Positions 1 to 64,000 of a stretch of DNA of 64,000 nt are shown in pieces. The position numbers were made by a program, and so were the translations under genes. Origin of the DNA: Candidatus Koribacter versatilis Ellin345. Lineage in GTDB: Bacteria > Acidobacteriota > Terriglobia > Terriglobales > Acidobacteriaceae. The stretch is from assembly GCF_000014005.1 (NCBI RefSeq), contig NC_008009.1, positions 1,736,001-1,800,000 of the forward strand. Reading direction: 5' to 3'. Position 1 is the first letter of the stretch. Each line of letters opens with the position of its first letter. The notes under the pieces were generated by a model. It saw only the letters and a list, made by a program, of their open reading frames with translations, made no database searches and was not told where the DNA came from.

Positions 1-151
1 GGCCGAGGGCGAGGCCGGCGAGCGTCATGCGGACTGCGTTGAAGAGCAGCGGTGTGACGTCGGCGAGCGCGGCCTTGATCAGAACGAAGGTCGAGCCCCA
101 AACGAAGGTGACGGCGATCAGAAGGATGTGGGCTTTGAGGGAGCGCGACAA
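1..151 (-). CDS. DMT/EamA-family transporter, N-terminal fragment
   Basis: The fragment covers the first 50 residues and runs off the window edge. It reads MSRSLKAHILLIAVTFVWGS, then a Phe-Val-Leu-Ile-Lys stretch and LTAGLALG-like hydrophobic residues. The helix with VTFVWGSTF is the typical first helix of EamA (DUF6) drug/metabolite transporters, so an inner-membrane exporter or permease of unknown substrate is likely. The start is TTG at 149-151, because an in-frame TAG lies three codons upstream and AAGGA sits 10 nt before it. Ten-helix proteins of this family run near 300 residues, so most of the gene is outside the window. Confidence 0.7.
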   Translation of the reverse strand, partial: MSRSLKAHILLIAVTFVWGSTFVLIKAALADVTPLLFNAVRMTLAGLALG

Positions 152-271
152 TTCGAACTAGTCCTTGACGATAGTTTCCTGAGAGGCGATCAGAACCCAG
201 CTATTGTCGCGGCTCTGCCATAGATCTGTCACGCGAGTTCGCAGGACCGTAATGAGGGCAGATTTCCGGAG

Positions 272-1060
272 CTATCCCTTTTGTCGTCGAGATAGAAAGA
301 GCCAGTAAGCGATCACGGTGAACGCGACCGCGTAGATCCCCGACACCCAGAGAGGATCGAGTGCGGGAGGAACACTGCGTTTTCTTGCGTCGTGCTCGAG
401 GTACACGAGAATGGTGAGGGAATGGGGAATGAGGAACACCCAACGCGAAGACAGTGCCGCCAATGCCGCGACCCAGGCCATGAATCCGACGCCGACCGAG
501 ACGAGAAAGTTCTTGAACCGCAGGCTAAGGAGATACTGAACCGCCACGATGGGAAGACAAGCGAGGAAATATCGCAGTGTGCCAGCGGCGAAAGTAGTTG
601 CGGGAAGGCGCGATTGCGGAAGCGGAACTCCGGGCAACAACAGACAAGGGCCGACTCCGGAGACGTAGATCCCAAGGTCGAAGAGTACGAGGAACTCCAG
701 CACGAGGAGAACGATCACGGCCAACTTGGAGGAGAAGATCGTCAGCGGATGAAGCGGGAGCGTGAGTACCTGTTTCCATGAGTTGTTGCGGAATTCAATC
801 TGGGTGACGAGAGCCGTGATGAGGATCGCAGCCATGGGCAGAAAGAACACTGCCATGGATTCCCAGGAACTCGCCCAGAGTGACTCCCAGAAGCCGGCGG
901 CGGCGCTGAGCTTGAGTAATTGTTGTCGATGAAACAGCCGTGAGGCGAAGACAATCGCTGGCGTGAAGAGAGCGCCGATCACGATCAACACAGAGCTGAG
1001 GCTACGTTTGCGCTTGAGCCATTCGCAGGAAAACGAAATGAAGAAGTCGGCGGCCATCAT
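272..1060 (-). CDS. ABC-2 type transporter permease
   Basis: This 262-residue polytopic membrane protein has about six hydrophobic segments, beginning SVLIVIGALFTPAIVFA and ending VSGIYAVAFTVIAYWLF. It has the layout of ABC-2 permeases of the lantibiotic-immunity/bacitracin exporter type. The start ATG (1058-1060) overlaps the stop of the upstream ATPase gene as ATGA, so the two are translationally coupled and form one exporter. A longer frame upstream of this ATG runs inside the ATPase gene and is not used. The substrate cannot be told from sequence; self-protection or lipid/peptide export are family possibilities. Confidence 0.8.
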   Translation of the reverse strand: MMAADFFISFSCEWLKRKRSLSSVLIVIGALFTPAIVFASRLFHRQQLLKLSAAAGFWESLWASSWESMAVFFLPMAAILITALVTQIEFRNNSWKQVLTLPLHPLTIFSSKLAVIVLLVLEFLVLFDLGIYVSGVGPCLLLPGVPLPQSRLPATTFAAGTLRYFLACLPIVAVQYLLSLRFKNFLVSVGVGFMAWVAALAALSSRWVFLIPHSLTILVYLEHDARKRSVPPALDPLWVSGIYAVAFTVIAYWLFLSRRQKG

Positions 1061-1989
1061 GAGTGGGACACCATTTCCATGAAGATGTTTTCGAGATCGT
1101 CGCCGGAGGGAGTGAGGCCGTAAACGTCGATCCCCTGCTGCACGAGCAGACGATTGATGCGCGCCAGATTCTCGGGCGAAACCGACGGCACGCAAATGCG
1201 ACCGTCGGCGAAGTGGGCGTCGGGATGATGCGGATGAATCACCTTCAACGCCTGGAGATTGTCGCTTGTGCAAACGGTGGCGGTGCCAGTTGCGAGGGCA
1301 GTCTCGCGGAGCTCCGCCAAAGTTCCCTGGAACATCAGTCGGCCGCGATGAATGACACCGACGTGGGTAGCGATCTTCTCGATCTCGCCGAGCAGATGAC
1401 TTGAGATGAGGATGGTGACGCCGTCTTCGCGGTTGAGTTTCTTGAGCAACTCGCGGATTTCAATAATGCCGCTGGGGTCGAGGCCATTCGTGGGTTCGTC
1501 GAGGATGAGAAGGGAAGGGCGATGAAGAAGCGCGATGGCGATGCTGAGCCGCTGCTTCATGCCGAGAGAATATTGCCCAGCTTTCTTGTGACGCGCGGAG
1601 AAGAGCCCGAGGGGGGAGAGCACTTCATCGATACGTGTTGCGGGAGCGCGGTGAATTCGCTGCATGATTTGCAGGTTCTCGACCGCGGTGAGGTGCTCAT
1701 ACAGAGACGGCGTCTCGATCAATGAGCCAACGTGCTTGAGGACCTCGATGCGATGAGAATCCAAGTCTCTCTGCAAGATTGAGATCGTGCCCTGCTGTTT
1801 TTGGAGCAGTCCAAGGACGAGACGGAGCGTCGTGGTTTTACCGGCGCCGTTTGGTCCTAGAAATCCGTAGATGCTGCCCTCTGCGACCTTGAGATTGACG
1901 TCGGTGAGAACAGGAGCCTCATGTCCGGCATAACGGTGGGTGAGGTCTTGGGTCGAGAGGCAAAGGGTTGGCGTTACGTCAGCAGGCAT
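1057..1989 (-). CDS. ABC transporter ATP-binding protein
   Basis: The 310-residue ATPase has Walker A GPNGAGKTTT (about residue 45), signature YSLGMKQRL (about 142) and Walker B LLILDEPTNGLD (about 162), followed by the switch His in LISSHLLGEIE. The last 90 residues form the accessory C-terminal region seen in BcrA/NatA-type exporters. It powers the permease encoded next, whose start overlaps this stop by 4 nt. It is transcribed from an AT-rich spacer shared with the divergent DUF2975 gene. Confidence 0.9.
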   Translation of the reverse strand: MPADVTPTLCLSTQDLTHRYAGHEAPVLTDVNLKVAEGSIYGFLGPNGAGKTTTLRLVLGLLQKQQGTISILQRDLDSHRIEVLKHVGSLIETPSLYEHLTAVENLQIMQRIHRAPATRIDEVLSPLGLFSARHKKAGQYSLGMKQRLSIAIALLHRPSLLILDEPTNGLDPSGIIEIRELLKKLNREDGVTILISSHLLGEIEKIATHVGVIHRGRLMFQGTLAELRETALATGTATVCTSDNLQALKVIHPHHPDAHFADGRICVPSVSPENLARINRLLVQQGIDVYGLTPSGDDLENIFMEMVSHS

Positions 1990-2021
1990 TGGAAAGATGT
2001 TTCAAACTTGAGGCTAGAGTT

Positions 2022-2057
2022 AAAATATCTAGACATAAAATTTAAGTAAAGCTTAAA
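2022..2057. promoter_or_regulatory. Divergent AT-rich promoter with inverted repeat
   Basis: On the minus strand a possible promoter reads TTTACT (2045-2050), 17 nt, TATTTT (2022-2027), placing a start about 25 nt before the ABC ATPase ATG. Overlapping it is the inverted repeat TTTAAG-TAAAG-CTTAAA (2041-2057). The spacer is far more AT-rich than its surroundings. A repeat over the -35 box next to a small HTH regulator gene suggests an operator, but this is inference. Confidence 0.4.
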
Positions 2058-2068
2058 ATTCGGGAACA

Positions 2069-2557
2069 ATGGGGGATATCCGAAAAAGCAGCGAGCGGCT
2101 ACGGAGATTGGTGACTGTCCTCTTCGTAGGGCTGGCGAGCCTAATTGTTTTGGAACGATTTGGGTGGGTCGCCGTGCCGATTGTGAGGCACACCCTCAGC
2201 CGCAGTGCTTGGGTACATTTGGCAGACGAGGTGGTTGGGGCGTGCCCGGAAGTACTTTTCCTGCTCTCGTTGTGGGGGGTCCGTGCGGCGCTGCAGCGGC
2301 TTGCACAGGGAGACCTTTACGGCGCCGTCATGGTGCGGATGCTAAAGCGCGTGGGTGCGATGGTGGCAGCCGGATCGTTCCTGAAGGTGTTTGTGGAACC
2401 GGCAGCGCATCGGTGGCTTGGGTACGCTCCGGGATACTGGATCGCCTATGACGTCTCAGGAGTGGTGCTCGGCGTGGTGGGACTGGCGCTGATTATCGTA
2501 GCGAGAGTGCTTGAGAATGCCGCAGAGTTGAAAGCGGAGTTGGACGGGATTTTCTAA
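2069..2557 (+). CDS. DUF2975 family membrane protein
   Basis: A 162-residue protein with four predicted membrane helices: VTVLFVGLASLIVL, the PEVLFLLSLWGV region, the VGAMVAAGSF region and VVLGVVGLALIIVARVL. Its C-terminal ENAAELKAELDGIF resembles the ELK..DEIL ending common in DUF2975 proteins. The next gene, a small Cro/CI-type regulator, overlaps it by one base (TAATG). This pairing is characteristic: DUF2975 genes are usually followed by a YozG-like HTH gene. Function is unknown; a membrane partner or anti-regulator is a guess. Confidence 0.75.
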   Translation: MGDIRKSSERLRRLVTVLFVGLASLIVLERFGWVAVPIVRHTLSRSAWVHLADEVVGACPEVLFLLSLWGVRAALQRLAQGDLYGAVMVRMLKRVGAMVAAGSFLKVFVEPAAHRWLGYAPGYWIAYDVSGVVLGVVGLALIIVARVLENAAELKAELDGIF

Positions 2558-2793
2558 TGCCGATCCGCACGACCCTCGACGAGATATTGGCAAAGAAAAA
2601 CATGACTGCCCGAAGCCTGGCGGAGGCAATCGGAGTCAGTGAAACGCATCTGTCGTTGTTCCGGTCGGGGAAGGTGCGCGGGATCCGGTTCTCGACCCTG
2701 GCAAAAATGTGCAAGGTGCTGAATTGCCAGCCAGGAGATCTCGTTGCTTACGTGGAAGGCGATGACGTGGAAGATCTATCTGGCGAGCTTTGA
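2557..2793 (+). CDS. Small Cro/CI-type HTH regulator (YozG-like)
   Basis: The 78-residue protein is almost entirely one helix-turn-helix domain: LDEILAKKNMTARSLAEAIG, then SETHLSLFRSGKVRGIRFSTL and a closing helix with CKVLNCQPGDLVAYV. That arrangement matches the small HTH_26/YozG group, which uses TLAKMCKVLNCQPGDLL-like endings. Its start overlaps the stop of the DUF2975 gene by one base, so the pair is coupled. A likely target is its own promoter, where an inverted repeat is seen at 2041-2057. Confidence 0.85.
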   Translation: MPIRTTLDEILAKKNMTARSLAEAIGVSETHLSLFRSGKVRGIRFSTLAKMCKVLNCQPGDLVAYVEGDDVEDLSGEL

Positions 2794-2943
2794 TGTGCGA
2801 TACGCACTCGCGTCGCGAGCCAACAGAAAAGCGAAACTCGGGCTGTCAGTCCGGGGGTTAATGTTGCCAGTAGGTAGCAGCCTGCGAAACGTCTTTATTT
2901 TAACGCCTATAGTGGGACACTTCCCATCGCGGGACGACGTTGC

Positions 2944-4695
2944 TTATTCCACTTCGTACACCGTTTTTCCGCCAACCACAGTGCGCAGAACTTGCGTGCC
3001 GAGGATGTCGTGCGGGCGGATGTCGGTGATGTCGCGATCGAGGACGACGAAGTCGGCGTACATGCCGGGGGCGATCCTGCCTTTTAGGCTTTCTTCGAAT
3101 TGCGCGTAGGCAGCGCCTTCGGTGTAGGCGGCGATGGCTTCATCGATGGTGATCTTCTGGACCGGGAAGAACTCGCGGTTCATGGCTTCGTTCTGGCGGG
3201 TGACGGCGGCGTAAAGGCCGCGGAACGGCGTGATTGGTTCGACGGGGTAGTCGGTGCCGAAGGCAAGGGGGACGCCGGCGTCGAGGAAATCGCGCCACGC
3301 ATAGGAGTAGCGAGCACGCGCGGTGCCTAGGCGGTCAAGCGCCCAATTCATATCAGTGAGTAGGTGGTTGGGCTGCATGGAGGCGATGACGCCGAGTTCC
3401 TTGTAACGCTGGAACTGGTCGGACGAGAGCACCTGCGAATGCTCGATGCGGAAGCGCAGATCGTGGAGATCGCGGCCGTTCTGGTTGTGGTCACGAAGGT
3501 AGCGCTGGGCTTCGGCGAAGGCGTCGAGGGCCATCTGCACACCCTCGTCACCGATGGCGTGGAAGCCGAGTTGGTAGCCGGCGGCAATGCGTTCATCCGC
3601 GAGTTTGTTCAGGGTCTCCTGATCGAACTGTGGCAGACCCTTGTTGGTTGGGTCGTCTTCGTAGGGACGCTGCAAAGCTGCGGTGCGCGAGCCGAGCGAG
3701 CCATCCATGAAGCCCTTGAGCATGGTGGTATGCAGCATGGGATCGCTGCCGGGATGATGCGAGCGGTGTTGGTCGAGCGTGTTCAGCTCTGCGGTGAAGG
3801 GGAGCCATTCGGCGATGCGTGCCGTGAGCTTGCCTTCGCTCTCGAGTTCTTCGTAAACGAGGAAGTCTTCCCACGGCGAGTTATCTTGCAGCGAGGTGAT
3901 GCCGTGTTGGGCGGCGTCTTCGAGCGCGAGTTCGATGCCCTTGCGACGCTGCGTCGGCGTAGGTGGCGGGATGATGCTGCTAATCAGGCCCTTTGCGCCT
4001 TCGCGGAAGATTCCGGTTGGTTCGCCTTTTGCGTCATGATCGATGGCGCCGCCGGCGGGAGCGGTAGTGCTCTTGTCAACTTTTGCGGCGGTGATTGCGG
4101 CGGAGTTGGCGACGGCGATGTGACCGTCGGCACGATCGAAGAAGGCAGGATGTCCAGCGGTGACGGCGTCGAGATCCTTGCGGGTGGGCAGTTTGTTTTC
4201 CGTCCACTTGGTCTGGTCCCAACCGCCGCCGAGAATCCACTCGCCGGGGGCGGCGGACTTCACGCGTTCGGCGATGCGCTGCTTCATCTCGTCGAGAGAT
4301 TTAGTGCCGGCGAGTTCAACGTTGAGCATTTCGCGGCCGCCGTCGCCGAGATGGACGTGAGCGTCGTTGAAGCCGGGCATGACGAACTGGCCTTTGAGGT
4401 CGACCAGGGTGGTCTTTTTGCCCTTGTAGATCCAGATTTCTTTGTCGGTGCCGATGGCGAGGAACTTGCCGTCTTTCACCGCGAAGGCACGGGGACGCGG
4501 TGCGGGCGATGATGGCTTTGCGGTGTTCTCGTCGTGAGTAGATTGAGTTTCCGCGGCCGCTTTCGAGGGAGCGACGTAAACGTTCGCGTTGTAATAGATC
4601 GCGTCCGCTTCTTGCGGGGCAGATTTATTTTCCTTCTTATCGGCAGCCATGAGAGCAGTCGCGGTGAGGAGCACCGCCAGGAGTTCACGTTTCAT
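2944..4695 (-). CDS. Secreted amidohydrolase (YtcJ-like amidohydrolase family 3)
   Basis: A 583-residue metal-dependent hydrolase. It starts with a signal peptide (MKRELLAVLLTATALMAAD), so it acts outside the cytoplasm. The metal-binding HxH motif appears as GFNDAHVHLGDGG near residue 112, with later FHAIGDEGV and FRIEHSQVL motifs and the closing FGTDYPVEP of the YtcJ group. These enzymes hydrolyse amide or formamide-type bonds of mostly unknown substrates. It lies 12 nt downstream of an M20 peptidase gene on the same strand, so the two probably form one transcript for peptide or amide degradation. Confidence 0.85.
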   Translation of the reverse strand: MKRELLAVLLTATALMAADKKENKSAPQEADAIYYNANVYVAPSKAAAETQSTHDENTAKPSSPAPRPRAFAVKDGKFLAIGTDKEIWIYKGKKTTLVDLKGQFVMPGFNDAHVHLGDGGREMLNVELAGTKSLDEMKQRIAERVKSAAPGEWILGGGWDQTKWTENKLPTRKDLDAVTAGHPAFFDRADGHIAVANSAAITAAKVDKSTTAPAGGAIDHDAKGEPTGIFREGAKGLISSIIPPPTPTQRRKGIELALEDAAQHGITSLQDNSPWEDFLVYEELESEGKLTARIAEWLPFTAELNTLDQHRSHHPGSDPMLHTTMLKGFMDGSLGSRTAALQRPYEDDPTNKGLPQFDQETLNKLADERIAAGYQLGFHAIGDEGVQMALDAFAEAQRYLRDHNQNGRDLHDLRFRIEHSQVLSSDQFQRYKELGVIASMQPNHLLTDMNWALDRLGTARARYSYAWRDFLDAGVPLAFGTDYPVEPITPFRGLYAAVTRQNEAMNREFFPVQKITIDEAIAAYTEGAAYAQFEESLKGRIAPGMYADFVVLDRDITDIRPHDILGTQVLRTVVGGKTVYEVE

Positions 4696-4707
4696 GAGGG
4701 TCTGTTT

Positions 4708-5961
4708 TTACTCGTCGATGCCGGTGAGAGCCAGCGTCAGAAGCAGGATACGCTTCAAGCCTACTTCGCGTCCGTAGGGATCGAACCACTCGTGAAGAGT
4801 GTGGGCGCCGGCTCCGGTTCCACCTGCGCCGAGTGCGATCGCCTCGCGTCCTTGTGAGAGCGGGATGTTGGCGTCCGTGGAGGCGCGCTGGATGCGTGAG
4901 GTAATGCTGAGATGCGCGTCTACGGCGCGGACCATGGCCAGCATGGGCGAATCGCTTTTGAGTTCGCCGGCAGGACGATCACCGATGGTGCGGATTTCGA
5001 TTTCCACGTCGCGGGTCTTTGCGGAGTCCGCGGCGCGGCGCAGAGCTTCTTCCAATCTTTCGATTTCGGCGACTGCTACCGACCGCAAGTCCACGCGCAT
5101 GCAGGCCATCTCCGGGATGGAGTTGACGGAAGTGCCGCCCTGGATCACGCCGATGTTGTAGGTAGTTTTCGGTTTCGAGGGAAGGGAAGTGGCACTGAAT
5201 TCCTGGATGATCTTGGAAAGTATGACGATCGGGTTGGGTGCTCCGAAATCGCTCCAGGAATGGCCGCCAGGGCCATTAACGCGGACTTCATAGCGACGAC
5301 TGCCAAGACCTTCCGCGATGATCGAATCGGTTCCTGCACCGTCGAGGATGATGGAGAACTCGATAGCGTCCTTCCAGCGCGTGTCGTCGAAAATATGGCG
5401 GACGCCGCGGAGATTGCCTTCGCCTTCCTCCCCAACATTGCCGATAAAAAGGATTGGCGCTGAGGGGCGAATGCGGCCGTCTTTGATGGCGCCAGCGATG
5501 GCAAGCATGGCTACTACGCCGGCGGCGTTGTCCGAAATGCCGGGACCAACCATGCGGTCACGATCACGTTTGATATCGAGTTTGGTCTCGGCAGGGAAAA
5601 CGGTGTCAAGGTGCGCGCTGATCGAGACGTAGCCGGCAGAGGTGTTGGCGCCGGGCAGGATGGCAAGAACGTTACCGACGGCGTCGGTATGAATGTCTTT
5701 CAATCCCAGCTCGCGGAAGCGGAACTGTAGCCAGTCTGCACGGGCGGCCTCACCAAACGGAGGAGCGGGAATTTTTGCGAGCTCAATCTGGCGTTCCTGA
5801 AGCTGAAATTCCTTGCGGTGAAGCCAGTCGAAGGCGTCGTGCACCACCTGTAATTGGGCAAGGCGAACGACGCGCTGCTGGGCGGAACGCGCCCATTGGG
5901 TCTCGCTTAACCGACCGCGCTTGCTTGTGGCCTCTACCCGAAGTGGTTCGACTGCCGACAT
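4708..5961 (-). CDS. M20 family metallopeptidase
   Basis: The 417-residue protein has the M20 metal ligands in order: ISAHLDTVFP (about residue 128), GISDNAAGVVAML (about 160, the bridging Asp), NVGEEGEGNLRG (about 195, catalytic Glu-Glu) and a closing GAGGTGAGAHTLHEW with the final His. The middle (GPGGHSWSDFG to about 330) is the dimerisation domain. No signal peptide is evident. The family cleaves small peptides or N-acyl amino acids (PepT, ArgE, DapE, carboxypeptidase G2 relatives); the exact substrate is not clear. It is the first gene of a pair with the secreted amidohydrolase. Confidence 0.85.
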   Translation of the reverse strand: MSAVEPLRVEATSKRGRLSETQWARSAQQRVVRLAQLQVVHDAFDWLHRKEFQLQERQIELAKIPAPPFGEAARADWLQFRFRELGLKDIHTDAVGNVLAILPGANTSAGYVSISAHLDTVFPAETKLDIKRDRDRMVGPGISDNAAGVVAMLAIAGAIKDGRIRPSAPILFIGNVGEEGEGNLRGVRHIFDDTRWKDAIEFSIILDGAGTDSIIAEGLGSRRYEVRVNGPGGHSWSDFGAPNPIVILSKIIQEFSATSLPSKPKTTYNIGVIQGGTSVNSIPEMACMRVDLRSVAVAEIERLEEALRRAADSAKTRDVEIEIRTIGDRPAGELKSDSPMLAMVRAVDAHLSITSRIQRASTDANIPLSQGREAIALGAGGTGAGAHTLHEWFDPYGREVGLKRILLLTLALTGIDE

Positions 5962-6082
5962 AAGCTCCGATAGTACAACAACCTAGGGACGCCCGGCGGG
6001 CGCGCAGGGTAATCAGAATTGACACGGTTTGTCGTGCAACAAACTTCGTGCAACTCTCTTCTAAGTTCCCGGTGACAGACTT

Positions 6083-6250
6083 ATGAAACCGGACGACTAC
6101 AGGACGATGGACAAAATGGGGAAAAAGAACAGCGTTTCCCAGGACCGGCAGGACTGGATTTCCAAGTACCTGGAGTTAGCTGACCGTATCATTCAAGTGC
6201 ACATGCCGCAACTACCAAAGCCACGAAAACGTCGCGGAACTACAGCTTAG
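6083..6250 (+). CDS. Possible small basic protein, 55 residues
   Basis: An open frame starts MKPDDYRTMDKMGKKNSV and ends PKPRKRRGTTA. It is hydrophilic, with a basic tail and a central amphipathic stretch (QDWISKYLELADRIIQVHM). It stands divergently from the M20 peptidase and converges on the aldehyde dehydrogenase, whose stop it overlaps by 11 nt. The ribosome site is weak (GGTGAC 7 nt upstream). I recognise no family. It could be real or a chance frame. Confidence 0.35.
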   Translation: MKPDDYRTMDKMGKKNSVSQDRQDWISKYLELADRIIQVHMPQLPKPRKRRGTTA

Positions 6251-7808
6251 GCCTAGTCAAAATTTTAGTTGAGTTTAACGCACCCTTAATGCGCTTGGCA
6301 GGCGAGTGGCCGAACATCATATCGGCGAAGCCGTGGATCTGCTCCCGATACATCCCTTTATAGCCGTACCACCAGGGTTTTTTCATCACAACGCGATCTA
6401 CGTCGACGTAGCGCACCCGCACCATTTCCTGCATTCCTAACAACCCGTGAGTGCGGCCGATACCGCTGGCTTTGAATCCGCCGTGCGGCGCTTCGCAGAT
6501 TCCGAATCCGGAGATGGCATCGTTCACCATGACGGTGCCGGCTTCGATTTTCCCGGCAACGGCTTCGCCGCGAGAGCGACTATTCGTCCAGACACTGGCC
6601 GCGAGACCGAATTCCGATTCATTGGCCATCGAGATGGCTTGTTCGTCGGTGTCGAAGGGGATGACGGGAAGCAGCGGGCCGAATGTTTCTTCACGCATCA
6701 GCTTCATGTCTGGAGTGACGTTGGTGAGGACAGTGGGAGCGTAGAAGTTTGGGCCGAGTTGCGTAAGGCGTTCTCCACCCGTCAGGACCTTCGCACCTTT
6801 ATCGAGGGCGTCGGCGACCTGACTCTCCACGATCCGCAACTGGCGAGTGTCGATCATTGGTCCGACGTCGGTGTCGCGATCGAAGCCGTCGCCGACCTTG
6901 AGCGCTTGGGCCTTCTTCACACACATGTTGACGAATTTTTCGAAGACCGAGCGCTGCACGTAGCAGCGTTCGACAGACAAGCAAGTCTGTCCGGCATTCA
7001 TGAAGGCGCCCCAGACGGCGCCGCTGCTGGCAACGTCGAGGTCGGCATCGTCGAAGACGATGAAGGGATCTTTACCGCCAAGCTCGAGGACACACGGTAG
7101 AAGTTTTTGCGCAGCGGCAACGCTCACGCGACGGCCGGTGGCGACACTTCCGGTGAAGATAATTTTGTCGATCTTGGAGTCGATGAGCGCAGCACCGACT
7201 GGTCCTTCACCGAGGACAACCTGCATGATTTCTTTCGGAACGCCGGCTTCGTGGAGCAATGATTGCAACTTCAAAGCACATGCCGGTGTGAGTTCCGACG
7301 GCTTCAGAACCACGGCATTCCCAAGAACGAGCGCGGCGAGCGTTTCGGTGGAAGGAATAGAAAATGGATAGTTCCACGGGGAAATAATTCCAATCACGCC
7401 GTGCGGTTCGTGGTGGAGCGTTCCGCGCTTGGTCTTCATCGCGGGATTGGAGTGCGGAACAGGCTGGGGTTGCAAAATCTCGGCAGCGTGGCGGGCGACG
7501 AATTCGGCAGCATCCTGCACGACGAGTATCTCGGCGCCCATCGCTTCAGGAATCGGTTTGCCGGCTTCGCGCGTGATTAACTCCGCGACTTCGCCTGCCT
7601 GTTGATTCAGTAGCTTTCGGAAGCGCCGGATGATGGCGACGCGTTTCTGAACGCCGAGCGCGGCCCAGGCTGGCTGTGCGCGTCGTGCGATGTCAACGGC
7701 TTCGTGGACTTCGTCGACGCTGGTGCAGGAATAGGTGCCGACGGTTTCACCCGTGGCGGGATTGGTGCTGATTAATACCGGAGCAGCGATCTTGGTATCG
7801 GTAGCCAT
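6240..7808 (-). CDS. NAD(P)+-dependent aldehyde dehydrogenase
   Basis: A 522-residue member of the ALDH superfamily. It carries the cofactor-site stretch GIISPWNYPFSIP and FTGSVATGRRV, the general-base Glu in LELGGKDPF (about 258) and the catalytic Cys in NAGQTCLSVERCYV (about 292). EETFGPLLPV near residue 390 is the third conserved motif. The C-terminus (KRIKGALNSTKILTRPKL) is longer and more basic than in soluble ALDHs, so membrane or partner contact is possible. GGGAGG stands 5 nt before the ATG. It sits 75 nt downstream of truA on the same strand. Confidence 0.88.
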   Translation of the reverse strand: MATDTKIAAPVLISTNPATGETVGTYSCTSVDEVHEAVDIARRAQPAWAALGVQKRVAIIRRFRKLLNQQAGEVAELITREAGKPIPEAMGAEILVVQDAAEFVARHAAEILQPQPVPHSNPAMKTKRGTLHHEPHGVIGIISPWNYPFSIPSTETLAALVLGNAVVLKPSELTPACALKLQSLLHEAGVPKEIMQVVLGEGPVGAALIDSKIDKIIFTGSVATGRRVSVAAAQKLLPCVLELGGKDPFIVFDDADLDVASSGAVWGAFMNAGQTCLSVERCYVQRSVFEKFVNMCVKKAQALKVGDGFDRDTDVGPMIDTRQLRIVESQVADALDKGAKVLTGGERLTQLGPNFYAPTVLTNVTPDMKLMREETFGPLLPVIPFDTDEQAISMANESEFGLAASVWTNSRSRGEAVAGKIEAGTVMVNDAISGFGICEAPHGGFKASGIGRTHGLLGMQEMVRVRYVDVDRVVMKKPWWYGYKGMYREQIHGFADMMFGHSPAKRIKGALNSTKILTRPKL

Positions 7809-7883
7809 GGCGGCCTCCCGGCATCCGGGAACTCCAAATCCCTGTTGCCCTTTGCTGATCAGTTGGACGGCTTGTGTGTGCCG

Positions 7884-8657
7884 TCAGTATTCCACATTCA
7901 CGAGATAAAGTCCGCTGGCGGGGGCTGCAGGGCCGGCAGCGCTGCGTGACTTTTCCCGCAAAATCTTAGCCATCGATTCCGCAGGATGCTGCCACTTGCC
8001 GAAATCCACGAACGTTCCCACAAGATTGCGGACCATGTGGTGAAGAAATCCGTTGCCACGCACTTCGAAGATAAGTTCGTGGCCTTCCGTGCGCCAGACA
8101 GCGTCGTAGATGGTGCGCACGTTGCTTGGCCCATCCTCGTCTTCGGCGTCGCGTATTCGCTGCGCCCGGTCAGGATCGCTTGCCGCAAAGGAGGTGAAGT
8201 CGTGTTCGCCTTGGATGAACGCGGTCGCACTCTGCATTACAGATTCGTCGAGCCGCCACGGGTAATGCCACACATAATGCGCCAGAAAGGGTGAGCAGAT
8301 TGCGGCGCGGTAGATGCGGTAACGATAGGTTTTCCCTTTTGCGGAATGACGTGCGTGAAAGTCCGGCGCAGCTTCTCCGACGGTTAGTGCTCGGATCGAT
8401 GGCGGAAGCTTGTCATTGAGCGCGATGTGCAGCCCATCCGCCGGGATTGGCGTTTGCAACGCGACGCTCGCTACCTGTCCCAGGGCGTGGACACCAGCGT
8501 CGGTGCGGCCTGAGCCTTGCGGTAACGTCTGCTCTCCTGTGATGCGCTCGATGGTTTCGGCGAGCGTGCCTTGAATGGTCGGTTTGCCGGGCTGGATTTG
8601 CCAGCCGTGAAACTCGTGGCCATCGTAGGCGAGCGTGATTTTGAAGTTCCGCGGCAT
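7884..8657 (-). CDS. truA: tRNA pseudouridine(38-40) synthase
   Basis: A 257-residue enzyme converting uridines 38-40 in the tRNA anticodon stem-loop to pseudouridine. It starts with MPRNFKITLAYDGHEFHGWQ, typical of TruA. The catalytic Asp is in GSGRTDAGVHALGQVA near residue 53. Later blocks are HARHSAKGKTYRYRIY, HDFTSFAASD and GNGFLHHMVRNLVGT. The length matches the family (about 250-270). It is followed on the same strand by an aldehyde dehydrogenase gene with no evident functional link. Confidence 0.95.
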   Translation of the reverse strand: MPRNFKITLAYDGHEFHGWQIQPGKPTIQGTLAETIERITGEQTLPQGSGRTDAGVHALGQVASVALQTPIPADGLHIALNDKLPPSIRALTVGEAAPDFHARHSAKGKTYRYRIYRAAICSPFLAHYVWHYPWRLDESVMQSATAFIQGEHDFTSFAASDPDRAQRIRDAEDEDGPSNVRTIYDAVWRTEGHELIFEVRGNGFLHHMVRNLVGTFVDFGKWQHPAESMAKILREKSRSAAGPAAPASGLYLVNVEY

Positions 8658-8780
8658 GCCAAATTAGAGGAGTTGCGAGGCGCGAATTAACTGCTGTCAC
8701 CGCCTTAGCAACTCCGTTCGTATAGTATTAACACTTGCGTTCCAGTGACTTAAAACCTTCTTCGCGGAAGCCCCAAAGTT

Positions 8781-8828
8781 AATTCTTGTGAAGAATTTTG
8801 AACCTTGGCATAGCCGCTCACGTATCTA
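8781..8828 (+). promoter_or_regulatory. Possible promoter and palindrome before the TolC gene
   Basis: A near-perfect inverted repeat AATTCTT-GTG-AAGAATT (8781-8797) touches a candidate -35 TTGAAC (8798-8803), with TATCTA (8823-8828) as -10 after 19 nt. The spacer is longer than ideal. The repeat could be a regulator binding site or a small transcript hairpin. Confidence 0.3.
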
Positions 8829-8882
8829 AATGCGGAAGCCAGAACTGCACTTGTAAGTCTTTCATTTATTGGAGAAATGCGA

Positions 8883-10955
8883 ATGTCCGTTTCGCGCACG
8901 GTTGTGATCACGGCCAGAACTGTTATTTTTTCCATGATGTTGGGGATGGTCGCCCCTGCATTCGCGCAGAACCAGGCCCCCGCGCCGACGCCGAACCTTC
9001 CGGACGCTCCGAAGGCGGCTTCCGCCTCCGCGCCGGTGAATGGCGGTGTGATGAGCGTGGACTACAGCAAGCCGAAGACCTACTGGTTCAACCCGGTCGG
9101 TACTTACTCGGAGCGCAAAGTTCCAGCGCCGAATTTCGCAAACACCGCGCGGGTTGACTCGGTGATGCGCGACGGCAAAATCTATCTCTCGATGAGCGAC
9201 GCCCTTGCGCTCGCGCTCGAGAACAACCTCGATATCGCGATTGCGCGCTATAACCTTCCTATCGCCGACACGGATATCCTCTCGACCAAGGCTGGTTCGG
9301 CGGCACGCGGCGTGAACGCCGGCGTGGTGCAGAATACGCCCGGTGGCGGCGTGGGTGGAATTGGGGCCAGCAGCACGGGTGGCGGCGCCGGCGGCACGAC
9401 GGCCGGAGCAGGCGGCGTGGGTACTGGTATAGGTGGCATCGTCGCCAGCACGACAGGCGCGGGCTCCACGGTGGGCAACTACGATCCGTTTATCACTGGC
9501 AATGTTCAGGGTGAACACACGCGTGCCGTAGTGACGACTAGTTACATCCCGGTACCGTTCATCGTGCAGAACAACACGACGTACAACTTTAACTATGCGC
9601 AGTCGTGGTACACCGGTACGTCGGCGAACATTGGCTGGCAGAACACTCGCCAGGCCGGTGGATTGAACGTGCTGGATCCCTACCTCAATAGCACCTTCCG
9701 CTTCACGCTGACGCAGCACTTGCTGCAAGGCTTCGGACTTGGGCCGAATATGCGATTCATTCGCATCGCCCAGAACGATAAGAAAATCACCGACAGCGCG
9801 TTCCGGCAGCAGGTCCGTGAGACGGTTTCGCAGATCCAGAACATCTACTGGGACCTGGTTGCGGCCTACGAAGACGTAAAAGTGAAGCAGCGCGCTCTTG
9901 AATTTGCGCAGCGCACCTTCTCCGACAATCAGAAGCAGGTGCAGATTGGCACCCTGGCTCCGATTGAAGTGGTGCACGCACAGAGCACGGTGTCGACCGC
10001 GCAGCAGGACCTGATCGTTTCGCAGACGAGCCTTCAGCTGCAGCAGTTGCTGATGAAGAATGCGATCACCCGTAACATGGGCGATCCGATTCTCGCGGCG
10101 GCGGAAGTGATTCCAACCGACACGATGCAGGTGGATGCCAACGAGGTCGACGCTTCGGTGGACGAGTTGATCAAGACGGCGCAGGAACACAGCCCGGAAA
10201 TCGAGCAGGCGCAGATTGACTTGAAGAACCGCGAAATCACCATGAAGTCGACGAAGAACGCGCTGCTGCCCTCGTTGGACGCCTACGGGTTCTACGGGGC
10301 GGCTGGTAACGCTGGAGAGCCAATCCCCGGAGCGGGCAGCACGATTAACCCGTCCGGCTACGGCGATGCTCTTGGTCACCTCGTGGACAGCTCCTCGCCG
10401 GACAAAGGTCTCGGTGTGACTCTTACTATCCCGATCCGCAACCGCGCGGCGCAGGCCACGCAGGTTCGGTCGCAGCTGGAATTCCGCCAAGCGCAGATGC
10501 GTTTGCAGCAGCTGTTTAACCAGGTAAACATCCAGGTGCGCAACGCGGCGTTTGCGGTGCAACAGGACCGCGCCCGCGTGAAGGCCGCGCAGGCCAGCCG
10601 CGAATATGCGTTGCAGAGCCTTGAGGCCGAGCAGAAGAAGTACGCTCTCGGTGCGTCCACGAGCACGCTGGTACTGCAGAACCAGAGCGGGTTCGAAAAC
10701 GCCGAGAACTTACTGGTTTCGGCGCTCACCGCCTATGAGAAGCACAAGGTCGAACTGGATCGTGTGACATCGCAGACGCTGGACAAGAACCGAATCGAAC
10801 TGGCCGACAGCACCAAGGGCGTGGTAAACACCGCGCCGCAAGTGCCGGGGGTGATCAAGATCACCTCGGACGTCAACAACCCGGCGAACGAGCCACAGCA
10901 CCCAGCGCCGCCGCAGCAGCCACAACCGGAGACGCCGCAACAGCCGCAGAAGTAA
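8883..10955 (+). CDS. TolC-family outer membrane channel protein
   Basis: About 690 residues. A signal peptide (to APAFAQ) is followed by a Pro/Ala-rich stretch, then the first of two outer-membrane-efflux repeats (LSMSDALALALENNLDIAIARYNL). The second repeat follows DELIKTAQEHSPEIEQAQIDL. Coiled-coil helices contain AYEDVKVKQRALEFAQRTF and KVELDRVTSQTLDKN. The protein should form a trimeric outer-membrane duct for a tripartite pump or type I secretion. GGAG at 8871 is only 2 nt from the ATG at 8877 but 8 nt from the one at 8883, so the latter is preferred. Two oddities are a Gly/Ala/Thr-rich insertion (about residues 138-198) and a Pro/Gln-rich tail. No pump genes adjoin it. Confidence 0.85.
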   Translation: MSVSRTVVITARTVIFSMMLGMVAPAFAQNQAPAPTPNLPDAPKAASASAPVNGGVMSVDYSKPKTYWFNPVGTYSERKVPAPNFANTARVDSVMRDGKIYLSMSDALALALENNLDIAIARYNLPIADTDILSTKAGSAARGVNAGVVQNTPGGGVGGIGASSTGGGAGGTTAGAGGVGTGIGGIVASTTGAGSTVGNYDPFITGNVQGEHTRAVVTTSYIPVPFIVQNNTTYNFNYAQSWYTGTSANIGWQNTRQAGGLNVLDPYLNSTFRFTLTQHLLQGFGLGPNMRFIRIAQNDKKITDSAFRQQVRETVSQIQNIYWDLVAAYEDVKVKQRALEFAQRTFSDNQKQVQIGTLAPIEVVHAQSTVSTAQQDLIVSQTSLQLQQLLMKNAITRNMGDPILAAAEVIPTDTMQVDANEVDASVDELIKTAQEHSPEIEQAQIDLKNREITMKSTKNALLPSLDAYGFYGAAGNAGEPIPGAGSTINPSGYGDALGHLVDSSSPDKGLGVTLTIPIRNRAAQATQVRSQLEFRQAQMRLQQLFNQVNIQVRNAAFAVQQDRARVKAAQASREYALQSLEAEQKKYALGASTSTLVLQNQSGFENAENLLVSALTAYEKHKVELDRVTSQTLDKNRIELADSTKGVVNTAPQVPGVIKITSDVNNPANEPQHPAPPQQPQPETPQQPQK

Positions 10956-10976
10956 ACGATGTTTTCGTTATGAAGG

Positions 10977-11005
10977 AATCCCGGCTTCGGCCGGGATTTT
11001 CTTTT
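10977..11005 (+). terminator. Intrinsic terminator with TTCG loop
   Basis: AATCCCGGC (10977-10985) and GCCGGGATT (10990-10998) form a 9-bp stem around a TTCG tetraloop, followed by TTCTTTT. It lies 21 nt after the TolC stop and 21 nt before the glycosyltransferase start. Confidence 0.9.
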
Positions 11006-11026
11006 GGGCAATGATATATTCGCCCC

Positions 11027-11869
11027 GTGCTACTCTCCGCCGTCATCATCTGCAAGAACGAAGAGCAGAACATCGCGCGCACGCTGGCCAGCGTGGTGGA
11101 CCTTGCAGACGAAGTCATCTTGCTGGACTCCGGTTCTACCGATCACACACTCGATGTGGCGCGGACCTTCGGCGACAAAGTAAAAATCTTCCAGGAAGAG
11201 TGGAAGGGTTTCGCAGCGCAAAAGAATTCGGCGATCGCGAAGGCGAGTGGAGAGTGGATTCTGTCGCTCGATGCGGATGAAGAGGTATCGCCACTGTTGG
11301 GGAGGGAGCTAAAGGAAGCGCTCGGGAAGAAAGAAGAGCCCCAACAGAAACCGGGTGAGAACGCAGGGCAGATCATCGCCGGCGATGGTCCGTTTTGCGG
11401 AGTGACGATTCCGCGCGACGCCTATTCAATTCCGCGGAAAAACTTCTTCATGGAGCGCTGGATTCGCCGCGGGGGATTTTATCCGGACCGGAAGATCCGG
11501 CTGGTGAAGAAAGAACTCGCGGTTTTTGAAGACCGTGCTGTCCACGAAGACATGAAGGTGAGTGGCCAGATTCTTCCGCTGCATGGCGCCATTCTTCACC
11601 ACGCCTACCCCACGCTTTCCAGCTACATCGAGCACATGAACCGCTACTCGTCGCTGGGAGCGGAAATGGTTGTTGCGAAAGGGAAGCACGGTTTCAGTTT
11701 TTTCAATATCGTCGTTCGACCGTGGGCCACGTTCCTCTACAACTACTTCCTACGGCTTGGTTTCGTCGACGGACGCGAAGGGTTGCTGCTGCACCTTTAT
11801 CACGCGGTGTACGTGAGCTGGAAGTATGCGAAGGTGTGGGAACTTTCGCGCAAGGTCCGCCCTACTTAG
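11027..11869 (+). CDS. Family 2 glycosyltransferase (LPS-core WaaE/LgtF type)
   Basis: A 280-residue protein starting at GTG with LLSAVIICKNEEQNIARTLASV, the GT-A N-terminal strand. ILLDSGSTDHTLDVA (about 30) and the metal-binding SLDADEEVSPLL (about 85) follow. The middle (ERWIRRGGFYPDRKIRLVKK and HEDMKVSGQI) is characteristic of the WaaE/LgtF group that adds glucose to lipopolysaccharide inner core. The C-terminus contains RPWATFLYNYFLRLGFVDG with membrane-associated character. It overlaps the end of the convergent gene at 11862-12815 by 8 nt. Confidence 0.85.
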   Translation: MLLSAVIICKNEEQNIARTLASVVDLADEVILLDSGSTDHTLDVARTFGDKVKIFQEEWKGFAAQKNSAIAKASGEWILSLDADEEVSPLLGRELKEALGKKEEPQQKPGENAGQIIAGDGPFCGVTIPRDAYSIPRKNFFMERWIRRGGFYPDRKIRLVKKELAVFEDRAVHEDMKVSGQILPLHGAILHHAYPTLSSYIEHMNRYSSLGAEMVVAKGKHGFSFFNIVVRPWATFLYNYFLRLGFVDGREGLLLHLYHAVYVSWKYAKVWELSRKVRPT

Positions 11870-12815
11870 AAGAATTGGCACTTGCTGCTTTGGATTGGCC
11901 ATTTCCATTCGCTGGCTTGTGTTCCGCGGCCGCTAGTCCAATCGCCTCGTGCAGTGGTGGCAGTACAGCGTGTGGGCGGCCGGTCCACTTTACCGGCTCA
12001 CTCGTCTTCGCCGGCTCAGGCTCAGGCTCTGGCACTTCGGGGACTTTCACTGCGTCGGCCTTTTCGATTACATCGAGATACGCGTCCGCGATTTCGATCG
12101 GATTCACGGACTGACCGCGCAGGCGGCGCGTGCCGAATTCGTACTCGAGTTCCATGAGCCTCGCGGCAGTAGCCGGATTTTCCGGCAGGCGCGCTTTCTT
12201 CGGACGGTCACGAAGACATTTGTCCAGAAGCTCGAAGACCTGAACATTGCCGAGATATACGTTGGGGTGCAGCGGCGACGATTCGTAGCCGGGATCTTCA
12301 CGGTTCACGTAGGTGATGCCGGTGCCGTCGCCAAAGAGCGTCACGAGGTCGAGGACCACGCCGGAATGCTCGTGCTCATAGACCACGGCGCGAATGTCGT
12401 AGGTTTCGTTCACCAGCAGGTGCAAGTTCGCGCGCATCACTTCGGCGCGATACATGCCCGCGTCGGTGAAGCCCTGGTCAATCAGCTCCTCCACCAACTG
12501 GCGGTGGCGCAATTCGTGCGTCCACTCCTGCTCGGTGGGAACCAGGTCAATCTTGGCGGGTAACTGCGCCGCCATTTTTTGGACGACGTTCTGCCAGGCG
12601 TTCGGAGTAACGGTCTTCATTACAAAGCGTAGGGCACGACCCACGAGCGAATAGCTACGCTCTTCGAGTGATGGCGGTGGTCCGTTGTCGACCGCTTCCA
12701 TCTCTGGCTCGGGGATGCTTTGCGTGATTTCGGAATCGACGCGCGGCTCCAGCTCGGGGCGAACTTCTTCCTCCGGCTGCGCAGCCGCACCTGTGATTCC
12801 GGTGATGAGCTCCAT
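11862..12815 (-). CDS. Conserved hypothetical protein, 317 residues
   Basis: I do not recognise the family. The N-terminal 50 residues and the last 80 are Pro/Glu/Ala-rich and probably disordered (for example PEVPEPEPEPAKTSEPV). The folded middle, about residues 55-235, contains NAWQNVVQKMAAQLPAKIDL, RANLHLLVNETYDIRAVVYE and GDGTGITYVNREDP. No signal peptide or membrane segment is evident. It converges with the glycosyltransferase and follows the SpoIIE phosphatase on the same strand after 118 nt. Initiation has no strong Shine-Dalgarno. Confidence 0.6.
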   Translation of the reverse strand: MELITGITGAAAQPEEEVRPELEPRVDSEITQSIPEPEMEAVDNGPPPSLEERSYSLVGRALRFVMKTVTPNAWQNVVQKMAAQLPAKIDLVPTEQEWTHELRHRQLVEELIDQGFTDAGMYRAEVMRANLHLLVNETYDIRAVVYEHEHSGVVLDLVTLFGDGTGITYVNREDPGYESSPLHPNVYLGNVQVFELLDKCLRDRPKKARLPENPATAARLMELEYEFGTRRLRGQSVNPIEIADAYLDVIEKADAVKVPEVPEPEPEPAKTSEPVKWTGRPHAVLPPLHEAIGLAAAEHKPANGNGQSKAASANSSK

Positions 12816-12858
12816 AAGCTGCTGATTTTACCCAGCTTCTCTCGTTGAGGGAACCAAA

Positions 12859-12899
12859 ATCCCCGGACTGGGGAGTAACTCTAGAGCTAGCCCGGGGAT
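12859..12899 (-). terminator. Possible weak terminator hairpin
   Basis: ATCCCCGG (12859-12866) and CCGGGGAT (12892-12899) are an exact inverted repeat. Read on the minus strand it is followed by TTTTGG, so it could end transcription of the phosphatase gene. The 25-nt loop and short T run keep confidence low. Confidence 0.4.
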
Positions 12900-12933
12900 A
12901 CACCTGAGAGATGCACCAATGTACGGTGTTCGT

Positions 12934-14352
12934 TCAAAGGACATCCACCACTACCAGTGTCATGTCGTCCTGCTGACGTTGTTCGACCTGCCACAAGGGA
13001 ACTTCGGCGAAGACCCGGGTTGCGACTTCCGCGCCGGACTCCATCCCGTTCTTCGCCAGTAATGCCTGCAGGCCGCCAGCCCCAAACTCCACGCCCTGAA
13101 GGTTTTCCGGTTCGGTCACGCCGTCGGTGTAGATCAGAAGGCGCTCACCCTTCGTCAACGCAATCTCGCGCTCGGGATAGACGACATCGGGCAAGACGCC
13201 AAACAGCAAACCGTTGCTCTCGACCGCTTCGAGGCGGCCATTTCGCCAACGCAGCATCGGTGGATGTCCGGCGGCCGAATAGCGGGCTTTCTGTGCCTTC
13301 CCGTCGATCCAGAGATAAGAGGCGGAGACCAGTTGACCGCGAAGTGGAGCCGCCAAGGTTCGATTCAAGGCACCCAGCAATTCGCCAGGGTGGTCCGCAC
13401 TCGAAGCGACCGACTGCACTGCAACCTTGAGCATCGAGGCAATCAATGCGGCGGGCACACCGTGTCCGCAGACATCGGCGACAAGTATTCCGACTGACTG
13501 GGGATCGGTTTGCAGGAACTCGTAAAAATCCCCTGCGACGGAAGCGGCAGGTTGGTAACGGGCCGCAATGCGTACTCCCGTGAGTTCTGGGACAGTGGTC
13601 GGCAGGATCGAAACCTGGATTTCGCGCGCTACTTGCAATTCACTTTCGATCCCGAGAAGGCGACGTTCGCTTTGCTCCACCATCTGGAGCGCGGAGTGGC
13701 CGAACGCCGCCAGCAAAATGGCGAATCCGAGATGCTCGAAGATGTTCGGCATCGGATGTCCCAAAGGATTAATGATGTTGGAGAACAACGCTTCTACAGT
13801 GAACACGAACGCGGCAAACGTGAAGAACCCGCGAGACGGCATCACGCAATACTTCGCAAAGAGCTTGTTGCTACTTACGACGACGAGCAGCACCGCCAGA
13901 CCAAGCGCAGCCACGAGATTATTCGGTACCAGGAGTCGGTTCGGATCGCCGGTGACCAGGAACACGGCGAATGCGACGATGGCGATCGCCACTTCGATCA
14001 CAACGAGTACGGCACTGAACCGTCGAACCCAGCCGCGGGTGGCCTCCATCCACGAGAGAAAAGCGAATGGCAGGACAAGATACATCGTCAACGCGCGCGC
14101 ATACGGCTCGATTACGCGAATCGGATAAGGTTGGATGCCGTGTAGCGGTACCCATAGGACGTTCACACCGTAGAGGCAGGTCCAGATACCGAGCCAGTAG
14201 AACATGCGTACTTTGGTACGACGGCGCGCAAACGCGATCGCACAACTCGCAAGCCCTACTATGACGAACGCGGTGCCACACGCAAGGTCTATGGCATCGG
14301 CACGCAGAGTTGCACGGTCAATGGTTACGGGCAGATCAGTCAGCATCTGCAT
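12934..14352 (-). CDS. Membrane PP2C/SpoIIE-type serine phosphatase
   Basis: A 472-residue protein. The first 230 residues hold about six or seven membrane helices (for example FVIVGLASCAIAFA and ALGLAVLLVVVSSNKLF). A short linker SERRLLGIESELQVAREIQ leads into an RsbU/SpoIIE phosphatase domain (about 245-470). Metal-binding motifs are VAGDFYEF, VADVCGHGVPAALIAS and LLIYTDGVTEPEN. Such enzymes dephosphorylate anti-anti-sigma factors in partner-switching cascades. No anti-sigma or STAS gene is adjacent, so its partner lies elsewhere. The membrane region may sense an unknown signal. Confidence 0.88.
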   Translation of the reverse strand: MQMLTDLPVTIDRATLRADAIDLACGTAFVIVGLASCAIAFARRRTKVRMFYWLGIWTCLYGVNVLWVPLHGIQPYPIRVIEPYARALTMYLVLPFAFLSWMEATRGWVRRFSAVLVVIEVAIAIVAFAVFLVTGDPNRLLVPNNLVAALGLAVLLVVVSSNKLFAKYCVMPSRGFFTFAAFVFTVEALFSNIINPLGHPMPNIFEHLGFAILLAAFGHSALQMVEQSERRLLGIESELQVAREIQVSILPTTVPELTGVRIAARYQPAASVAGDFYEFLQTDPQSVGILVADVCGHGVPAALIASMLKVAVQSVASSADHPGELLGALNRTLAAPLRGQLVSASYLWIDGKAQKARYSAAGHPPMLRWRNGRLEAVESNGLLFGVLPDVVYPEREIALTKGERLLIYTDGVTEPENLQGVEFGAGGLQALLAKNGMESGAEVATRVFAEVPLWQVEQRQQDDMTLVVVDVL

Positions 14353-14442
14353 CCAAATGTGAACGAAGTTTCGCTTTTACGCAGTGATAACGCCCCCAAT
14401 TGATTGGATCAGTTAACCTCGTTGAGAGAGGAATATCGGACG

Positions 14443-15696
14443 ATGAAACGGCTTCTAGCTCGGCTGTGCTTCCTGCTGCTGATCTCTGTTGGCGCTTTTG
14501 CGCAAAGCATTCCCGTCATCACTGTCGATCAACCGCCGAACTCAGCGGAACAGCAGAAGAAGCACTATGTAGTTCTGGTGTCGCTGGATGGCTTTCGATA
14601 TGACTACGCGAAAAAGTATGGGGCGACGCATCTCCTGGAAATCGCCAAACATGGGGCGAGCGTTCCCGACGGAATGATTCCGTCGTATCCGTCTCTGACC
14701 TTTCCGAACCACTACACCTTGGTGACCGGACTGTATCCCGAGCACCACGGGATTGTGGGCAACGAGTTTTACGATCCGGAGCGCAAAGCGAAGTACGCGT
14801 TGAGTGACAAAGCGGCGGAAGCCGATGGTACGTGGTACGAGGGCACGCCGTTGTGGTCGCTGGCGGTGAAGCAGGGAATGCGTAGTGCCTGTTTCTTCTG
14901 GCCGGGATCGGTGGCGGAGATCGCAGGAGCGCGGCCCACTTACTACCTGCGTTACGACAACTCCATCCCGGACGAGAGGCGTGTCGAGCAGGTCATCGCG
15001 TGGCTCAAGCTTCCTGCCGAGCAGCGTCCTCACTTCATCACGCTGTACTACTCGAAGGTCGATCATGCCGGACACGAATTCGGCCCGGACAGTCCGCAGG
15101 TTGCGGAGGCAGTGAAGAGTGTGGATGCAACGATTGGCCTGCTCGAGGAAAACCTGCAGGCACTGCATCTGCCGATTGACCTGATCGTTGTTTCGGACCA
15201 CGGCATGGCGAAGACGGACCCGAATTGGGTCACGCTCGACAAATATGCTTCCCTCGACGGCTTCGTGACGGTTGGGCTGAGCCTGTACGCACCCTCGGAA
15301 GCTGCCGCCGAAAAGGCGTACGAGAAGCTGAAGGGCGGGGATTCGCGCTTCAACGTCTACCGGCGGAAGGACGTGCCGGCTGAGCTGCATTTCAACAGCA
15401 ATCCGCGCGAAGGAGATCCGGTGGTGGTTGCAAAGGGTTCGTGGGCGATCCGCGCGACCACAAACTCCTACGGCGGAGACAAGCCACCGAATATTGGCAA
15501 TCATGGGTTCGATCCGCGTGTGCTGCCGGAGATGAAGGCGGTCTTTTACGCGGAGGGGCCCGACATCAAACCCGGAGTTCAGTTGCAGAGCTTCGAGAAC
15601 GTAAACGTGTTCCCGTTGATTGTGGAACTGCTAGGTCTTGATAGCCCGAAGGTTGACGGTGACCCCAAAGTTCTTTCGGGAATTGTTAAGAAATAG
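14443..15696 (+). CDS. Secreted nucleotide pyrophosphatase/phosphodiesterase-like enzyme
   Basis: A 417-residue alkaline-phosphatase-superfamily member of the NPP type. A signal peptide ends at ISVGAFAQ. Metal and nucleophile motifs are VSLDGFRYDYAKKYG and SYPSLTFPNHYTLVTGLYPE (catalytic Thr), then YYSKVDHAGHEFGPDS, VVSDHGMAK and GNHGFDP. NPP enzymes hydrolyse phosphodiester bonds of nucleotides or lipids; the substrate is not clear. The ATG at 14443 is chosen because it opens the signal peptide and AGAGAGGA lies 10 nt upstream. An ATG 39 nt earlier would add a charged stretch. Confidence 0.85.
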   Translation: MKRLLARLCFLLLISVGAFAQSIPVITVDQPPNSAEQQKKHYVVLVSLDGFRYDYAKKYGATHLLEIAKHGASVPDGMIPSYPSLTFPNHYTLVTGLYPEHHGIVGNEFYDPERKAKYALSDKAAEADGTWYEGTPLWSLAVKQGMRSACFFWPGSVAEIAGARPTYYLRYDNSIPDERRVEQVIAWLKLPAEQRPHFITLYYSKVDHAGHEFGPDSPQVAEAVKSVDATIGLLEENLQALHLPIDLIVVSDHGMAKTDPNWVTLDKYASLDGFVTVGLSLYAPSEAAAEKAYEKLKGGDSRFNVYRRKDVPAELHFNSNPREGDPVVVAKGSWAIRATTNSYGGDKPPNIGNHGFDPRVLPEMKAVFYAEGPDIKPGVQLQSFENVNVFPLIVELLGLDSPKVDGDPKVLSGIVKK

Positions 15697-15701
15697 ACTA
15701 C

Positions 15702-16097
15702 CTAGCCGATTTCGTAGTCGAAATCGTAGAAGTGCTTGCCGCTGGGCTGGATATCGATCTTCATGGCGCCGCGAATACCGGCAAGTTCTCCGGTGCCTGA
15801 ATCAGGGACGACGACGATGTTCAGCGCGGGCGTGCCGCGATCCATGGTGGCGTTGTGCTGCAGTATGAACGATCCGCTTCGGCCGTCAAGGGTGCCCGTC
15901 ACGCGCTCGATCGCGACATAGCCCGCCGACCCTTTGACCTCGGTCATGAAGGTCAGCATTTCGCCCTTGCTGGTTGCTTCGAGAGCGCCGTGGAACTGCT
16001 TGTCGATGGACATGCGGCCCAGTTGAGCGGCTTCGGCGCAGGGATTGTCGGCCTTTTGCGGGAGTATCTTTACGTCGAATGGCCCGTTTGCTTTCAT
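15702..16097 (-). CDS. DUF3224 family protein
   Basis: A 131-residue protein beginning MKANGPFDVKILPQ after the ribosome site GGAGAG. It has the DUF3224 pattern: KQFHGALEATSKGEMLTF, GSAGYVAIERVTGTLDGRSGSF, HNATMDRG and VVPDSGTGELAGIRG, ending FDYEIG. The fold is a small beta-barrel related to lipocalin-like/allene oxide cyclase-like proteins. Biochemical role is unknown. It converges tail to tail with the phosphodiesterase-like gene, 5 nt apart, and diverges from the VOC gene. Confidence 0.85.
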   Translation of the reverse strand: MKANGPFDVKILPQKADNPCAEAAQLGRMSIDKQFHGALEATSKGEMLTFMTEVKGSAGYVAIERVTGTLDGRSGSFILQHNATMDRGTPALNIVVVPDSGTGELAGIRGAMKIDIQPSGKHFYDFDYEIG

Positions 16098-16204
16098 TTT
16101 GCTCTCCAAAAATTCCCTAAATTTGTCTGTCGAAGATTGTACGGCCCATTCGATACATCTTCGGGCGGGCACGATCGTCCGCACATCTTAACGCGAGGTA
16201 CACC

Positions 16205-16678
16205 GTGAACCCATTCGAATCGTCTACGCGGATTACACCGTTCCTCTGGTTCGACGAAAACGCCGAAGAGGCAGTCGAATTTTACTGTTCGATCTTTAAA
16301 AATGCGCGACGCATTGGGGAACTCCACGCGGATGGTGCGCCGCACACGCCGAAAGGCAAGCCGCTTACCGTTACTTTCGAGCTCGATGGCCAGCGGTTCA
16401 CGGCGCTCAACGGCGGGCCCTACTTCAAATTCACGGAAGCGGTTTCGTTCGCAATCCGCTGCGACTCGCAGGCGGAAGTGGATGAATACTGGTCGAAGCT
16501 GACCGCGGACGGAGGGCAGGAATCGCAGTGCGGCTGGCTGAAGGACAAGTATGGTCTCTCATGGCAGGTGGTGCCGAAACAGCTTCCGGAGTTGATCAAA
16601 AACCCGAAGGCGATGCAGGCAATGATGGGAATGAAGAAGATCGAGCTCGGCGAGTTGGAGAAAGCAGCGAAGTCCTAG
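16205..16678 (+). CDS. PhnB-like VOC superfamily protein
   Basis: A 157-residue protein starting at GTG after GAGGT. It belongs to the PhnB/3-demethylubiquinone-methyltransferase-like VOC fold: ITPFLWFDENAEEAVEFYCS, ELDGQRFTALNGGPYFKFTE, then CGWLKDKYGLSWQVVPKQLPEL. Members are often annotated as methyltransferases, but the fold is glyoxalase-like and the activity is unproven. It stands alone between convergent or divergent neighbours. Confidence 0.85.
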   Translation: MNPFESSTRITPFLWFDENAEEAVEFYCSIFKNARRIGELHADGAPHTPKGKPLTVTFELDGQRFTALNGGPYFKFTEAVSFAIRCDSQAEVDEYWSKLTADGGQESQCGWLKDKYGLSWQVVPKQLPELIKNPKAMQAMMGMKKIELGELEKAAKS

Positions 16679-16686
16679 GCGGGGTT

Positions 16687-16717
16687 GCGGGGAGCAATCG
16701 ACGCTCCCCGCGTTTTG
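16687..16717 (+). terminator. Probable intrinsic terminator
   Basis: GCGGGGAGC (16687-16695) pairs exactly with GCTCCCCGC (16703-16711) and is followed by GTTTTGG. It ends the VOC gene on the plus strand. Confidence 0.65.
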
Positions 16718-16718
16718 G

Positions 16719-17183
16719 TTACTGCTTGTCATATACCTGGGTCGACGTCATCTTCTTCCCATCGGCACCGGCGCCTTCGATTGTCAAGGTGCGCGTTTTG
16801 CCGTCGGCCGAGATTTCGATCGTGCCGGAGAGAGTGACCTTTCCGCCTTTCTTATTGGCGAGCTTGTATTTCCGGTCTCCGATTTTCTGAATCGAGCGGG
16901 CGTCGGCCGTGTTGTCGCCGACAACCGGATAATCTTTGCCGTCGAACTTTCCGGTCCATTCGTTGTGCGAAGGCTGGCCCTTGCCATCTACGCCATCGAC
17001 TACGCACTTCAACTGGTCGCCAGCCGCAGTGTAGGTGACAGTATTGTTTTTGGGTGCGCCTGCCGGAACTTTCGACTTCGCATCATTCAACTTCCAGCTA
17101 CCAACATTGGGATCGGACGCATAAGCAGCGATCGATCCGGCGATGCACAGCGCCAGGACCGCGAGGGTCGTTTTGAGTTTCAT
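16719..17183 (-). CDS. Small secreted protein, lipocalin-like
   Basis: A 154-residue exported protein: MKLKTTLAVLALCIAGSIAA is a signal peptide with cleavage near AYA-SDP. The mature part has repeated short beta-strand patterns (GSWKLNDAKSKV, NEWTGKFDGKDYPV, RKYKLANKKGGKVTLSGTIEI) suggesting a small beta-barrel. Similar secreted proteins are frequent in acidobacterial genomes and have no known function. GAAAGAG precedes the start. Confidence 0.7.
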   Translation of the reverse strand: MKLKTTLAVLALCIAGSIAAYASDPNVGSWKLNDAKSKVPAGAPKNNTVTYTAAGDQLKCVVDGVDGKGQPSHNEWTGKFDGKDYPVVGDNTADARSIQKIGDRKYKLANKKGGKVTLSGTIEISADGKTRTLTIEGAGADGKKMTSTQVYDKQ

Positions 17184-17310
17184 GGTTGTCTCTTTCTGAG
17201 GTGTGAGGTGAGGGGCCTGAGTCGCGGGCGGAGTCTAATTGGCTGGTCGTGGATTTTCAACAATTAGTGAATATCGCAACTGATCGTTGCCCCAGAACAA
17301 CCACGGCCGC

Positions 17311-19344
17311 TTAGGCTGCCGGAACGCGTGCGAGTACGGTGGTGCCGCGCGCGGGATGCGAATCGATTGCAAACGCTCCTCCGACCAGGCGCAGACGCTC
17401 TTGCATGCTCACCAACCCGAGCCCGCTTCCAATAACGGCATAGTCGGGGTCGAAGCCAATCCCGCAATCCGAGATGTTCAACGTCATCTCGTTCTCATTC
17501 CCAGCTAGACGCACCGCAAAGGTCTTGCTTTGGCTGTGCTTCACAGCATTGCGAAGGGCTTCCTGGAGAACGCGGAACAGACACAGAGCCGCGTCGCTGC
17601 TGATTTTCGGCAACGGATCGGTGTGTTCGAATTTAACATCGACTTTATTCAGTGCAGCGGTTTCCCGACAGTGACCGGAGATCGCGGTCAGTATGCCGAG
17701 GTATTCGAGTTTGGAGGAGTGCAGGCGATGGGAAAGGGCCTGCACGTCGTGCGAAATCTCGGTCGCCTGAAGTGAAAGTTGCCGAATGTGCTCTTGAAGT
17801 TCACTTGGCGTTTCAGTGGAGCCATCAGCCATGCATTGCATTTGAATCACCAGCAGAGCAATTCGCTGATTGATGTCGTCATGCAATTCGCGCGCGATTC
17901 GCGCGCATTCTTTTTCCTGGGCCGCGATCAGTTTCTGGTTCATTTGCGCTAATGCAGCTTCGGCGCGCTTCCGGTCCGTGACGTCCAGAACTTCGCCGAC
18001 GAAGTACAACGGTTCGCCATTGATGCCTCTGACGAGGGACGCGCTGCTCTCGGTGTTCACCACGCGGCCGCTCTTGTGCATGCATCGTTTTTCTACTCGC
18101 TGCAGGCCGCCGCCGTTCCCAATCAAATGACTGAGCTTCTCCGAGAACATCACCCAGTCATCGGGGTGCGTGATGTCGTGTATGGTCATTTTGACCAGTT
18201 CTGCTTCTGTGTAGCCGAGGTATTCGTTGAAGGCCTCATTGGTGGCCAGAAAACGGCCATCCAGACTTACAACGACCATGCCGATCCCGGCCTCGTGGAA
18301 AACGTTATGAAATTTCTCCTCACTGTTATCGAGTGCGGCTTCGGTACGTTGCCGCTCGCCAATGATGATCGAGAGGGCAAGCAGTGGAATGGAAACCGCG
18401 AGCAGGAAGAGTTGCATCGAGAGCAGGTTCTGGGCGGCCGTGCCGCCGGCGAACAGGCCTTCTCCCAGCACGGCGCTCAACATGCACAAACACGCAACCA
18501 GCGAGACGATGGTGGAAGTCCCGATAAGACGAACCCTGATGGCGGCCCAGATGATGAACGGCGCCGGCGCATAGGCCATCAACGCAGAATACGGTCCGGC
18601 GCTCAGGCGAAACGCATATAAGAGGACGATCGTTGTCGTGGCGCACAGCAATAGCAATTCACGCCAAGCGGGATAGGATTTCTGACGGATGGCGTAAAAC
18701 CAGGCGATGATTGCCGGAGTAAAGATCGCTTGAGCGAGGGCGTCGCCGAGATACCAGCGCATCCCGGTGATGAGCCACGGATCGCCGAGCATGCTACGTC
18801 CGAGGGCGCCCAATACCGCGGATATGGCAGGAGCCAACCCGGCAGCAATCGACAGGAAAATCGTGAACTCACGCAGGGTGTCGAGTTTCAGCCCGCGCGG
18901 GAAAATTCGCGTCAGTATGGTTGCCGCGAACAAGGCGCGCAGAACATCAATGGACGACGAGTACAGGAGCAGCCATGTGGGAGTCCCGACAGACGGTCCG
19001 AAGGCGAGCCGGATAGGGAAGACCGCGAGCGCAAAGGCCAGCCAATCGCGCTTCGGTGTGAGAAGAAACGCGCTGAGGAGCACAGCGTCGGGCAGCCAGA
19101 AAGGGGATGGAAACGCAAATTGTCCGAAGACGTGCTGTCCTCCGTACGCCGCCAGGGAGTAGCCGCCAAGGAACAGCAGCACACTCCAGACTCTGGCTGG
19201 CGAGATTTTGTCGCCAACCGTCTCCGCTGCTATGTGCAGCGAACTGGTGACCGAGGGGAGGACCTTTTCGGAAGTTTCAGTCAATGGCATGGCTGGTCCG
19301 TTAAGGTGGTTAGCGATTTTGCGCGGAATCATACGATTTAGCAA
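17311..19344 (-). CDS. MASE1-PAS sensor histidine kinase (HisKA_3 type)
   Basis: Up to 677 residues. A MASE1-like integral membrane sensor occupies about residues 45-335. A PAS domain follows (about 345-465, with FHEAGIGMVVVSLDGRFLATNEAF). The HisKA_3 phosphoacceptor region carries the His in ECARIARELHDDINQRIALL (about 483). The HATPase domain ends with GIGFDPDYAVIGSGLGLVSM. This is the NarX/UhpB class that usually signals to a LuxR-type regulator; none is next to it. The start is unsure: TTG at 19344, ATG at 19332 or ATG at 19290 all lack a strong ribosome site. Confidence 0.88.
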   Translation of the reverse strand: MLNRMIPRKIANHLNGPAMPLTETSEKVLPSVTSSLHIAAETVGDKISPARVWSVLLFLGGYSLAAYGGQHVFGQFAFPSPFWLPDAVLLSAFLLTPKRDWLAFALAVFPIRLAFGPSVGTPTWLLLYSSSIDVLRALFAATILTRIFPRGLKLDTLREFTIFLSIAAGLAPAISAVLGALGRSMLGDPWLITGMRWYLGDALAQAIFTPAIIAWFYAIRQKSYPAWRELLLLCATTTIVLLYAFRLSAGPYSALMAYAPAPFIIWAAIRVRLIGTSTIVSLVACLCMLSAVLGEGLFAGGTAAQNLLSMQLFLLAVSIPLLALSIIIGERQRTEAALDNSEEKFHNVFHEAGIGMVVVSLDGRFLATNEAFNEYLGYTEAELVKMTIHDITHPDDWVMFSEKLSHLIGNGGGLQRVEKRCMHKSGRVVNTESSASLVRGINGEPLYFVGEVLDVTDRKRAEAALAQMNQKLIAAQEKECARIARELHDDINQRIALLVIQMQCMADGSTETPSELQEHIRQLSLQATEISHDVQALSHRLHSSKLEYLGILTAISGHCRETAALNKVDVKFEHTDPLPKISSDAALCLFRVLQEALRNAVKHSQSKTFAVRLAGNENEMTLNISDCGIGFDPDYAVIGSGLGLVSMQERLRLVGGAFAIDSHPARGTTVLARVPAA

Positions 19345-19492
19345 GGGGCTATTGGTGAATTTACGTGAATTAGCGGAGACGTTGGAGTGGCGTTATCAGC
19401 TTGATTGTGGATGCTTGCTGACAGTCTGAACATCCAATAAACTGAGCAGTTTGGCGTTTGGTGGGAAGCGCCGACTCCACGGGGTTTTTTCA

Positions 19493-21292
<1,800 letters not shown>

Positions 21293-21329
21293 CTGCTAAG
21301 ATGGGGCAATTCTCTTGGGGGCGGCCCGC

Positions 21330-23780
<2,451 letters not shown>

Positions 23781-23789
23781 GGAGGAACC

Positions 23790-24188
23790 ATGGGCATCGA
23801 AATGAAGGGTCTCTGTCCATTGGTCCAGGTGTTCGATATGCCGACCTCGTTGCGCTTTTATCGAGATCTTCTGGGTTTCGAAGTTGTGCAACGATCGCAG
23901 GACTCAGACGACTGTGGCTGGTGCTGGCTGCGCAGCGGCGGCGCGGAGTTGATGCTGAATACGGCTTACGACGATGGCGAACGTCCCGCACAACCCGATC
24001 GCGAGCGCACGCTAGGGCACCTGGATACGGGACTGTTCATTGGCTGTCCGGATGTGGATGCGGCGTACGAGTATTTGCAGTCGAAGGGCGTGAAGGTGGA
24101 TCCGCCGAAGGTCGCGTGGTACGGAATGAAGCAGTTGTATTTGAAAGATCCGGATGGATTTGGAATTTGTTTTCAATGGAAGGCGTGA
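23790..24188 (+). CDS. VOC family (glyoxalase/bleomycin-resistance) protein
   Basis: A 132-residue protein after a perfect AGGAGG with 5-nt spacing. The VOC pattern is plain: LCPLVQVFDMPTSLRFYRDL, GWCWLRSGGAELMLNT, GLFIGCPDVDAAYEYLQ and KQLYLKDPDGFGICFQ, with a conserved Glu near the end replaced by the Cys-Phe-Gln stretch. Role is unknown (dioxygenase, lyase or binding protein). It is only 9 nt after the kinase and 13 nt before the cupin gene, so the three are likely one transcript. Confidence 0.85.
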   Translation: MGIEMKGLCPLVQVFDMPTSLRFYRDLLGFEVVQRSQDSDDCGWCWLRSGGAELMLNTAYDDGERPAQPDRERTLGHLDTGLFIGCPDVDAAYEYLQSKGVKVDPPKVAWYGMKQLYLKDPDGFGICFQWKA

Positions 24189-24201
24189 GACAGGATTCGC
24201 A

Positions 24202-24522
24202 ATGGCAATCATTGAGACCAACATTCTGCCGGTGAAGGAACGACTGCCGGAATGGAAGGGGCAATACTTCCACACGGCGAACATGACGTTTGCGCATTAT
24301 GAGTTCGTCAAGGGCGCTACGATTCATGAGCATTGGCATCCGGAAGAAGAGGTGTACGAAGTGATCGAAGGCGAGTTGGAGATCACGATTGATGGCGTCG
24401 TCCACGTGGCGCGGCCGGGCGTTGTGGCAATTGTTACGGCGAACGCGCGACATTCGATAAAAGCGCTCACGGATGGGAAAGCGATTATTGTGGACCATCC
24501 GGCGCGTCCGGAATTTGGATAA
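24202..24522 (+). CDS. Small cupin domain protein
   Basis: A 106-residue single-domain cupin. Motif 1 is HEHWHPEEEVYEVIEGELEI (two or three His plus Glu, a metal site); motif 2 is PGVVAIVTANARHSIKA with its His. Such small cupins bind metal and act as oxygenases, isomerases or storage/sensor domains; the substrate cannot be told. The start ATG at 24202 gives the standard N-terminus (MAIIETNILPV). A frame extending upstream overlaps the VOC gene and is not used. Confidence 0.8.
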   Translation: MAIIETNILPVKERLPEWKGQYFHTANMTFAHYEFVKGATIHEHWHPEEEVYEVIEGELEITIDGVVHVARPGVVAIVTANARHSIKALTDGKAIIVDHPARPEFG

Positions 24523-24542
24523 GAACGTTTTGGTAGAGTAAG

Positions 24543-24567
24543 AAAAGCCCGCACGCAGCGGGCTTTT
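24543..24567. terminator. Bidirectional intrinsic terminator
   Basis: AAAAGCCCGC (24543-24552) and GCGGGCTTTT (24558-24567) form a 10-bp stem with loop ACGCA. The A run and T run allow termination in both directions, between the cupin gene and the convergent aminotransferase. Confidence 0.85.
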
Positions 24568-24588
24568 GTATTTCCGGGATGGATGCGC

Positions 24589-25803
24589 CTACTGGTATCG
24601 CTCTTTCAAGAACTCGCTGACCTTCGCGTAGGCGTTGGTCAGCACTGCTTCCTGCGGCAGCGTGACAATACGGCAGTGGTGTGTGCCGGGTTTCTGGCCG
24701 AAGCCGCTGCCGTGAACGAGCAGGACGTGTTTTTGTATCAGGAGTTCGCTGACAAAGGTTAGGTCATCTTCCGGGATGTCGAGCGACGGGAAGGCGTAGA
24801 ACGCGCCCTTCGGCGCGACCAGGTTGACGCGCGGTTCGCTGGCGGCCCAGTCTTTTGTGACCTTGGCGCGCGCTGCGAGTTTTTCATTCACCCACTTGAG
24901 ATGGTCCTGCGGGCCTTCGAGCGCAGCCTTCACGGCGTACTGGTACGGATGCGGCGCGGAGAGACGCGCACGAAGCAACTTGTAGATGTTCTCGAGGAAG
25001 GGCTTGATCAGTTCCGCCGGTCCGGTGCCGACGCCCCACCCGATACGCCATCCGGGCACGAGATATGCCTTCGACAAGCCGTTGAAGGTAATACACGGAA
25101 CATCCGGCGCGAGCGTAGCGATGGAGATGTGTTTCGCGCTGGGGTCGAAGACGAGCTTGTTATAGATCTCGTCGGAGATCAGAAGCAAATTGTGGCGGCG
25201 CGCCACGTCGGCAATTTTCTCCAACGTTTCGCGCGAGTACACGGCGCCGGTCGGGTTGTTGGGATTAATGATCAGCAGTGCGCGCGTCTTGGCGTTGATG
25301 CGGCGCTCGAGGTCTTCCACGTCGGGCTGCCAGTCGTTCGATTCATCGAGGAAATAGGCGTTGGGTTCAGCACCAAGCTTGGCGGTGATGGCGCCGTAGA
25401 GCGGATATTCGGGGCTGGGCGCGAGAAAATTCTCGCCGGGATTGAGCAACGCCGTCAGGCAGGAGTCGATGGCTTCACCGCTGCCGAGGCCAACGAACAC
25501 ACCTTGGATGTTCTTGAAACCATCGCGTTCAGCTTCATTTCGGATCGCTTCGACCGCCGGTTTGATGCCGAGCGACTCGCCGTATCCGTTGTAGCCGTCG
25601 CGCATCGCTTTGATGGCGGCTTCCATGATGTGCACGGGGACAGGGAAGTCGTACTTGCAGGGGTCGCCGATGTTGCAGTAGAGGATCTTGTTTCCCTGCG
25701 AGGCAACCTGGTCGGCAAGAACGGCAAGATCGCGAATCGCATAGCGAACATTCACCATGCGGTCTGCGGCTTGAATGGGCGTGGCTTTGGTCAACGTGGA
25801 CAT
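24589..25803 (-). CDS. Class I/II pyridoxal-phosphate aminotransferase
   Basis: A 404-residue enzyme. PLP-site motifs are NIGDPCKYDFPVPVHIMEA, GYNGYGESLGIKPAVEAI, NNPTGAVY, ISDEIYNKLVF and the Schiff-base Lys in ITFNGLSKAYLVPGWRIGWG (about residue 247). It resembles the alanine/aspartate aminotransferase (AlaA-like) branch. Substrate preference is not certain; glutamate-pyruvate transamination is plausible. AAGGA lies 8 nt before the ATG. It is transcribed away from a neighbouring ALDH on the same strand, separated by a terminator. Confidence 0.85.
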   Translation of the reverse strand: MSTLTKATPIQAADRMVNVRYAIRDLAVLADQVASQGNKILYCNIGDPCKYDFPVPVHIMEAAIKAMRDGYNGYGESLGIKPAVEAIRNEAERDGFKNIQGVFVGLGSGEAIDSCLTALLNPGENFLAPSPEYPLYGAITAKLGAEPNAYFLDESNDWQPDVEDLERRINAKTRALLIINPNNPTGAVYSRETLEKIADVARRHNLLLISDEIYNKLVFDPSAKHISIATLAPDVPCITFNGLSKAYLVPGWRIGWGVGTGPAELIKPFLENIYKLLRARLSAPHPYQYAVKAALEGPQDHLKWVNEKLAARAKVTKDWAASEPRVNLVAPKGAFYAFPSLDIPEDDLTFVSELLIQKHVLLVHGSGFGQKPGTHHCRIVTLPQEAVLTNAYAKVSEFLKERYQ

Positions 25804-25875
25804 GGACGAGTCCTTATAAGGGCGTTCTCAAATATTGTAGCCCTGTTGCGTGGCCCGGGATGTGACGAAGCGAGC

Positions 25876-25911
25876 AAAGAAAATGCGGCCAGCTTTGTGA
25901 GCCGACCGCAT
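25876..25911 (-). terminator. Intrinsic terminator after the second ALDH gene
   Basis: On the minus strand ATGCGG (25906-25911) pairs with CCGCAT (25883-25888), with further GGCT/AGCT-type pairing inside, followed by TTTCTTT. It lies 16 nt after the ALDH stop. Confidence 0.7.
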
Positions 25912-25927
25912 GATATTCATCGGGCAA

Positions 25928-27445
25928 CTACTCCCGGTTGTCGATCTGTGCACGCTGGAGCGTGTCGCTGTAATCCACGTAGATCGCCTTCCACTCGGTG
26001 TAAAAGTCGAGGGCGCCGATGCCGCCTTCGCGATGGCCATTTCCTGTAGCCTTTACACCGCCGAAGGGCATGTGAACTTCCGCGCCGATCGTCGGTGCAT
26101 TGACGTAGGTGATGCCGGCATGGAGATCGCGCATGGCGCGGAACGACTTGTTGACGTCGCGTGTGTAGATCGCGGACGAGAGGCCGTACTCGATGCCGTT
26201 GGCGATCTCGATGGCTTCATCGAGGTCGTCGCACGGGATCAGCGCAACGACAGGCCCAAAGATCTCTTCCTGCGCAATCCGCATCTTGTGGTTGACGTCG
26301 GTAAAGATCGTCGGCTCCAGGAACCAGCCGTGGGCGTAATCGCCCTTGTCGAGGCGGTGGCCGCCGTGCGCGAGCTTGGCGCCTTCACCCTTGCCGATCT
26401 CGATGTATTTGAGGTCGGTGTTCATCTGGTTCTCGTTCACTGCGGGTCCCATGTCAACGGTCTCATCGAGACCATTGCCAACTTTCAATTTCCTGGCACG
26501 GGCGACGAGTTCGTCGGCGAATTTCTTGTAAATGCCCTTCTGAAGAATGATGCGGCTGGTCGCGGTGCAGCGCTGTCCGGTGGTGCCAAACGATCCCCAG
26601 AGAGCGCCTTCGAGAGCCAGATCGAGGTTGGCGTCGTCGAGGACGATCATGGGGTTCTTGCCGCCGAGTTCGAGCGAGCAGTGCTTGAAGCTCTTCGCTG
26701 CGGCTTGGCCAACGATCCGACCGACCGCTGTGGAACCGGTTAGCGATACGGCCTTCACTTCGGGGTGCTCGGTCATCGGGGTGCCGACTTCGCCACCGTA
26801 GCCGGTAACTATGTTGATTACCCCCTTGGGGACGCCGGCATCGTTAAGCGCCTGGACGAAGTTGAAAGTCGAAAGCGGCGTGTCCTGGGCTGGCTTGATC
26901 ACGGCGGTGTTGCCGCAGACGAGCGCGGGGAAGAGCTTCCATGACGGGATCGCCATCGGGAAATTCCACGGGGTGATCATGGCGCAGACGCCCAGTGGCT
27001 GGCGGACGGCCATGGCGAACTTGTTCGGCAGCTCCGACGGCGTGGTCGGTCCGAACATGCGGCGACCTTCGCCGGCGTTGTAGTAACCAGCGTCGATGGC
27101 TTCCTGGACGTCGCCGCGGGTCTCTTTAATGACCTTGCCCATCTCGCGGGTCATTTCCTGGCTGTACTTTTCCTTACGCTGCTCGAGGATAGCGGCAGCC
27201 TTGAAGAGGAGCTCGGCACGTCGTGGTGCCGGCACGAGACGCCACTTCTTATAGGCTTCGCTGGCGGCGTCAATGGCGTGTTCAACGTCTTCTTTGCCGC
27301 TGCGTTGGAAGATGCCAACCACTTCGCGGGTATCGGCTGGGTTGAGGTTCTCGAAGGTCTGGCCGGACTTCGACTCGACCCATTCGCCATCAATAAGGTT
27401 CTTGTAAACGGTCGCCTTCGCGGTTTCCGCGGTAGTGGTCGCCAT
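25928..27445 (-). CDS. Aldehyde dehydrogenase (semialdehyde dehydrogenase-like)
   Basis: A 505-residue ALDH. Key motifs are [49 protein letters not shown] (Glu base) and the catalytic Cys in [12 protein letters not shown], then [14 protein letters not shown]. The sequence is nearer to alpha-ketoglutarate or aminoadipate semialdehyde dehydrogenases than to the ALDH at 6240-7808, but the substrate is not fixed by motifs. The start is placed at [10 protein letters not shown] because GGAGG lies 9 nt upstream; a longer frame adds 11 residues. It diverges from the FecR gene. Confidence 0.87.
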
Positions 27446-27739
27446 CTTTGATTGCCTCCGGCTGGCCCGTGCAGCCATCGATTGCCACGGGGAAATAAGT
27501 GCAAACTCTTAATCGTATCGTTACAGGAAGAGGGGAGCAAGGGTGCTGTCTTTTGATGGCCCCCAATGCCTGGAGGATTCGGCGGCAAGACCGGCGAATC
27601 GGCCATTCGGACAATGGGTGAGTACCGAAGGGACATATCGAAAGTACTGAGAACTAAGGACGAAATACGGGAATGCAGTGTCTTTTCCCTAGTTCTTGTA
27701 TGAAAATGAATGTGATACTCTCGCTCACACTGACGCGCG
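27446..27739. other. 294-nt divergent intergenic region
   Basis: The region separates the ALDH and FecR genes. It holds a hairpin GATTCGGCGG-CAAGA-CCGGCGAATC (27576-27600, one mismatch) without a T run. I see no convincing promoter, RNA gene or coding frame. Confidence 0.5.
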
Positions 27740-29029
27740 ATGCAGACCCTTACCACATCGCAGTCCAATCGCCGCAAGAAGGCGGGCGGACTGGATATGA
27801 TTTCCTGGACGACCGTCCGGTACAGGACGATTGCGCTCATCATTATTGGGATCGTGATCCTTGCCACGTTCGTGGCTTCCCTCGTATTCCCGGACAAAGC
27901 GAAGGCAGCCTGGAACGCGATCACGAGCCGCATTGCGACGCGCGCATCGAAGATCGGGACCAGCACGCTCTCGCAGGCGCATTTCGTTTATCTCGACGGT
28001 ACGGTAAAAGTTCGGAAGAGCAACAGCAACAATTGGATCACCGCCAACTACGACACCGCTCTGGAAAAAGGCGACGTGGTCCAGACCACCACCGAAGGCA
28101 TGGCGAAGATCGTTTTCACTGACGGCACGAATTACACGGTGAAGCAGGACTCGCTGATCGTGGTGGAAGAGAACTCCACGAACAAGGAGCAGCAGACCAA
28201 CGTTGCGGTGCAGGTATCGACCGGAACGGTGGATCTGACCACCGCGACGTTCACCGAGGGATCGAGATCGGAAGTGCGCGTGGCGGGCGCATCCGCGCGC
28301 CTGGCGCCGGAATCGTCTGCTTCGGTCAAGAGCGATCCTGCAAAAGACCAGCACGAAATCTTGTTGAAGAAAGGTTCGGCGGACGTTGTGCGCGGCGGCG
28401 AAATTGTAAAACTCGCGGACTTCGAGAAGGTCGCGTTTAAAACCGCGGATCCCGCCAAGAAGATGGAGCGAGCCAAGGCGATTCTGCCGCCAGTGCTGGT
28501 GTCTCCGTCGAATATGTCGCCGATCTTTATGGGCGGCAACACCGGGAGCGTGCAGTTCTCGTGGACGGCGGTACAGCGCGGACGTCAGTACCATCTCCGG
28601 CTCTCGAAGAGCCCGTATTTCACCCAGTTGCTGCTCGATCAGAAATTGGAGAACACCAACCTGGCGGTGACCGGACTGGCCCCGGGCGCCTACTACTGGG
28701 AAGTACAAGCGGTTGATGAGAACGGCAAGGAGTCGGCGGAAAGCGAGAAGAACCGCTTCACCATTGTGCCGAAGACGGCCTCGAAGACGACGCTCGCGCT
28801 CGCGCTGACTGACTTCGTGCAACACGGGAAGATGGTTGAAGTCGTGGGCAAGACGGAAGCCGGCGCCCGAGTTATGGTGAACGGTCAGGAAGTGCCGGTG
28901 GTGCGGCCAGACGGATCGTTCAACTATTACACCCCTGCACTCCCCGCGGGCGAGAACGTGATCACGGTCACGGCCCAGGACTCAAAGGGTGGGGTAAACA
29001 CCAAGCAGCACACGGTCATTATCCAGTAA
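27740..29029 (+). CDS. Membrane-anchored FecR domain protein
   Basis: A 429-residue protein with one N-terminal membrane helix (TIALIIIGIVILATFVASLVF, about residues 31-51). A FecR domain follows (about 70-190, for example YLDGTVKVRKSNSNNWITAN and EKGDVVQTTTEGMAKIVFTDG). The outer region then has fibronectin-like beta strands (SVQFSWTAVQRGRQYHLRLS, YYWEVQAVDENGKES) and a closing GKTEAGARVMVNGQEVPV domain. No ECF sigma factor adjoins it, so it is probably a structural or envelope protein rather than a classic iron anti-sigma factor. It stands directly before the mreB cluster. Confidence 0.8.
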   Translation: MQTLTTSQSNRRKKAGGLDMISWTTVRYRTIALIIIGIVILATFVASLVFPDKAKAAWNAITSRIATRASKIGTSTLSQAHFVYLDGTVKVRKSNSNNWITANYDTALEKGDVVQTTTEGMAKIVFTDGTNYTVKQDSLIVVEENSTNKEQQTNVAVQVSTGTVDLTTATFTEGSRSEVRVAGASARLAPESSASVKSDPAKDQHEILLKKGSADVVRGGEIVKLADFEKVAFKTADPAKKMERAKAILPPVLVSPSNMSPIFMGGNTGSVQFSWTAVQRGRQYHLRLSKSPYFTQLLLDQKLENTNLAVTGLAPGAYYWEVQAVDENGKESAESEKNRFTIVPKTASKTTLALALTDFVQHGKMVEVVGKTEAGARVMVNGQEVPVVRPDGSFNYYTPALPAGENVITVTAQDSKGGVNTKQHTVIIQ

Positions 29030-29160
29030 AATAGAGTAGCTCAAAGACACATCCGCGCCCGGATCGTCTGTTGTTCCTCCTCTGCACGCGTCGGCCTCAC
29101 AAGACCAACCTTGCTCCGGAAGGGAAGCTCGCAAGCAATCGTTCGCAGGCCTAGCTTGTT

Positions 29161-29184
29161 GCGGGGATAGAACTTACTCCCCGC
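29161..29184 (+). promoter_or_regulatory. Hairpin in the mreB leader
   Basis: GCGGGGA (29161-29167) and TCCCCGC (29178-29184) form a 7-bp stem about 55 nt before the mreB ATG. No T run follows, so it is more likely a leader structure than a terminator. Confidence 0.45.
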
Positions 29185-29238
29185 GGGTAGTACGATTTCA
29201 TAACTTCATCTGCGGTCAGGAAAGATAAGTCTTTCGAA

Positions 29239-30303
29239 ATGTCATCCAACGGCTTCCACTCTAACGCGTCCCGCTTCGCCAACCTGCGCTCGCTCTTCAG
29301 CATGTTCTCCAGCGACCTGGCGATTGACCTGGGGACAGCGAACACCCTCGTATATGCCAAGAGCAAGGGCATCGTCGTCAACGAGCCCTCGATTGTTGCG
29401 ATCAACAAGAACACCGGTGAAGTAGAGGCCGTAGGCAAAGAGGCCAAGGAGATGCTTGGCCGCACCCCCGGCAACATCGTAGCCATTAAGCCGATGAAGG
29501 ACGGCGTGATCGCCGACTTCAAGGTCACCGAGAAGATGTTGAACTACTTCATTCAGAAGGCGCACAACCGCAAGATGCTGGTGCATCCGCGCATCGTGAT
29601 CGGGGTTCCTTCGGAGATTACGCAGGTGGAAAAGCGCGCCGTCATGGACAGTGCGTATCGCGCGAAGGCGAGTGAAGTGCACCTGGTGGAGCAGGCGATG
29701 GTGGCCGCGATCGGCGCAGGCCTGCCGATCACCGAACCGAGCGGCAACATGGTTGTGGACATCGGCGGCGGCACCACAGACATCGCGGTAATTTCTCTGA
29801 GCGGCATTGTGTATTCGCGTTCGGTGCGCATGGCAGGAAACCAGATGGATGAAGCCATCATGAATTTCCTGAAACGCAAATACAACCTGCTGATCGGCGA
29901 ACGCACGGCCGAGCAGATCAAGATCGAATTGGGCTCGGCTTATCCGCTCGACAAGCCGATCACGATGGAAATCAAAGGCCGCAACCTGATTGAAGGCGTG
30001 CCCAAGACCATCACTATTGACGACAGCGAGATTCGCGAGTCGCTCGGTGAGTGCGTGGCAACGATCATGAATGCCATTCGCGTGGCCCTCGAGCGTACGC
30101 CTCCGGAGTTGTCGGCTGACATCAGCGACCGCGGCATCGTTCTTACCGGCGGTGGCGCAATGCTGAAGAACCTCGACAAGCGCATTCGCGAAGAAACCGG
30201 GCTGCCGGTTTCCATCGCGGACGACCCGCTGTGCAGCGTGGTGCTGGGTACCGGCAAGATGCTCAGCGATTTCAAACTGCTGCGCAAGATCTCGATTGAG
30301 TAG
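29239..30303 (+). CDS. mreB: Rod-shape-determining protein MreB
   Basis: A 354-residue bacterial actin. Phosphate 1 motif is SSDLAIDLGTANTLVY (about 26), then PSIVAINK, phosphate 2 MVVDIGGGTTDIAVISLSG and the adenosine motif RGIVLTGGGAMLKNLDKRI. It forms filaments on the inner membrane that guide peptidoglycan synthesis. The N-terminus is about 20 residues longer than in most MreB proteins; an initiator nearer SMFSSDLAID cannot be excluded. It heads mreB-mreC-mreD. Confidence 0.96.
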   Translation: MSSNGFHSNASRFANLRSLFSMFSSDLAIDLGTANTLVYAKSKGIVVNEPSIVAINKNTGEVEAVGKEAKEMLGRTPGNIVAIKPMKDGVIADFKVTEKMLNYFIQKAHNRKMLVHPRIVIGVPSEITQVEKRAVMDSAYRAKASEVHLVEQAMVAAIGAGLPITEPSGNMVVDIGGGTTDIAVISLSGIVYSRSVRMAGNQMDEAIMNFLKRKYNLLIGERTAEQIKIELGSAYPLDKPITMEIKGRNLIEGVPKTITIDDSEIRESLGECVATIMNAIRVALERTPPELSADISDRGIVLTGGGAMLKNLDKRIREETGLPVSIADDPLCSVVLGTGKMLSDFKLLRKISIE

Positions 30304-30362
30304 ATACTGGGGCGCGGAGCCATCCGCGCCCAAATCGTTTTCCGCGAGTACTGAGTTAAGAG

Positions 30363-31442
30363 ATGGAAAGCTTCCTGAGTCGCCACAAGAACCTGATCGC
30401 CCTTGCGATTGTGCTGGTGGGGCAGATCATGGGATTGGCGATGCAGGTGAAGATCAATTCACAGGGCGGCATGAGCCTGATGCGCCTCTGGTCCATCTCT
30501 GCAATTACTCCGATTGAAAAATTACTCGTTCATGGTCAGCGCGGTGTCTTCAACGGTTGGTCGAACTACTTCTGGCTGCGCGGAGTGCGCAAAGACAACG
30601 AACAACTGCGCGATCAGATCGAGAAGATGCGTCTCGACCAGGTACGACTTCAGCAGGACGCACTGCAAGCCCGCCGACTGCAAGCGCTCTTCGACTTCAA
30701 AGAGCAGTTCATCTCGGAAACGATGCCGGCGCAGGTAATAGGGTCGAGCGGCACCGACCAATCACGAATTCTCTACATTGATAAGGGGTCAAACGACGGA
30801 CTGAGAGCCGACTTGGCAGTGATATCGCCGGACGGCATCGTCGGCAAAGTGCTGCGGGTTTTGCCGACGACTTCGCAGATCCTGATGATCAACGATCAGC
30901 TCAGCGGCGTTGGTGCGACGCTGGAGAAAACGCGCCTGCAAGGCATTCTCGCAGGTCAGCCCAACGGCACGCTAATCATCAAGTACATCATGAAGGACGA
31001 GAAGGTGGAAGCCGGGGAGAGCGTCGTAACCAGTGGCGGCGACCGCGTCTTCCCCAAGGGCCTGCCGATCGGCAAAGTTGTGGAGTCGAGCGGTGGTAAG
31101 GACATGTTCCTCAACATTCGCGTGGAGCCCGCCGCTAACCTCAGCAAGATTGAAGAGGTCCTGGTGGTGACGAAGGTTGTCGAGCGTCAGCGCACCGAAG
31201 ACGAAACCAACGGACCGGTGAAGGCCGCCGACATTCTCGCCCAGAGATTGCCAACGGTTCCGAAGCAGGCGCAGAAGCTCGATCCGAATGGAAAGCCAAT
31301 CCCCGACGATCCCAACGCGGTGAAAGTTGCGAGCCCTGTAACGCCGAATGGCGATGCGCCAAAGACGATGCCGGCGAACCCGGCAGCTCCGAAAGCATCT
31401 CAACCGAAGCCCAAGACCTCCGGCGAGGCTCCGCAACAGTGA
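30363..31442 (+). CDS. mreC: Cell-shape protein MreC
   Basis: A 359-residue bitopic protein. An N-terminal membrane helix (NLIALAIVLVGQIMGLAM) is followed by a coiled coil (LRDQIEKMRLDQVRLQQDALQARRL is its core) and paired beta domains (GSNDGLRADLAVISPDGIVG, VVTSGGDRVFPKGLPIGKV). The last 85 residues are Pro/Lys/Ala-rich and disordered. MreC bridges MreB, MreD and PBP2 in the periplasm. Its stop overlaps the mreD start by 4 nt (GTGA). Confidence 0.93.
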   Translation: MESFLSRHKNLIALAIVLVGQIMGLAMQVKINSQGGMSLMRLWSISAITPIEKLLVHGQRGVFNGWSNYFWLRGVRKDNEQLRDQIEKMRLDQVRLQQDALQARRLQALFDFKEQFISETMPAQVIGSSGTDQSRILYIDKGSNDGLRADLAVISPDGIVGKVLRVLPTTSQILMINDQLSGVGATLEKTRLQGILAGQPNGTLIIKYIMKDEKVEAGESVVTSGGDRVFPKGLPIGKVVESSGGKDMFLNIRVEPAANLSKIEEVLVVTKVVERQRTEDETNGPVKAADILAQRLPTVPKQAQKLDPNGKPIPDDPNAVKVASPVTPNGDAPKTMPANPAAPKASQPKPKTSGEAPQQ

Positions 31443-31969
31443 GCGAACTCGTGGCACCTCATCCCAGATCGCGTGAGCAGGTCGAGGTCTATAGCTTCAG
31501 TTGGCCGGTTGCGATCGTGGCGCCGCTGCTCGCAATTTTTCTCCAGGCTTTCATTCCCATCAAGATCCACTTCTTCGATGTCTTCGATCTCCCGCTGCTG
31601 GTGACGATTTACTTCGCAATGTCGCGGCGGAATCCGATTACGGGGCTATTGCAGGGAAGCATTATCGGTCTGGTGCAAGACAGCCTGACCCGCGACATGA
31701 TCGGCATGTACGGGATCGCGAAGACGCTGGTAGGATTCGCAGCCTCGCAGTTAGGCGCCAAGATCGACAGCGACAATCCGAGTTCCCGGTTCCTCCTTAC
31801 CCTCGGGTTTTATATCGGGCACCAATCGGTGTATTTCCTCATTGCACGAGGCATGGTGCGTCAGCCGATCGAGTGGCACTGGGCGCATGAGATGCTCGGT
31901 GCCGTCGCCAATGCGTTGCTGGCAGTCTTCCTGTTTGCGGTAATGGACAGGTTCCGCCAGAGAGCGTAA
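31439..31969 (+). CDS. mreD: Cell-shape protein MreD
   Basis: A 176-residue inner-membrane protein with about five helices (PVAIVAPLLAIFLQAFI; LPLLVTIYFAMSRRNPITGL; GANALLAVFLFAVMD-like end). The pattern SRRNPITGLLQGSIIGLVQDSL is the conserved MreD motif. It starts with GTG overlapping the mreC stop, so it is coupled. It links MreC to the elongasome. Confidence 0.9.
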   Translation: MSELVAPHPRSREQVEVYSFSWPVAIVAPLLAIFLQAFIPIKIHFFDVFDLPLLVTIYFAMSRRNPITGLLQGSIIGLVQDSLTRDMIGMYGIAKTLVGFAASQLGAKIDSDNPSSRFLLTLGFYIGHQSVYFLIARGMVRQPIEWHWAHEMLGAVANALLAVFLFAVMDRFRQRA

Positions 31970-31996
31970 GAGACTGCGCTGGCGTATTATGCGAGC

Positions 31997-33682
31997 GTGA
32001 AATCATCGGCTCTCAGAACTCTCTCCCTAACGGTTGCTGCTCTCCTTCTTTCGACCATTGGCGCTTTCGCGCAGGAGCGTGCCTACGGCCGATCCATGGT
32101 CGTCACCCAGTACGGCATTGTTGCCACCAGCTACGTTCAGGCATCGCAGGCGGGTGCGCGGATTCTTGAGCAGGGAGGTTCGGCGGTTGACGCCGGCATT
32201 GCGGCAAATGCCGCGCTTGGCGTTGTCGAACCGATGACGAACGGTATTGGTGGCGACCTCTTTGCGATTTATTGGGAGAAGAAGACCGGGAAGCTTTACG
32301 GCATCAATGCAAGTGGTTGGGCGCCGAAGGGGCAATCGCTCGAGCGTCTCCGGGCCAAGGGATTGACCGAGGTACCGACCTATGGAATCGAGGCCGTCAC
32401 CGTGCCCGGTGCCGTGGATGGCTGGGCGAAGCTGCATGGGCGCTTCGGCAAATTGGTCTGGGCGGATATTTTCAAGCCTGCAATTTCTCTCGCGAAGAAC
32501 GGCAATCCGGTAGCCGAGGTGATCCACGGATATTGGGCGGGCGCTGAGGATGCGCTAAAGACCGATCCGGAGAGCCAGCGTCTCTACATGCCCGACGGCA
32601 AAATTCCCGCGATCGGACAGATATTCCTCAATCCCGAGTTGGCGCAAACGCTGACGCTCATCGCGAACGGTGGGCGCGATGCGTACTACAAAGGACCAAT
32701 CGGCCAGGCGATCGTGAAGACCTCTTCCTCGTTCGGCGGAACGATGACGACCGAGGACTTGCGCGAGTACTCTGCCGAATGGGTCGAGCCACTCTCAACC
32801 ACGTATCGGGACTGGAAGGTCTACGAACTGCCGCCCAATGGCGACGGAATGGCCGCGCTCGAAATGCTTAACATCATGGAGCAGTCCCCGGCCGCGACCG
32901 GCGGTCCCGAGAGCGCTGCTGAACTGCACACTCGCATCGAAGCGATGAAGCTCGCCTACGCTGATGTCCTCGCGTACGACGGCGATCCGCGATTTGGGAA
33001 AATACCCGTTGCCGAACTTCTGTCGAAGGAATTTGCGGCGGCCCGTGCCAAAAAGATCGATCCTGCGCATGCCAACTGCACCGTCGCTCCTGGCGCCCTG
33101 AAGGGAAGCGATACAACCTATCTCACTGTCATCGATCGTGAGGGAAATATTCTTTCGCTCATCCAGAGCAACTACGAGTCATTCGGTTCCGGTATTACGG
33201 TCAAGGGGATGGGCTTCGTGCTTCACGATCGCGGTGCTCTGTTTAATCTTGATCCGAAGTCGCCAAATGCGATCGCCTCGCGCAAGCGCCCGTTTCACAC
33301 CATTATTCCGGGGTTCATGGAGCACGGCGATCAGCATATTGGCTTTGGGATCATGGGCGGCATGAACCAGCCGCTGGCGCACGCGCAATTCGTTTCTAAC
33401 GTCGTTGATTACCACATGAATATCCAGGCAGCGCTCGAAGAAGCGCGATTCACCGTTAGCTCAAAGCTCGGCTGCAACATCGTGATCGAGTCGCGAGTGC
33501 CCGAGAAGACGCGCGACGAACTCACCGGGATGGGCCACGTGCTGGATGTTCGCAACAAATACTCGACGCGCATGGGGCGCGGTCAGGCCGTTCTCGACGA
33601 CGCGGCGGCGAAAGTGCATTACGGCGCGTCCGATCCGCGGGCAGATGGTGCTGCCTTCCCCGAGGCGCCGCCCAAGGACTAA
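31997..33682 (+). CDS. ggt: Gamma-glutamyltransferase family protein (YwrD-like)
   Basis: A 561-residue Ntn hydrolase precursor with a signal peptide (LTVAALLLSTIGAFAQ). The heavy-chain features include LEQGGSAVDAGIAANAALGVVEPMTNGIGGD. Autocleavage should occur before the nucleophile Thr in KGSDTTYLTVIDREGN (about residue 373). The SLIQSNYESFGSGI and MGGMNQPLAHAQ motifs mark the YwrD branch rather than classical GGT, so activity on glutathione is unproven. It starts with GTG 27 nt after mreD and sits inside the cell-shape cluster before mrdA. A periplasmic enzyme acting on gamma-glutamyl bonds could have a wall-related role there; this is inference. Confidence 0.88.
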   Translation: MKSSALRTLSLTVAALLLSTIGAFAQERAYGRSMVVTQYGIVATSYVQASQAGARILEQGGSAVDAGIAANAALGVVEPMTNGIGGDLFAIYWEKKTGKLYGINASGWAPKGQSLERLRAKGLTEVPTYGIEAVTVPGAVDGWAKLHGRFGKLVWADIFKPAISLAKNGNPVAEVIHGYWAGAEDALKTDPESQRLYMPDGKIPAIGQIFLNPELAQTLTLIANGGRDAYYKGPIGQAIVKTSSSFGGTMTTEDLREYSAEWVEPLSTTYRDWKVYELPPNGDGMAALEMLNIMEQSPAATGGPESAAELHTRIEAMKLAYADVLAYDGDPRFGKIPVAELLSKEFAAARAKKIDPAHANCTVAPGALKGSDTTYLTVIDREGNILSLIQSNYESFGSGITVKGMGFVLHDRGALFNLDPKSPNAIASRKRPFHTIIPGFMEHGDQHIGFGIMGGMNQPLAHAQFVSNVVDYHMNIQAALEEARFTVSSKLGCNIVIESRVPEKTRDELTGMGHVLDVRNKYSTRMGRGQAVLDDAAAKVHYGASDPRADGAAFPEAPPKD

Positions 33683-33686
33683 CACG

Positions 33687-33706
33687 AGTCCCACGGTGAT
33701 GGGACT
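33687..33706 (+). other. Hairpin after the ggt gene
   Basis: AGTCCCA (33687-33693) and TGGGACT (33700-33706) form an exact 7-bp stem with loop CGGTGA, 5 nt after the stop. TTCTG rather than a T run follows, so any termination would be partial and could let transcription pass into mrdA. Confidence 0.45.
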
Positions 33707-33827
33707 TCTGCGGCAGCACAGACTCGCGCATTAGACTAAAATCGGAATACCGATCCCAAGTTGCCTCCGGATTCGCCGACCCCTCGTCGGACAGGTGGCA
33801 TGGAAATGTGAGTCACAGCAGTAGCCC

Positions 33828-35903
33828 ATGTTTGGCCGCGAAGAAAAAGTCCCCGCGTTCCGGCTGACGATTGTTCAATACGTCATCCTCGCGATTTTTC
33901 TGATCCTTGCCTTCGGGCTGTGGCGGCTGCAGGTCGCGCGTAACGACTACTACTCCTCACTCGCTGAACAGAACCGCATCAAACAGGTGCCGATCCTCGC
34001 GCCGCGCGGCAAAATCCTCGACCGCGAAGGTCGGATCATCGTTGACAACTATCCGTCCTTTTCAGTCCTGATGCTGCGCGATCAGCGCCGCGATCTCTTT
34101 GCCGACGTGCCGATGATCGCCGACGGCCTGCATCTCGATCCCGAGGAACTGGGTGCCCGCATCAAGCGCATCGCTGCTTCGCCCGGTTATCAACCGCTCT
34201 TCGTCAAAGACGACATCACGCCGGATGAGCTCGCTTGGGTGGAAGCCCATAAGGCCGAGCTGCCCGAACTGGACACGATCACGGTCCACCGGCGCTTGTA
34301 TCCGAAAGACGGCTTTATGGCCCACCTCATCGGCTACGTTGGCGAAGTCAGCGAAGACATGCTGAATTCCCCAAAATGGGAGCTCTATAACCCCGGCGAT
34401 ATCGTGGGCAAGAGCGGCGTCGAACTTCAATACAACGACATCCTGATGGGCAAGAACGGCTCACGGCAGGTGCTCGTCAACAGCAAAGGGAAGGAAGTCG
34501 GGACACTGAGTGACGTGGCTGCGGAACCGGGCAAACAACTCAAGCTAACCATCGACCTTGATGTACAGATCGCCGCAGAGCAGGCGCTTGGCGACAGCCC
34601 GGGTGCGATCATCGCACTCGATCCGCACACGGGCGAAATTCTCGCAATGGTGAGCCGTCCGGTCTTCGATCCGAACGCATTCTCTGTCCGCGTTAGCCGG
34701 CAGGAGTGGAACCGCCTGCTTTCGGACGAATCGAAGCCGCTACTGAATAAGGCCATCCAGGCGCAGTTAGCGCCGGGGTCGACGTTCAAGGTCATCATGT
34801 CGGTGGCGGGCTTGCAGGAGGGCATTGCGCAGAACCTGGTGGTGAACTGTGCGGGTGGCGGCGACTTCTACGGACGCTTTTTCAAGTGCGATCAGCACCA
34901 TGGCTCGGTGAACATCTCGAAGGCCATCTACGACTCCTGCGATACCTACTACTACACGCTTGGCGAAAAGCTGGGGATTGGGAAGATCGCGTTTTATGCC
35001 TCGGAGTTCGGGCTCGGCAAAAAGACGGGCGTAGACCTTCCACAGGAAGTCAGCGGCATTATGCCGTCGGAAGAGTGGAAGGCGAAGAACTACAAGCAGA
35101 AGTGGTTCGCCGGTGAAACTATCTCGGTCAGCATCGGGCAAGGAGCGGTCGCGGCAACTCCAATCCAGCTTGCCCGCGCACTCGGTGGTATTGCGATGGG
35201 CGGAGAGCTCCACACGCCGCACGTCGCGTTCCCGAACGACCTGCCGCAGCAGTACCAGCCGGTCGCTGAGAAGTCTGGCGAAGTGGAGCACATCCGCATC
35301 GATCCCGAGAACTGGCAGGTCATTACCGACGCCATGGCCGATGTCACCAAGATCGGCACGGCGTCCGCGGCCCACTTGAACGGCATTGATTTCGCTGGGA
35401 AGACCGGCACCGCGCAGACGATCTCGATGGAAGCCCGCAGCAAACTTGGCGCGGAAGGCAAAAAGAAGTTCAGCGACAACGCATGGTTTGTCGGCATGGC
35501 GCCGCGGCGCGATCCGCAGATTGTTGTCGCAGTGCTCTACCAGGGCGGCGGCTGGGGCTGGCACTCCGGGCTTCTGGCTGCGCAGGTGATCAAGGCCTAC
35601 GTCGAAAAGCAGCGCAAGGTACAGAAGAATCCAACGCTGTACGCAGACGCACCGGGAAAGGCTGGCAGCGTGGAGATGAGCGCGCTGTGGCACGACGGCG
35701 ATGGCAGCGATCAGTTGCAGGGTGCGAGGTTCCGAGTGCCGGTGGCTAGGTCGAGAATTGCCGCGAAGGCTGCGCCGGGGATGGAGAGCGACTTAGAGGA
35801 CAAGGGTGGCTCTACTCCGCGCGACAAGCGCGCTCCGCTCACCATGACAGAGCCAAAAAGAATCGCGGAGCTGAAAAGTGAAGCAGTAGGAGGGAAGCAT
35901 TGA
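33828..35903 (+). CDS. mrdA: Penicillin-binding protein 2
   Basis: A 691-residue class B transpeptidase. An N-terminal anchor (VQYVILAIFLILAFGLWRL-like) is followed by the dimerisation domain (ILAPRGKILDREGRIIVDNYPSF). The active-site Ser is in LAPGSTFKVIM (SxxK, about residue 323), the second motif is YDSCDTYYY (SxD-like, SxN position) and the third is FAGKTGTAQ (KTG). It cross-links peptidoglycan for rod elongation. A 110-residue basic tail (DKRAPLTMTEPKRIAEL) is longer than in E. coli PBP2. The stop overlaps the rodA start by 4 nt. Confidence 0.94.
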   Translation: MFGREEKVPAFRLTIVQYVILAIFLILAFGLWRLQVARNDYYSSLAEQNRIKQVPILAPRGKILDREGRIIVDNYPSFSVLMLRDQRRDLFADVPMIADGLHLDPEELGARIKRIAASPGYQPLFVKDDITPDELAWVEAHKAELPELDTITVHRRLYPKDGFMAHLIGYVGEVSEDMLNSPKWELYNPGDIVGKSGVELQYNDILMGKNGSRQVLVNSKGKEVGTLSDVAAEPGKQLKLTIDLDVQIAAEQALGDSPGAIIALDPHTGEILAMVSRPVFDPNAFSVRVSRQEWNRLLSDESKPLLNKAIQAQLAPGSTFKVIMSVAGLQEGIAQNLVVNCAGGGDFYGRFFKCDQHHGSVNISKAIYDSCDTYYYTLGEKLGIGKIAFYASEFGLGKKTGVDLPQEVSGIMPSEEWKAKNYKQKWFAGETISVSIGQGAVAATPIQLARALGGIAMGGELHTPHVAFPNDLPQQYQPVAEKSGEVEHIRIDPENWQVITDAMADVTKIGTASAAHLNGIDFAGKTGTAQTISMEARSKLGAEGKKKFSDNAWFVGMAPRRDPQIVVAVLYQGGGWGWHSGLLAAQVIKAYVEKQRKVQKNPTLYADAPGKAGSVEMSALWHDGDGSDQLQGARFRVPVARSRIAAKAAPGMESDLEDKGGSTPRDKRAPLTMTEPKRIAELKSEAVGGKH

Positions 35904-36991
35904 GTCGCTACGTTTCCTTCCGGGATTTTGACTGGTTCCTGCTCCTGTTTGTGCTGATCATTTGCACTCTCGGCGTTATCGAAATTTACAGCGCGACCTT
36001 CGGCACGAAATTCGCCGGCGCCCATGTGAAGCAGATTTACTGGGTCATCGGCGGCGTAATCGTGATGTTTCTGCTGAGCCTGGTGAATTACCACTTGCTG
36101 CTTGGCAATGCCCATTGGATGTACCTCGTGGCGATCGTCGCGCTGATTGCAGTGCGAGTCTTCGGCAAGAAGTATCTCGGCGCACGGCGCTGGATCCAGA
36201 TTGGCGGCAATCACTTCCAGCCTTCGGAGTGGGTCAAGCTCATCTTGATATTGGCGGTGGCGAAGTATTTCGCCGAAGAGAAGTCGAGCGAGGCGTCCGG
36301 ATCGGACATCGTGAAGGTCGGACTTCTTGTCGGCGTGCCGTTCCTCATGGTGCTTGCCCAGCCCGATCTAGGCACCGCGCTTACGTATCTTCCCGTCGCC
36401 ATCATGGGCTTCTTTCTCGGCGGCATGAAAGCGAAGCATGCGGTCGTCATTCTGCTTCTGGTTGCGTTGGTGATCCCGATTGCCTGGATGAAGGTTCTCA
36501 AGCCCTACCAGAAGGACCGTCTGACCAGCTTCGTCGATCCCGAGGCTGATCCCCAGAAGGCGGGGTATCAAGTGTTGCAATCCCTCGTCGCCGTCGGTTC
36601 GGGTGGTTTAACTGGCAAAGGAATCCGCAAAGGCTCGCAAACACAGGGGTCTTTCCTTCCCATCCCGCAGACCGACTTCATTTTTGCAGCGTTCAGTGAA
36701 GAGCATGGATTTGTAGGCGCTATCTTCCTGTTGCTGCTATACTTCGTTGTGCTGATGCGTCTGATTCACGACGCTCAGACGGCGCCCGATAGGGCGGGAA
36801 CGTTCATCGTGATGGGGGTAGTGGCCGTGTTGGCCTTCCACATCCTGGTGAACGTGGGCATGGTGGTCGGATTCATGCCTGTAACCGGAATTCCTTTGCC
36901 ATTAATGAGTTACGGCGGGTCTTCCGTATTGTTCATGTTCCTCGCATTAGGCATCGTGATGAACGTACGAATGCGTCGATTTGTGAACTAA
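35900..36991 (+). CDS. rodA: Peptidoglycan glycosyltransferase RodA (SEDS family)
   Basis: A 363-residue polytopic SEDS protein with about ten helices. Conserved stretches are LGARRWIQIGGNHFQPSEWVKL, AQPDLGTALTYLPVAIMGFF, then KGIRKGSQTQGSFLPIPQTDFIFA-type loop and GIPLPLMSYGGSSVLF. It starts with TTG overlapping the mrdA stop (TTGA), with AGGAGGG 6 nt upstream. Together with PBP2 it polymerises and cross-links wall glycan for elongation. Confidence 0.95.
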   Translation: MSRYVSFRDFDWFLLLFVLIICTLGVIEIYSATFGTKFAGAHVKQIYWVIGGVIVMFLLSLVNYHLLLGNAHWMYLVAIVALIAVRVFGKKYLGARRWIQIGGNHFQPSEWVKLILILAVAKYFAEEKSSEASGSDIVKVGLLVGVPFLMVLAQPDLGTALTYLPVAIMGFFLGGMKAKHAVVILLLVALVIPIAWMKVLKPYQKDRLTSFVDPEADPQKAGYQVLQSLVAVGSGGLTGKGIRKGSQTQGSFLPIPQTDFIFAAFSEEHGFVGAIFLLLLYFVVLMRLIHDAQTAPDRAGTFIVMGVVAVLAFHILVNVGMVVGFMPVTGIPLPLMSYGGSSVLFMFLALGIVMNVRMRRFVN

Positions 36992-37460
36992 GACAGATCG
37001 CTCCGGCAGACGAATTGGGGCGAAGGTGGTAAAGAAGCCGCTGGCAGATAGGCCGCGGTGGATACAGAAGAGCAGGACCGGGCCGCTCCCGGCAGTTTGC
37101 TTCCCCAAACTGGGTCGAGGCGCTGGAAAAGGCGGAACAAGATACGTAGCCCTGACGATAACAAGGGCGAAACCGGAGCGACGAGAGTCGCCGGACAGGA
37201 TTGAGCAAGCGCAGTGGTTTGGCGGGTAACGGCCCCTTCCAGAAGTTGAGGACGGAGAGAGCGGTCACAAACCCAATCACAGCGCCAGACGTTTGGTGAT
37301 CAAGATTCCACAGTTGCTAGAGAATCCATTAAGCCCGCCGGATCGCGCGGAACTCGCGCAGCTTCGTCCGCCGGACTTGTCACCTGCATTCCTGCACGGC
37401 CTCACTTCGCCTCTCCGGTAAGACTGGCTTCCTCACGGAAGACCGGTCGCGGAGAAGTCA
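36992..37460 (+). promoter_or_regulatory. 469-nt structured leader before RNase E/G
   Basis: No convincing gene is present. At least six stem-loops lie in series: CCGGG/CCCGG (37078-37092), CAGTTTG/CAAACTG (37093-37112), GCCCT/AGGGC (37149-37168), GCGAC-GAGA-GTCGC with flanking CCG/CGG (37173-37194), GCGCG/CGCGC (37345-37359) and CTTCC-TCAC-GGAAG enclosed by CCGGT/ACCGG (37415-37446). The last ends just before the ribosome site GGAG (37451-37454). E. coli rne mRNA also has a long structured 5' leader that the enzyme itself cleaves, so a self-regulating leader is likely. It could also hold a small RNA. Confidence 0.5.
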
Positions 37461-40400
37461 ATGAACAAGGAACTGTACGTCTCTTCCAATCCACACGAAA
37501 CCCGTGTGGCGCTCGTGGAAGATGATCAGCTCGCGGAGATTTTCTACGAACGCGAGAACGAATACACCTTAGCGGGATCCATTTACAAAGGGCGCGTCAC
37601 GCGAGTTCTACCCGGAATGCAATCGGCATTCGTGGACGTCGGGCTTGAGCGCGATGCATTTCTGTATGTCTCGGATTTTCTCGACCTTCAGGACGAAGAA
37701 GACGAGGATTTTGAAGTAGCCGTCAAAACCAACGGCACTGCCGACAACACGCGCGAGGAGCGACCGGCGCGCCGCGACAATCGTCGTGAAGAGCGTCACG
37801 GCCGCGAGGAACGCCAAGCTCGTGAAGATCGCCCAAGCCGGGAAAATCGCCGCGAGCCGCGGCGCAATCGTGAGGAGCGCCAACCGCCTGGTGAGCCGCA
37901 GCAGCCGACCGCAATTTTCGAGGGTGGCTACAGCGAAGCTGAAGAAGAAACTGAGGAAGCCTCTGTCGAAACCGCGGGAACTGAGGAAGGGAACTCCACT
38001 GCGGAAGAGAACGGCGATGGAGAGGGCACGAGCCGCTGGCGTGGACGCCGCCGCCGCCGTGGTGGACGCCGCGGACGCAATGGTGAACGTTTTGAACGCA
38101 CGGAAACTCAGCAGCAGGCTGCGTCAGCCTCCGCGGCAGAGTCCGAGGTCGAAGAGGAAGAACAGCCTGAGGTGCACGAAGAAGCTGCACCGGTCCCGGA
38201 AGCAGAAGTTGAAGAGCAGCCCCGTCGCGAGCGAGAAGATCAGGGTCGTCGTGACCGCGCCGAGCGCGGCACTCGCCGAGGACGCGACCGTGGCGGTCGT
38301 GACCGCGACCGCGGTGATCGTGAGAGTGGTGGTGGTGATTTTGGACCGCCTCCCGGATATCAGCCGATCGTCATGCCAGGCGAATCGCTTTCGAAGTATC
38401 GCAACCGTCCTGCGGCAGCCGAAACTCATGTTGAGCACCCGGCGCACGAGCAAACGCTTGAGACGCACGAACCTGTTCAGCATGAAGAGCACGAGTCGAA
38501 CACACAGGAAGAAGCTGCGAGCATCGTGGCCGCCGCCTTTGAAGAGCACGCAGTACCCGCGGTAACGCACGAAGAGGCCGTCTCTGAGCCGCACACGGAA
38601 GAAGTCTCCGAAGCGGCACAACAGCACGACGAAGAGCCCACTGAAGGCTTTGCCGAATTGCGCGCCCCGCGGCAAGTCGCGGAAATGCGTGTGGATCCGG
38701 AAGCGGAAGCCTATCGGAAAGACGTCGAAGACGAATTCGAGGAAGAAGAACAGGTCGAAGAAGCCGAACGTGCCGAGCAGGAAAGCGCGGCAGAAGCTCT
38801 GAGTGCCCCTGCGGCAGAAGTCGCGCAAGACGAAGAGGCACTCAGCTCCGAACTCGAAGCCCAGCCCGTGGCTGAAGACGACGACGTCACTTACCATCGC
38901 GTCACCGAATACGAAGCGCCGCCCCGCATCCTTCCCGAAACCGCACCTGTGGGTAAGACCCTCGAGCACGAAACCTTCGATGGCGAAGAGTCCGGAGAAT
39001 CCGTGCAACTGGCCGAAGACGACGCCGCCGAAGCCGACATGGAACTCGAAGAAGAAACTCTCGAGGCCGGTGGCGAAAACTCGGGTCGATGGATTCCTCA
39101 GGTCGCCGATATCGAAGAGGACTTTCACGAGCATCAGGCGGAAGACTTTGAGTACTCGAACGGCAACGGCGAAGCCGTAGAAGCCGCTGAAGGCGAGTTC
39201 GAAGAGGAAGGCGAAGAAGAAGGCGATGGCGAAGAAGAAGAGGCTGTCGCCGGAGAAACTGGCAGCAAGCCTCGACGCCAGTTTGATCGTGGACGTCGCG
39301 GGCGTCGTGGACGCCGCGGTGGACCGCCGATGAAGAACATGCAGTCGCGGAACACTCCGCTGATCTCCGACCTCCTAAAAGAAGGTCAGGAAATTCTGGT
39401 CCAGATCGCGAAGGAACCGATCGGTAAGAAGGGCGCGCGCATCACGAGCCACATTGCCCTGCCGGGACGTTTCCTCGTGTACATGCCGACCGTCAACCAC
39501 GTCGGCGTGTCGCGCAAGATCGCGTCCGACGAAGAGCGTCAGCGCCTGAAGCGCATCGTGAGTAGCGAGCGCGAGAACGGCCATGGCGGCTTCATCGTGC
39601 GCACTGCAGCAGCGAATGTGAAGGAAGACGAGCTCCGCGCTGACATCCGCTTCCTTAAGCACCTGTGGAGCGAAATCAAAGGCCGCTCCGACAAGAGCAA
39701 GTCGCCGGCGCTCATCTACCACGATCTCAACCTCGTGGAGCGCGTGCTGCGCGACCAGGTGACCAGCGACTTCACCACCATCTGGGTCGATAACGAATCC
39801 GAATACGAACGCGTACTGCGCTTCGCCAGTCGCTTCCAGCCGTCCCTGGTGCGGAGGATCAAGCTCTACACCAAGAACACGCCGCTCTTCGAGGAGTTCG
39901 GAATCCAGGAAGAGATCAACAAGGCGTTGAAGGCGAAGGTGTGGTTGAAGAGCGGTGGCTACATCGTGATCAACCAGACGGAAGCCCTCGTCGCGATTGA
40001 TATCAACACCGGCAAATACGTCGGCAAGACGACACGCCTCGAAGACACCATCGTGAAGACGAACGTGGACGCGATCAAAGAGATCGTGCGCCAAATCCGC
40101 TTGCGCGATCTTGGCGGAATCATTGTGATCGACTTCATCGACATGGATGAGCGCAAGAACCGCCAGAAGGTCATGGCTGCGCTCGAAGAAGCTCTGAAGT
40201 CCGATCGCGCGCCTTCAAAGGTGCTCCAGTTTAACGACTTCGGACTAGTGGCAATCACCCGTAAACGCGTCAAGCAATCGCTGGAACGCACGCTGGGCAC
40301 GCCGTGTTCGTACTGCGAAGCGACTGGCTTCGTGAAGTCCGTGCCGACTATGTGCAGCGAGATCTATACCGAAGTTCGGAAGCTCGCTAAGCATCTCGAT

Positions 40401-40556
40401 GGTAAGGACGTGACGATCCGCGTGAACCCGGAAGTCGCGAAAGCGATCAAGGAAAATAACGGAAAGCTGGTCCAGGAATTCGAAGAACTCACGGGCAAAA
40501 CCGTGATCGTGAAGAGCGATCCCGCGATGCACCAGGAACACTTCGACATTCACTAA
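37461..40556 (+). CDS. rng: Ribonuclease E/G with a large insertion in its S1 domain
   Basis: A 1031-residue endoribonuclease acting on single-stranded RNA in rRNA/tRNA maturation and mRNA decay. The N-terminus reads MNKELYVSSNPHETRVALVE and runs through S1 strands to FLYVSDFLDLQ (residue 77). About 550 residues of acidic and Arg/Gly-rich low-complexity sequence follow (RDRGGRDRDRGDRESGGG; RRGRRGRRGG). The S1 and catalytic core resume at NTPLISDLLKEGQEILVQIA (631). Catalytic Asp residues lie in LVAIDINTG and IIVIDFIDMDE; the Zn-link is TPCSYCEATG instead of CPRC. Without the insert the core is about 475 residues, the size of RNase G. The insert probably mimics the scaffold region of RNase E. 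Confidence 0.93.
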   Translation: MNKELYVSSNPHETRVALVEDDQLAEIFYERENEYTLAGSIYKGRVTRVLPGMQSAFVDVGLERDAFLYVSDFLDLQDEEDEDFEVAVKTNGTADNTREERPARRDNRREERHGREERQAREDRPSRENRREPRRNREERQPPGEPQQPTAIFEGGYSEAEEETEEASVETAGTEEGNSTAEENGDGEGTSRWRGRRRRRGGRRGRNGERFERTETQQQAASASAAESEVEEEEQPEVHEEAAPVPEAEVEEQPRREREDQGRRDRAERGTRRGRDRGGRDRDRGDRESGGGDFGPPPGYQPIVMPGESLSKYRNRPAAAETHVEHPAHEQTLETHEPVQHEEHESNTQEEAASIVAAAFEEHAVPAVTHEEAVSEPHTEEVSEAAQQHDEEPTEGFAELRAPRQVAEMRVDPEAEAYRKDVEDEFEEEEQVEEAERAEQESAAEALSAPAAEVAQDEEALSSELEAQPVAEDDDVTYHRVTEYEAPPRILPETAPVGKTLEHETFDGEESGESVQLAEDDAAEADMELEEETLEAGGENSGRWIPQVADIEEDFHEHQAEDFEYSNGNGEAVEAAEGEFEEEGEEEGDGEEEEAVAGETGSKPRRQFDRGRRGRRGRRGGPPMKNMQSRNTPLISDLLKEGQEILVQIAKEPIGKKGARITSHIALPGRFLVYMPTVNHVGVSRKIASDEERQRLKRIVSSERENGHGGFIVRTAAANVKEDELRADIRFLKHLWSEIKGRSDKSKSPALIYHDLNLVERVLRDQVTSDFTTIWVDNESEYERVLRFASRFQPSLVRRIKLYTKNTPLFEEFGIQEEINKALKAKVWLKSGGYIVINQTEALVAIDINTGKYVGKTTRLEDTIVKTNVDAIKEIVRQIRLRDLGGIIVIDFIDMDERKNRQKVMAALEEALKSDRAPSKVLQFNDFGLVAITRKRVKQSLERTLGTPCSYCEATGFVKSVPTMCSEIYTEVRKLAKHLDGKDVTIRVNPEVAKAIKENNGKLVQEFEELTGKTVIVKSDPAMHQEHFDIH

Positions 40557-40579
40557 GTTTCGGAACTGTTTAACTGAAC

Positions 40580-40610
40580 GCCGGGCCGCAAGCCCGGCTT
40601 TTTTTGTTTT
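40580..40610 (+). terminator. Strong intrinsic terminator after RNase E/G
   Basis: GCCGGGC (40580-40586) and GCCCGGC (40592-40598) with loop CGCAA, followed by seven T residues and GTTTTT. It lies 23 nt after the stop codon. Confidence 0.92.
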
Positions 40611-41040
40611 TCTGACTGTACCGATTGGTGCGGAGCAATCAGATCTGTGTTCAGGATTGCATGAACCAAAATGAAATTTCGCGGCGCGAACCTGTACCTT
40701 AACCCTCAGCAATTCAACTGAAAATTGGCTGAAAATATCGTCTCTCGATGTTTATAAGGTCCCCGCAAAGCCTGAAGATTTCGGCACAAAACCCGGGATT
40801 TGCCGGAGTAACCTGCAAGAAACCTCAAAAATCAGTCCAGACCGGGTCTACTACCTCCGTAACGTCCCTTATGGGAATCCTCGACCTTAGGGGTTCTTCG
40901 GTGCATTTTCCGCACCGAAGTCGCTACTACCCCAACAGCTAGTAGTGTCCATGCAGATGTGGCGCAGCATCTTGTTTCTTTTGCCGTCGTTGTACTTTAG
41001 GAGTTATTGGCAGAAAGTGGTGTGGATGCAGAAGTTTATC
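40611..41040. other. 430-nt non-coding region upstream of the pil promoter
   Basis: No credible gene. An exact 9-bp stem CTTCGGTGC/GCACCGAAG (40896-40920, loop ATTTTCC) has no T run. TCCC-TTAT-GGGA and a CTACTA/TAGTAG pair flank it. It could contain a small RNA or a regulator site for the pilus operon, but nothing distinguishes these options. Confidence 0.4.
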
Positions 41041-41069
41041 TTGACACCCTCCCTCGTAACCCTGATATA
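41041..41069 (+). promoter_or_regulatory. Sigma-70 promoter for the HTH-pilMNOPQ operon
   Basis: TTGACA (41041-41046), 17 nt, GATATA (41064-41069). The -35 is perfect and the -10 overlaps TATAAA. Transcription would start near 41076, giving a leader of about 110 nt before the HTH gene. Confidence 0.75.
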
Positions 41070-41184
41070 AACAGCAGCACTGAAAGTCCCCCCGAGATTC
41101 AGAGAAGTCGATTTGTTCAGAAGACCAAAATGAACACGTGTGAGCGTGTTTGTGTGCGGTCTCTGCGCCAAGGGGCAAAGCTCG

Positions 41185-41421
41185 ATGGCCGAATCTCCAG
41201 AAGTAATGAACATTCGCCAAGCGTCGGAGTATCTGGGCGTGAGCCCGGACACGCTCTACAAGTACGTTTCGGAAGAGCGTATCCCGGCGTTCAAACTTGG
41301 CAATCGCTGGAAATTCAAGAAGACGATTCTGGACTCGTGGATGGAACGCAAGAGCAGTGTGGGTGAAGGACGCGAGAAGAAGAAACCGAAGTCCGCGCGG
41401 GCAGTAGCAAGCGGACACTAG
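41185..41421 (+). CDS. Excisionase-type HTH DNA-binding protein
   Basis: A 78-residue protein with the MerR/excisionase winged HTH: NIRQASEYLGVSPDTLYKYV, SEERIPAFKLGNRWKFKK and TILDSWMERK. The last 20 residues are Lys/Arg-rich. AAGGGG lies 9 nt before the ATG at 41185, so this start is preferred to upstream GTG codons. It is 11 nt before pilM under one promoter, so it may regulate pilus genes. There are no integrase or phage genes nearby, so it is not a true excisionase. Confidence 0.8.
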   Translation: MAESPEVMNIRQASEYLGVSPDTLYKYVSEERIPAFKLGNRWKFKKTILDSWMERKSSVGEGREKKKPKSARAVASGH

Positions 41422-41432
41422 AGGCGGGGCGC

Positions 41433-42485
41433 ATGTTTGGACTGGGAACAGCAAAGAGCATAGTTGGCCTGGATATCGGATCCAGCAGCATCAAGGCCGT
41501 GGAGTTAAAGAAGTCGCGCAATGGCGTAGAAGTGGCGCACATGGCCATGGAGCCCCTGTCGTCTGACATCGTCGTGGACTCGATGATTGTGGACAGCGGC
41601 AGCGTCGCCAGCGCAATTACCAAGATCTTTACGGAGTCGGGCATCAAGACTCGTGCGGTAGCGACCTCGGTCAGCGGACACTCCGTGATCGTGAAGCGCA
41701 TCCCGATGTCGACGATGAGCGACTCTGAACTTTCCGGCATCATCCAGACCGAAGCCGCGCAACACATCCCGTTCGATATCTCGGACGTCAGCATTGACTA
41801 CCAGATCCTTTCCGACACCGGTGGCTCGACGATGGACGTCCTGCTGGTCGCGGTGAAGAAAGACAAAATTCTTAACTACACGAACGTTCTGTCGCTCGCC
41901 GGCAAGTCTCCGGCGGTGGTGGACATCGACGCGTTCGCCCTCCAGAACTGCTACGAATACAACTATCAACCCGGTCCGGGCGCGACAGTTGCGTTGTTGA
42001 ATCTCGGCGCCAGCGTAATGAACATCAACATCGTGAAGGGCACCACACCCCTGTTCACGCGCGATGTGAGCGTCGGCGGCCACCAATACACCGATTCGTT
42101 GCAGAAGGAACTGGATCTCAGCTTTGAAGACGCGGAAGCGCTGAAGCTCGGTAAGAAAGTGGGCACAGTCAGCGAAGACGCGAAGATGCCGATCCTCCAG
42201 CAAGTGACCGAAATCATCGTGCTGGAAATTCAGAAGACTTTCGACTTCTTCCGCGCTACCGCGACGGGAGAGCACATTGAGCGCATTTACCTCGCGGGCG
42301 GTTCGTCGCAGGTGCCGGGCCTGATTGAAGGCCTGCGCCAGGAGTTCTCGCTCCCAGTCGAGATCCTCAATCCATTCCAGCGCATTGAACCGCCTCTTGG
42401 CACGGGCGCGGATCTCGCCGACAAGAACGCCGGCCAGATGGCAGTTGCCGTGGGACTCGCCCTTAGGAGTTTTGACGAATTATGA
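41433..42485 (+). CDS. pilM: Type IV pilus assembly protein PilM
   Basis: A 350-residue actin-like ATPase of the pilus alignment complex. It starts with KSIVGLDIGSSSIKAVELKK (phosphate loop), then RIPMSTMSDSELSGIIQTEA, VALLNLGASVMNINIVKG and YLAGGSSQVPGLIEGLRQE. PilM binds PilN on the cytoplasmic face. Its stop overlaps the pilN start by 4 nt (ATGA). Confidence 0.93.
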   Translation: MFGLGTAKSIVGLDIGSSSIKAVELKKSRNGVEVAHMAMEPLSSDIVVDSMIVDSGSVASAITKIFTESGIKTRAVATSVSGHSVIVKRIPMSTMSDSELSGIIQTEAAQHIPFDISDVSIDYQILSDTGGSTMDVLLVAVKKDKILNYTNVLSLAGKSPAVVDIDAFALQNCYEYNYQPGPGATVALLNLGASVMNINIVKGTTPLFTRDVSVGGHQYTDSLQKELDLSFEDAEALKLGKKVGTVSEDAKMPILQQVTEIIVLEIQKTFDFFRATATGEHIERIYLAGGSSQVPGLIEGLRQEFSLPVEILNPFQRIEPPLGTGADLADKNAGQMAVAVGLALRSFDEL

Positions 42486-43060
42486 TCAAGATCAATTTAC
42501 TTGGCTCTCCAGCTCAAAAGCACGGTAAGGGCGCGACCATGCCGGTCATGCCTTCCGACGGAACGAGTCCGTTGTTCGCAGTTCTGATCGTGCTGGTGAT
42601 CTTTGGACTGGGCAACGGTATCGTGTACTACGTAATCGACAAGCAGGGCAAAGAGATTCAGCAGCAGATCGCGCAGGCGGACGCAGAGCAAAAGCGTTTG
42701 GCGCAAGTTAAAGCTGCCTATCTCGAGAAGCAGCGTCAAGCCGACCTTTACAAGCGCCGCGTTGACGTGATCGACCAGTTACGCGCGAACCAGGCTGGCC
42801 CGGCGAACCTGCTGGCAAGCCTTGGCGACACGGTCAACGGTACGGAAGCGGTCTGGTTGTCGAAGATGACCGACAGTGGTGCCGCGATCGACCTTACCGG
42901 TACTGCCCTGAGCAACAACGCCGTTGCGAACCTGATGGCGAACCTCAAGAAAACGGGCTTGTTCAAGAACGTTGAGCTCAAGGAAACGGTGCAAGACGCC
43001 GGAGTGAAGGACTATCAGGCGTTTAACTTCACACTGACGTGTGAGAAGGGCAAATCCTAA
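42482..43060 (+). CDS. pilN: Type IV pilus assembly protein PilN
   Basis: A 192-residue bitopic protein opening with MIKINLLGSPAQKHGKG, the short cytoplasmic motif (INLL) that docks into PilM. A membrane helix (LFAVLIVLVIFGLGNGIVYYV) and a coiled coil (QQQIAQADAEQKRLAQVKAA) lead to a ferredoxin-like periplasmic domain. The stretch between the motif and helix is slightly longer than usual. Confidence 0.9.
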   Translation: MIKINLLGSPAQKHGKGATMPVMPSDGTSPLFAVLIVLVIFGLGNGIVYYVIDKQGKEIQQQIAQADAEQKRLAQVKAAYLEKQRQADLYKRRVDVIDQLRANQAGPANLLASLGDTVNGTEAVWLSKMTDSGAAIDLTGTALSNNAVANLMANLKKTGLFKNVELKETVQDAGVKDYQAFNFTLTCEKGKS

Positions 43061-43074
43061 GTCGGGGCACAGAT

Positions 43075-43698
43075 ATGGCAAGCTTTAGCGATATGAAGCC
43101 AATTGCACAGTGGACGATCATCATCGGCCTCGCCGTCGTGGTCACCGCTGGTATGTACATGTTCGTCTATAAGGGCATGGCGGAAGCCAACCAGGCGAAC
43201 TTGCAGGTGTTGAAAGACAAGCAGGCAGAAATCGACCAACTCCGTCCTTACGAAGCGAAGTTGCCGGAGTTGCTCGCGCAGATCGAATCTCTGAAACAGC
43301 AGATGGAGATTCAGAAGAAGATCGTGCCGGACGAGAAGGAAGCGGACAAGTTCATCCACCTGATGCAGGACACCGCTGCACAGTCTGGCGTTGAAGTCCG
43401 CCGCTATACCTCTCAGGCAGCACAGCAGAAAGAGTTCTACACCGAAGTCCCCTTCCAGATGGAAGTGGATGGACCGTACTACTCGATGCTGAACTTCTTT
43501 GAGCGCACCGGAAAGCTGGAACGGATTGTGAATATGACCGGCTTGACGATGGGTGCGATTAGAGGCAAGGGCGCAGCTGCAGGCAAGTATGAATACGCTC
43601 CCAACGAGAGCGTGGTTGCAGTCGCCACCGCAAGCACTTTCTATAGCCGCGACGTTGCTCCAACTCCCGCCCCTGCTGCGAAGCCGGCGGCAAAGTAA
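43075..43698 (+). CDS. pilO: Type IV pilus assembly protein PilO
   Basis: A 207-residue inner-membrane protein: helix WTIIIGLAVVVTAGMYMFVY, coiled coil (KDKQAEIDQLRPYEAKLPEL onward) and a PilO ferredoxin-like domain with VPDEKEADKFIHLMQDTAAQ and VDGPYYSMLNFFERTGKLER. It pairs with PilN in the periplasm. It ends in an Ala/Pro tail. It starts 14 nt after pilN. Confidence 0.9.
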   Translation: MASFSDMKPIAQWTIIIGLAVVVTAGMYMFVYKGMAEANQANLQVLKDKQAEIDQLRPYEAKLPELLAQIESLKQQMEIQKKIVPDEKEADKFIHLMQDTAAQSGVEVRRYTSQAAQQKEFYTEVPFQMEVDGPYYSMLNFFERTGKLERIVNMTGLTMGAIRGKGAAAGKYEYAPNESVVAVATASTFYSRDVAPTPAPAAKPAAK

Positions 43699-43710
43699 GA
43701 GGCGAAGATT

Positions 43711-44271
43711 ATGAAGGTTCGAACCGGAATCTTGATGCTGGTGGTAGCGACGGGCAGCCTTTGGGCGCAGCAGCCCGCGCCTGCTCCGGCACCTGCGCAG
43801 ACGCAAGCTGCTCCTGCGGAGAAACCGAAAGCGGAAGCCTCGGCTAAGCCCGCAACCAAAAAGAAGTCTTCTTCAAAGAAATCCGCGGCTGCCTCTAACT
43901 CAGGCGGTGCCGTGGCGACGAATGTCGCGGCGAAGCCGAAGCGTGCAGCCGGTCCGGGCAAACGGGATCCATTCGTTAGCCCGATCCGTGCGAATGCAAA
44001 CGAGCCGATCAACTGCGGTACCGGAAAGCGCTGCCTGGTAGTTGATCAAACCAACCTTCAGGGCATCGTCAAGGCGCCGAACGGCATGATCGCGGTGGTT
44101 TCAAACCCCGCGAACAAAGCATATTTCCTGCGCGAGAACGATCCCGTGTACAACGGTTTCGTGATGCGCATCACTCCGGATAGCGTCGTTTTCCGGGAGC
44201 AAGTCACCGACAAACTCGGCAAGAAATACACACGCGAGGTTGTCAAGAAAGTTTCCGCCCCCGTGGTTTAA
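43711..44271 (+). CDS. pilP: Type IV pilus lipoprotein-like protein PilP
   Basis: A 186-residue exported protein. A signal peptide (MKVRTGILMLVVATGSLWAQ) precedes an Ala/Pro/Lys-rich linker. The conserved KRDPFVSPI motif starts the PilP domain, which continues CLVVDQTNLQGIVKAPNGMI and YFLRENDPVYNGFVMRITPD. No lipobox Cys follows the signal peptide, so it may not be lipidated. PilP connects PilNO to the PilQ secretin. Confidence 0.85.
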   Translation: MKVRTGILMLVVATGSLWAQQPAPAPAPAQTQAAPAEKPKAEASAKPATKKKSSSKKSAAASNSGGAVATNVAAKPKRAAGPGKRDPFVSPIRANANEPINCGTGKRCLVVDQTNLQGIVKAPNGMIAVVSNPANKAYFLRENDPVYNGFVMRITPDSVVFREQVTDKLGKKYTREVVKKVSAPVV

Positions 44272-44497
44272 GCGGTGGCGTCGCGCAGTGCGCGGGCAAA
44301 ATAGAACATCATTTTGCAACTAGATCTTTGAGCAGTTGGGTCCGTTAAGCAGTTGCATTGCAAACCGACTCCGTCGAGTGCTGTAGATGAACGGAGAGGC
44401 GCGCTAACGCTCTAGTGCGATTGAGTTCCGAACAAGGGCGGGATTCACGATCTGCACGGCTAGCCGGTGAAACCACCGGACCGTGAGGAGAATTTAG
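44272..44497 (+). other. 226-nt spacer before pilQ with a hairpin
   Basis: The gap is unusually long for this operon. CCGGTG-AAAC-CACCGG (44464-44479) forms an exact 6-bp hairpin that ends 8 nt before the ribosome site AGGAG (44486-44490). I find no terminator and no clear promoter. It may modulate pilQ translation or mRNA stability. Confidence 0.4.
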
Positions 44498-46924
44498 ATG
44501 AGGCTGAAGCAACTACTGGGTGTTTCCGTAACGCTGCTCGCGCTGGCTGGCGCTGCAGCGGCCGCCGGGTCGCAGTTGACCAACGTAAACGTCGCGTCGG
44601 AGGGAACTTCGACTGTCGTTACGCTGCACACGACCGGCGCCTTCACGCATAACGAATATCGACCTGCAGACAATTTGATGCTGGTCGATTTGACGGGTGT
44701 TTCCGCCGGACAACTCCAGGAGCGCATGCGCAACCTGGATGCTGCCAGCGTGAAGTCGTACCGCGTGCTGACTTATACGGGCACCAGCGGAACGGAAGTC
44801 ACCCGGGTTGAATTGGCTCTTGTGCCGGGAGCCGCTGTTGAGGTCGATAAGAAAGACGCCGACCTCACATTAAAGATCTCGGGCGGGGAAGTAGCGGCTG
44901 CGGCTCCGGTGAGGGCACCGGCAGCAGCGCCCGTTGCTCCTGCGCCTGTTGCTACGGCAACCGCAGCTCCCGCAGCGAACACCACGCCGGTCATGATCCG
45001 GCAGGTGAACGTGACGCGCGGCGCGAATGGCATGGAAGTCGCCATCTCGCCACGCACAGCGGCTGCTCCGATTACGCAGACGCTGTCGGGCCCCGACCGT
45101 CTCGTGATCGATCTGCCAAACGCGATCCCGGCCGTACGCACCAAGCAGATCGCCGTCAACAGCTCTGACATTAAGGGCGTCCGCATCTCGCGTTACCAGG
45201 AGAATCCTCCGGTTACGCGCATTGTTGTGGACATGACCAGCGCGCATGATTTCCAGCTGGTACCCGGCGAAAAGGAACTGGTCGTAAAGCTGACGCCCTC
45301 GATGGCGAAGGCTGCTCCAGCTCCAGTGGTCGAGAGCAAGCCCGCAGCGACGGAAGTCGCAAAGGCTGACGCTCCGGCTGCGATCCCGGCTGCCGCACCT
45401 GCCGCTACCGACACCAAGCCCACCGCCACACCGGCGCCGAGCTTCGTGATGGTTGACGCGCAGAACCCGGTCAACGTTCCGAAACCTGCTCCGGCCGTTC
45501 GCTCGTTGGAAGCCGCCTCTGTGATGGCTACGACCATCGCCAAGGACAAGGTTGACAACGTTCTTCCGCCGACAGCATCGGAAGCACCAGCCGGCGCCGT
45601 GAACCTGGCGCAGGAACAACAGACGCAACAGCACAGCGCTCAGCCGGCGTCGGGTCCCCGCTACACGGGCGAACCGATCTCGGTGAACCTGAAGGATGTC
45701 GACCTGAAGGACTTCTTCCGCCTGATCCACGAAATCAGCGGCTTGAACGTCGTTCTCGACCCCAGCGTCAAAGGCACCGTAACCCTGGTGCTCGACGACG
45801 TACCGTGGGATCAGGCCCTCGACATCGTGTTGCGGAACAACGGCCTTGACCGTCAGCTCGACGGCAACGTCCTTCGCATCGCCTCAATCGAAACGCTGCG
45901 CACGGAAGCCGTTGCCCGCCGCCAGCAGCTCGAAGCGCAGGCCCTCGCGGTGGACAAGGTCACCGTCACCCGTTTCCTGAGCTACGCTCGCTCGGCCGAT
46001 CTCGTCCCGACACTGAAGAAGTTCCTCAGCGCTCGCGGCGACATCATTGCCGACGGCCGTATGAATGCTCTCGTGATCTCGGATATTCCGGGCGTCATCC
46101 CGAGCTTGGACCGCTTGATCTCGCAACTTGACCGCAAGACGCAGGAAGTTGAAATCGAAGCCCGCGTCGTGGCGGCAACCCGCACCTTCGTACGTGAGCT
46201 TGGTATTCAGCTCGGCGGCGGCTGGGGCGGCGCCTCCACATCGGTCAGCGGCAACCCGAACGCTGGTTTCGGTAGTACGAACTTCAAGAACCCGGCCGGA
46301 CAGCCGATTACCGGGGCTCCGTTCCCGATTTCCACGACCGGCGCTTTCCCGCTCTTCACCAACTTCCAGGTGTTGAACCCGACAGCCGGCCTTGAACTCA
46401 TCAACATCGGCCACTCCTATGGCCTCGACCTCTACCTCAGCGCTGCTGAACAACGCGGCCTGTTGAAGATCCTGTCGAGACCGCGTGTCGTGACCCAGAA
46501 CAACGTGACTGCTCTCGTCCGCCAAGGTTTCCGTCTGCCGGTCGTTACGCTGTCGCAGTTGAACGGTCCTCCGACCGTCACCTACGTGGACGCTTTCCTC
46601 CGCCTGACGGTTACGCCCCAGATCACAGTTGAGAACACCATCTTCCTGGCAGTCGACGTGGAAAACACCACGCCTGACTTCACCCGGACGGTACTCGGCA
46701 ACCCGATCCTGTTGACGCAACAGACCACCACCCAGGTCCTCGTGACCGACGGCGGCACGGTCACCATCGGCGGCGTGGTTCAGACGCAGAACACCTTGAC
46801 GAGCCAGGAAGTTCCGATCCTCGGCGACATCCCGATCCTCAAGTACTTGTTCATGCACAAGACCACCAACACCCAGACCCAGGAACTGATCTTCTTCATC
46901 ACTCCGAAGATCGTTCAAACATAG
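44498..46924 (+). CDS. pilQ: Type IV pilus secretin PilQ
   Basis: An 808-residue outer-membrane secretin. The signal peptide ends near LAGAAAAAG. Two AMIN domains (about 27-115 and 165-265, with RLVIDLPNAIPAVRTKQIAV) bind peptidoglycan, joined by Ala/Pro linkers. The STN/N0 region begins ISVNLKDVDLKDFFRLIHEI (about 400), then N1 (RFLSYARSADLVPTLKKFLS). The secretin core contains IEARVVAATRTFVRELGIQL, the gate region and ends GGVVQTQNTLTSQEVPILGD, FITPKIVQT. It forms the pore through which the pilus passes. Confidence 0.95.
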   Translation: MRLKQLLGVSVTLLALAGAAAAAGSQLTNVNVASEGTSTVVTLHTTGAFTHNEYRPADNLMLVDLTGVSAGQLQERMRNLDAASVKSYRVLTYTGTSGTEVTRVELALVPGAAVEVDKKDADLTLKISGGEVAAAAPVRAPAAAPVAPAPVATATAAPAANTTPVMIRQVNVTRGANGMEVAISPRTAAAPITQTLSGPDRLVIDLPNAIPAVRTKQIAVNSSDIKGVRISRYQENPPVTRIVVDMTSAHDFQLVPGEKELVVKLTPSMAKAAPAPVVESKPAATEVAKADAPAAIPAAAPAATDTKPTATPAPSFVMVDAQNPVNVPKPAPAVRSLEAASVMATTIAKDKVDNVLPPTASEAPAGAVNLAQEQQTQQHSAQPASGPRYTGEPISVNLKDVDLKDFFRLIHEISGLNVVLDPSVKGTVTLVLDDVPWDQALDIVLRNNGLDRQLDGNVLRIASIETLRTEAVARRQQLEAQALAVDKVTVTRFLSYARSADLVPTLKKFLSARGDIIADGRMNALVISDIPGVIPSLDRLISQLDRKTQEVEIEARVVAATRTFVRELGIQLGGGWGGASTSVSGNPNAGFGSTNFKNPAGQPITGAPFPISTTGAFPLFTNFQVLNPTAGLELINIGHSYGLDLYLSAAEQRGLLKILSRPRVVTQNNVTALVRQGFRLPVVTLSQLNGPPTVTYVDAFLRLTVTPQITVENTIFLAVDVENTTPDFTRTVLGNPILLTQQTTTQVLVTDGGTVTIGGVVQTQNTLTSQEVPILGDIPILKYLFMHKTTNTQTQELIFFITPKIVQT

Positions 46925-46941
46925 CCAGCTCTGCTTCCGAC

Positions 46942-46972
46942 GCCGGGCGAGCAATCGCCCGGCTTTTTCTTT
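46942..46972 (+). terminator. Strong intrinsic terminator after pilQ
   Basis: GCCGGGCGA (46942-46950) and TCGCCCGGC (46955-46963) with loop GCAA form a 9-bp stem followed by TTTTTCTTT. It ends the pilus operon. Confidence 0.93.
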
Positions 46973-46993
46973 GCCGTGTAGGATGAGAGCCAC

Positions 46994-48331
46994 GTGAGCA
47001 AAGCCCAACAACTTGTCCGCAGCGTTGGCCTCTTCGACGCCACGATGCTGGTGATGGGCGGTATCGTCGGCTCCGGCATCTTCATCAATCCTTACGTAGT
47101 TGCGCAACAGGTGCACACAGCACCGCTAATCCTCGGTGCGTGGCTGGCAGGTGGCGTCATCGCTACGCTGGGTGCCTTCATCTATGCCGAACTCGCGGGC
47201 CGGCAGCCCTCCGTGGGCGGCCAATACGCCTATCTCCGTGACGCCATCCACCCGCTCGCTGGCTTCCTTTACGGATGGGTCCTTCTGCTGGTGATTCAGA
47301 CCGGAGGCATGGCAGCCGTCACCGTGACCTTCGCGCGGTACTTCCTTGTTCTTACCCATTGGGCCGTGCCAGAGAGAGTGGTTGCCGTCGTCACGCTATC
47401 GCTCCTCACTCTGATCAACTGCCTCGGTGTGAAGTTCGGAAGCCGGGTACAGAGTGCGCTCATGATCCTGAAAATCGGCGCGATTGCATTTCTTGTCGTC
47501 GCCGGGTTTCTCTACATTCGCGAGCCGTTTGCTGTCGGTGGAACTGTACTCGATCGCCCCCTCTCACCAGGCCTTCTATCTTCATTTGGAGCCGCAATGG
47601 TCCCGGTGCTCTTCGCATTTGGTGGCTGGCAGACGGCCAATTTCGTTGCCGGCGAAGTTCGCGATCCGCGAAAGAATCTCGCGCGTGCCTTGCTCCTCGG
47701 CGTTGCTGGCGTGATCGTCCTCTATCTCGCCGTGAACTTCGTGTGCGTGCGTGCGCTCGGGCCTGTGGGACTAGCTGCCACCCGCGTACCCGCTACAGAT
47801 GTCATGCGTCTCGCGATGGCGCAGCGTGGCGCAACGATCGTGACGCTGGGTATCACCGTCTCAACCCTCGGCTTCCTAAGCCAATCGATTCTCACCGCTC
47901 CGCGCGTTTACTTTGCGATGGCCGAGGATGGCGTCTTCTTCCGCGCAGTAGCCAAAGTGAACGAAAAGACCCACGTCCCCATTCTGGCAATCGTGCTGCA
48001 AAGCGTGTGGACGATCGTTGTTGCGCTTACTGGCCGGTATGAACAAATCCTGAACTACGTTGTTTCGATGGACTTCGTCTTCTTCGGACTGACGGCTTGC
48101 ACGCTGTTCGTATTCCGAAAGCGCAGCTCCTTGGAAAACGGCGCCAGTGGCGGATTTCAGGTGCCAGGCCATCCCTGGACCACGCTCGTATTCATCGCCG
48201 CCTCGTGGCTCGTGGTCACGAATACAATCTACAAGTATCCCGCGAACAGCCTTCTTGGCTTCGCGATTCTTCTCGTCGGCATGCCGGTGTATTGGCTGTG
48301 GCGACGGAAAGGAAAAGTCCTCTCGCAATGA
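46994..48331 (+). CDS. APC family amino acid permease
   Basis: A 445-residue protein with 12 predicted helices. The first helix has the APC substrate motif DATMLVMGGIVGSGIFINPY. LGAFIYAELAGRQPSVGGQYAYL is the second conserved block. It likely exchanges or imports amino acids (LAT/SteT-like). It starts with GTG after GGATGAGA, and its stop overlaps the next aminotransferase start by 4 nt (ATGA). Coupling suggests the imported amino acid is the aminotransferase substrate. Confidence 0.87.
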   Translation: MSKAQQLVRSVGLFDATMLVMGGIVGSGIFINPYVVAQQVHTAPLILGAWLAGGVIATLGAFIYAELAGRQPSVGGQYAYLRDAIHPLAGFLYGWVLLLVIQTGGMAAVTVTFARYFLVLTHWAVPERVVAVVTLSLLTLINCLGVKFGSRVQSALMILKIGAIAFLVVAGFLYIREPFAVGGTVLDRPLSPGLLSSFGAAMVPVLFAFGGWQTANFVAGEVRDPRKNLARALLLGVAGVIVLYLAVNFVCVRALGPVGLAATRVPATDVMRLAMAQRGATIVTLGITVSTLGFLSQSILTAPRVYFAMAEDGVFFRAVAKVNEKTHVPILAIVLQSVWTIVVALTGRYEQILNYVVSMDFVFFGLTACTLFVFRKRSSLENGASGGFQVPGHPWTTLVFIAASWLVVTNTIYKYPANSLLGFAILLVGMPVYWLWRRKGKVLSQ

Positions 48332-49419
48332 CGTCCTCCCGCACCGCCGCCCACTCGCCCTACATGGAATACGCGAAGCTATACTCCGCCGCGAAATACA
48401 ATCTTGCGACCAGTGGAGTCATGTCGTATCCGTTGGCAGAACTGCCAGTGCGCTTGGAGGACCTAGAGATCAACGGTCCCACCGTGTACGGCTACGCGCC
48501 GCTGCAGGAGCGTCTCGCGAAACTCAATGGTGTGAAGGAAGAGAACGTTGTCGCAGCTTACGGGACTTCGATGGCCAATCACCTCGCCATGGCTGGAACT
48601 TTCGATTCCGGTGACGAAGTCCTTATCGAGGAGCCAACGTACGAGTTGCTCACCAGCGCTCTGGCGTTTCTCGGCGCGAAGATCAAACGCTTCCCGCGTC
48701 CTTACGAGAGCGGGTTCGCAATCGATCCGGCCGACGTTAAGCGCGTAATTACGCCGAATACGAAGCTAATTGTTATCACCAACCTTCACAATCCCAGCAG
48801 TGTGCTGACAAGCGATGCGGTGTTACGCGAAGTCGGTGAAATCGCCGCGAAGCACGGTGCCCGTGTGCTCGTGGACGAAGTCTATCTCGAAGCCCTCGGC
48901 GATAAACGTCCCAAGCCCGCGATCCATCTTGGTGAAAACTTCCTCGTTACCAGCAGCCTCACCAAAGCCTTCGGCCTCAGTGGCGTGCGTTGCGGATGGA
49001 TCCTCGCCGAACCCAAACTTGCGCACCGCATCTGGCGCATGAACGACCTCTTTGCAGCCACTCCTTCGCATCCCGCTGACCGCATCAGCGTCATTGCCCT
49101 CGACAATCTTTCGCGTGTCGCCGAGCGCGCTCACAGAATCCTTGATGAAAACCACCGAGCGCTGAACGAACTGCTCGCTTCGCGCAACGAAATCGATTTC
49201 GTGAACCCCGGCGTCGGCACTACTGTCTTTCCCAAGCTCCGTTCTGGCAGTGTCGAAGCGTTCGACCGCTTTCTCCGCGAGAAGTACGAAACCGCCATTG
49301 TTCCCGGCAAATTCTTTGAAATGCCGCAACACTTCCGCATCGGTCTCGGCGGCGATACCGCGATGACTCGCGAAGGCCTGAAGCGGCTTGCCACGGCGCT
49401 CGCAGAGTTTCGCCCCTAG
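48328..49419 (+). CDS. Class I/II pyridoxal-phosphate aminotransferase
   Basis: A 363-residue enzyme: EEPTYELLTSALAFLGAKIK, TNLHNPSSVLT, VDEVYLEALG and the Schiff-base Lys in SSLTKAFGLSGVRCGW. The N-terminus (AKLYSAAKYNLATSGVMSYP) and short length suggest the aspartate/arginine or MalY-like branch, but the substrate is not fixed. The ATG at 48328 overlaps the permease stop. Upstream in-frame codons lie within the permease gene. Confidence 0.85.
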   Translation: MTSSRTAAHSPYMEYAKLYSAAKYNLATSGVMSYPLAELPVRLEDLEINGPTVYGYAPLQERLAKLNGVKEENVVAAYGTSMANHLAMAGTFDSGDEVLIEEPTYELLTSALAFLGAKIKRFPRPYESGFAIDPADVKRVITPNTKLIVITNLHNPSSVLTSDAVLREVGEIAAKHGARVLVDEVYLEALGDKRPKPAIHLGENFLVTSSLTKAFGLSGVRCGWILAEPKLAHRIWRMNDLFAATPSHPADRISVIALDNLSRVAERAHRILDENHRALNELLASRNEIDFVNPGVGTTVFPKLRSGSVEAFDRFLREKYETAIVPGKFFEMPQHFRIGLGGDTAMTREGLKRLATALAEFRP

Positions 49420-49519
49420 CCGACCTCCACCTTTTGCAACCGAGCACAGGCTCAACTCATCTCTTACTGTGACGCTCTGACCCGCAGTAAATCCCATTGA
49501 AAACAGGGAAGGGATTGGA

Positions 49520-51112
49520 ATGAGTAGTGCTGCTGTCCAGCAGCAGGAGGCGTCTGCCACAAGTCCGTGGTTGATTGCCATTGCTGTCATGTTGGCGACC
49601 TTTATGGAGGTGCTCGATACCTCGATCGCCTCGGTCGCCCTGCCACATATCGCGGGAAGCCTTTCGGCAACGAACGACGAAGCCACCTGGGTACTCACCA
49701 GCTATCTCGTCGCCAACGCCATCATTCTCCCGGCGAGTACGTGGTTTGCGCTGCGCTTTGGTCGCAAGCGCTTCCTCATTATCTGTATCGCTATCTTTAC
49801 CGTTTCCTCGTTTGCCTGCGGTGCTGCCACAAGTCTATGGATGATCCTCGCCGCGCGTGCTATCCAGGGCGCCGGAGGGGGCGCGTTGCAGCCGCTCTCG
49901 CAGGCCATCTTGCTCGAAAGTTTCCCGCCGCAAAAACGCGGCTTGGCGATGGCTGTCTTCGCCCTCGGCGTCGTTGTTGCTCCGGTCCTCGGTCCAACCT
50001 TTGGCGGCTGGCTCACCGACACCTACTCCTGGCGCTGGGCCTTCTACATCAACATCCCCATCGGAATTCTCGCTGTCTTCATGATCTTGCGTTATGTCGT
50101 CGATCCTCCGTACATCAAGAATGCAAAGCCCGGAAGAATCGACGCCATCGGCCTCGGCCTGCTCGCCGTTTGGCTCGGCGCGCTTCAGATTATTCTCGAC
50201 AAAGGGCAGGAAGTGGATTGGTGGAGTGCTACTTGGCTGCGCTGGGCTACCCTCGTTCTGCTCGTCACATTCATTGCGTTTCTCTGGTGGCAATTCACAG
50301 CCGAGAAACCGCTGGTGAATCTTCGCGTCTTCACGCATCGCAATTTCACTCTGGGCTGCATCATGATCGGCCTCTTCGGCGCCGTGATCTACGGCATGGT
50401 CACGCTGCTGCCGCTGTTTTATCAAGAGTTGATGGGCTATACCGCCCTGAATGCCGGCATCGCTGTGAGTCCCCGGGGTGTGGGTGCAATTGTCGCCATG
50501 CCCATAATCGGTATCCTTACCAGTCGCATTGACAATCGCTGGCTGATCGCCTTCGGCTTCGCGCTCTTCGGAATTTGCAGCATCTGGTTCGGCGAAGTCT
50601 ATCTCGGCATCGGCCCCTGGACGTTCATCTGGGCGATCATCCTCAGCGGATTCGCGTCAGGCTGCGTCTTCGTGCCGCTCTCTACCACCACGATGGCAGG
50701 GCTCCGCAACGAAGAGATTGGCAACGCCAGCGGCCTCTACAATCTCCTGCGCAATATCGGTGGCAGCATTGGCATTTCCATTGTGAACATGATTGTTGCC
50801 CGCCACTCGCAAACGCATCGCAACGATCTAGTTCACAACATCTCGGCACAGAACCCGAACTTCCATAACCAGTTCGGTGCGATCGCGAACGGCCTGAAGG
50901 ACGCAGGATCCGGCGGCAACGGAGCGCCGCTGTGGGATTCAACCACGCGGGCGTGGGGCGTTGTGAATGGCATGGTCGAACGCCAAGCGCGGCTCTGGTC
51001 CTACGTTGACGACTTCCGCTATCTCGCGCTCGTATGTTTCGCGTGCGTGCCCCTGGTCTTCATGCTGAAGAAGGCAGTCGCTAAAAAGGGAGCTGTGGGC
51101 GCCGCGCACTAA
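49520..51112 (+). CDS. DHA2-family MFS drug exporter (EmrB/QacA type)
   Basis: A 530-residue transporter with 14 predicted helices. Motif D1 region is LATFMEVLDTSIASVALPHI, motif A is WFALRFGRKRFLII and motif C is ALGVVVAPVLGPTFGGWLTD, the antiporter motif. It resembles EmrB, which works with the periplasmic EmrA and a TolC channel; no EmrA gene is adjacent, so partners would be encoded elsewhere. AGGGAAGGGATTGG precedes the ATG. Confidence 0.9.
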   Translation: MSSAAVQQQEASATSPWLIAIAVMLATFMEVLDTSIASVALPHIAGSLSATNDEATWVLTSYLVANAIILPASTWFALRFGRKRFLIICIAIFTVSSFACGAATSLWMILAARAIQGAGGGALQPLSQAILLESFPPQKRGLAMAVFALGVVVAPVLGPTFGGWLTDTYSWRWAFYINIPIGILAVFMILRYVVDPPYIKNAKPGRIDAIGLGLLAVWLGALQIILDKGQEVDWWSATWLRWATLVLLVTFIAFLWWQFTAEKPLVNLRVFTHRNFTLGCIMIGLFGAVIYGMVTLLPLFYQELMGYTALNAGIAVSPRGVGAIVAMPIIGILTSRIDNRWLIAFGFALFGICSIWFGEVYLGIGPWTFIWAIILSGFASGCVFVPLSTTTMAGLRNEEIGNASGLYNLLRNIGGSIGISIVNMIVARHSQTHRNDLVHNISAQNPNFHNQFGAIANGLKDAGSGGNGAPLWDSTTRAWGVVNGMVERQARLWSYVDDFRYLALVCFACVPLVFMLKKAVAKKGAVGAAH

Positions 51113-51131
51113 AGGCGGCGCTCCGCTCAAC

Positions 51132-51290
51132 CTACGCGCTTATCGCGGTCTTCTCAGACTTCCAGAAGGGATTGTCGAGTCCCGCTAAAGGGTGTTTTTC
51201 ATCCGGCCGATTCGTTTCCGGATGTCGCTCTTCGTTCTGGGGACACGGCGAGTTCAAATGGTGTTCGCTTCCACAATAAGGACAGTGCAT
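51132..51290 (-). CDS. Small zinc-ribbon-like protein, 52 residues
   Basis: The frame begins MHCPYCGSEHHLNSPCPQNE and ends PFWKSEKTAISA. CPYC, two adjacent His and a further Cys give enough ligands for a Zn site. GGGAG lies 8 nt before the ATG, an optimal ribosome site. It lies 111 nt downstream of the LysR gene on the same strand and converges on the MFS exporter. No family is recognised beyond a generic zinc knuckle; a regulator or chaperone role is a guess. Confidence 0.6.
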   Translation of the reverse strand: MHCPYCGSEHHLNSPCPQNEERHPETNRPDEKHPLAGLDNPFWKSEKTAISA

Positions 51291-51401
51291 CAGAGTTGCT
51301 CCCGAATAGAGTGTTGCACCTTACGCAACTCTTATTAGAAGCCTCCGCGCGAGAACGCAGAAACGCAAAATATTAATTCGCTCGAACGATTATTCGAATT
51401 G

Positions 51402-52310
51402 TCACATGCGATGCGACTTCGATTTTTTCGCCACCGGACGATGGCGCATGAGATCGATGAATGCAGTCGCAGAACGGGGTAGAGTGCGATCGTTACGGTA
51501 GATCAGGCCTAACTCGCGCCACATGTCCACCCCTGCAATCGGCAGCATCTTGGCTTTCCCTGCGCGCACTTCATCTTGCGCGAAGGTGCTACTCAATAGC
51601 GTTACGCCCACGCCCGACACCACGAAGCTCTTGATCAGCCCAACGCTTGGGATCTCCATCGCCACCCGCAGCTTCGAATTGTATGGGCGGAACAGTTTAT
51701 CGAGCTGTTGGCGCGTGTAGCCAGTCTTCGGGAAAATCTGCGGATACTCCGCGATCTCCTCGATCGTCACGCTCTCCTTCGCGGCCAGCGGATGCCGTAC
51801 TGGCACCATCAGTTCGAGGCGATCACGGAAGATGGGATGGACTTTCAACGACGGTGATTTCACCGGAAGCGTCGCGATGCCGAGATCGATTACGCCGTCT
51901 TCCACAGCTTGCAAAATCTTGCGGCTGAAGTTGCGGTAAACCGTAATCTGCACCTGTGGGAATTGCTGGCAATACTCGGTGAAAATATCCGGCAGCACAT
52001 ACAGGCAGGTCGCCTCATTCGCGCCTATGGACAGCACTCCCCGAGGCGTTTCGCCCTGATCGGCAACCGCGCGCAACGACTCGTTGCGCAAAGCAACCAT
52101 GCGCTGCGCGTATTCCAGCAGTACCTCTCCGGCGGGTGAAAGACGCACGATCTTACCCGAGCGGTCAAAGAGACGCTCGCCGTATTCCTGTTCCAGTTGT
52201 CGGATTTGGGCGCTGACGGCCGATTGCGAGCGGTAGACCTTTTCTCCGGCGCGCGAGAAGTTCCCGAGCTTGGCTACCTCGAGAAAAGTCAGGAGCTGAT
52301 CGAAGTCCAT
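51402..52310 (-). CDS. LysR-family transcriptional regulator
   Basis: A 302-residue regulator. The N-terminal winged HTH is LLTFLEVAKLGNFSRAGEKV through RSQSAVSAQIRQLEQEYGER. The effector domain (about 90-295) begins GVLSIGANEATCLYVLPDIF with IGVGVTLLS-type closing strands (FVVSGVGVTLLSSTF). It is related to the CysB/CbbR-like branch by pattern only. It follows proC by 70 nt on the same strand; its target is not evident. Confidence 0.9.
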   Translation of the reverse strand: MDFDQLLTFLEVAKLGNFSRAGEKVYRSQSAVSAQIRQLEQEYGERLFDRSGKIVRLSPAGEVLLEYAQRMVALRNESLRAVADQGETPRGVLSIGANEATCLYVLPDIFTEYCQQFPQVQITVYRNFSRKILQAVEDGVIDLGIATLPVKSPSLKVHPIFRDRLELMVPVRHPLAAKESVTIEEIAEYPQIFPKTGYTRQQLDKLFRPYNSKLRVAMEIPSVGLIKSFVVSGVGVTLLSSTFAQDEVRAGKAKMLPIAGVDMWRELGLIYRNDRTLPRSATAFIDLMRHRPVAKKSKSHRM

Positions 52311-52380
52311 GCATTAATGTATCAAACCGGAGCTTCAAGGCAATGTGACAAGTTGTCGAACCTCCCAAACCTTGGTCACC

Positions 52381-53223
52381 TTAACTGAACACCAACTCCT
52401 TCGCGCGCTGCGCAGCCTTCACCACCGCTTTAATCAGCGTCACCCGCAACTTGCCCTCTTCCAGTTCGAGGATGCCATCAATTGTGCAGCCTGCCGGCGT
52501 CGTTACGGCGTCCTTCAATTGCGCCGGATGTTGCCCGGTTTCCAGCACAACTTGCGCCGCGCCCATCGTTGTCTGTGCTGCCAAAAGCGTCGCCAGATCG
52601 CGCGGTAAGCCGACCTTCACGCCTGCTTCCGCCAGGGACTCGATGATGATGTAGATAAACGCTGGCCCGCTCGCCGACAGCCCGGTCACGGCATCCATAT
52701 GTTTTTCTTCCACGATAGCCGTGCGGCCCACCGTATTGAACATCGCCTGCGCCAGATCGAGTTGAGCCGCAGTAGCGTGCGCACCTTTGCAGATGCCCGT
52801 CATGCCCGCACCCAGCATTGAGGGTGTATTCGGCATGGCGCGAATGATCGGCACCTTCGCCGCGAGCCGCTCTTCCATGTAGGCCGTCGGAACCGATGCC
52901 GCTACCGAGATCAGCAGCTGGTTCGGCTTGATCTCGTCACGCAAACTGGTGAGAACAGTACCAATCTGCTGCGGCTTTAGTGCGACGAGGATGATGTCCG
53001 CGCCTTTGATTGCCGCGGCGTTATCGGTGCCAACCTGAATGCCGAACTCCTGCGTGAGCTTGGCGGTCTTATCTGCATGGTTCACCGTCGCGCGCACGCG
53101 CTTCGGCGAGAGCAGTCCTTCGCGCAACATGGCTTGCAGCAGGATGCTGCCGATCTTGCCGAGTCCGAGGATCGCGACGGTCTGTTGGGAGAGCTTCGAG
53201 GTCGATTTCGCTTTGCTGGTCAT
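52381..53223 (-). CDS. proC: Pyrroline-5-carboxylate reductase
   Basis: A 280-residue NADPH-dependent enzyme making proline. The Rossmann motif is VAILGLGKIGSILLQAML (about 18). Later blocks are LVALKPQQIGTVLTSLR, IRAMPNTPSMLGAGMTGICK and the signature TGLSASGPAFIYIIIESLAE, ending with TTPAGCTIDGILELEEGKLR. The start MTSKAKST is used because GGAAAG precedes it; a longer frame adds 12 residues. It follows thrB by 45 nt on the same strand and may be read with the threonine operon. Confidence 0.93.
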   Translation of the reverse strand: MTSKAKSTSKLSQQTVAILGLGKIGSILLQAMLREGLLSPKRVRATVNHADKTAKLTQEFGIQVGTDNAAAIKGADIILVALKPQQIGTVLTSLRDEIKPNQLLISVAASVPTAYMEERLAAKVPIIRAMPNTPSMLGAGMTGICKGAHATAAQLDLAQAMFNTVGRTAIVEEKHMDAVTGLSASGPAFIYIIIESLAEAGVKVGLPRDLATLLAAQTTMGAAQVVLETGQHPAQLKDAVTTPAGCTIDGILELEEGKLRVTLIKAVVKAAQRAKELVFS

Positions 53224-53268
53224 AGGTCTTTCCAGTGTCTTAGTTTGATGGTTGCGCAAACGTGGTAC

Positions 53269-54216
53269 TTACGCGAAAACCGAAGGATCCGGTTCGTTTG
53301 GAGGGACCTCGCTGACCGGAGCTTCGTCATTGCGGTGCACAGCCAGCGTACGAACCTGGTAGGGAAGTCCAAGCCCCTCGTAGATATTGGCTAGCATTCG
53401 CTCGATCTCGCTAAAGCTCTGCGTCGCGAAGCACACAATGGACGGTCCCGCGCCGCTCAGGCACACGCCAAGAATGTCAGGATGATCAAGCATCAACGCT
53501 TGGTCGAGTCCGGGAATGAGTTTCTGCCGATGTGGCTGATGCAGGCGATCAGAAAGCGCTTCGTGAAGAAGAGAGAAGTCTTCGCTTTGCAACGCGTGCA
53601 ACAGATGCGCCATTCGCTGGAGGTTAAATACCGCATCGTGTCGCGAAACTCTCTCCGGCAGCACGCTCCGCGCTGCCGACGTCGAGAGATTGTATTCGGG
53701 TGTCGCAACGATCAGGCACAGCGATGCCGGCCAGGGCATCGAGACCGCTGAAGTCGAACCATCGGGAAGCTGGCAACTTGCAGTCATGCCACCGAGCAGC
53801 GCAGCAGAAACATTATCGGGATGTCCTTCCAGCGCCACCGCGGCATTCAGCAGATCGCGCGCCTGCATCGGCTCCATGATTGCCTCGTACAAGCGCAAAC
53901 CCGCAACCGTGGCTGCGGCACTGCTTCCCAGACCCGAACGTATAGGAATGTCGCAATGCACATCCACTTCAAGGGAAGGGAACGACCCGCTGTGCTGCCG
54001 CGCGAGGAAATTGAACGCGCGCTCGATATAGTTGTCGCCCTTGAGTTGCTGCCCAATGAAATTGAAACGAAGCTCGTTTCTGCCCTCGATCGCCCGCACT
54101 TTCAGCCGCAAATAAAGCTGCACCGCCACGGCAAGCACGTCGAATCCCGGCCCCAGGTTTGCCACCGAGGCCGGGACCGTAATCTCGATTTCTCCGCGTT
54201 CGGCGAGCGCGCTCAT
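53269..54216 (-). CDS. thrB: Homoserine kinase
   Basis: A 315-residue GHMP kinase making O-phosphohomoserine. Motif 1 is VPASVANLGPGFDVLAVAV, motif 2 (ATP loop) is PIRSGLGSSAAATVAGLRLY (about 90) and motif 3 is GVCLSGAGPSIVCFA. The start ATG overlaps the thrC stop by 4 nt. It is the fourth gene of lysC-hom-thrC-thrB, under the leader described at 58182-58404. Confidence 0.94.
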   Translation of the reverse strand: MSALAERGEIEITVPASVANLGPGFDVLAVAVQLYLRLKVRAIEGRNELRFNFIGQQLKGDNYIERAFNFLARQHSGSFPSLEVDVHCDIPIRSGLGSSAAATVAGLRLYEAIMEPMQARDLLNAAVALEGHPDNVSAALLGGMTASCQLPDGSTSAVSMPWPASLCLIVATPEYNLSTSAARSVLPERVSRHDAVFNLQRMAHLLHALQSEDFSLLHEALSDRLHQPHRQKLIPGLDQALMLDHPDILGVCLSGAGPSIVCFATQSFSEIERMLANIYEGLGLPYQVRTLAVHRNDEAPVSEVPPNEPDPSVFA

Positions 54217-55439
54217 CCGTTCACCTCGGCCAGTCGCGCTTCATTCGCCTTCGCATGGGCCTTCAGGATGTAGTCGGTGTCCTTCAGCGCGTGGCCCGTC
54301 AGGATCGCGACCACCGTGGCATCGCGATCGAGCTTGCCTTCCGCATGCAGCTTGCGCAGCCCGGCGAGCGTAGTGGCCGAAGCCGGCTCGCAGCCAATGC
54401 CATCGAGGCCTATGAGCGCCTTTGCTTCGCCGATCTCTTCATCGGTTACTTCCATCACGAACCCGCCGGTCATCTTCACACCATGCAGCGCCTTGCGCCA
54501 CGACCGCGGATTGCCAATTCGAATCGCTGTCGCCACCGTCTCCGGATGTTCCGTCGGAGTCAGTTCGTCCGCGCCAGTCCGCCACAGCTCAGCAAATGGA
54601 TTCGCACCCGCCGCCTGCACCACTACGAGCTTTGGCAACCGATCGATAAATCCAAACTCCTTCAGCTCCTCCAGCCCTTTGCTGAATGCCGCGCTGTTAC
54701 CGAGATTCCCTCCGGGACAAATCACCACGTCCGGTACCCGCCAGTCGAGTTGCTCCATCATCTCGAAGATGACCGTCTTCTGCCCCTCAACGCGGAACGG
54801 ATTCACAGAATTCAGAAAGTAGATGTCGTCGTTTTTCGTGTTAAGAAGCTGATCGAGTGCCGCGTCGAAGCTGCCATCCACTTCGACGATCTTTGCGCCA
54901 AACTCCAGCGCCTGAGCCAGCTTGTTCAGCGAAATCTTTCCACTCGGCAGATAGACGTGGGCTTCCAATCCCGCGCGCGACGCATACGCCGCCAGCGATG
55001 CCGACGTATTGCCCGTCGAGGCACAAGCGACGATCTTCGCGCCGACATGTTTGGCTTCCGTCATGCCCGTGGTCATACCCAGGTCTTTAAAGCAGCCAGT
55101 AGGATTCCATCCGAGATGCTTGAAAAACAGCTGGTCGAGACCGGTGGATTTGCCGGTCTTCAAGCCGTGTACCAGTGGCGTATTTCCTTCGGAGAGGGTT
55201 ACAAGATCTTCTAACGAGTAGGGGCCGGGCAGGAGGTCTCGGAAACGCCACACGCCGCTTCGGTCGGCGCTGGCGTTCGACATTCGACGCTCCAGCCACA
55301 TTCGCTTTACCTGCGCCGGATCCTGCTTTGGCGCTTCCATCACCACTTCCAGCAGGTCACCACACTTCGGGCACGCCACCGCGCGTTCGTGTAGATCCAG
55401 CGTGTGCGCACAATTCCGGTTGTTGCATCGCAAATGCAT
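54213..55439 (-). CDS. thrC: Threonine synthase
   Basis: A 408-residue PLP enzyme turning O-phosphohomoserine into threonine. The first 40 residues form a zinc-ribbon (HLRCNNRNCAHTLDLHERAV, CPKCGDLLEVVM) as in plant-like threonine synthases. The Schiff-base Lys is in NPTGCFKDLGM; the phosphate loop is ASTGNTSASLAAYASRAGLE. The ATG at 55439 follows the hom stop by 8 nt. A frame extending further upstream overlaps hom and is not used. It is coupled to thrB by ATGA. Confidence 0.93.
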   Translation of the reverse strand: MHLRCNNRNCAHTLDLHERAVACPKCGDLLEVVMEAPKQDPAQVKRMWLERRMSNASADRSGVWRFRDLLPGPYSLEDLVTLSEGNTPLVHGLKTGKSTGLDQLFFKHLGWNPTGCFKDLGMTTGMTEAKHVGAKIVACASTGNTSASLAAYASRAGLEAHVYLPSGKISLNKLAQALEFGAKIVEVDGSFDAALDQLLNTKNDDIYFLNSVNPFRVEGQKTVIFEMMEQLDWRVPDVVICPGGNLGNSAAFSKGLEELKEFGFIDRLPKLVVVQAAGANPFAELWRTGADELTPTEHPETVATAIRIGNPRSWRKALHGVKMTGGFVMEVTDEEIGEAKALIGLDGIGCEPASATTLAGLRKLHAEGKLDRDATVVAILTGHALKDTDYILKAHAKANEARLAEVNG

Positions 55440-55447
55440 TCGGTCCC

Positions 55448-56743
55448 CTATTTCAAAATCGGCATGCAGAACGGCGCCTGCTTGTGGAAGTCGAGTTTCG
55501 CAATTTCGGCGAGCGCATTGTCGAGCTTCGCCGCGCTGCATGTTTCCAGCGTCATCACGAACGGCAGCTCTGTTTTCGGACAACCCGGCTTCTGCAACAC
55601 GGAGTCAATGTTAATCCCGTTCTTCGAAAGCACGTTCGCGATCGCCGCGATGATTCCCGGTTTGTCCTGAATGACGAAGCGCACATAGTGCGGCGTCTCG
55701 AAGTCGTTGCTCACCGCGAAACGCGCCGGATCGGCAGCGTCATATTCGCGCGGCTTGTGGCGTGCGATGTGCAACAGATCGGAAACCACCGCGACCGCCG
55801 TCGGATTGCCGCCCGCCCCGAAGCCCGCAAACACGGTTTCGCCGCCAAATTCGCCGGTGCTCACCAGCAAATTCTGGCTTCCTGCCACACGCGCCAGAGG
55901 TTCGGTTTGCGGCACCAAAGCCGGTTCGACGGACGCATACAGCTTATTGCCGTGCTTCTCGGCGCGCGAAATCTGCCGAATCGTGCAGCCAAGCTGGTGC
56001 GCGTAGTCGAAGTCAATTTGCTGCACGCCGGAGATCGCGCGACACTGCACTTCATCCGCACGCACGTCGGCGTTCAAGCCTACGCGCGAGAGGATGACCA
56101 GCTTCGCGCGCGCATCGTAACCTTCAATGTCATCGGTCGGATCAGCCTCGGCAAGTCCCGCCTTCTGAGCCTCGACCAACGCATCGGCGAACGATGCCCC
56201 GCTCTGTTCAATCCGCGTCAGGATGTAATTGCACGTTCCATTCAATATCCCGCGCACCTTGTGCAGCCGATCGCCCGCCAGACCATCTTGCAGTGCGGCG
56301 ATCACCGGCACTCCGCCCGCAACGCAGGCGCCAAAACCAAGGTGCAGATCGCGTTCCCGCGCCAGCGCGAACAGCTCGCTGCCATGGTGAGCAATCAGCT
56401 GCTTGTTTGCCGTCACGATGGCCTTACCCGCCAGCAGTGCGCTTTTCACCCACTGGTATGCAGGATCGAGTCCACCAACCAGCTCGACGATCACTTCCGC
56501 GTCCGATTTGATCAGATCATCGAACGTATCGGTCCACTGCACATCGCTCGAGACCCAATCCACCTTCTTGCGTGCGACATCGCGGTTGTACACATGCGTC
56601 AACTGGAAGGGAAGCTCTCCATTACGCGAGGCCAGCAGACGCGCCACCGAACTGCCGACGGTGCCAAAGCCCACCAGTGCGACCTTGCAAACTTTCGCCG
56701 AAGCGTTCTCTGGGAGGCGTGTCACTTTCAAAGTCGAAGCCAT
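55448..56743 (-). CDS. hom: Homoserine dehydrogenase
   Basis: A 431-residue NAD(P)-dependent enzyme. The Rossmann motif is VALVGFGTVGSSVARLLASR (about 22). The catalytic block has GGVPVIAALQDGLAGDRLHK, RGILNGTCNYILTRIE and DPTDDIEGYDARAKLVILSR. A C-terminal ACT domain (about 350-430) carries PGIIAAIANVLSKNGINIDS and should give feedback inhibition by threonine. Its ATG abuts the lysC stop (TAA ATG), so the two are coupled. Confidence 0.95.
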   Translation of the reverse strand: MASTLKVTRLPENASAKVCKVALVGFGTVGSSVARLLASRNGELPFQLTHVYNRDVARKKVDWVSSDVQWTDTFDDLIKSDAEVIVELVGGLDPAYQWVKSALLAGKAIVTANKQLIAHHGSELFALARERDLHLGFGACVAGGVPVIAALQDGLAGDRLHKVRGILNGTCNYILTRIEQSGASFADALVEAQKAGLAEADPTDDIEGYDARAKLVILSRVGLNADVRADEVQCRAISGVQQIDFDYAHQLGCTIRQISRAEKHGNKLYASVEPALVPQTEPLARVAGSQNLLVSTGEFGGETVFAGFGAGGNPTAVAVVSDLLHIARHKPREYDAADPARFAVSNDFETPHYVRFVIQDKPGIIAAIANVLSKNGINIDSVLQKPGCPKTELPFVMTLETCSAAKLDNALAEIAKLDFHKQAPFCMPILK

Positions 56744-58153
56744 TTATGCTACCCCCGAACAGCCGGCGTAAACTTCGTCGCCCTTGGCTGCGAACGTTAA
56801 TTTCTCTTCCTCGAAGAAGTGGGCGTGCAGCGCCTTCACCGCTCGCACCGCCTCGTTTTCTTCCGCCACGAAGCTGATGTTGATCTCCGACGCACCCTGC
56901 GAAACCATGTGAATGTTGACGCCATGCTTGGCCACCACGGCGAAGACATCGGCGCAAATACCCACCCGCCCGCGGATGTTATCGCCCACCAGGCAAACGA
57001 TGGCCTTTCCGTTCTCCACATCCACTTGCCCCAGCCGCTTCAGATCGCTCACCAATGCCTTCACATCGCGCGTTCCATCCAGCGCCACCGAAACGCTCAC
57101 TTCGGAGGTATTTACCAGGTCCGGCGAGAGCGAATGCTTCTCAAACACTTCGAACAGCGACCGCAGGAAGCCATGATTGATCAGCAGCCGTGGCGCGCGG
57201 ATATTCAAAATCTTCGTGCCCTTCTTCAGCGCGATGGCGCGGAAGGTCGTCGCACTATGCGGTGCGTGTTGCTGGATGCAGGTGCCCGTGCTCTTCGGAT
57301 TGCGCGAATTCAGTACGTACACCGGAATATTCGACTCGACCGCCGGAATCAGCGTCGCCGGATGCAGCACCTTCGCCCCGAAGTAAGCCAACTCCGAAGC
57401 TTCTTCGAAGCCAATCACTTCAATCCGCCTCGCATCTTTGCAAATCCGCGGATCGGTCGTCAGCATGCCTTCGACATCGGTCCAGATCTCAATCTTCTTC
57501 GCGCCCAACGCCGCGCCCACGATCGCTGCCGAAAAGTCTGAACCTCCGCGCCCCAACGTCGTCTGCGTGCCGTCCTCGGTCGCGCCGACGAAGCCGCCCA
57601 ATACTGGTACCCGGTTCTTTGCGAGATGTTCTTTGAGAGCGCTGCGGAGGCGGGAATTGGTCTGATCGAGAAGCGGAACGGCCTTGGTATGACAGTTGTC
57701 GGTCACGATACATTGACGGGCATCAATATGTATCGCATCCACCCCAGCGGCTTTGAACAGCGCTACCACCATCACGCTCGACAACATCTCGCCGAACGAC
57801 AAGACGTTGTCCTGGGTGCGGGGCGAAAGCTCACCGAGCGCCGCAATGCCCTTGAGCACGTCCTGCAGGTTGCCAAATAGTTCCTGCACCTGCTCTTCGG
57901 CCGCCCCTGCGCCCTTGACGCCCGCCAGCACCGCCAGGTGCCTTTGCCGTCCAGCCTTCCATAGCTTCAGCGCCGCCGCGAGGTCACCCTTCGCCGCGGC
58001 TTTGCCCATCGCCACCAGCGAGTCCGTAAACCCGCCCAGCGCACTGACCACGACCGCCGGCTTTTGTTTGGCGCGGTCACGGACGATCCCTGCCACCCGC
58101 GAGATCGCCGCCGCGTCTTCCACCGAGGTACCACCGAACTTCATGACAATCAT
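56744..58153 (-). CDS. lysC: Aspartate kinase
   Basis: A 469-residue enzyme phosphorylating aspartate. Motifs are MIVMKFGGTSVEDAAAISRV, then VLGGFVGATEDGTQTTLGRG and GSDFSAAIVGAALGAKKIEI, WTDVEGMLTTDPR. Two ACT domains follow (about 320-460, for example GDNIRGRVGICADVFAVVAK), for allosteric control. The ATG at 58153 is chosen since GGGAG lies 6 nt upstream; a longer frame from 58189 starts inside the terminator stem. It is the first gene after the attenuator. Confidence 0.95.
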   Translation of the reverse strand: MIVMKFGGTSVEDAAAISRVAGIVRDRAKQKPAVVVSALGGFTDSLVAMGKAAAKGDLAAALKLWKAGRQRHLAVLAGVKGAGAAEEQVQELFGNLQDVLKGIAALGELSPRTQDNVLSFGEMLSSVMVVALFKAAGVDAIHIDARQCIVTDNCHTKAVPLLDQTNSRLRSALKEHLAKNRVPVLGGFVGATEDGTQTTLGRGGSDFSAAIVGAALGAKKIEIWTDVEGMLTTDPRICKDARRIEVIGFEEASELAYFGAKVLHPATLIPAVESNIPVYVLNSRNPKSTGTCIQQHAPHSATTFRAIALKKGTKILNIRAPRLLINHGFLRSLFEVFEKHSLSPDLVNTSEVSVSVALDGTRDVKALVSDLKRLGQVDVENGKAIVCLVGDNIRGRVGICADVFAVVAKHGVNIHMVSQGASEINISFVAEENEAVRAVKALHAHFFEEEKLTFAAKGDEVYAGCSGVA

Positions 58154-58176
58154 CACCGGCTCCCTTTTCGCCGAAA

Positions 58177-58214
58177 ACAGAAAACCCACCTACCCTGCTT
58201 AGGGCGGTGGGTTT
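58177..58214 (-). terminator. Intrinsic terminator/attenuator before lysC
   Basis: On the minus strand AAACCCACC (58214-58206) pairs with GGTGGGTTT (58190-58182), a 9-bp stem with inner CCCT-AAGC-AGGG, followed by TTTCTGTTTT. It stands 24 nt before the lysC ATG and after a promoter for the same operon. Termination here would therefore block lysC-hom-thrC-thrB. Confidence 0.88.
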
Positions 58215-58300
58215 GTAAGTTCTTGATTCTTAGAGTTTAAGTGCTCTTAAAATCCCCCTCCGCCCTTTGTGGTTCGCGATGTTGTTGTAATTCGCGTACC
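58201..58300 (-). promoter_or_regulatory. Antiterminator pairing and Thr-codon pause hairpin
   Basis: AGGGCGGAGGG (58266-58256, minus strand) pairs, with one mismatch, with CCCACCGCCCT (58211-58201), the 5' part of the terminator stem, so the two structures exclude each other. Just upstream, GGTACGCGA (58300-58292) pairs with TCGCGAACC (58279-58271), one mismatch, around a 12-nt loop that contains one Ile and three Thr codons. A stalled ribosome at those codons would free the antiterminator. Confidence 0.8.
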
Positions 58301-58360
58301 AATACCCGAGATTGTGCACGGCATGCACATGGCCATCTGGGTTGGGCGGAAGCTTGCCAT
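58247..58360 (-). CDS. Threonine/isoleucine-rich leader peptide
   Basis: The 37-codon frame starts MASFRPTQMAMCMPC and ends with the run GTRITTTSRTTKGGGGF then TAA. Six of ten codons from TRITTTSRTT are Thr and one is Ile; E. coli ThrL is likewise TITTTITITT-rich and ends in a Gly/Asn-rich tail. The Thr run sits in the loop of a hairpin and the tail codons (AAG GGC GGA GGG) overlap the antiterminator, as needed for attenuation. The ATG at 58360 is only about 8 nt from the predicted transcript start and has no Shine-Dalgarno, so it may be leaderless; in-frame ATGs at 58336, 58330 and 58324 are alternatives. Confidence 0.75.
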   Translation of the reverse strand: MASFRPTQMAMCMPCTISGIGTRITTTSRTTKGGGGF

Positions 58361-58374
58361 AATTTAGTTCGATG

Positions 58375-58404
58375 AGTGTAGAGGAACCGGCGGATGCCGG
58401 TCAA
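58375..58404 (-). promoter_or_regulatory. Sigma-70 promoter for the lysC-hom-thrC-thrB operon
   Basis: On the minus strand TTGACC (58404-58399), 18 nt, TACACT (58380-58375). Transcription should start near 58368, giving a leader of about 215 nt to the lysC ATG. It lies 12 nt after the ldh stop, separating the operon from ldh. Confidence 0.75.
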
Positions 58405-58416
58405 GCATACTTTCCG

Positions 58417-59382
58417 TTACCGAGGGAGATGCCCCTCAATCATCCCCTTCAAAACCTCCGCCGAATGCTGGAGCTTGGCCAGTTCCTCCTCGCTCAAATC
58501 CGGCGTGAGCACCTGTACCACTCCCTTCGCTCCAACGATCGTCGGCAGGCTCAGATACACATCATTGATCCCATACGCGCCTTCGACTAGTGTCGAGGTC
58601 GTGAGCACCGTCTTCTGGTCGCGCACAATCGACTCCACAATCTGCATCAGCCCCACCGCGACGGCATAGTACGTCGCACCCTTACGCTCGATGATCTTGT
58701 ACGCCGCATCGCGTGTGTCGGTAAAGATCGTGTCAAACACGTGCTCATCGTACGGAAGAGAGTGCAGTCGGCAATACTCGCGCAGTCGAATCCCAGCGAT
58801 GTTTGCCAGGGACCAGATCGGCACCTCGGTATCGCCATGCTCGCCGAGAATCAATCCGTGCACACTGCGCGCGTCCACGGAAAAATGCTGGCCCAATAAG
58901 TAGCGGAATCGCGCCGTATCGAGAATTGTTCCCGAACCCAATACACGGTGCGCCGGCAACCCCGAAATCTTGTAGCTTGCATAGCTGATGATGTCCACCG
59001 GGTTCGTCGCGATCAGCAGCAGCCCATCAGGATTGTGCTTCACAACCTCCGGCACAATCTGCTGAAAGATCGCCAGATTGCGATCCAGCAGTTGCAGCCG
59101 CGTCTCCCCGGGCCGCTGCGCCGCTCCCGCGGTAATCACCGTCACTGCAGCACCACGACAATCCGCGTATTCGCCAGCCCATATTCGCGTCGCCGCTCCA
59201 AAGGGGACAGCGTGGTTTAAGTCCATCGCTTCGCCTTCCGCCTTCTTGTGGTTCGCATCAATCAGCACGATCTCCGCGGCCAACCGCCGTTGCAGCAGTG
59301 CGAACGCAAAGCTCGCGCCGACATTTCCGAGTCCGACCACAGCGATGCGAAGCGGTGTGTGGGAAGCAACCGAGTTAGCCAT
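58417..59382 (-). CDS. ldh: L-lactate dehydrogenase
   Basis: A 321-residue NAD-dependent 2-hydroxyacid dehydrogenase. RIAVVGLGNVGASFAFALLQ binds NAD. The substrate loop AQRPGETRLQLL has Gln before the conserved Arg, favouring pyruvate over oxaloacetate, so lactate rather than malate. The active-site His is in LILGEHGDTEVPIWS and ATNPVDIISYAS is conserved. The start is MANSVASHTPL at 59382; upstream in-frame codons run into the terminator of the neighbouring gene. Confidence 0.9.
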   Translation of the reverse strand: MANSVASHTPLRIAVVGLGNVGASFAFALLQRRLAAEIVLIDANHKKAEGEAMDLNHAVPFGAATRIWAGEYADCRGAAVTVITAGAAQRPGETRLQLLDRNLAIFQQIVPEVVKHNPDGLLLIATNPVDIISYASYKISGLPAHRVLGSGTILDTARFRYLLGQHFSVDARSVHGLILGEHGDTEVPIWSLANIAGIRLREYCRLHSLPYDEHVFDTIFTDTRDAAYKIIERKGATYYAVAVGLMQIVESIVRDQKTVLTTSTLVEGAYGINDVYLSLPTIVGAKGVVQVLTPDLSEEELAKLQHSAEVLKGMIEGHLPR

Positions 59383-59404
59383 GGGGTTCAGCCTACCATC
59401 GAAA

Positions 59405-59431
59405 AGAAAAGCCGGAGCTTTAAGCTCCGGC
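59405..59431 (-). terminator. Intrinsic terminator after the propeller/lectin gene
   Basis: GCCGGAGC (59431-59424, minus strand) and GCTCCGGC (59418-59411) form an exact 8-bp stem with loop TTAAA, followed by TTTTCTTTTC. It lies 22 nt after the stop. Confidence 0.9.
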
Positions 59432-59453
59432 CTTTGTGAATGACGAACGACAT

Positions 59454-62400
59454 CTACTGTCCGAACTGCCAGCTGATGATGTCCTGGATCGCGGTCTGCC
59501 CGCCGGTTCCACCGGTGAACCCCGCATACGCCGTCGTCGAACCGATGGTGCTCGCGACGTTGATCGTCCAACTGTACGTAAACGTCTTGCTCGTCACCTT
59601 GTCCGTCAAATTCAGCGTGAGTGTGTTGCTGGAATACGTAATTCGCGCAAACATCGTGTCGCCGCTGTGTAGGCTGATTCCGCTTGGGGTCAGGTCCACC
59701 GCGGGCGTGGTCGGCGCAGCGCCATTCGCATAAAGACCGACCGAGTTCGTCCCCTCGCCCGAGTTGCTGTAGAGGTCGAACTTTAGGGCAATGCTGTGAT
59801 TGATCCCCTGATATCCCAAGGCACCGCCATTGCTGCCGATCGCCGTCGCTGCGTTGTTCTGCAGCACGAAGGCAAAACCATCTGCGCTCGCACTAGTTTG
59901 TTGAAACGTGAATTCCGTGGTGAATCCCGTGTCGGGCTGGAGCGTTGTAACGAAGGCACTCCCGGCTTGATTCGCTCCTCCGTTGGTTAAGCGCAATTTC
60001 GTGCCGTTCAGACCAGAACTGCCATTTTGCTGCAGCCCTGTCGCGCTAAAGCCGGGTCCATAGTTGATTGTCGGCGTTTCCACGGTATACGTGTAGGTGG
60101 ACGGGAAACTCGGCCCGTATCCACTCTGCACGTCCATCACATTAAACGTCGTCGTGTTCGTGATCGTGATCGGGCTGGTATAAGGGGTTGAACTCGTTGT
60201 CGGGTTGCTGCCATCGGTGGTGTAGTACACCGCAGCGCCAGCGTAACCCGTCATCGTCACTTGCACGGAGCTGAAGTACTTTCCGCCTGCAGGAGAGACT
60301 GTCGGCTTCGGAGAGACTCTCAGGTTCGAACTGGCATAGGTCCAGTTAAGAATCTCCTGGACTGCGGAGAGCCCCCCAGTTCCTGCCGTGAATCCAACCC
60401 AACCTGTATTCCCGCCAACATACGCAGGAATGTTGATGCGCCATGCAGTTCCATACGACTTACCACTCTGTAAGTCAGTCAGGATGAGCGTCAACCGCGT
60501 ACCGTCGTAGATGAAGTGTGCGTTCAACAAATCGCCGCTGTGGAGATCAAGTCCGCTGGGCGTGAGATCAATCGCCGGAGTTGTAGGCGTGGTGCCGCTC
60601 ACGAACATGCCAATCGAGTTCGGACCTTCCCCTGCGTTGTCGTAGAGGTCGAATTTGATCGCGACACTCTTGGCGATCTTTGGCGAAGTCGCTCCACAAC
60701 ACGGGTCCGGGCCATAACCAAGGCCTCCACCGGAAGCGCCTATGGCATTAGCTCCTGATCCTTGGAATACGAATGTGAATCCGTCTGCACTTGCGCTCGT
60801 CAGTTGGAAATTGAAGTCTGTGATAAACGCCTGAACATTGATAGGCGCCGTTGCGAATGCTGAAGATGCCTCGTTCGTTCCACCGTCCGTCAGCCGCAAT
60901 CGCGTGCCGACCAGCGCCGCACTTCCGTTGAGGGTGAGTCCGCTGGAATTGAAGCCGGTGCTTTCGTTGATCGTGCTCGAAGGCTGCACGATCGTAAATG
61001 TCGCAAAACTAACCGGACTTGCGTTATATCCCGGCGCGGAGACGATCGCTTTAATCACAACTGTGCTGTAGAACGTCATCGGTTTCCCTGCGTATTTCGT
61101 CGATGACAAGGTTGGCGTGGTGCCGTTGGTCGTGAAGTAGATCACGCCTCCCGGAACCGTCGTCGAGAGCGACAGCGTTACCGGCGATGTGAACGTGCCG
61201 CCATACGGCGATATGCCCGGTGCCGCCGCCTGAGGCAACGCGCTCACAATTCCGAAGACGCTGACCGCAGCCTGGGTGCCAACATAAACCTTACCGTTCG
61301 CCACCGTTGGCACGGAGAATTTCACCGGCAGTCCCAGCCCATCGCGAGCGGCATTCTGGTTCGAGTTGTAGAGCTCGGTTCCCAGGTTAGTCGCGTCGTA
61401 AGCGTGCAGGATCGCCGCGGTATTGCTTAAATATCCTTCGTTCTGCAACGCCCATGCGATGCCGTTGCTATTTCCATTCGAGGAAATACTCACCGTCGGT
61501 CCGGGGAAGTGGTACACCGTGCTCGAGTGCGACGTCGGTGTGGAAGAAAGCAATCCGTTGCCCACGCTGAACGCCTTCACTGTATCGCTCGGCCCTTGGC
61601 CGCTGCCGCCGAAATACACGCTACCGTTCCAATATGCCGGCGTAGACCATGTCCCCTGGATCTGTCCTTGAACACTCTGCACAATCTGCGAATCGTTGCC
61701 GCTGTGGAAGTGTCCCATGCTGTGGCCCGACCCGCCGGTCACATCGAGCAGGTAAATCGTGCCTTCTTTTCCGGATTCAAGCAGCAGATTCGGATGCGCC
61801 GTCGAGCCCGCCGTTGAGGGCAGAAGGAGTACGCCGCCCGACCCGAGATCCGCGTCAGCAGAGTTCAAGCTCGTCTGGTCATACGGGGTAAAGTAATCAC
61901 TCAGAGCAAGCCCGCTCGTCGTGCTCAGTCGGACGATGCTGTCGCCGTAGTTGTTGGTGCCGTCCCAGCTTCCATTGCCGGTCGCGACATACACGTTGCC
62001 GCTGGCGTCACCCGCCGGCCCATCACCCGCCATCCAAATGCCGCCGTCACTTCCGGTGGGATCCGCTACCCAGCGCGAGTGCTGCGTCATCGGCGAAGTG
62101 CCCACACTGTATTCAAACACCCAGCCATGGTACGGGCCGTTATCGCAGTGCGATGCCGTTGCGATATACACCTTGTTGTTTTGCAGTAGCAGACCGGCAC
62201 GTTGCGCTTCGAGCAGAGGAGAGTACGTGATTGTCGTCTGCCCGACGGTGTAGGTGCCCTGGATATCCACGGGTCCGCCGAATTTCTCCGCGCCGCTCGT
62301 GATGTCCAGTGCATGCAAACGCAGGTGGAAGATGCCATTCTCCTTCGTCTTCGCGGTCAGGTACATAGTGTTTGTCGCAAGATCGATGACCGGTGTACTC

Positions 62401-62840
62401 GTGATACCGATCTCGGGAACAAGATCTCCACATCCTGCGTCATTATTGCTGTCCACTGTCGTAATGCCGCTCGCCGGGTTGATGAAGCTTACGTGCCAAA
62501 GAGCAGCCCCGGAAGTATCGGCGTCAAAGGCATACGCACTGTCATGTTCAGTCACCACGAACAATACGTTGTGCGGGGTACCTCCGACCGTTAAATTCGG
62601 CACGTACAACGGCTGCGCATACACGTAGCCATCCACCGGGAGGGAGAACAACTTGCCAAATTGCCCGGAATTTACGTTCGAAGTCGTCAGCGTCGTTTCG
62701 CTGGTGTTCTGGCCGGTTCGAGCAGTGTCGTTGTGATAGGTGGTCACCGGCACTTGCGCCAACACTGAGCACGTCAATAGAAGCACAGCGATGAACGGCA
62801 GGGCAGAGTGACGAATCGACAGCTTGGCTCTTGAAAGCAC
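59454..62840 (-). CDS. Secreted quinoprotein-like propeller with two chitobiase-C/lectin modules
   Basis: A 1128-residue exported protein. GGAGG 6 nt upstream picks GTG at 62840 as the start, giving the signal peptide LSIRHSALPFIAVLLLTCSV-LAQ. Residues about 30-530 form a PQQ-like beta-propeller (VTEHDSAYAFDADTSGAALW; VYIATASHCDN). Then comes a CHB_HEX_C-type domain (GGVIYFTTNGTTPTLSS, about 560) and an L-type lectin domain (LTSASADGFTFVFQGSGANA). The same pair repeats at about 885-1128 (AAVYYTTDGSNPTTSS; QTSASADGFAFVLQNNAAT). The lectins suggest sugar binding at the surface. Catalysis by the propeller is unproven. Confidence 0.82.
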   Translation of the reverse strand: MLSRAKLSIRHSALPFIAVLLLTCSVLAQVPVTTYHNDTARTGQNTSETTLTTSNVNSGQFGKLFSLPVDGYVYAQPLYVPNLTVGGTPHNVLFVVTEHDSAYAFDADTSGAALWHVSFINPASGITTVDSNNDAGCGDLVPEIGITSTPVIDLATNTMYLTAKTKENGIFHLRLHALDITSGAEKFGGPVDIQGTYTVGQTTITYSPLLEAQRAGLLLQNNKVYIATASHCDNGPYHGWVFEYSVGTSPMTQHSRWVADPTGSDGGIWMAGDGPAGDASGNVYVATGNGSWDGTNNYGDSIVRLSTTSGLALSDYFTPYDQTSLNSADADLGSGGVLLLPSTAGSTAHPNLLLESGKEGTIYLLDVTGGSGHSMGHFHSGNDSQIVQSVQGQIQGTWSTPAYWNGSVYFGGSGQGPSDTVKAFSVGNGLLSSTPTSHSSTVYHFPGPTVSISSNGNSNGIAWALQNEGYLSNTAAILHAYDATNLGTELYNSNQNAARDGLGLPVKFSVPTVANGKVYVGTQAAVSVFGIVSALPQAAAPGISPYGGTFTSPVTLSLSTTVPGGVIYFTTNGTTPTLSSTKYAGKPMTFYSTVVIKAIVSAPGYNASPVSFATFTIVQPSSTINESTGFNSSGLTLNGSAALVGTRLRLTDGGTNEASSAFATAPINVQAFITDFNFQLTSASADGFTFVFQGSGANAIGASGGGLGYGPDPCCGATSPKIAKSVAIKFDLYDNAGEGPNSIGMFVSGTTPTTPAIDLTPSGLDLHSGDLLNAHFIYDGTRLTLILTDLQSGKSYGTAWRINIPAYVGGNTGWVGFTAGTGGLSAVQEILNWTYASSNLRVSPKPTVSPAGGKYFSSVQVTMTGYAGAAVYYTTDGSNPTTSSTPYTSPITITNTTTFNVMDVQSGYGPSFPSTYTYTVETPTINYGPGFSATGLQQNGSSGLNGTKLRLTNGGANQAGSAFVTTLQPDTGFTTEFTFQQTSASADGFAFVLQNNAATAIGSNGGALGYQGINHSIALKFDLYSNSGEGTNSVGLYANGAAPTTPAVDLTPSGISLHSGDTMFARITYSSNTLTLNLTDKVTSKTFTYSWTINVASTIGSTTAYAGFTGGTGGQTAIQDIISWQFGQ

Positions 62841-63166
62841 GGGTTTCCTCCGGCGAAACGCGACAGCACAGGCCCACAACGAGGGTCGAACATGAACGGC
62901 GAGGGAGTTTGGTCTTACGGAACGGAGTGGCAAATCAGCAACTTAGCTGAGTTCGAGAGTTATACCCGTTCTTGCCGGGATTTTCCAGTAGGAATCTGGT
63001 CAATTTGTCGGTGTTTCTCCGGACACATTCCTGGTTCTTCCGCTGTCCGCGCGGCATCTCTCCAAGCTGGAAACCTCATCGAAGTTCTTTTGCCCTCATT
63101 GGTTTTCCAGAATCCCGGGCTCGGTACTGATTCGGCCCCGAACCATCATCCATTCACCCGATCGGC
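62841..63166. other. 326-nt divergent intergenic region
   Basis: It separates the propeller/lectin gene from trehalose synthase. Short in-frame stretches lack ribosome sites or family resemblance. I see no clear promoter, hairpin or RNA gene. Confidence 0.4.
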
Positions 63167-64000
63167 ATGGATTTGATTTCGACACAGACTTGGTTCAAAG
63201 ACGCGATCATCTACGAAGTGCACGTTCGTGCTTTCTACGACAGCGTGACTGACGGCATCGGTGACTTCGGCGGTATCACCCAGAAACTCGATTACCTCGA
63301 AGACCTCGGCGTCACCGCCGTATGGCTCCTGCCCTTTTATCCGTCGCCGCTCAAGGACGACGGCTACGACATCGCCGACTACAACAACGTCCATCCGTCT
63401 TACGGATCGCTACGCGAGTTCCAGCGCTTTCTGCGAGAAGCCCATCGTCGAGGAATCCGCGTCATCACCGAGTTGGTGCTGAACCACACCTCCGATCAGC
63501 ACATCTGGTTCCAGCGCTCCCGCCGCGCCGAACCCGGTAGCCGCTGGCGCAACTTCTACGTCTGGAGCGACACCCCCGATCGCTACCAGGACGCGCGGAT
63601 CATCTTCAAAGACTTCGAGACCTCCAACTGGACATGGGACCCGATCGCCAAGGCCTACTTTTGGCACCGCTTCTATTCCCACCAGCCTGACTTGAACTGG
63701 GAAAACCCTGAAGTTCGCGAGGCTATGTTCGATGCCATGGACTTCTGGTTCGACATGGGCGTGGACGGCATGCGCCTTGACGCCGTTCCGTACCTTTACG
63801 AACGCGAAGGCACCAACTGCGAAAATCTCATCGAGACCCACGGTGCCCTGCGCGAACTGCGCAAGCACCTCGACGAAAAATACAAAGACAAAATGCTCCT
63901 CGCGGAAGCGAATCAGTGGCCGGAAGACGCTGTTGCCTATTTCGGTAAGGGCGATGAGTGTCACATGGCCTTCCACTTTCCGCTGATGCCGCGACTCTTT
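63167..64000 (+). CDS. treS: Trehalose synthase (GH13), N-terminal part
   Basis: The first 278 residues of a maltose alpha-D-glucosyltransferase; the rest lies beyond the window. The barrel begins [19 protein letters not shown] and continues [36 protein letters not shown] and [17 protein letters not shown]. The nucleophile Asp is in [15 protein letters not shown] (about 202) and the acid Glu in [14 protein letters not shown]. The [12 protein letters not shown] motif is typical of TreS. It interconverts maltose and trehalose, for osmoprotection and glycogen metabolism. Confidence 0.92.

Follow-up and report, generated by a model that had tools for sequence, protein, structure and literature searches.

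The question raised by this locus is how the lysC-hom-thrC-thrB operon of Candidatus Koribacter versatilis Ellin345 is controlled from the short stretch of DNA that separates lysC from the L-lactate dehydrogenase gene (ldh). The window, that is the entire 64,000-nt stretch analyzed here and the frame for all positions below unless stated otherwise, carries on its minus strand the genes for aspartate kinase (lysC, 56744-58153, with its start at 58153; NCBIfam NF006570, 543.7 bits), homoserine dehydrogenase (hom, 55448-56743; NF004976, 409.7 bits), threonine synthase (thrC, ORF limits 54213-55583; TIGR00260, 265.9 bits) and homoserine kinase (thrB, 53269-54216; TIGR00191, 226.9 bits), so that all four genes named in a first-pass annotation of this DNA are confirmed by NCBIfam. 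Since the thrC ORF overlaps hom, its true start probably lies further in. Immediately after thrB comes proC (52381-53259, minus strand; TIGR00112, 273.2 bits), possibly on the same transcript, and a LysR-type regulator gene follows proC. Judging from its sequence, the element upstream of lysC is very probably a ribosome-mediated transcription attenuator for lysC-hom-thrC-thrB.

The components of this element all lie on the minus strand. The promoter proposed in the first-pass annotation is indeed there: a sigma-70-type TTGACC-18-TACACT at 58404-58375 (TTGACC at 58404-58399, TACACT at 58380-58375), the one promoter-like site in 801 nt scanned against a shuffle mean of 0.2, with TTGACC-18-TATATT at the same position in the same-genus relative G032. 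The 37-codon frame described earlier is likewise present at 58360-58247. It encodes MASFRPTQMAMCMPCTISGIGTRITTTSRTTKGGGGF and has eight Thr codons, including those of the regulatory run ATT ACA ACA ACA (Ile-Thr-Thr-Thr, 58291-58280). Near the beginning of this ORF, segment 1, CTTCCGCCC (58352-58344), can pair with segment 2, AGGGCGGAGGG (58266-58256), to form a protector (1:2) of 9 bp in the minimum free energy (MFE) structure. Segment 2, which lies within the ORF and stops 9 nt short of its end, can instead pair with segment 3, the 5' arm of the terminator (CCCACCGCCCU), as an antiterminator (2:3); this is the 11-nt complementarity with one mismatch that had been pointed out, the mismatch being A.A. 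Between segments 2 and 3 the MFE structure contains an internal stem, GATTTTAAGAG / CTCTAAGAATC (58254-58225), that spans the stop codon of the leader ORF. The intrinsic terminator (3:4, 58214-58182) is followed by TCTGTTTT and resembles its counterparts in relatives. It had been reported as a 9-bp stem with a T run; the T run stands, and the 9 bp are the outer part of a stem of 14 pairs with one bulge (-21 kcal/mol). A simple terminator scan returned no site on either strand; the bulge probably explains why it overlooked this one. The fold of the 200-nt element has z = -6.4, none of 200 shuffles being equally stable, and when the leader ORF is shuffled, 3 of 5000 sequences reach its six Thr codons within 12 codons. 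A fold this strong together with such a Thr cluster indicates that the element is not a product of chance.

A further hairpin, CGCGA/UCGCG, holds ATT ACA ACA ACA in its loop. It exists in the window as the first-pass annotation described it and is, by eye, not recognizable as such in most relatives. The conserved motif CGAATTA occurs just 5' of segment 2 (58294-58288 in the window; also, for example, L032, L146, L148 and L037), where it reads as the codons Arg-Ile after Thr and in some loci forms the loop of a small hairpin.

If the element is functional, it should recur before the same genes in relatives. The family sample comprised 200 genomes, with LysC found in 189 and Hom in 146 at the cut-offs used. 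Among the matches listed, 20 lysC-hom-linked loci had upstream DNA (the genes are also linked in G151, at a contig end), and in 19 of these 20 a leader ORF ends shortly before a terminator. For instance, the leader of G032 reads MTNRRPSPKAMCITSTITGTGSRITPRTSRAGGRF and that of G131 reads MRMSTTTRIMTTTGTITGLRPGAWFREEIS. The exception, G071 (L005), lacks such a leader immediately upstream of lysC. In the same genome a possible diverged leader, ...VIPITGTILIRIGPSG, lies about 257 nt before lysC with a strong hairpin and a poor T tract; it was not counted. Outside the 20 loci, G011 and G004 (L266, L268), found with the search model R1 introduced below, have a leader 1.5-1.6 kb before hom. Where lysC follows asd, no leader was present in the sequences viewed (L010, L016, L023), and scanning gave no such leader in the 157 nt upstream of the organism's own asd-lysC2 or on the strands adjoining its own ilvB, trpE and second hom. 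One locus that ranks among the acidobacterial LysC loci, L072 (CALQCC020000002.1), is titled as a Bordetella parapertussis MAG, perhaps through mislabeling.

Leaders also occur in a second type of operon. Regions lying about 5 kb upstream of more distant hom genes contain Thr leaders in 9 of 20 cases, three of the 20 being shortened by contig ends (L198, L202, L203), and in 10 of 21 when L187, found by R1, is included. The gene order is known for L187 alone, as thrB-lysC-thrC-hom (thrB and lysC identified, the rest by eye); in the other nine a distance of 3.2-4.3 kb separates the leader from the hom gene downstream. Weak matches to the Thr rule in three thrB-type regions (L203, L211, L212) had poor hairpins and were not counted. 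Among upstream regions of hom itself a leader was found in 5 of 24, lysC preceding hom in at least three of the 24. A strict Thr rule was positive in none of 40 hom upstream regions, one of which, L293, was later found to carry a Thr/Met leader. The statistics below rest on nested sets: 24 elements, made up of 22 of 42 regions (17 of 18 lysC and 5 of 24 hom regions, accepted by eye on a terminator and a leader-like ORF) plus L037 and L065; 34 leaders, on adding L187 and the nine from the 20 distant-hom regions; and 38 Thr leaders, on adding four found by R1. L253 and L254, the latter with a peptide identical to that of L065, enter none of these statistics.

What the mechanism demands of the RNA is a set of competing pairings. 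When the 24 elements were aligned with MAFFT, segment 2 was misaligned, and the model built from this alignment, R1, holds only 8 terminator pairs; the pairings were therefore tested by permuting duplex partners among loci. Over the 34 leaders the 2:3 duplex averages -19.1 kcal/mol with its cognate partner against -15.6 kcal/mol with swapped partners, and the 1:2 duplex -19.2 against -16.1 kcal/mol. None of 20,000 permutations reached the cognate value for either pairing, and the outcome was the same with 18 representatives at no more than 75% identity. The cognate partner ranks first in 3 of 34 leaders for 2:3 and in 5 of 34 for 1:2 (with a median rank of 5 and 9, respectively), as expected given that many loci have a nearly identical segment. 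By eye, segment 2 contains GGGCGG in the group of the window, TTCTGGC or GTCTGGCG in others and GGACGCATG in L065, and segment 3 changes to match each variant. Compared with shuffles of the leader itself, the 2:3 duplex was equaled or bettered by fewer than 10 of 200 in 12 of 24 loci, by 10 to 23 in six and by 38 to 93 in the remaining six (L008, L032, L146, L065, L125, L129). The antiterminator, exclusive with the terminator, is thus conserved through compensation across the leaders and weak in 6 of 24 members. The mutually exclusive pairing of the first-pass annotation holds up in this respect and was incomplete in another, as the third pairing, 1:2, completes the classical three-way scheme. 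The test set beforehand for that annotation was that relatives should keep the Thr/Ile codons and that the alternative stems should covary among them, and overall both were found.

The effect of ribosome position was modeled by folding the RNA made before the terminator 3' arm after removing sequence up to 13 nt, the assumed ribosome edge, from the first base of the A-site codon. In the 34 leaders segment 3 is paired upstream, as in the antiterminator, with an average value of 0.69 when the ribosome is at the Thr codons and 0.16 when it is at the stop codon, a contrast of 0.53; shuffled leaders give 0.43 at the Thr codons and a contrast of 0.16. For the window element, where a ribosome placed at ATT ACA ACA ACA leaves the antiterminator free, 1 of 30 shuffles equals the contrast; at the weakest locus (L151) 17 of 30 do. 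With no ribosome the antiterminator stands at 0.60, which means that shut-off of untranslated RNA is not predicted by thermodynamics alone. Likewise, although the protector is cognate-specific over the 34 leaders, the model does not predict that 1:2 wins in untranslated RNA.

Translation of these leaders would begin close to the -10 box. The start codon of the window leader comes 14 nt after the -10 box with no Shine-Dalgarno-like 4-mer, and such 4-mers precede 2 of the 34 leaders. With start codons set blind to promoters, the end of the best -10/-35 pair falls 6-15 nt upstream of the start codon in 25 of 34 leaders and in 339 of 1673 shuffles. Transcription usually starts 6-8 nt after the -10 box. 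With this spacing the predicted starts would make many of the leaders leaderless, and the 14-nt gap in the window would leave a 5' UTR of about 7 nt.

A promoter match, an ORF, a run of Thr codons and three alternative pairings are present, the pairings being conserved, and from them we infer translation, stalling, termination and the identity of the signal. RNA polymerase would start a few nucleotides before the short ORF, with a ribosome following. When charged tRNA-Thr is scarce, the ribosome would stall at the Thr codons and leave segment 2 free to pair with segment 3, and the polymerase would continue into lysC-hom-thrC-thrB. When threonine is plentiful, the ribosome would reach the stop codon and cover segment 2, so that the 3:4 hairpin forms and transcription ends. 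In the absence of translation segment 1 could hold segment 2. Ile and Met codons may add to the signal.

The same observations can be read without attenuation. Between ldh and lysC there might be an intrinsic terminator that acts constitutively, beside an unrelated short ORF and with no regulation; this reading suits a terminator ending 28 nt before lysC and the 12 of 24 loci in which 10 or more of 200 leader shuffles pair equally well. However, the promoter match lies upstream of this terminator, which if constitutive would only block its own operon, and neither the conserved Thr codons nor the conserved 1:2 and 2:3 pairings would be accounted for; this makes it very unlikely. It is just as improbable that the RNA works without leader translation, as a riboswitch, a T-box or a protein-bound element. 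The strong fold and the CGAATTA motif before segment 2 in many relatives would fit such an RNA, but the in-frame codon bias described below requires translation. Moreover, Rfam covariance models run on the window stretch at E up to 10 gave no match to riboswitches, T-boxes or the Thr leader family, which we take to be the same kind of element as the window leader, and the two matches obtained (E 1.7 and 2.5) were unrelated.

Little credence is also due to the idea that the terminator is secondary and that the leader works through translational coupling or serves as a functional small peptide. Some leaders do share peptide ends such as VWRGR or FREEIS, as a functional peptide might, but the shared VWRGR ends are encoded by the stretch that forms segment 2, and a 93-nt gap that contains the terminator separates the leader from lysC. 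Attenuation by a translating ribosome thus remains the preferred reading, and what it leaves to be weighed is which amino acids the ribosome reports.

Here the codons of the leaders are informative. In the 34 leaders Thr accounts for 196 of 1069 codons in frame against 31 and 27 of 1035 in the other two frames, and Met for 60 in frame against 2 and 5. Relative to shuffles, Ser (z = 3.6), Ile (5.7), Met (10.3) and Thr (14.6) are all enriched, the value for Thr being partly circular in that 9 of 10 second-type leaders were chosen by a Thr rule and others partly by eye; Met and Ile were no selection criterion. Thr was the signal originally proposed, and its enrichment in frame agrees with this, but Thr alone may be too narrow. 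At least four Thr in 12 codons are found in 8 of 17 lysC-hom-linked leaders (shuffles: mean 0.4, maximum 2), whereas the best 12-codon stretch of the other nine has fewer than four, most of these being rich in Thr, Ile and Met together. At least five Thr, Ile or Met in 12 codons occur in 14 of 17 (shuffles: mean 1.0, maximum 4). The leaders STGRTMTMTTMAMRIT (L268, before lysC) and GRITTMAMCMHICT (L293, before hom), among others, also suit a variant of the attenuator, not exclusive with the Thr reading, in which the leader senses Thr, Ile and Met, all products of homoserine, and a stall at a codon for any of the three would open the operon. On the other side, Met is at least as frequent in leaders with Cys runs (see below): Cys aside, it makes up 13 of 81 core codons there, and Thr aside, 33 of 400 core codons in Thr leaders. 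It may be a general feature, for instance spare start codons or structure. The four His leaders, with Met at 0 of 11 core codons, are too few for a useful control. Of the 38 Thr leaders, just half (19) have a Met within the Thr core. Because Met is frequent in Cys leaders too, composite sensing is put forward here as a hypothesis whose chances fall a little below even.

Leaders of this style are not confined to threonine genes. R1 was aimed at Thr leaders throughout the phylum and, at E <= 0.001 with stricter filters, matched in 10 of 396 genomes, several matches lying on the strand opposite the leader because the terminator is palindromic. Two of the ten genomes are outside the family of the window, and both matches are Cys leaders: L177 (G338, family f19) and L176 (G504, family f84), with Cys runs before a PAPS reductase gene (L189) and a sulfur-carrier-like cluster (L188, by eye).

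Similar elements occur elsewhere in the organism's own genome (G000, contig C1, in genome coordinates). A Cys leader, MSSQSQLCRMMGNPCICCCGKTHTGAREIMV, with a terminator at 2805122-2805236 on the plus strand (L164, L178:373-530) precedes a nitrite/sulfite reductase-type gene, and Cys-run leaders precede similar reductase-type genes in relatives (L279, L299, L300, L305, L306, L307, L311). A Cys6 leader, ...SSVAMCCCCCCSMLARGGTKS, with a terminator at 1025130-1025216 on the plus strand (L165, L179) is followed by ssuA-type and ABC ATPase genes. A His leader, ...HTSHRHHHHHAFRVSVELCAS, with a terminator at 4355801-4355923 on the plus strand (L166, L180) is followed by hisI and hisD, with hisG between them by eye, and has similar counterparts in L310 and L312. 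Finally, a Met/Cys-rich leader, MTMLSVSFSPLSTMAMCMHMCARPRVQGATD, with a terminator at 5341792-5341909 on the minus strand (L168, L181) precedes an O-acetylhomoserine sulfhydrylase gene and is possibly a Met attenuator. The ssuA, His and Met/Cys sites are weak R1 matches (E 0.08 to 0.5), identified by their codon runs and the genes that follow. Six own-genome stretches, that of the Met/Cys-rich leader among them, gave no Rfam match at the gathering threshold. That Cys, His and Met/Cys leaders stand before matching operons in one genome greatly lowers the chance that the Thr leader is a coincidence. In another genome a Val/Leu/Ile-rich leader-like frame near an acetolactate synthase-like cluster (L170 / L185, G075:C2:37579-37688:-; by eye on the strand opposite the printed one) is possibly a branched-chain attenuator.

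The E. coli thr attenuator (thrL) likewise combines a Thr/Ile-rich leader peptide with a protector, an antiterminator and a terminator before a threonine operon, and one acidobacterial leader, L206, reads TSTITTTTITGAHGG, which resembles thrL. Unlike thrL, the leaders described here mostly lack a Shine-Dalgarno-like motif and have a start codon near the -10 box, segment 2 inside the ORF, Met codons and an operon headed by lysC or (L187) thrB, and they belong to another phylum.

Polycysteine ORFs of mycobacteria, leaderless according to the title of Canestrari 2020 (as cited in PMC13236596), are similar to the acidobacterial leaders in being short ORFs with a codon run for the product. In the portion of PMC1262725 available to us the mycobacterial cys leaders have no conserved terminator hairpins, in contrast to the strong hairpins with T tracts of the acidobacterial Cys and Thr leaders, and for Actinobacteria the same text reports no conserved structures upstream of threonine operons. 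Naville and Gautheret 2010 (PMC2965389) predicted attenuators in many phyla; the available sections associate almost none with a function in phyla such as Acidobacteria and regard leader peptides as unproven outside Proteobacteria and Actinobacteria before their own case in Firmicutes. The main text of that paper contains none of the words threonine, thrA and lysC. Upstream ORFs rich in branched-chain and Thr codons, the ilvB-OMG and ilvB motifs, are read as attenuators in various phyla in the accessible part of PMC10272879, so that attenuation by leader peptides already has precedents outside Proteobacteria, Actinobacteria and Firmicutes; these motifs sit upstream of ilvB, not of lysC or hom. 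PMC4833913, in its available text, gives a peak of leader-gene distances in Acidobacteria and names no thr case, and the "leader peptide" of PMC8528874 is, in the passages at hand, an export signal. Searches of one open-licence library yielded no description of Thr leader attenuation in Acidobacteriota, while Lopatovskaya 2010 (Mol Biol 44:128) may contain acidobacterial predictions. The mechanism is thus a known one, apparently undescribed in this phylum, and its novelty there is likely, not certain.

A broader picture is offered tentatively, with slightly less confidence than composite sensing on its own. Ribosome-mediated attenuators with leaderless or near-leaderless ORFs and a shared style of terminator may have gone unrecognized across Acidobacteriota, before threonine, cysteine/sulfur and histidine operons and perhaps also methionine and branched-chain operons, with the lysC/hom leaders acting as composite Thr/Ile/Met sensors, that is for every protein amino acid made from homoserine. 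The Thr attenuator reading gives a function and a mechanism to attenuators of a large soil phylum, to which the 2010 survey, in the sections available, assigned almost none (PMC2965389). If the leaders are indeed leaderless and composite, attenuation would work without a Shine-Dalgarno sequence, and a single short peptide would watch over a whole metabolic branch.
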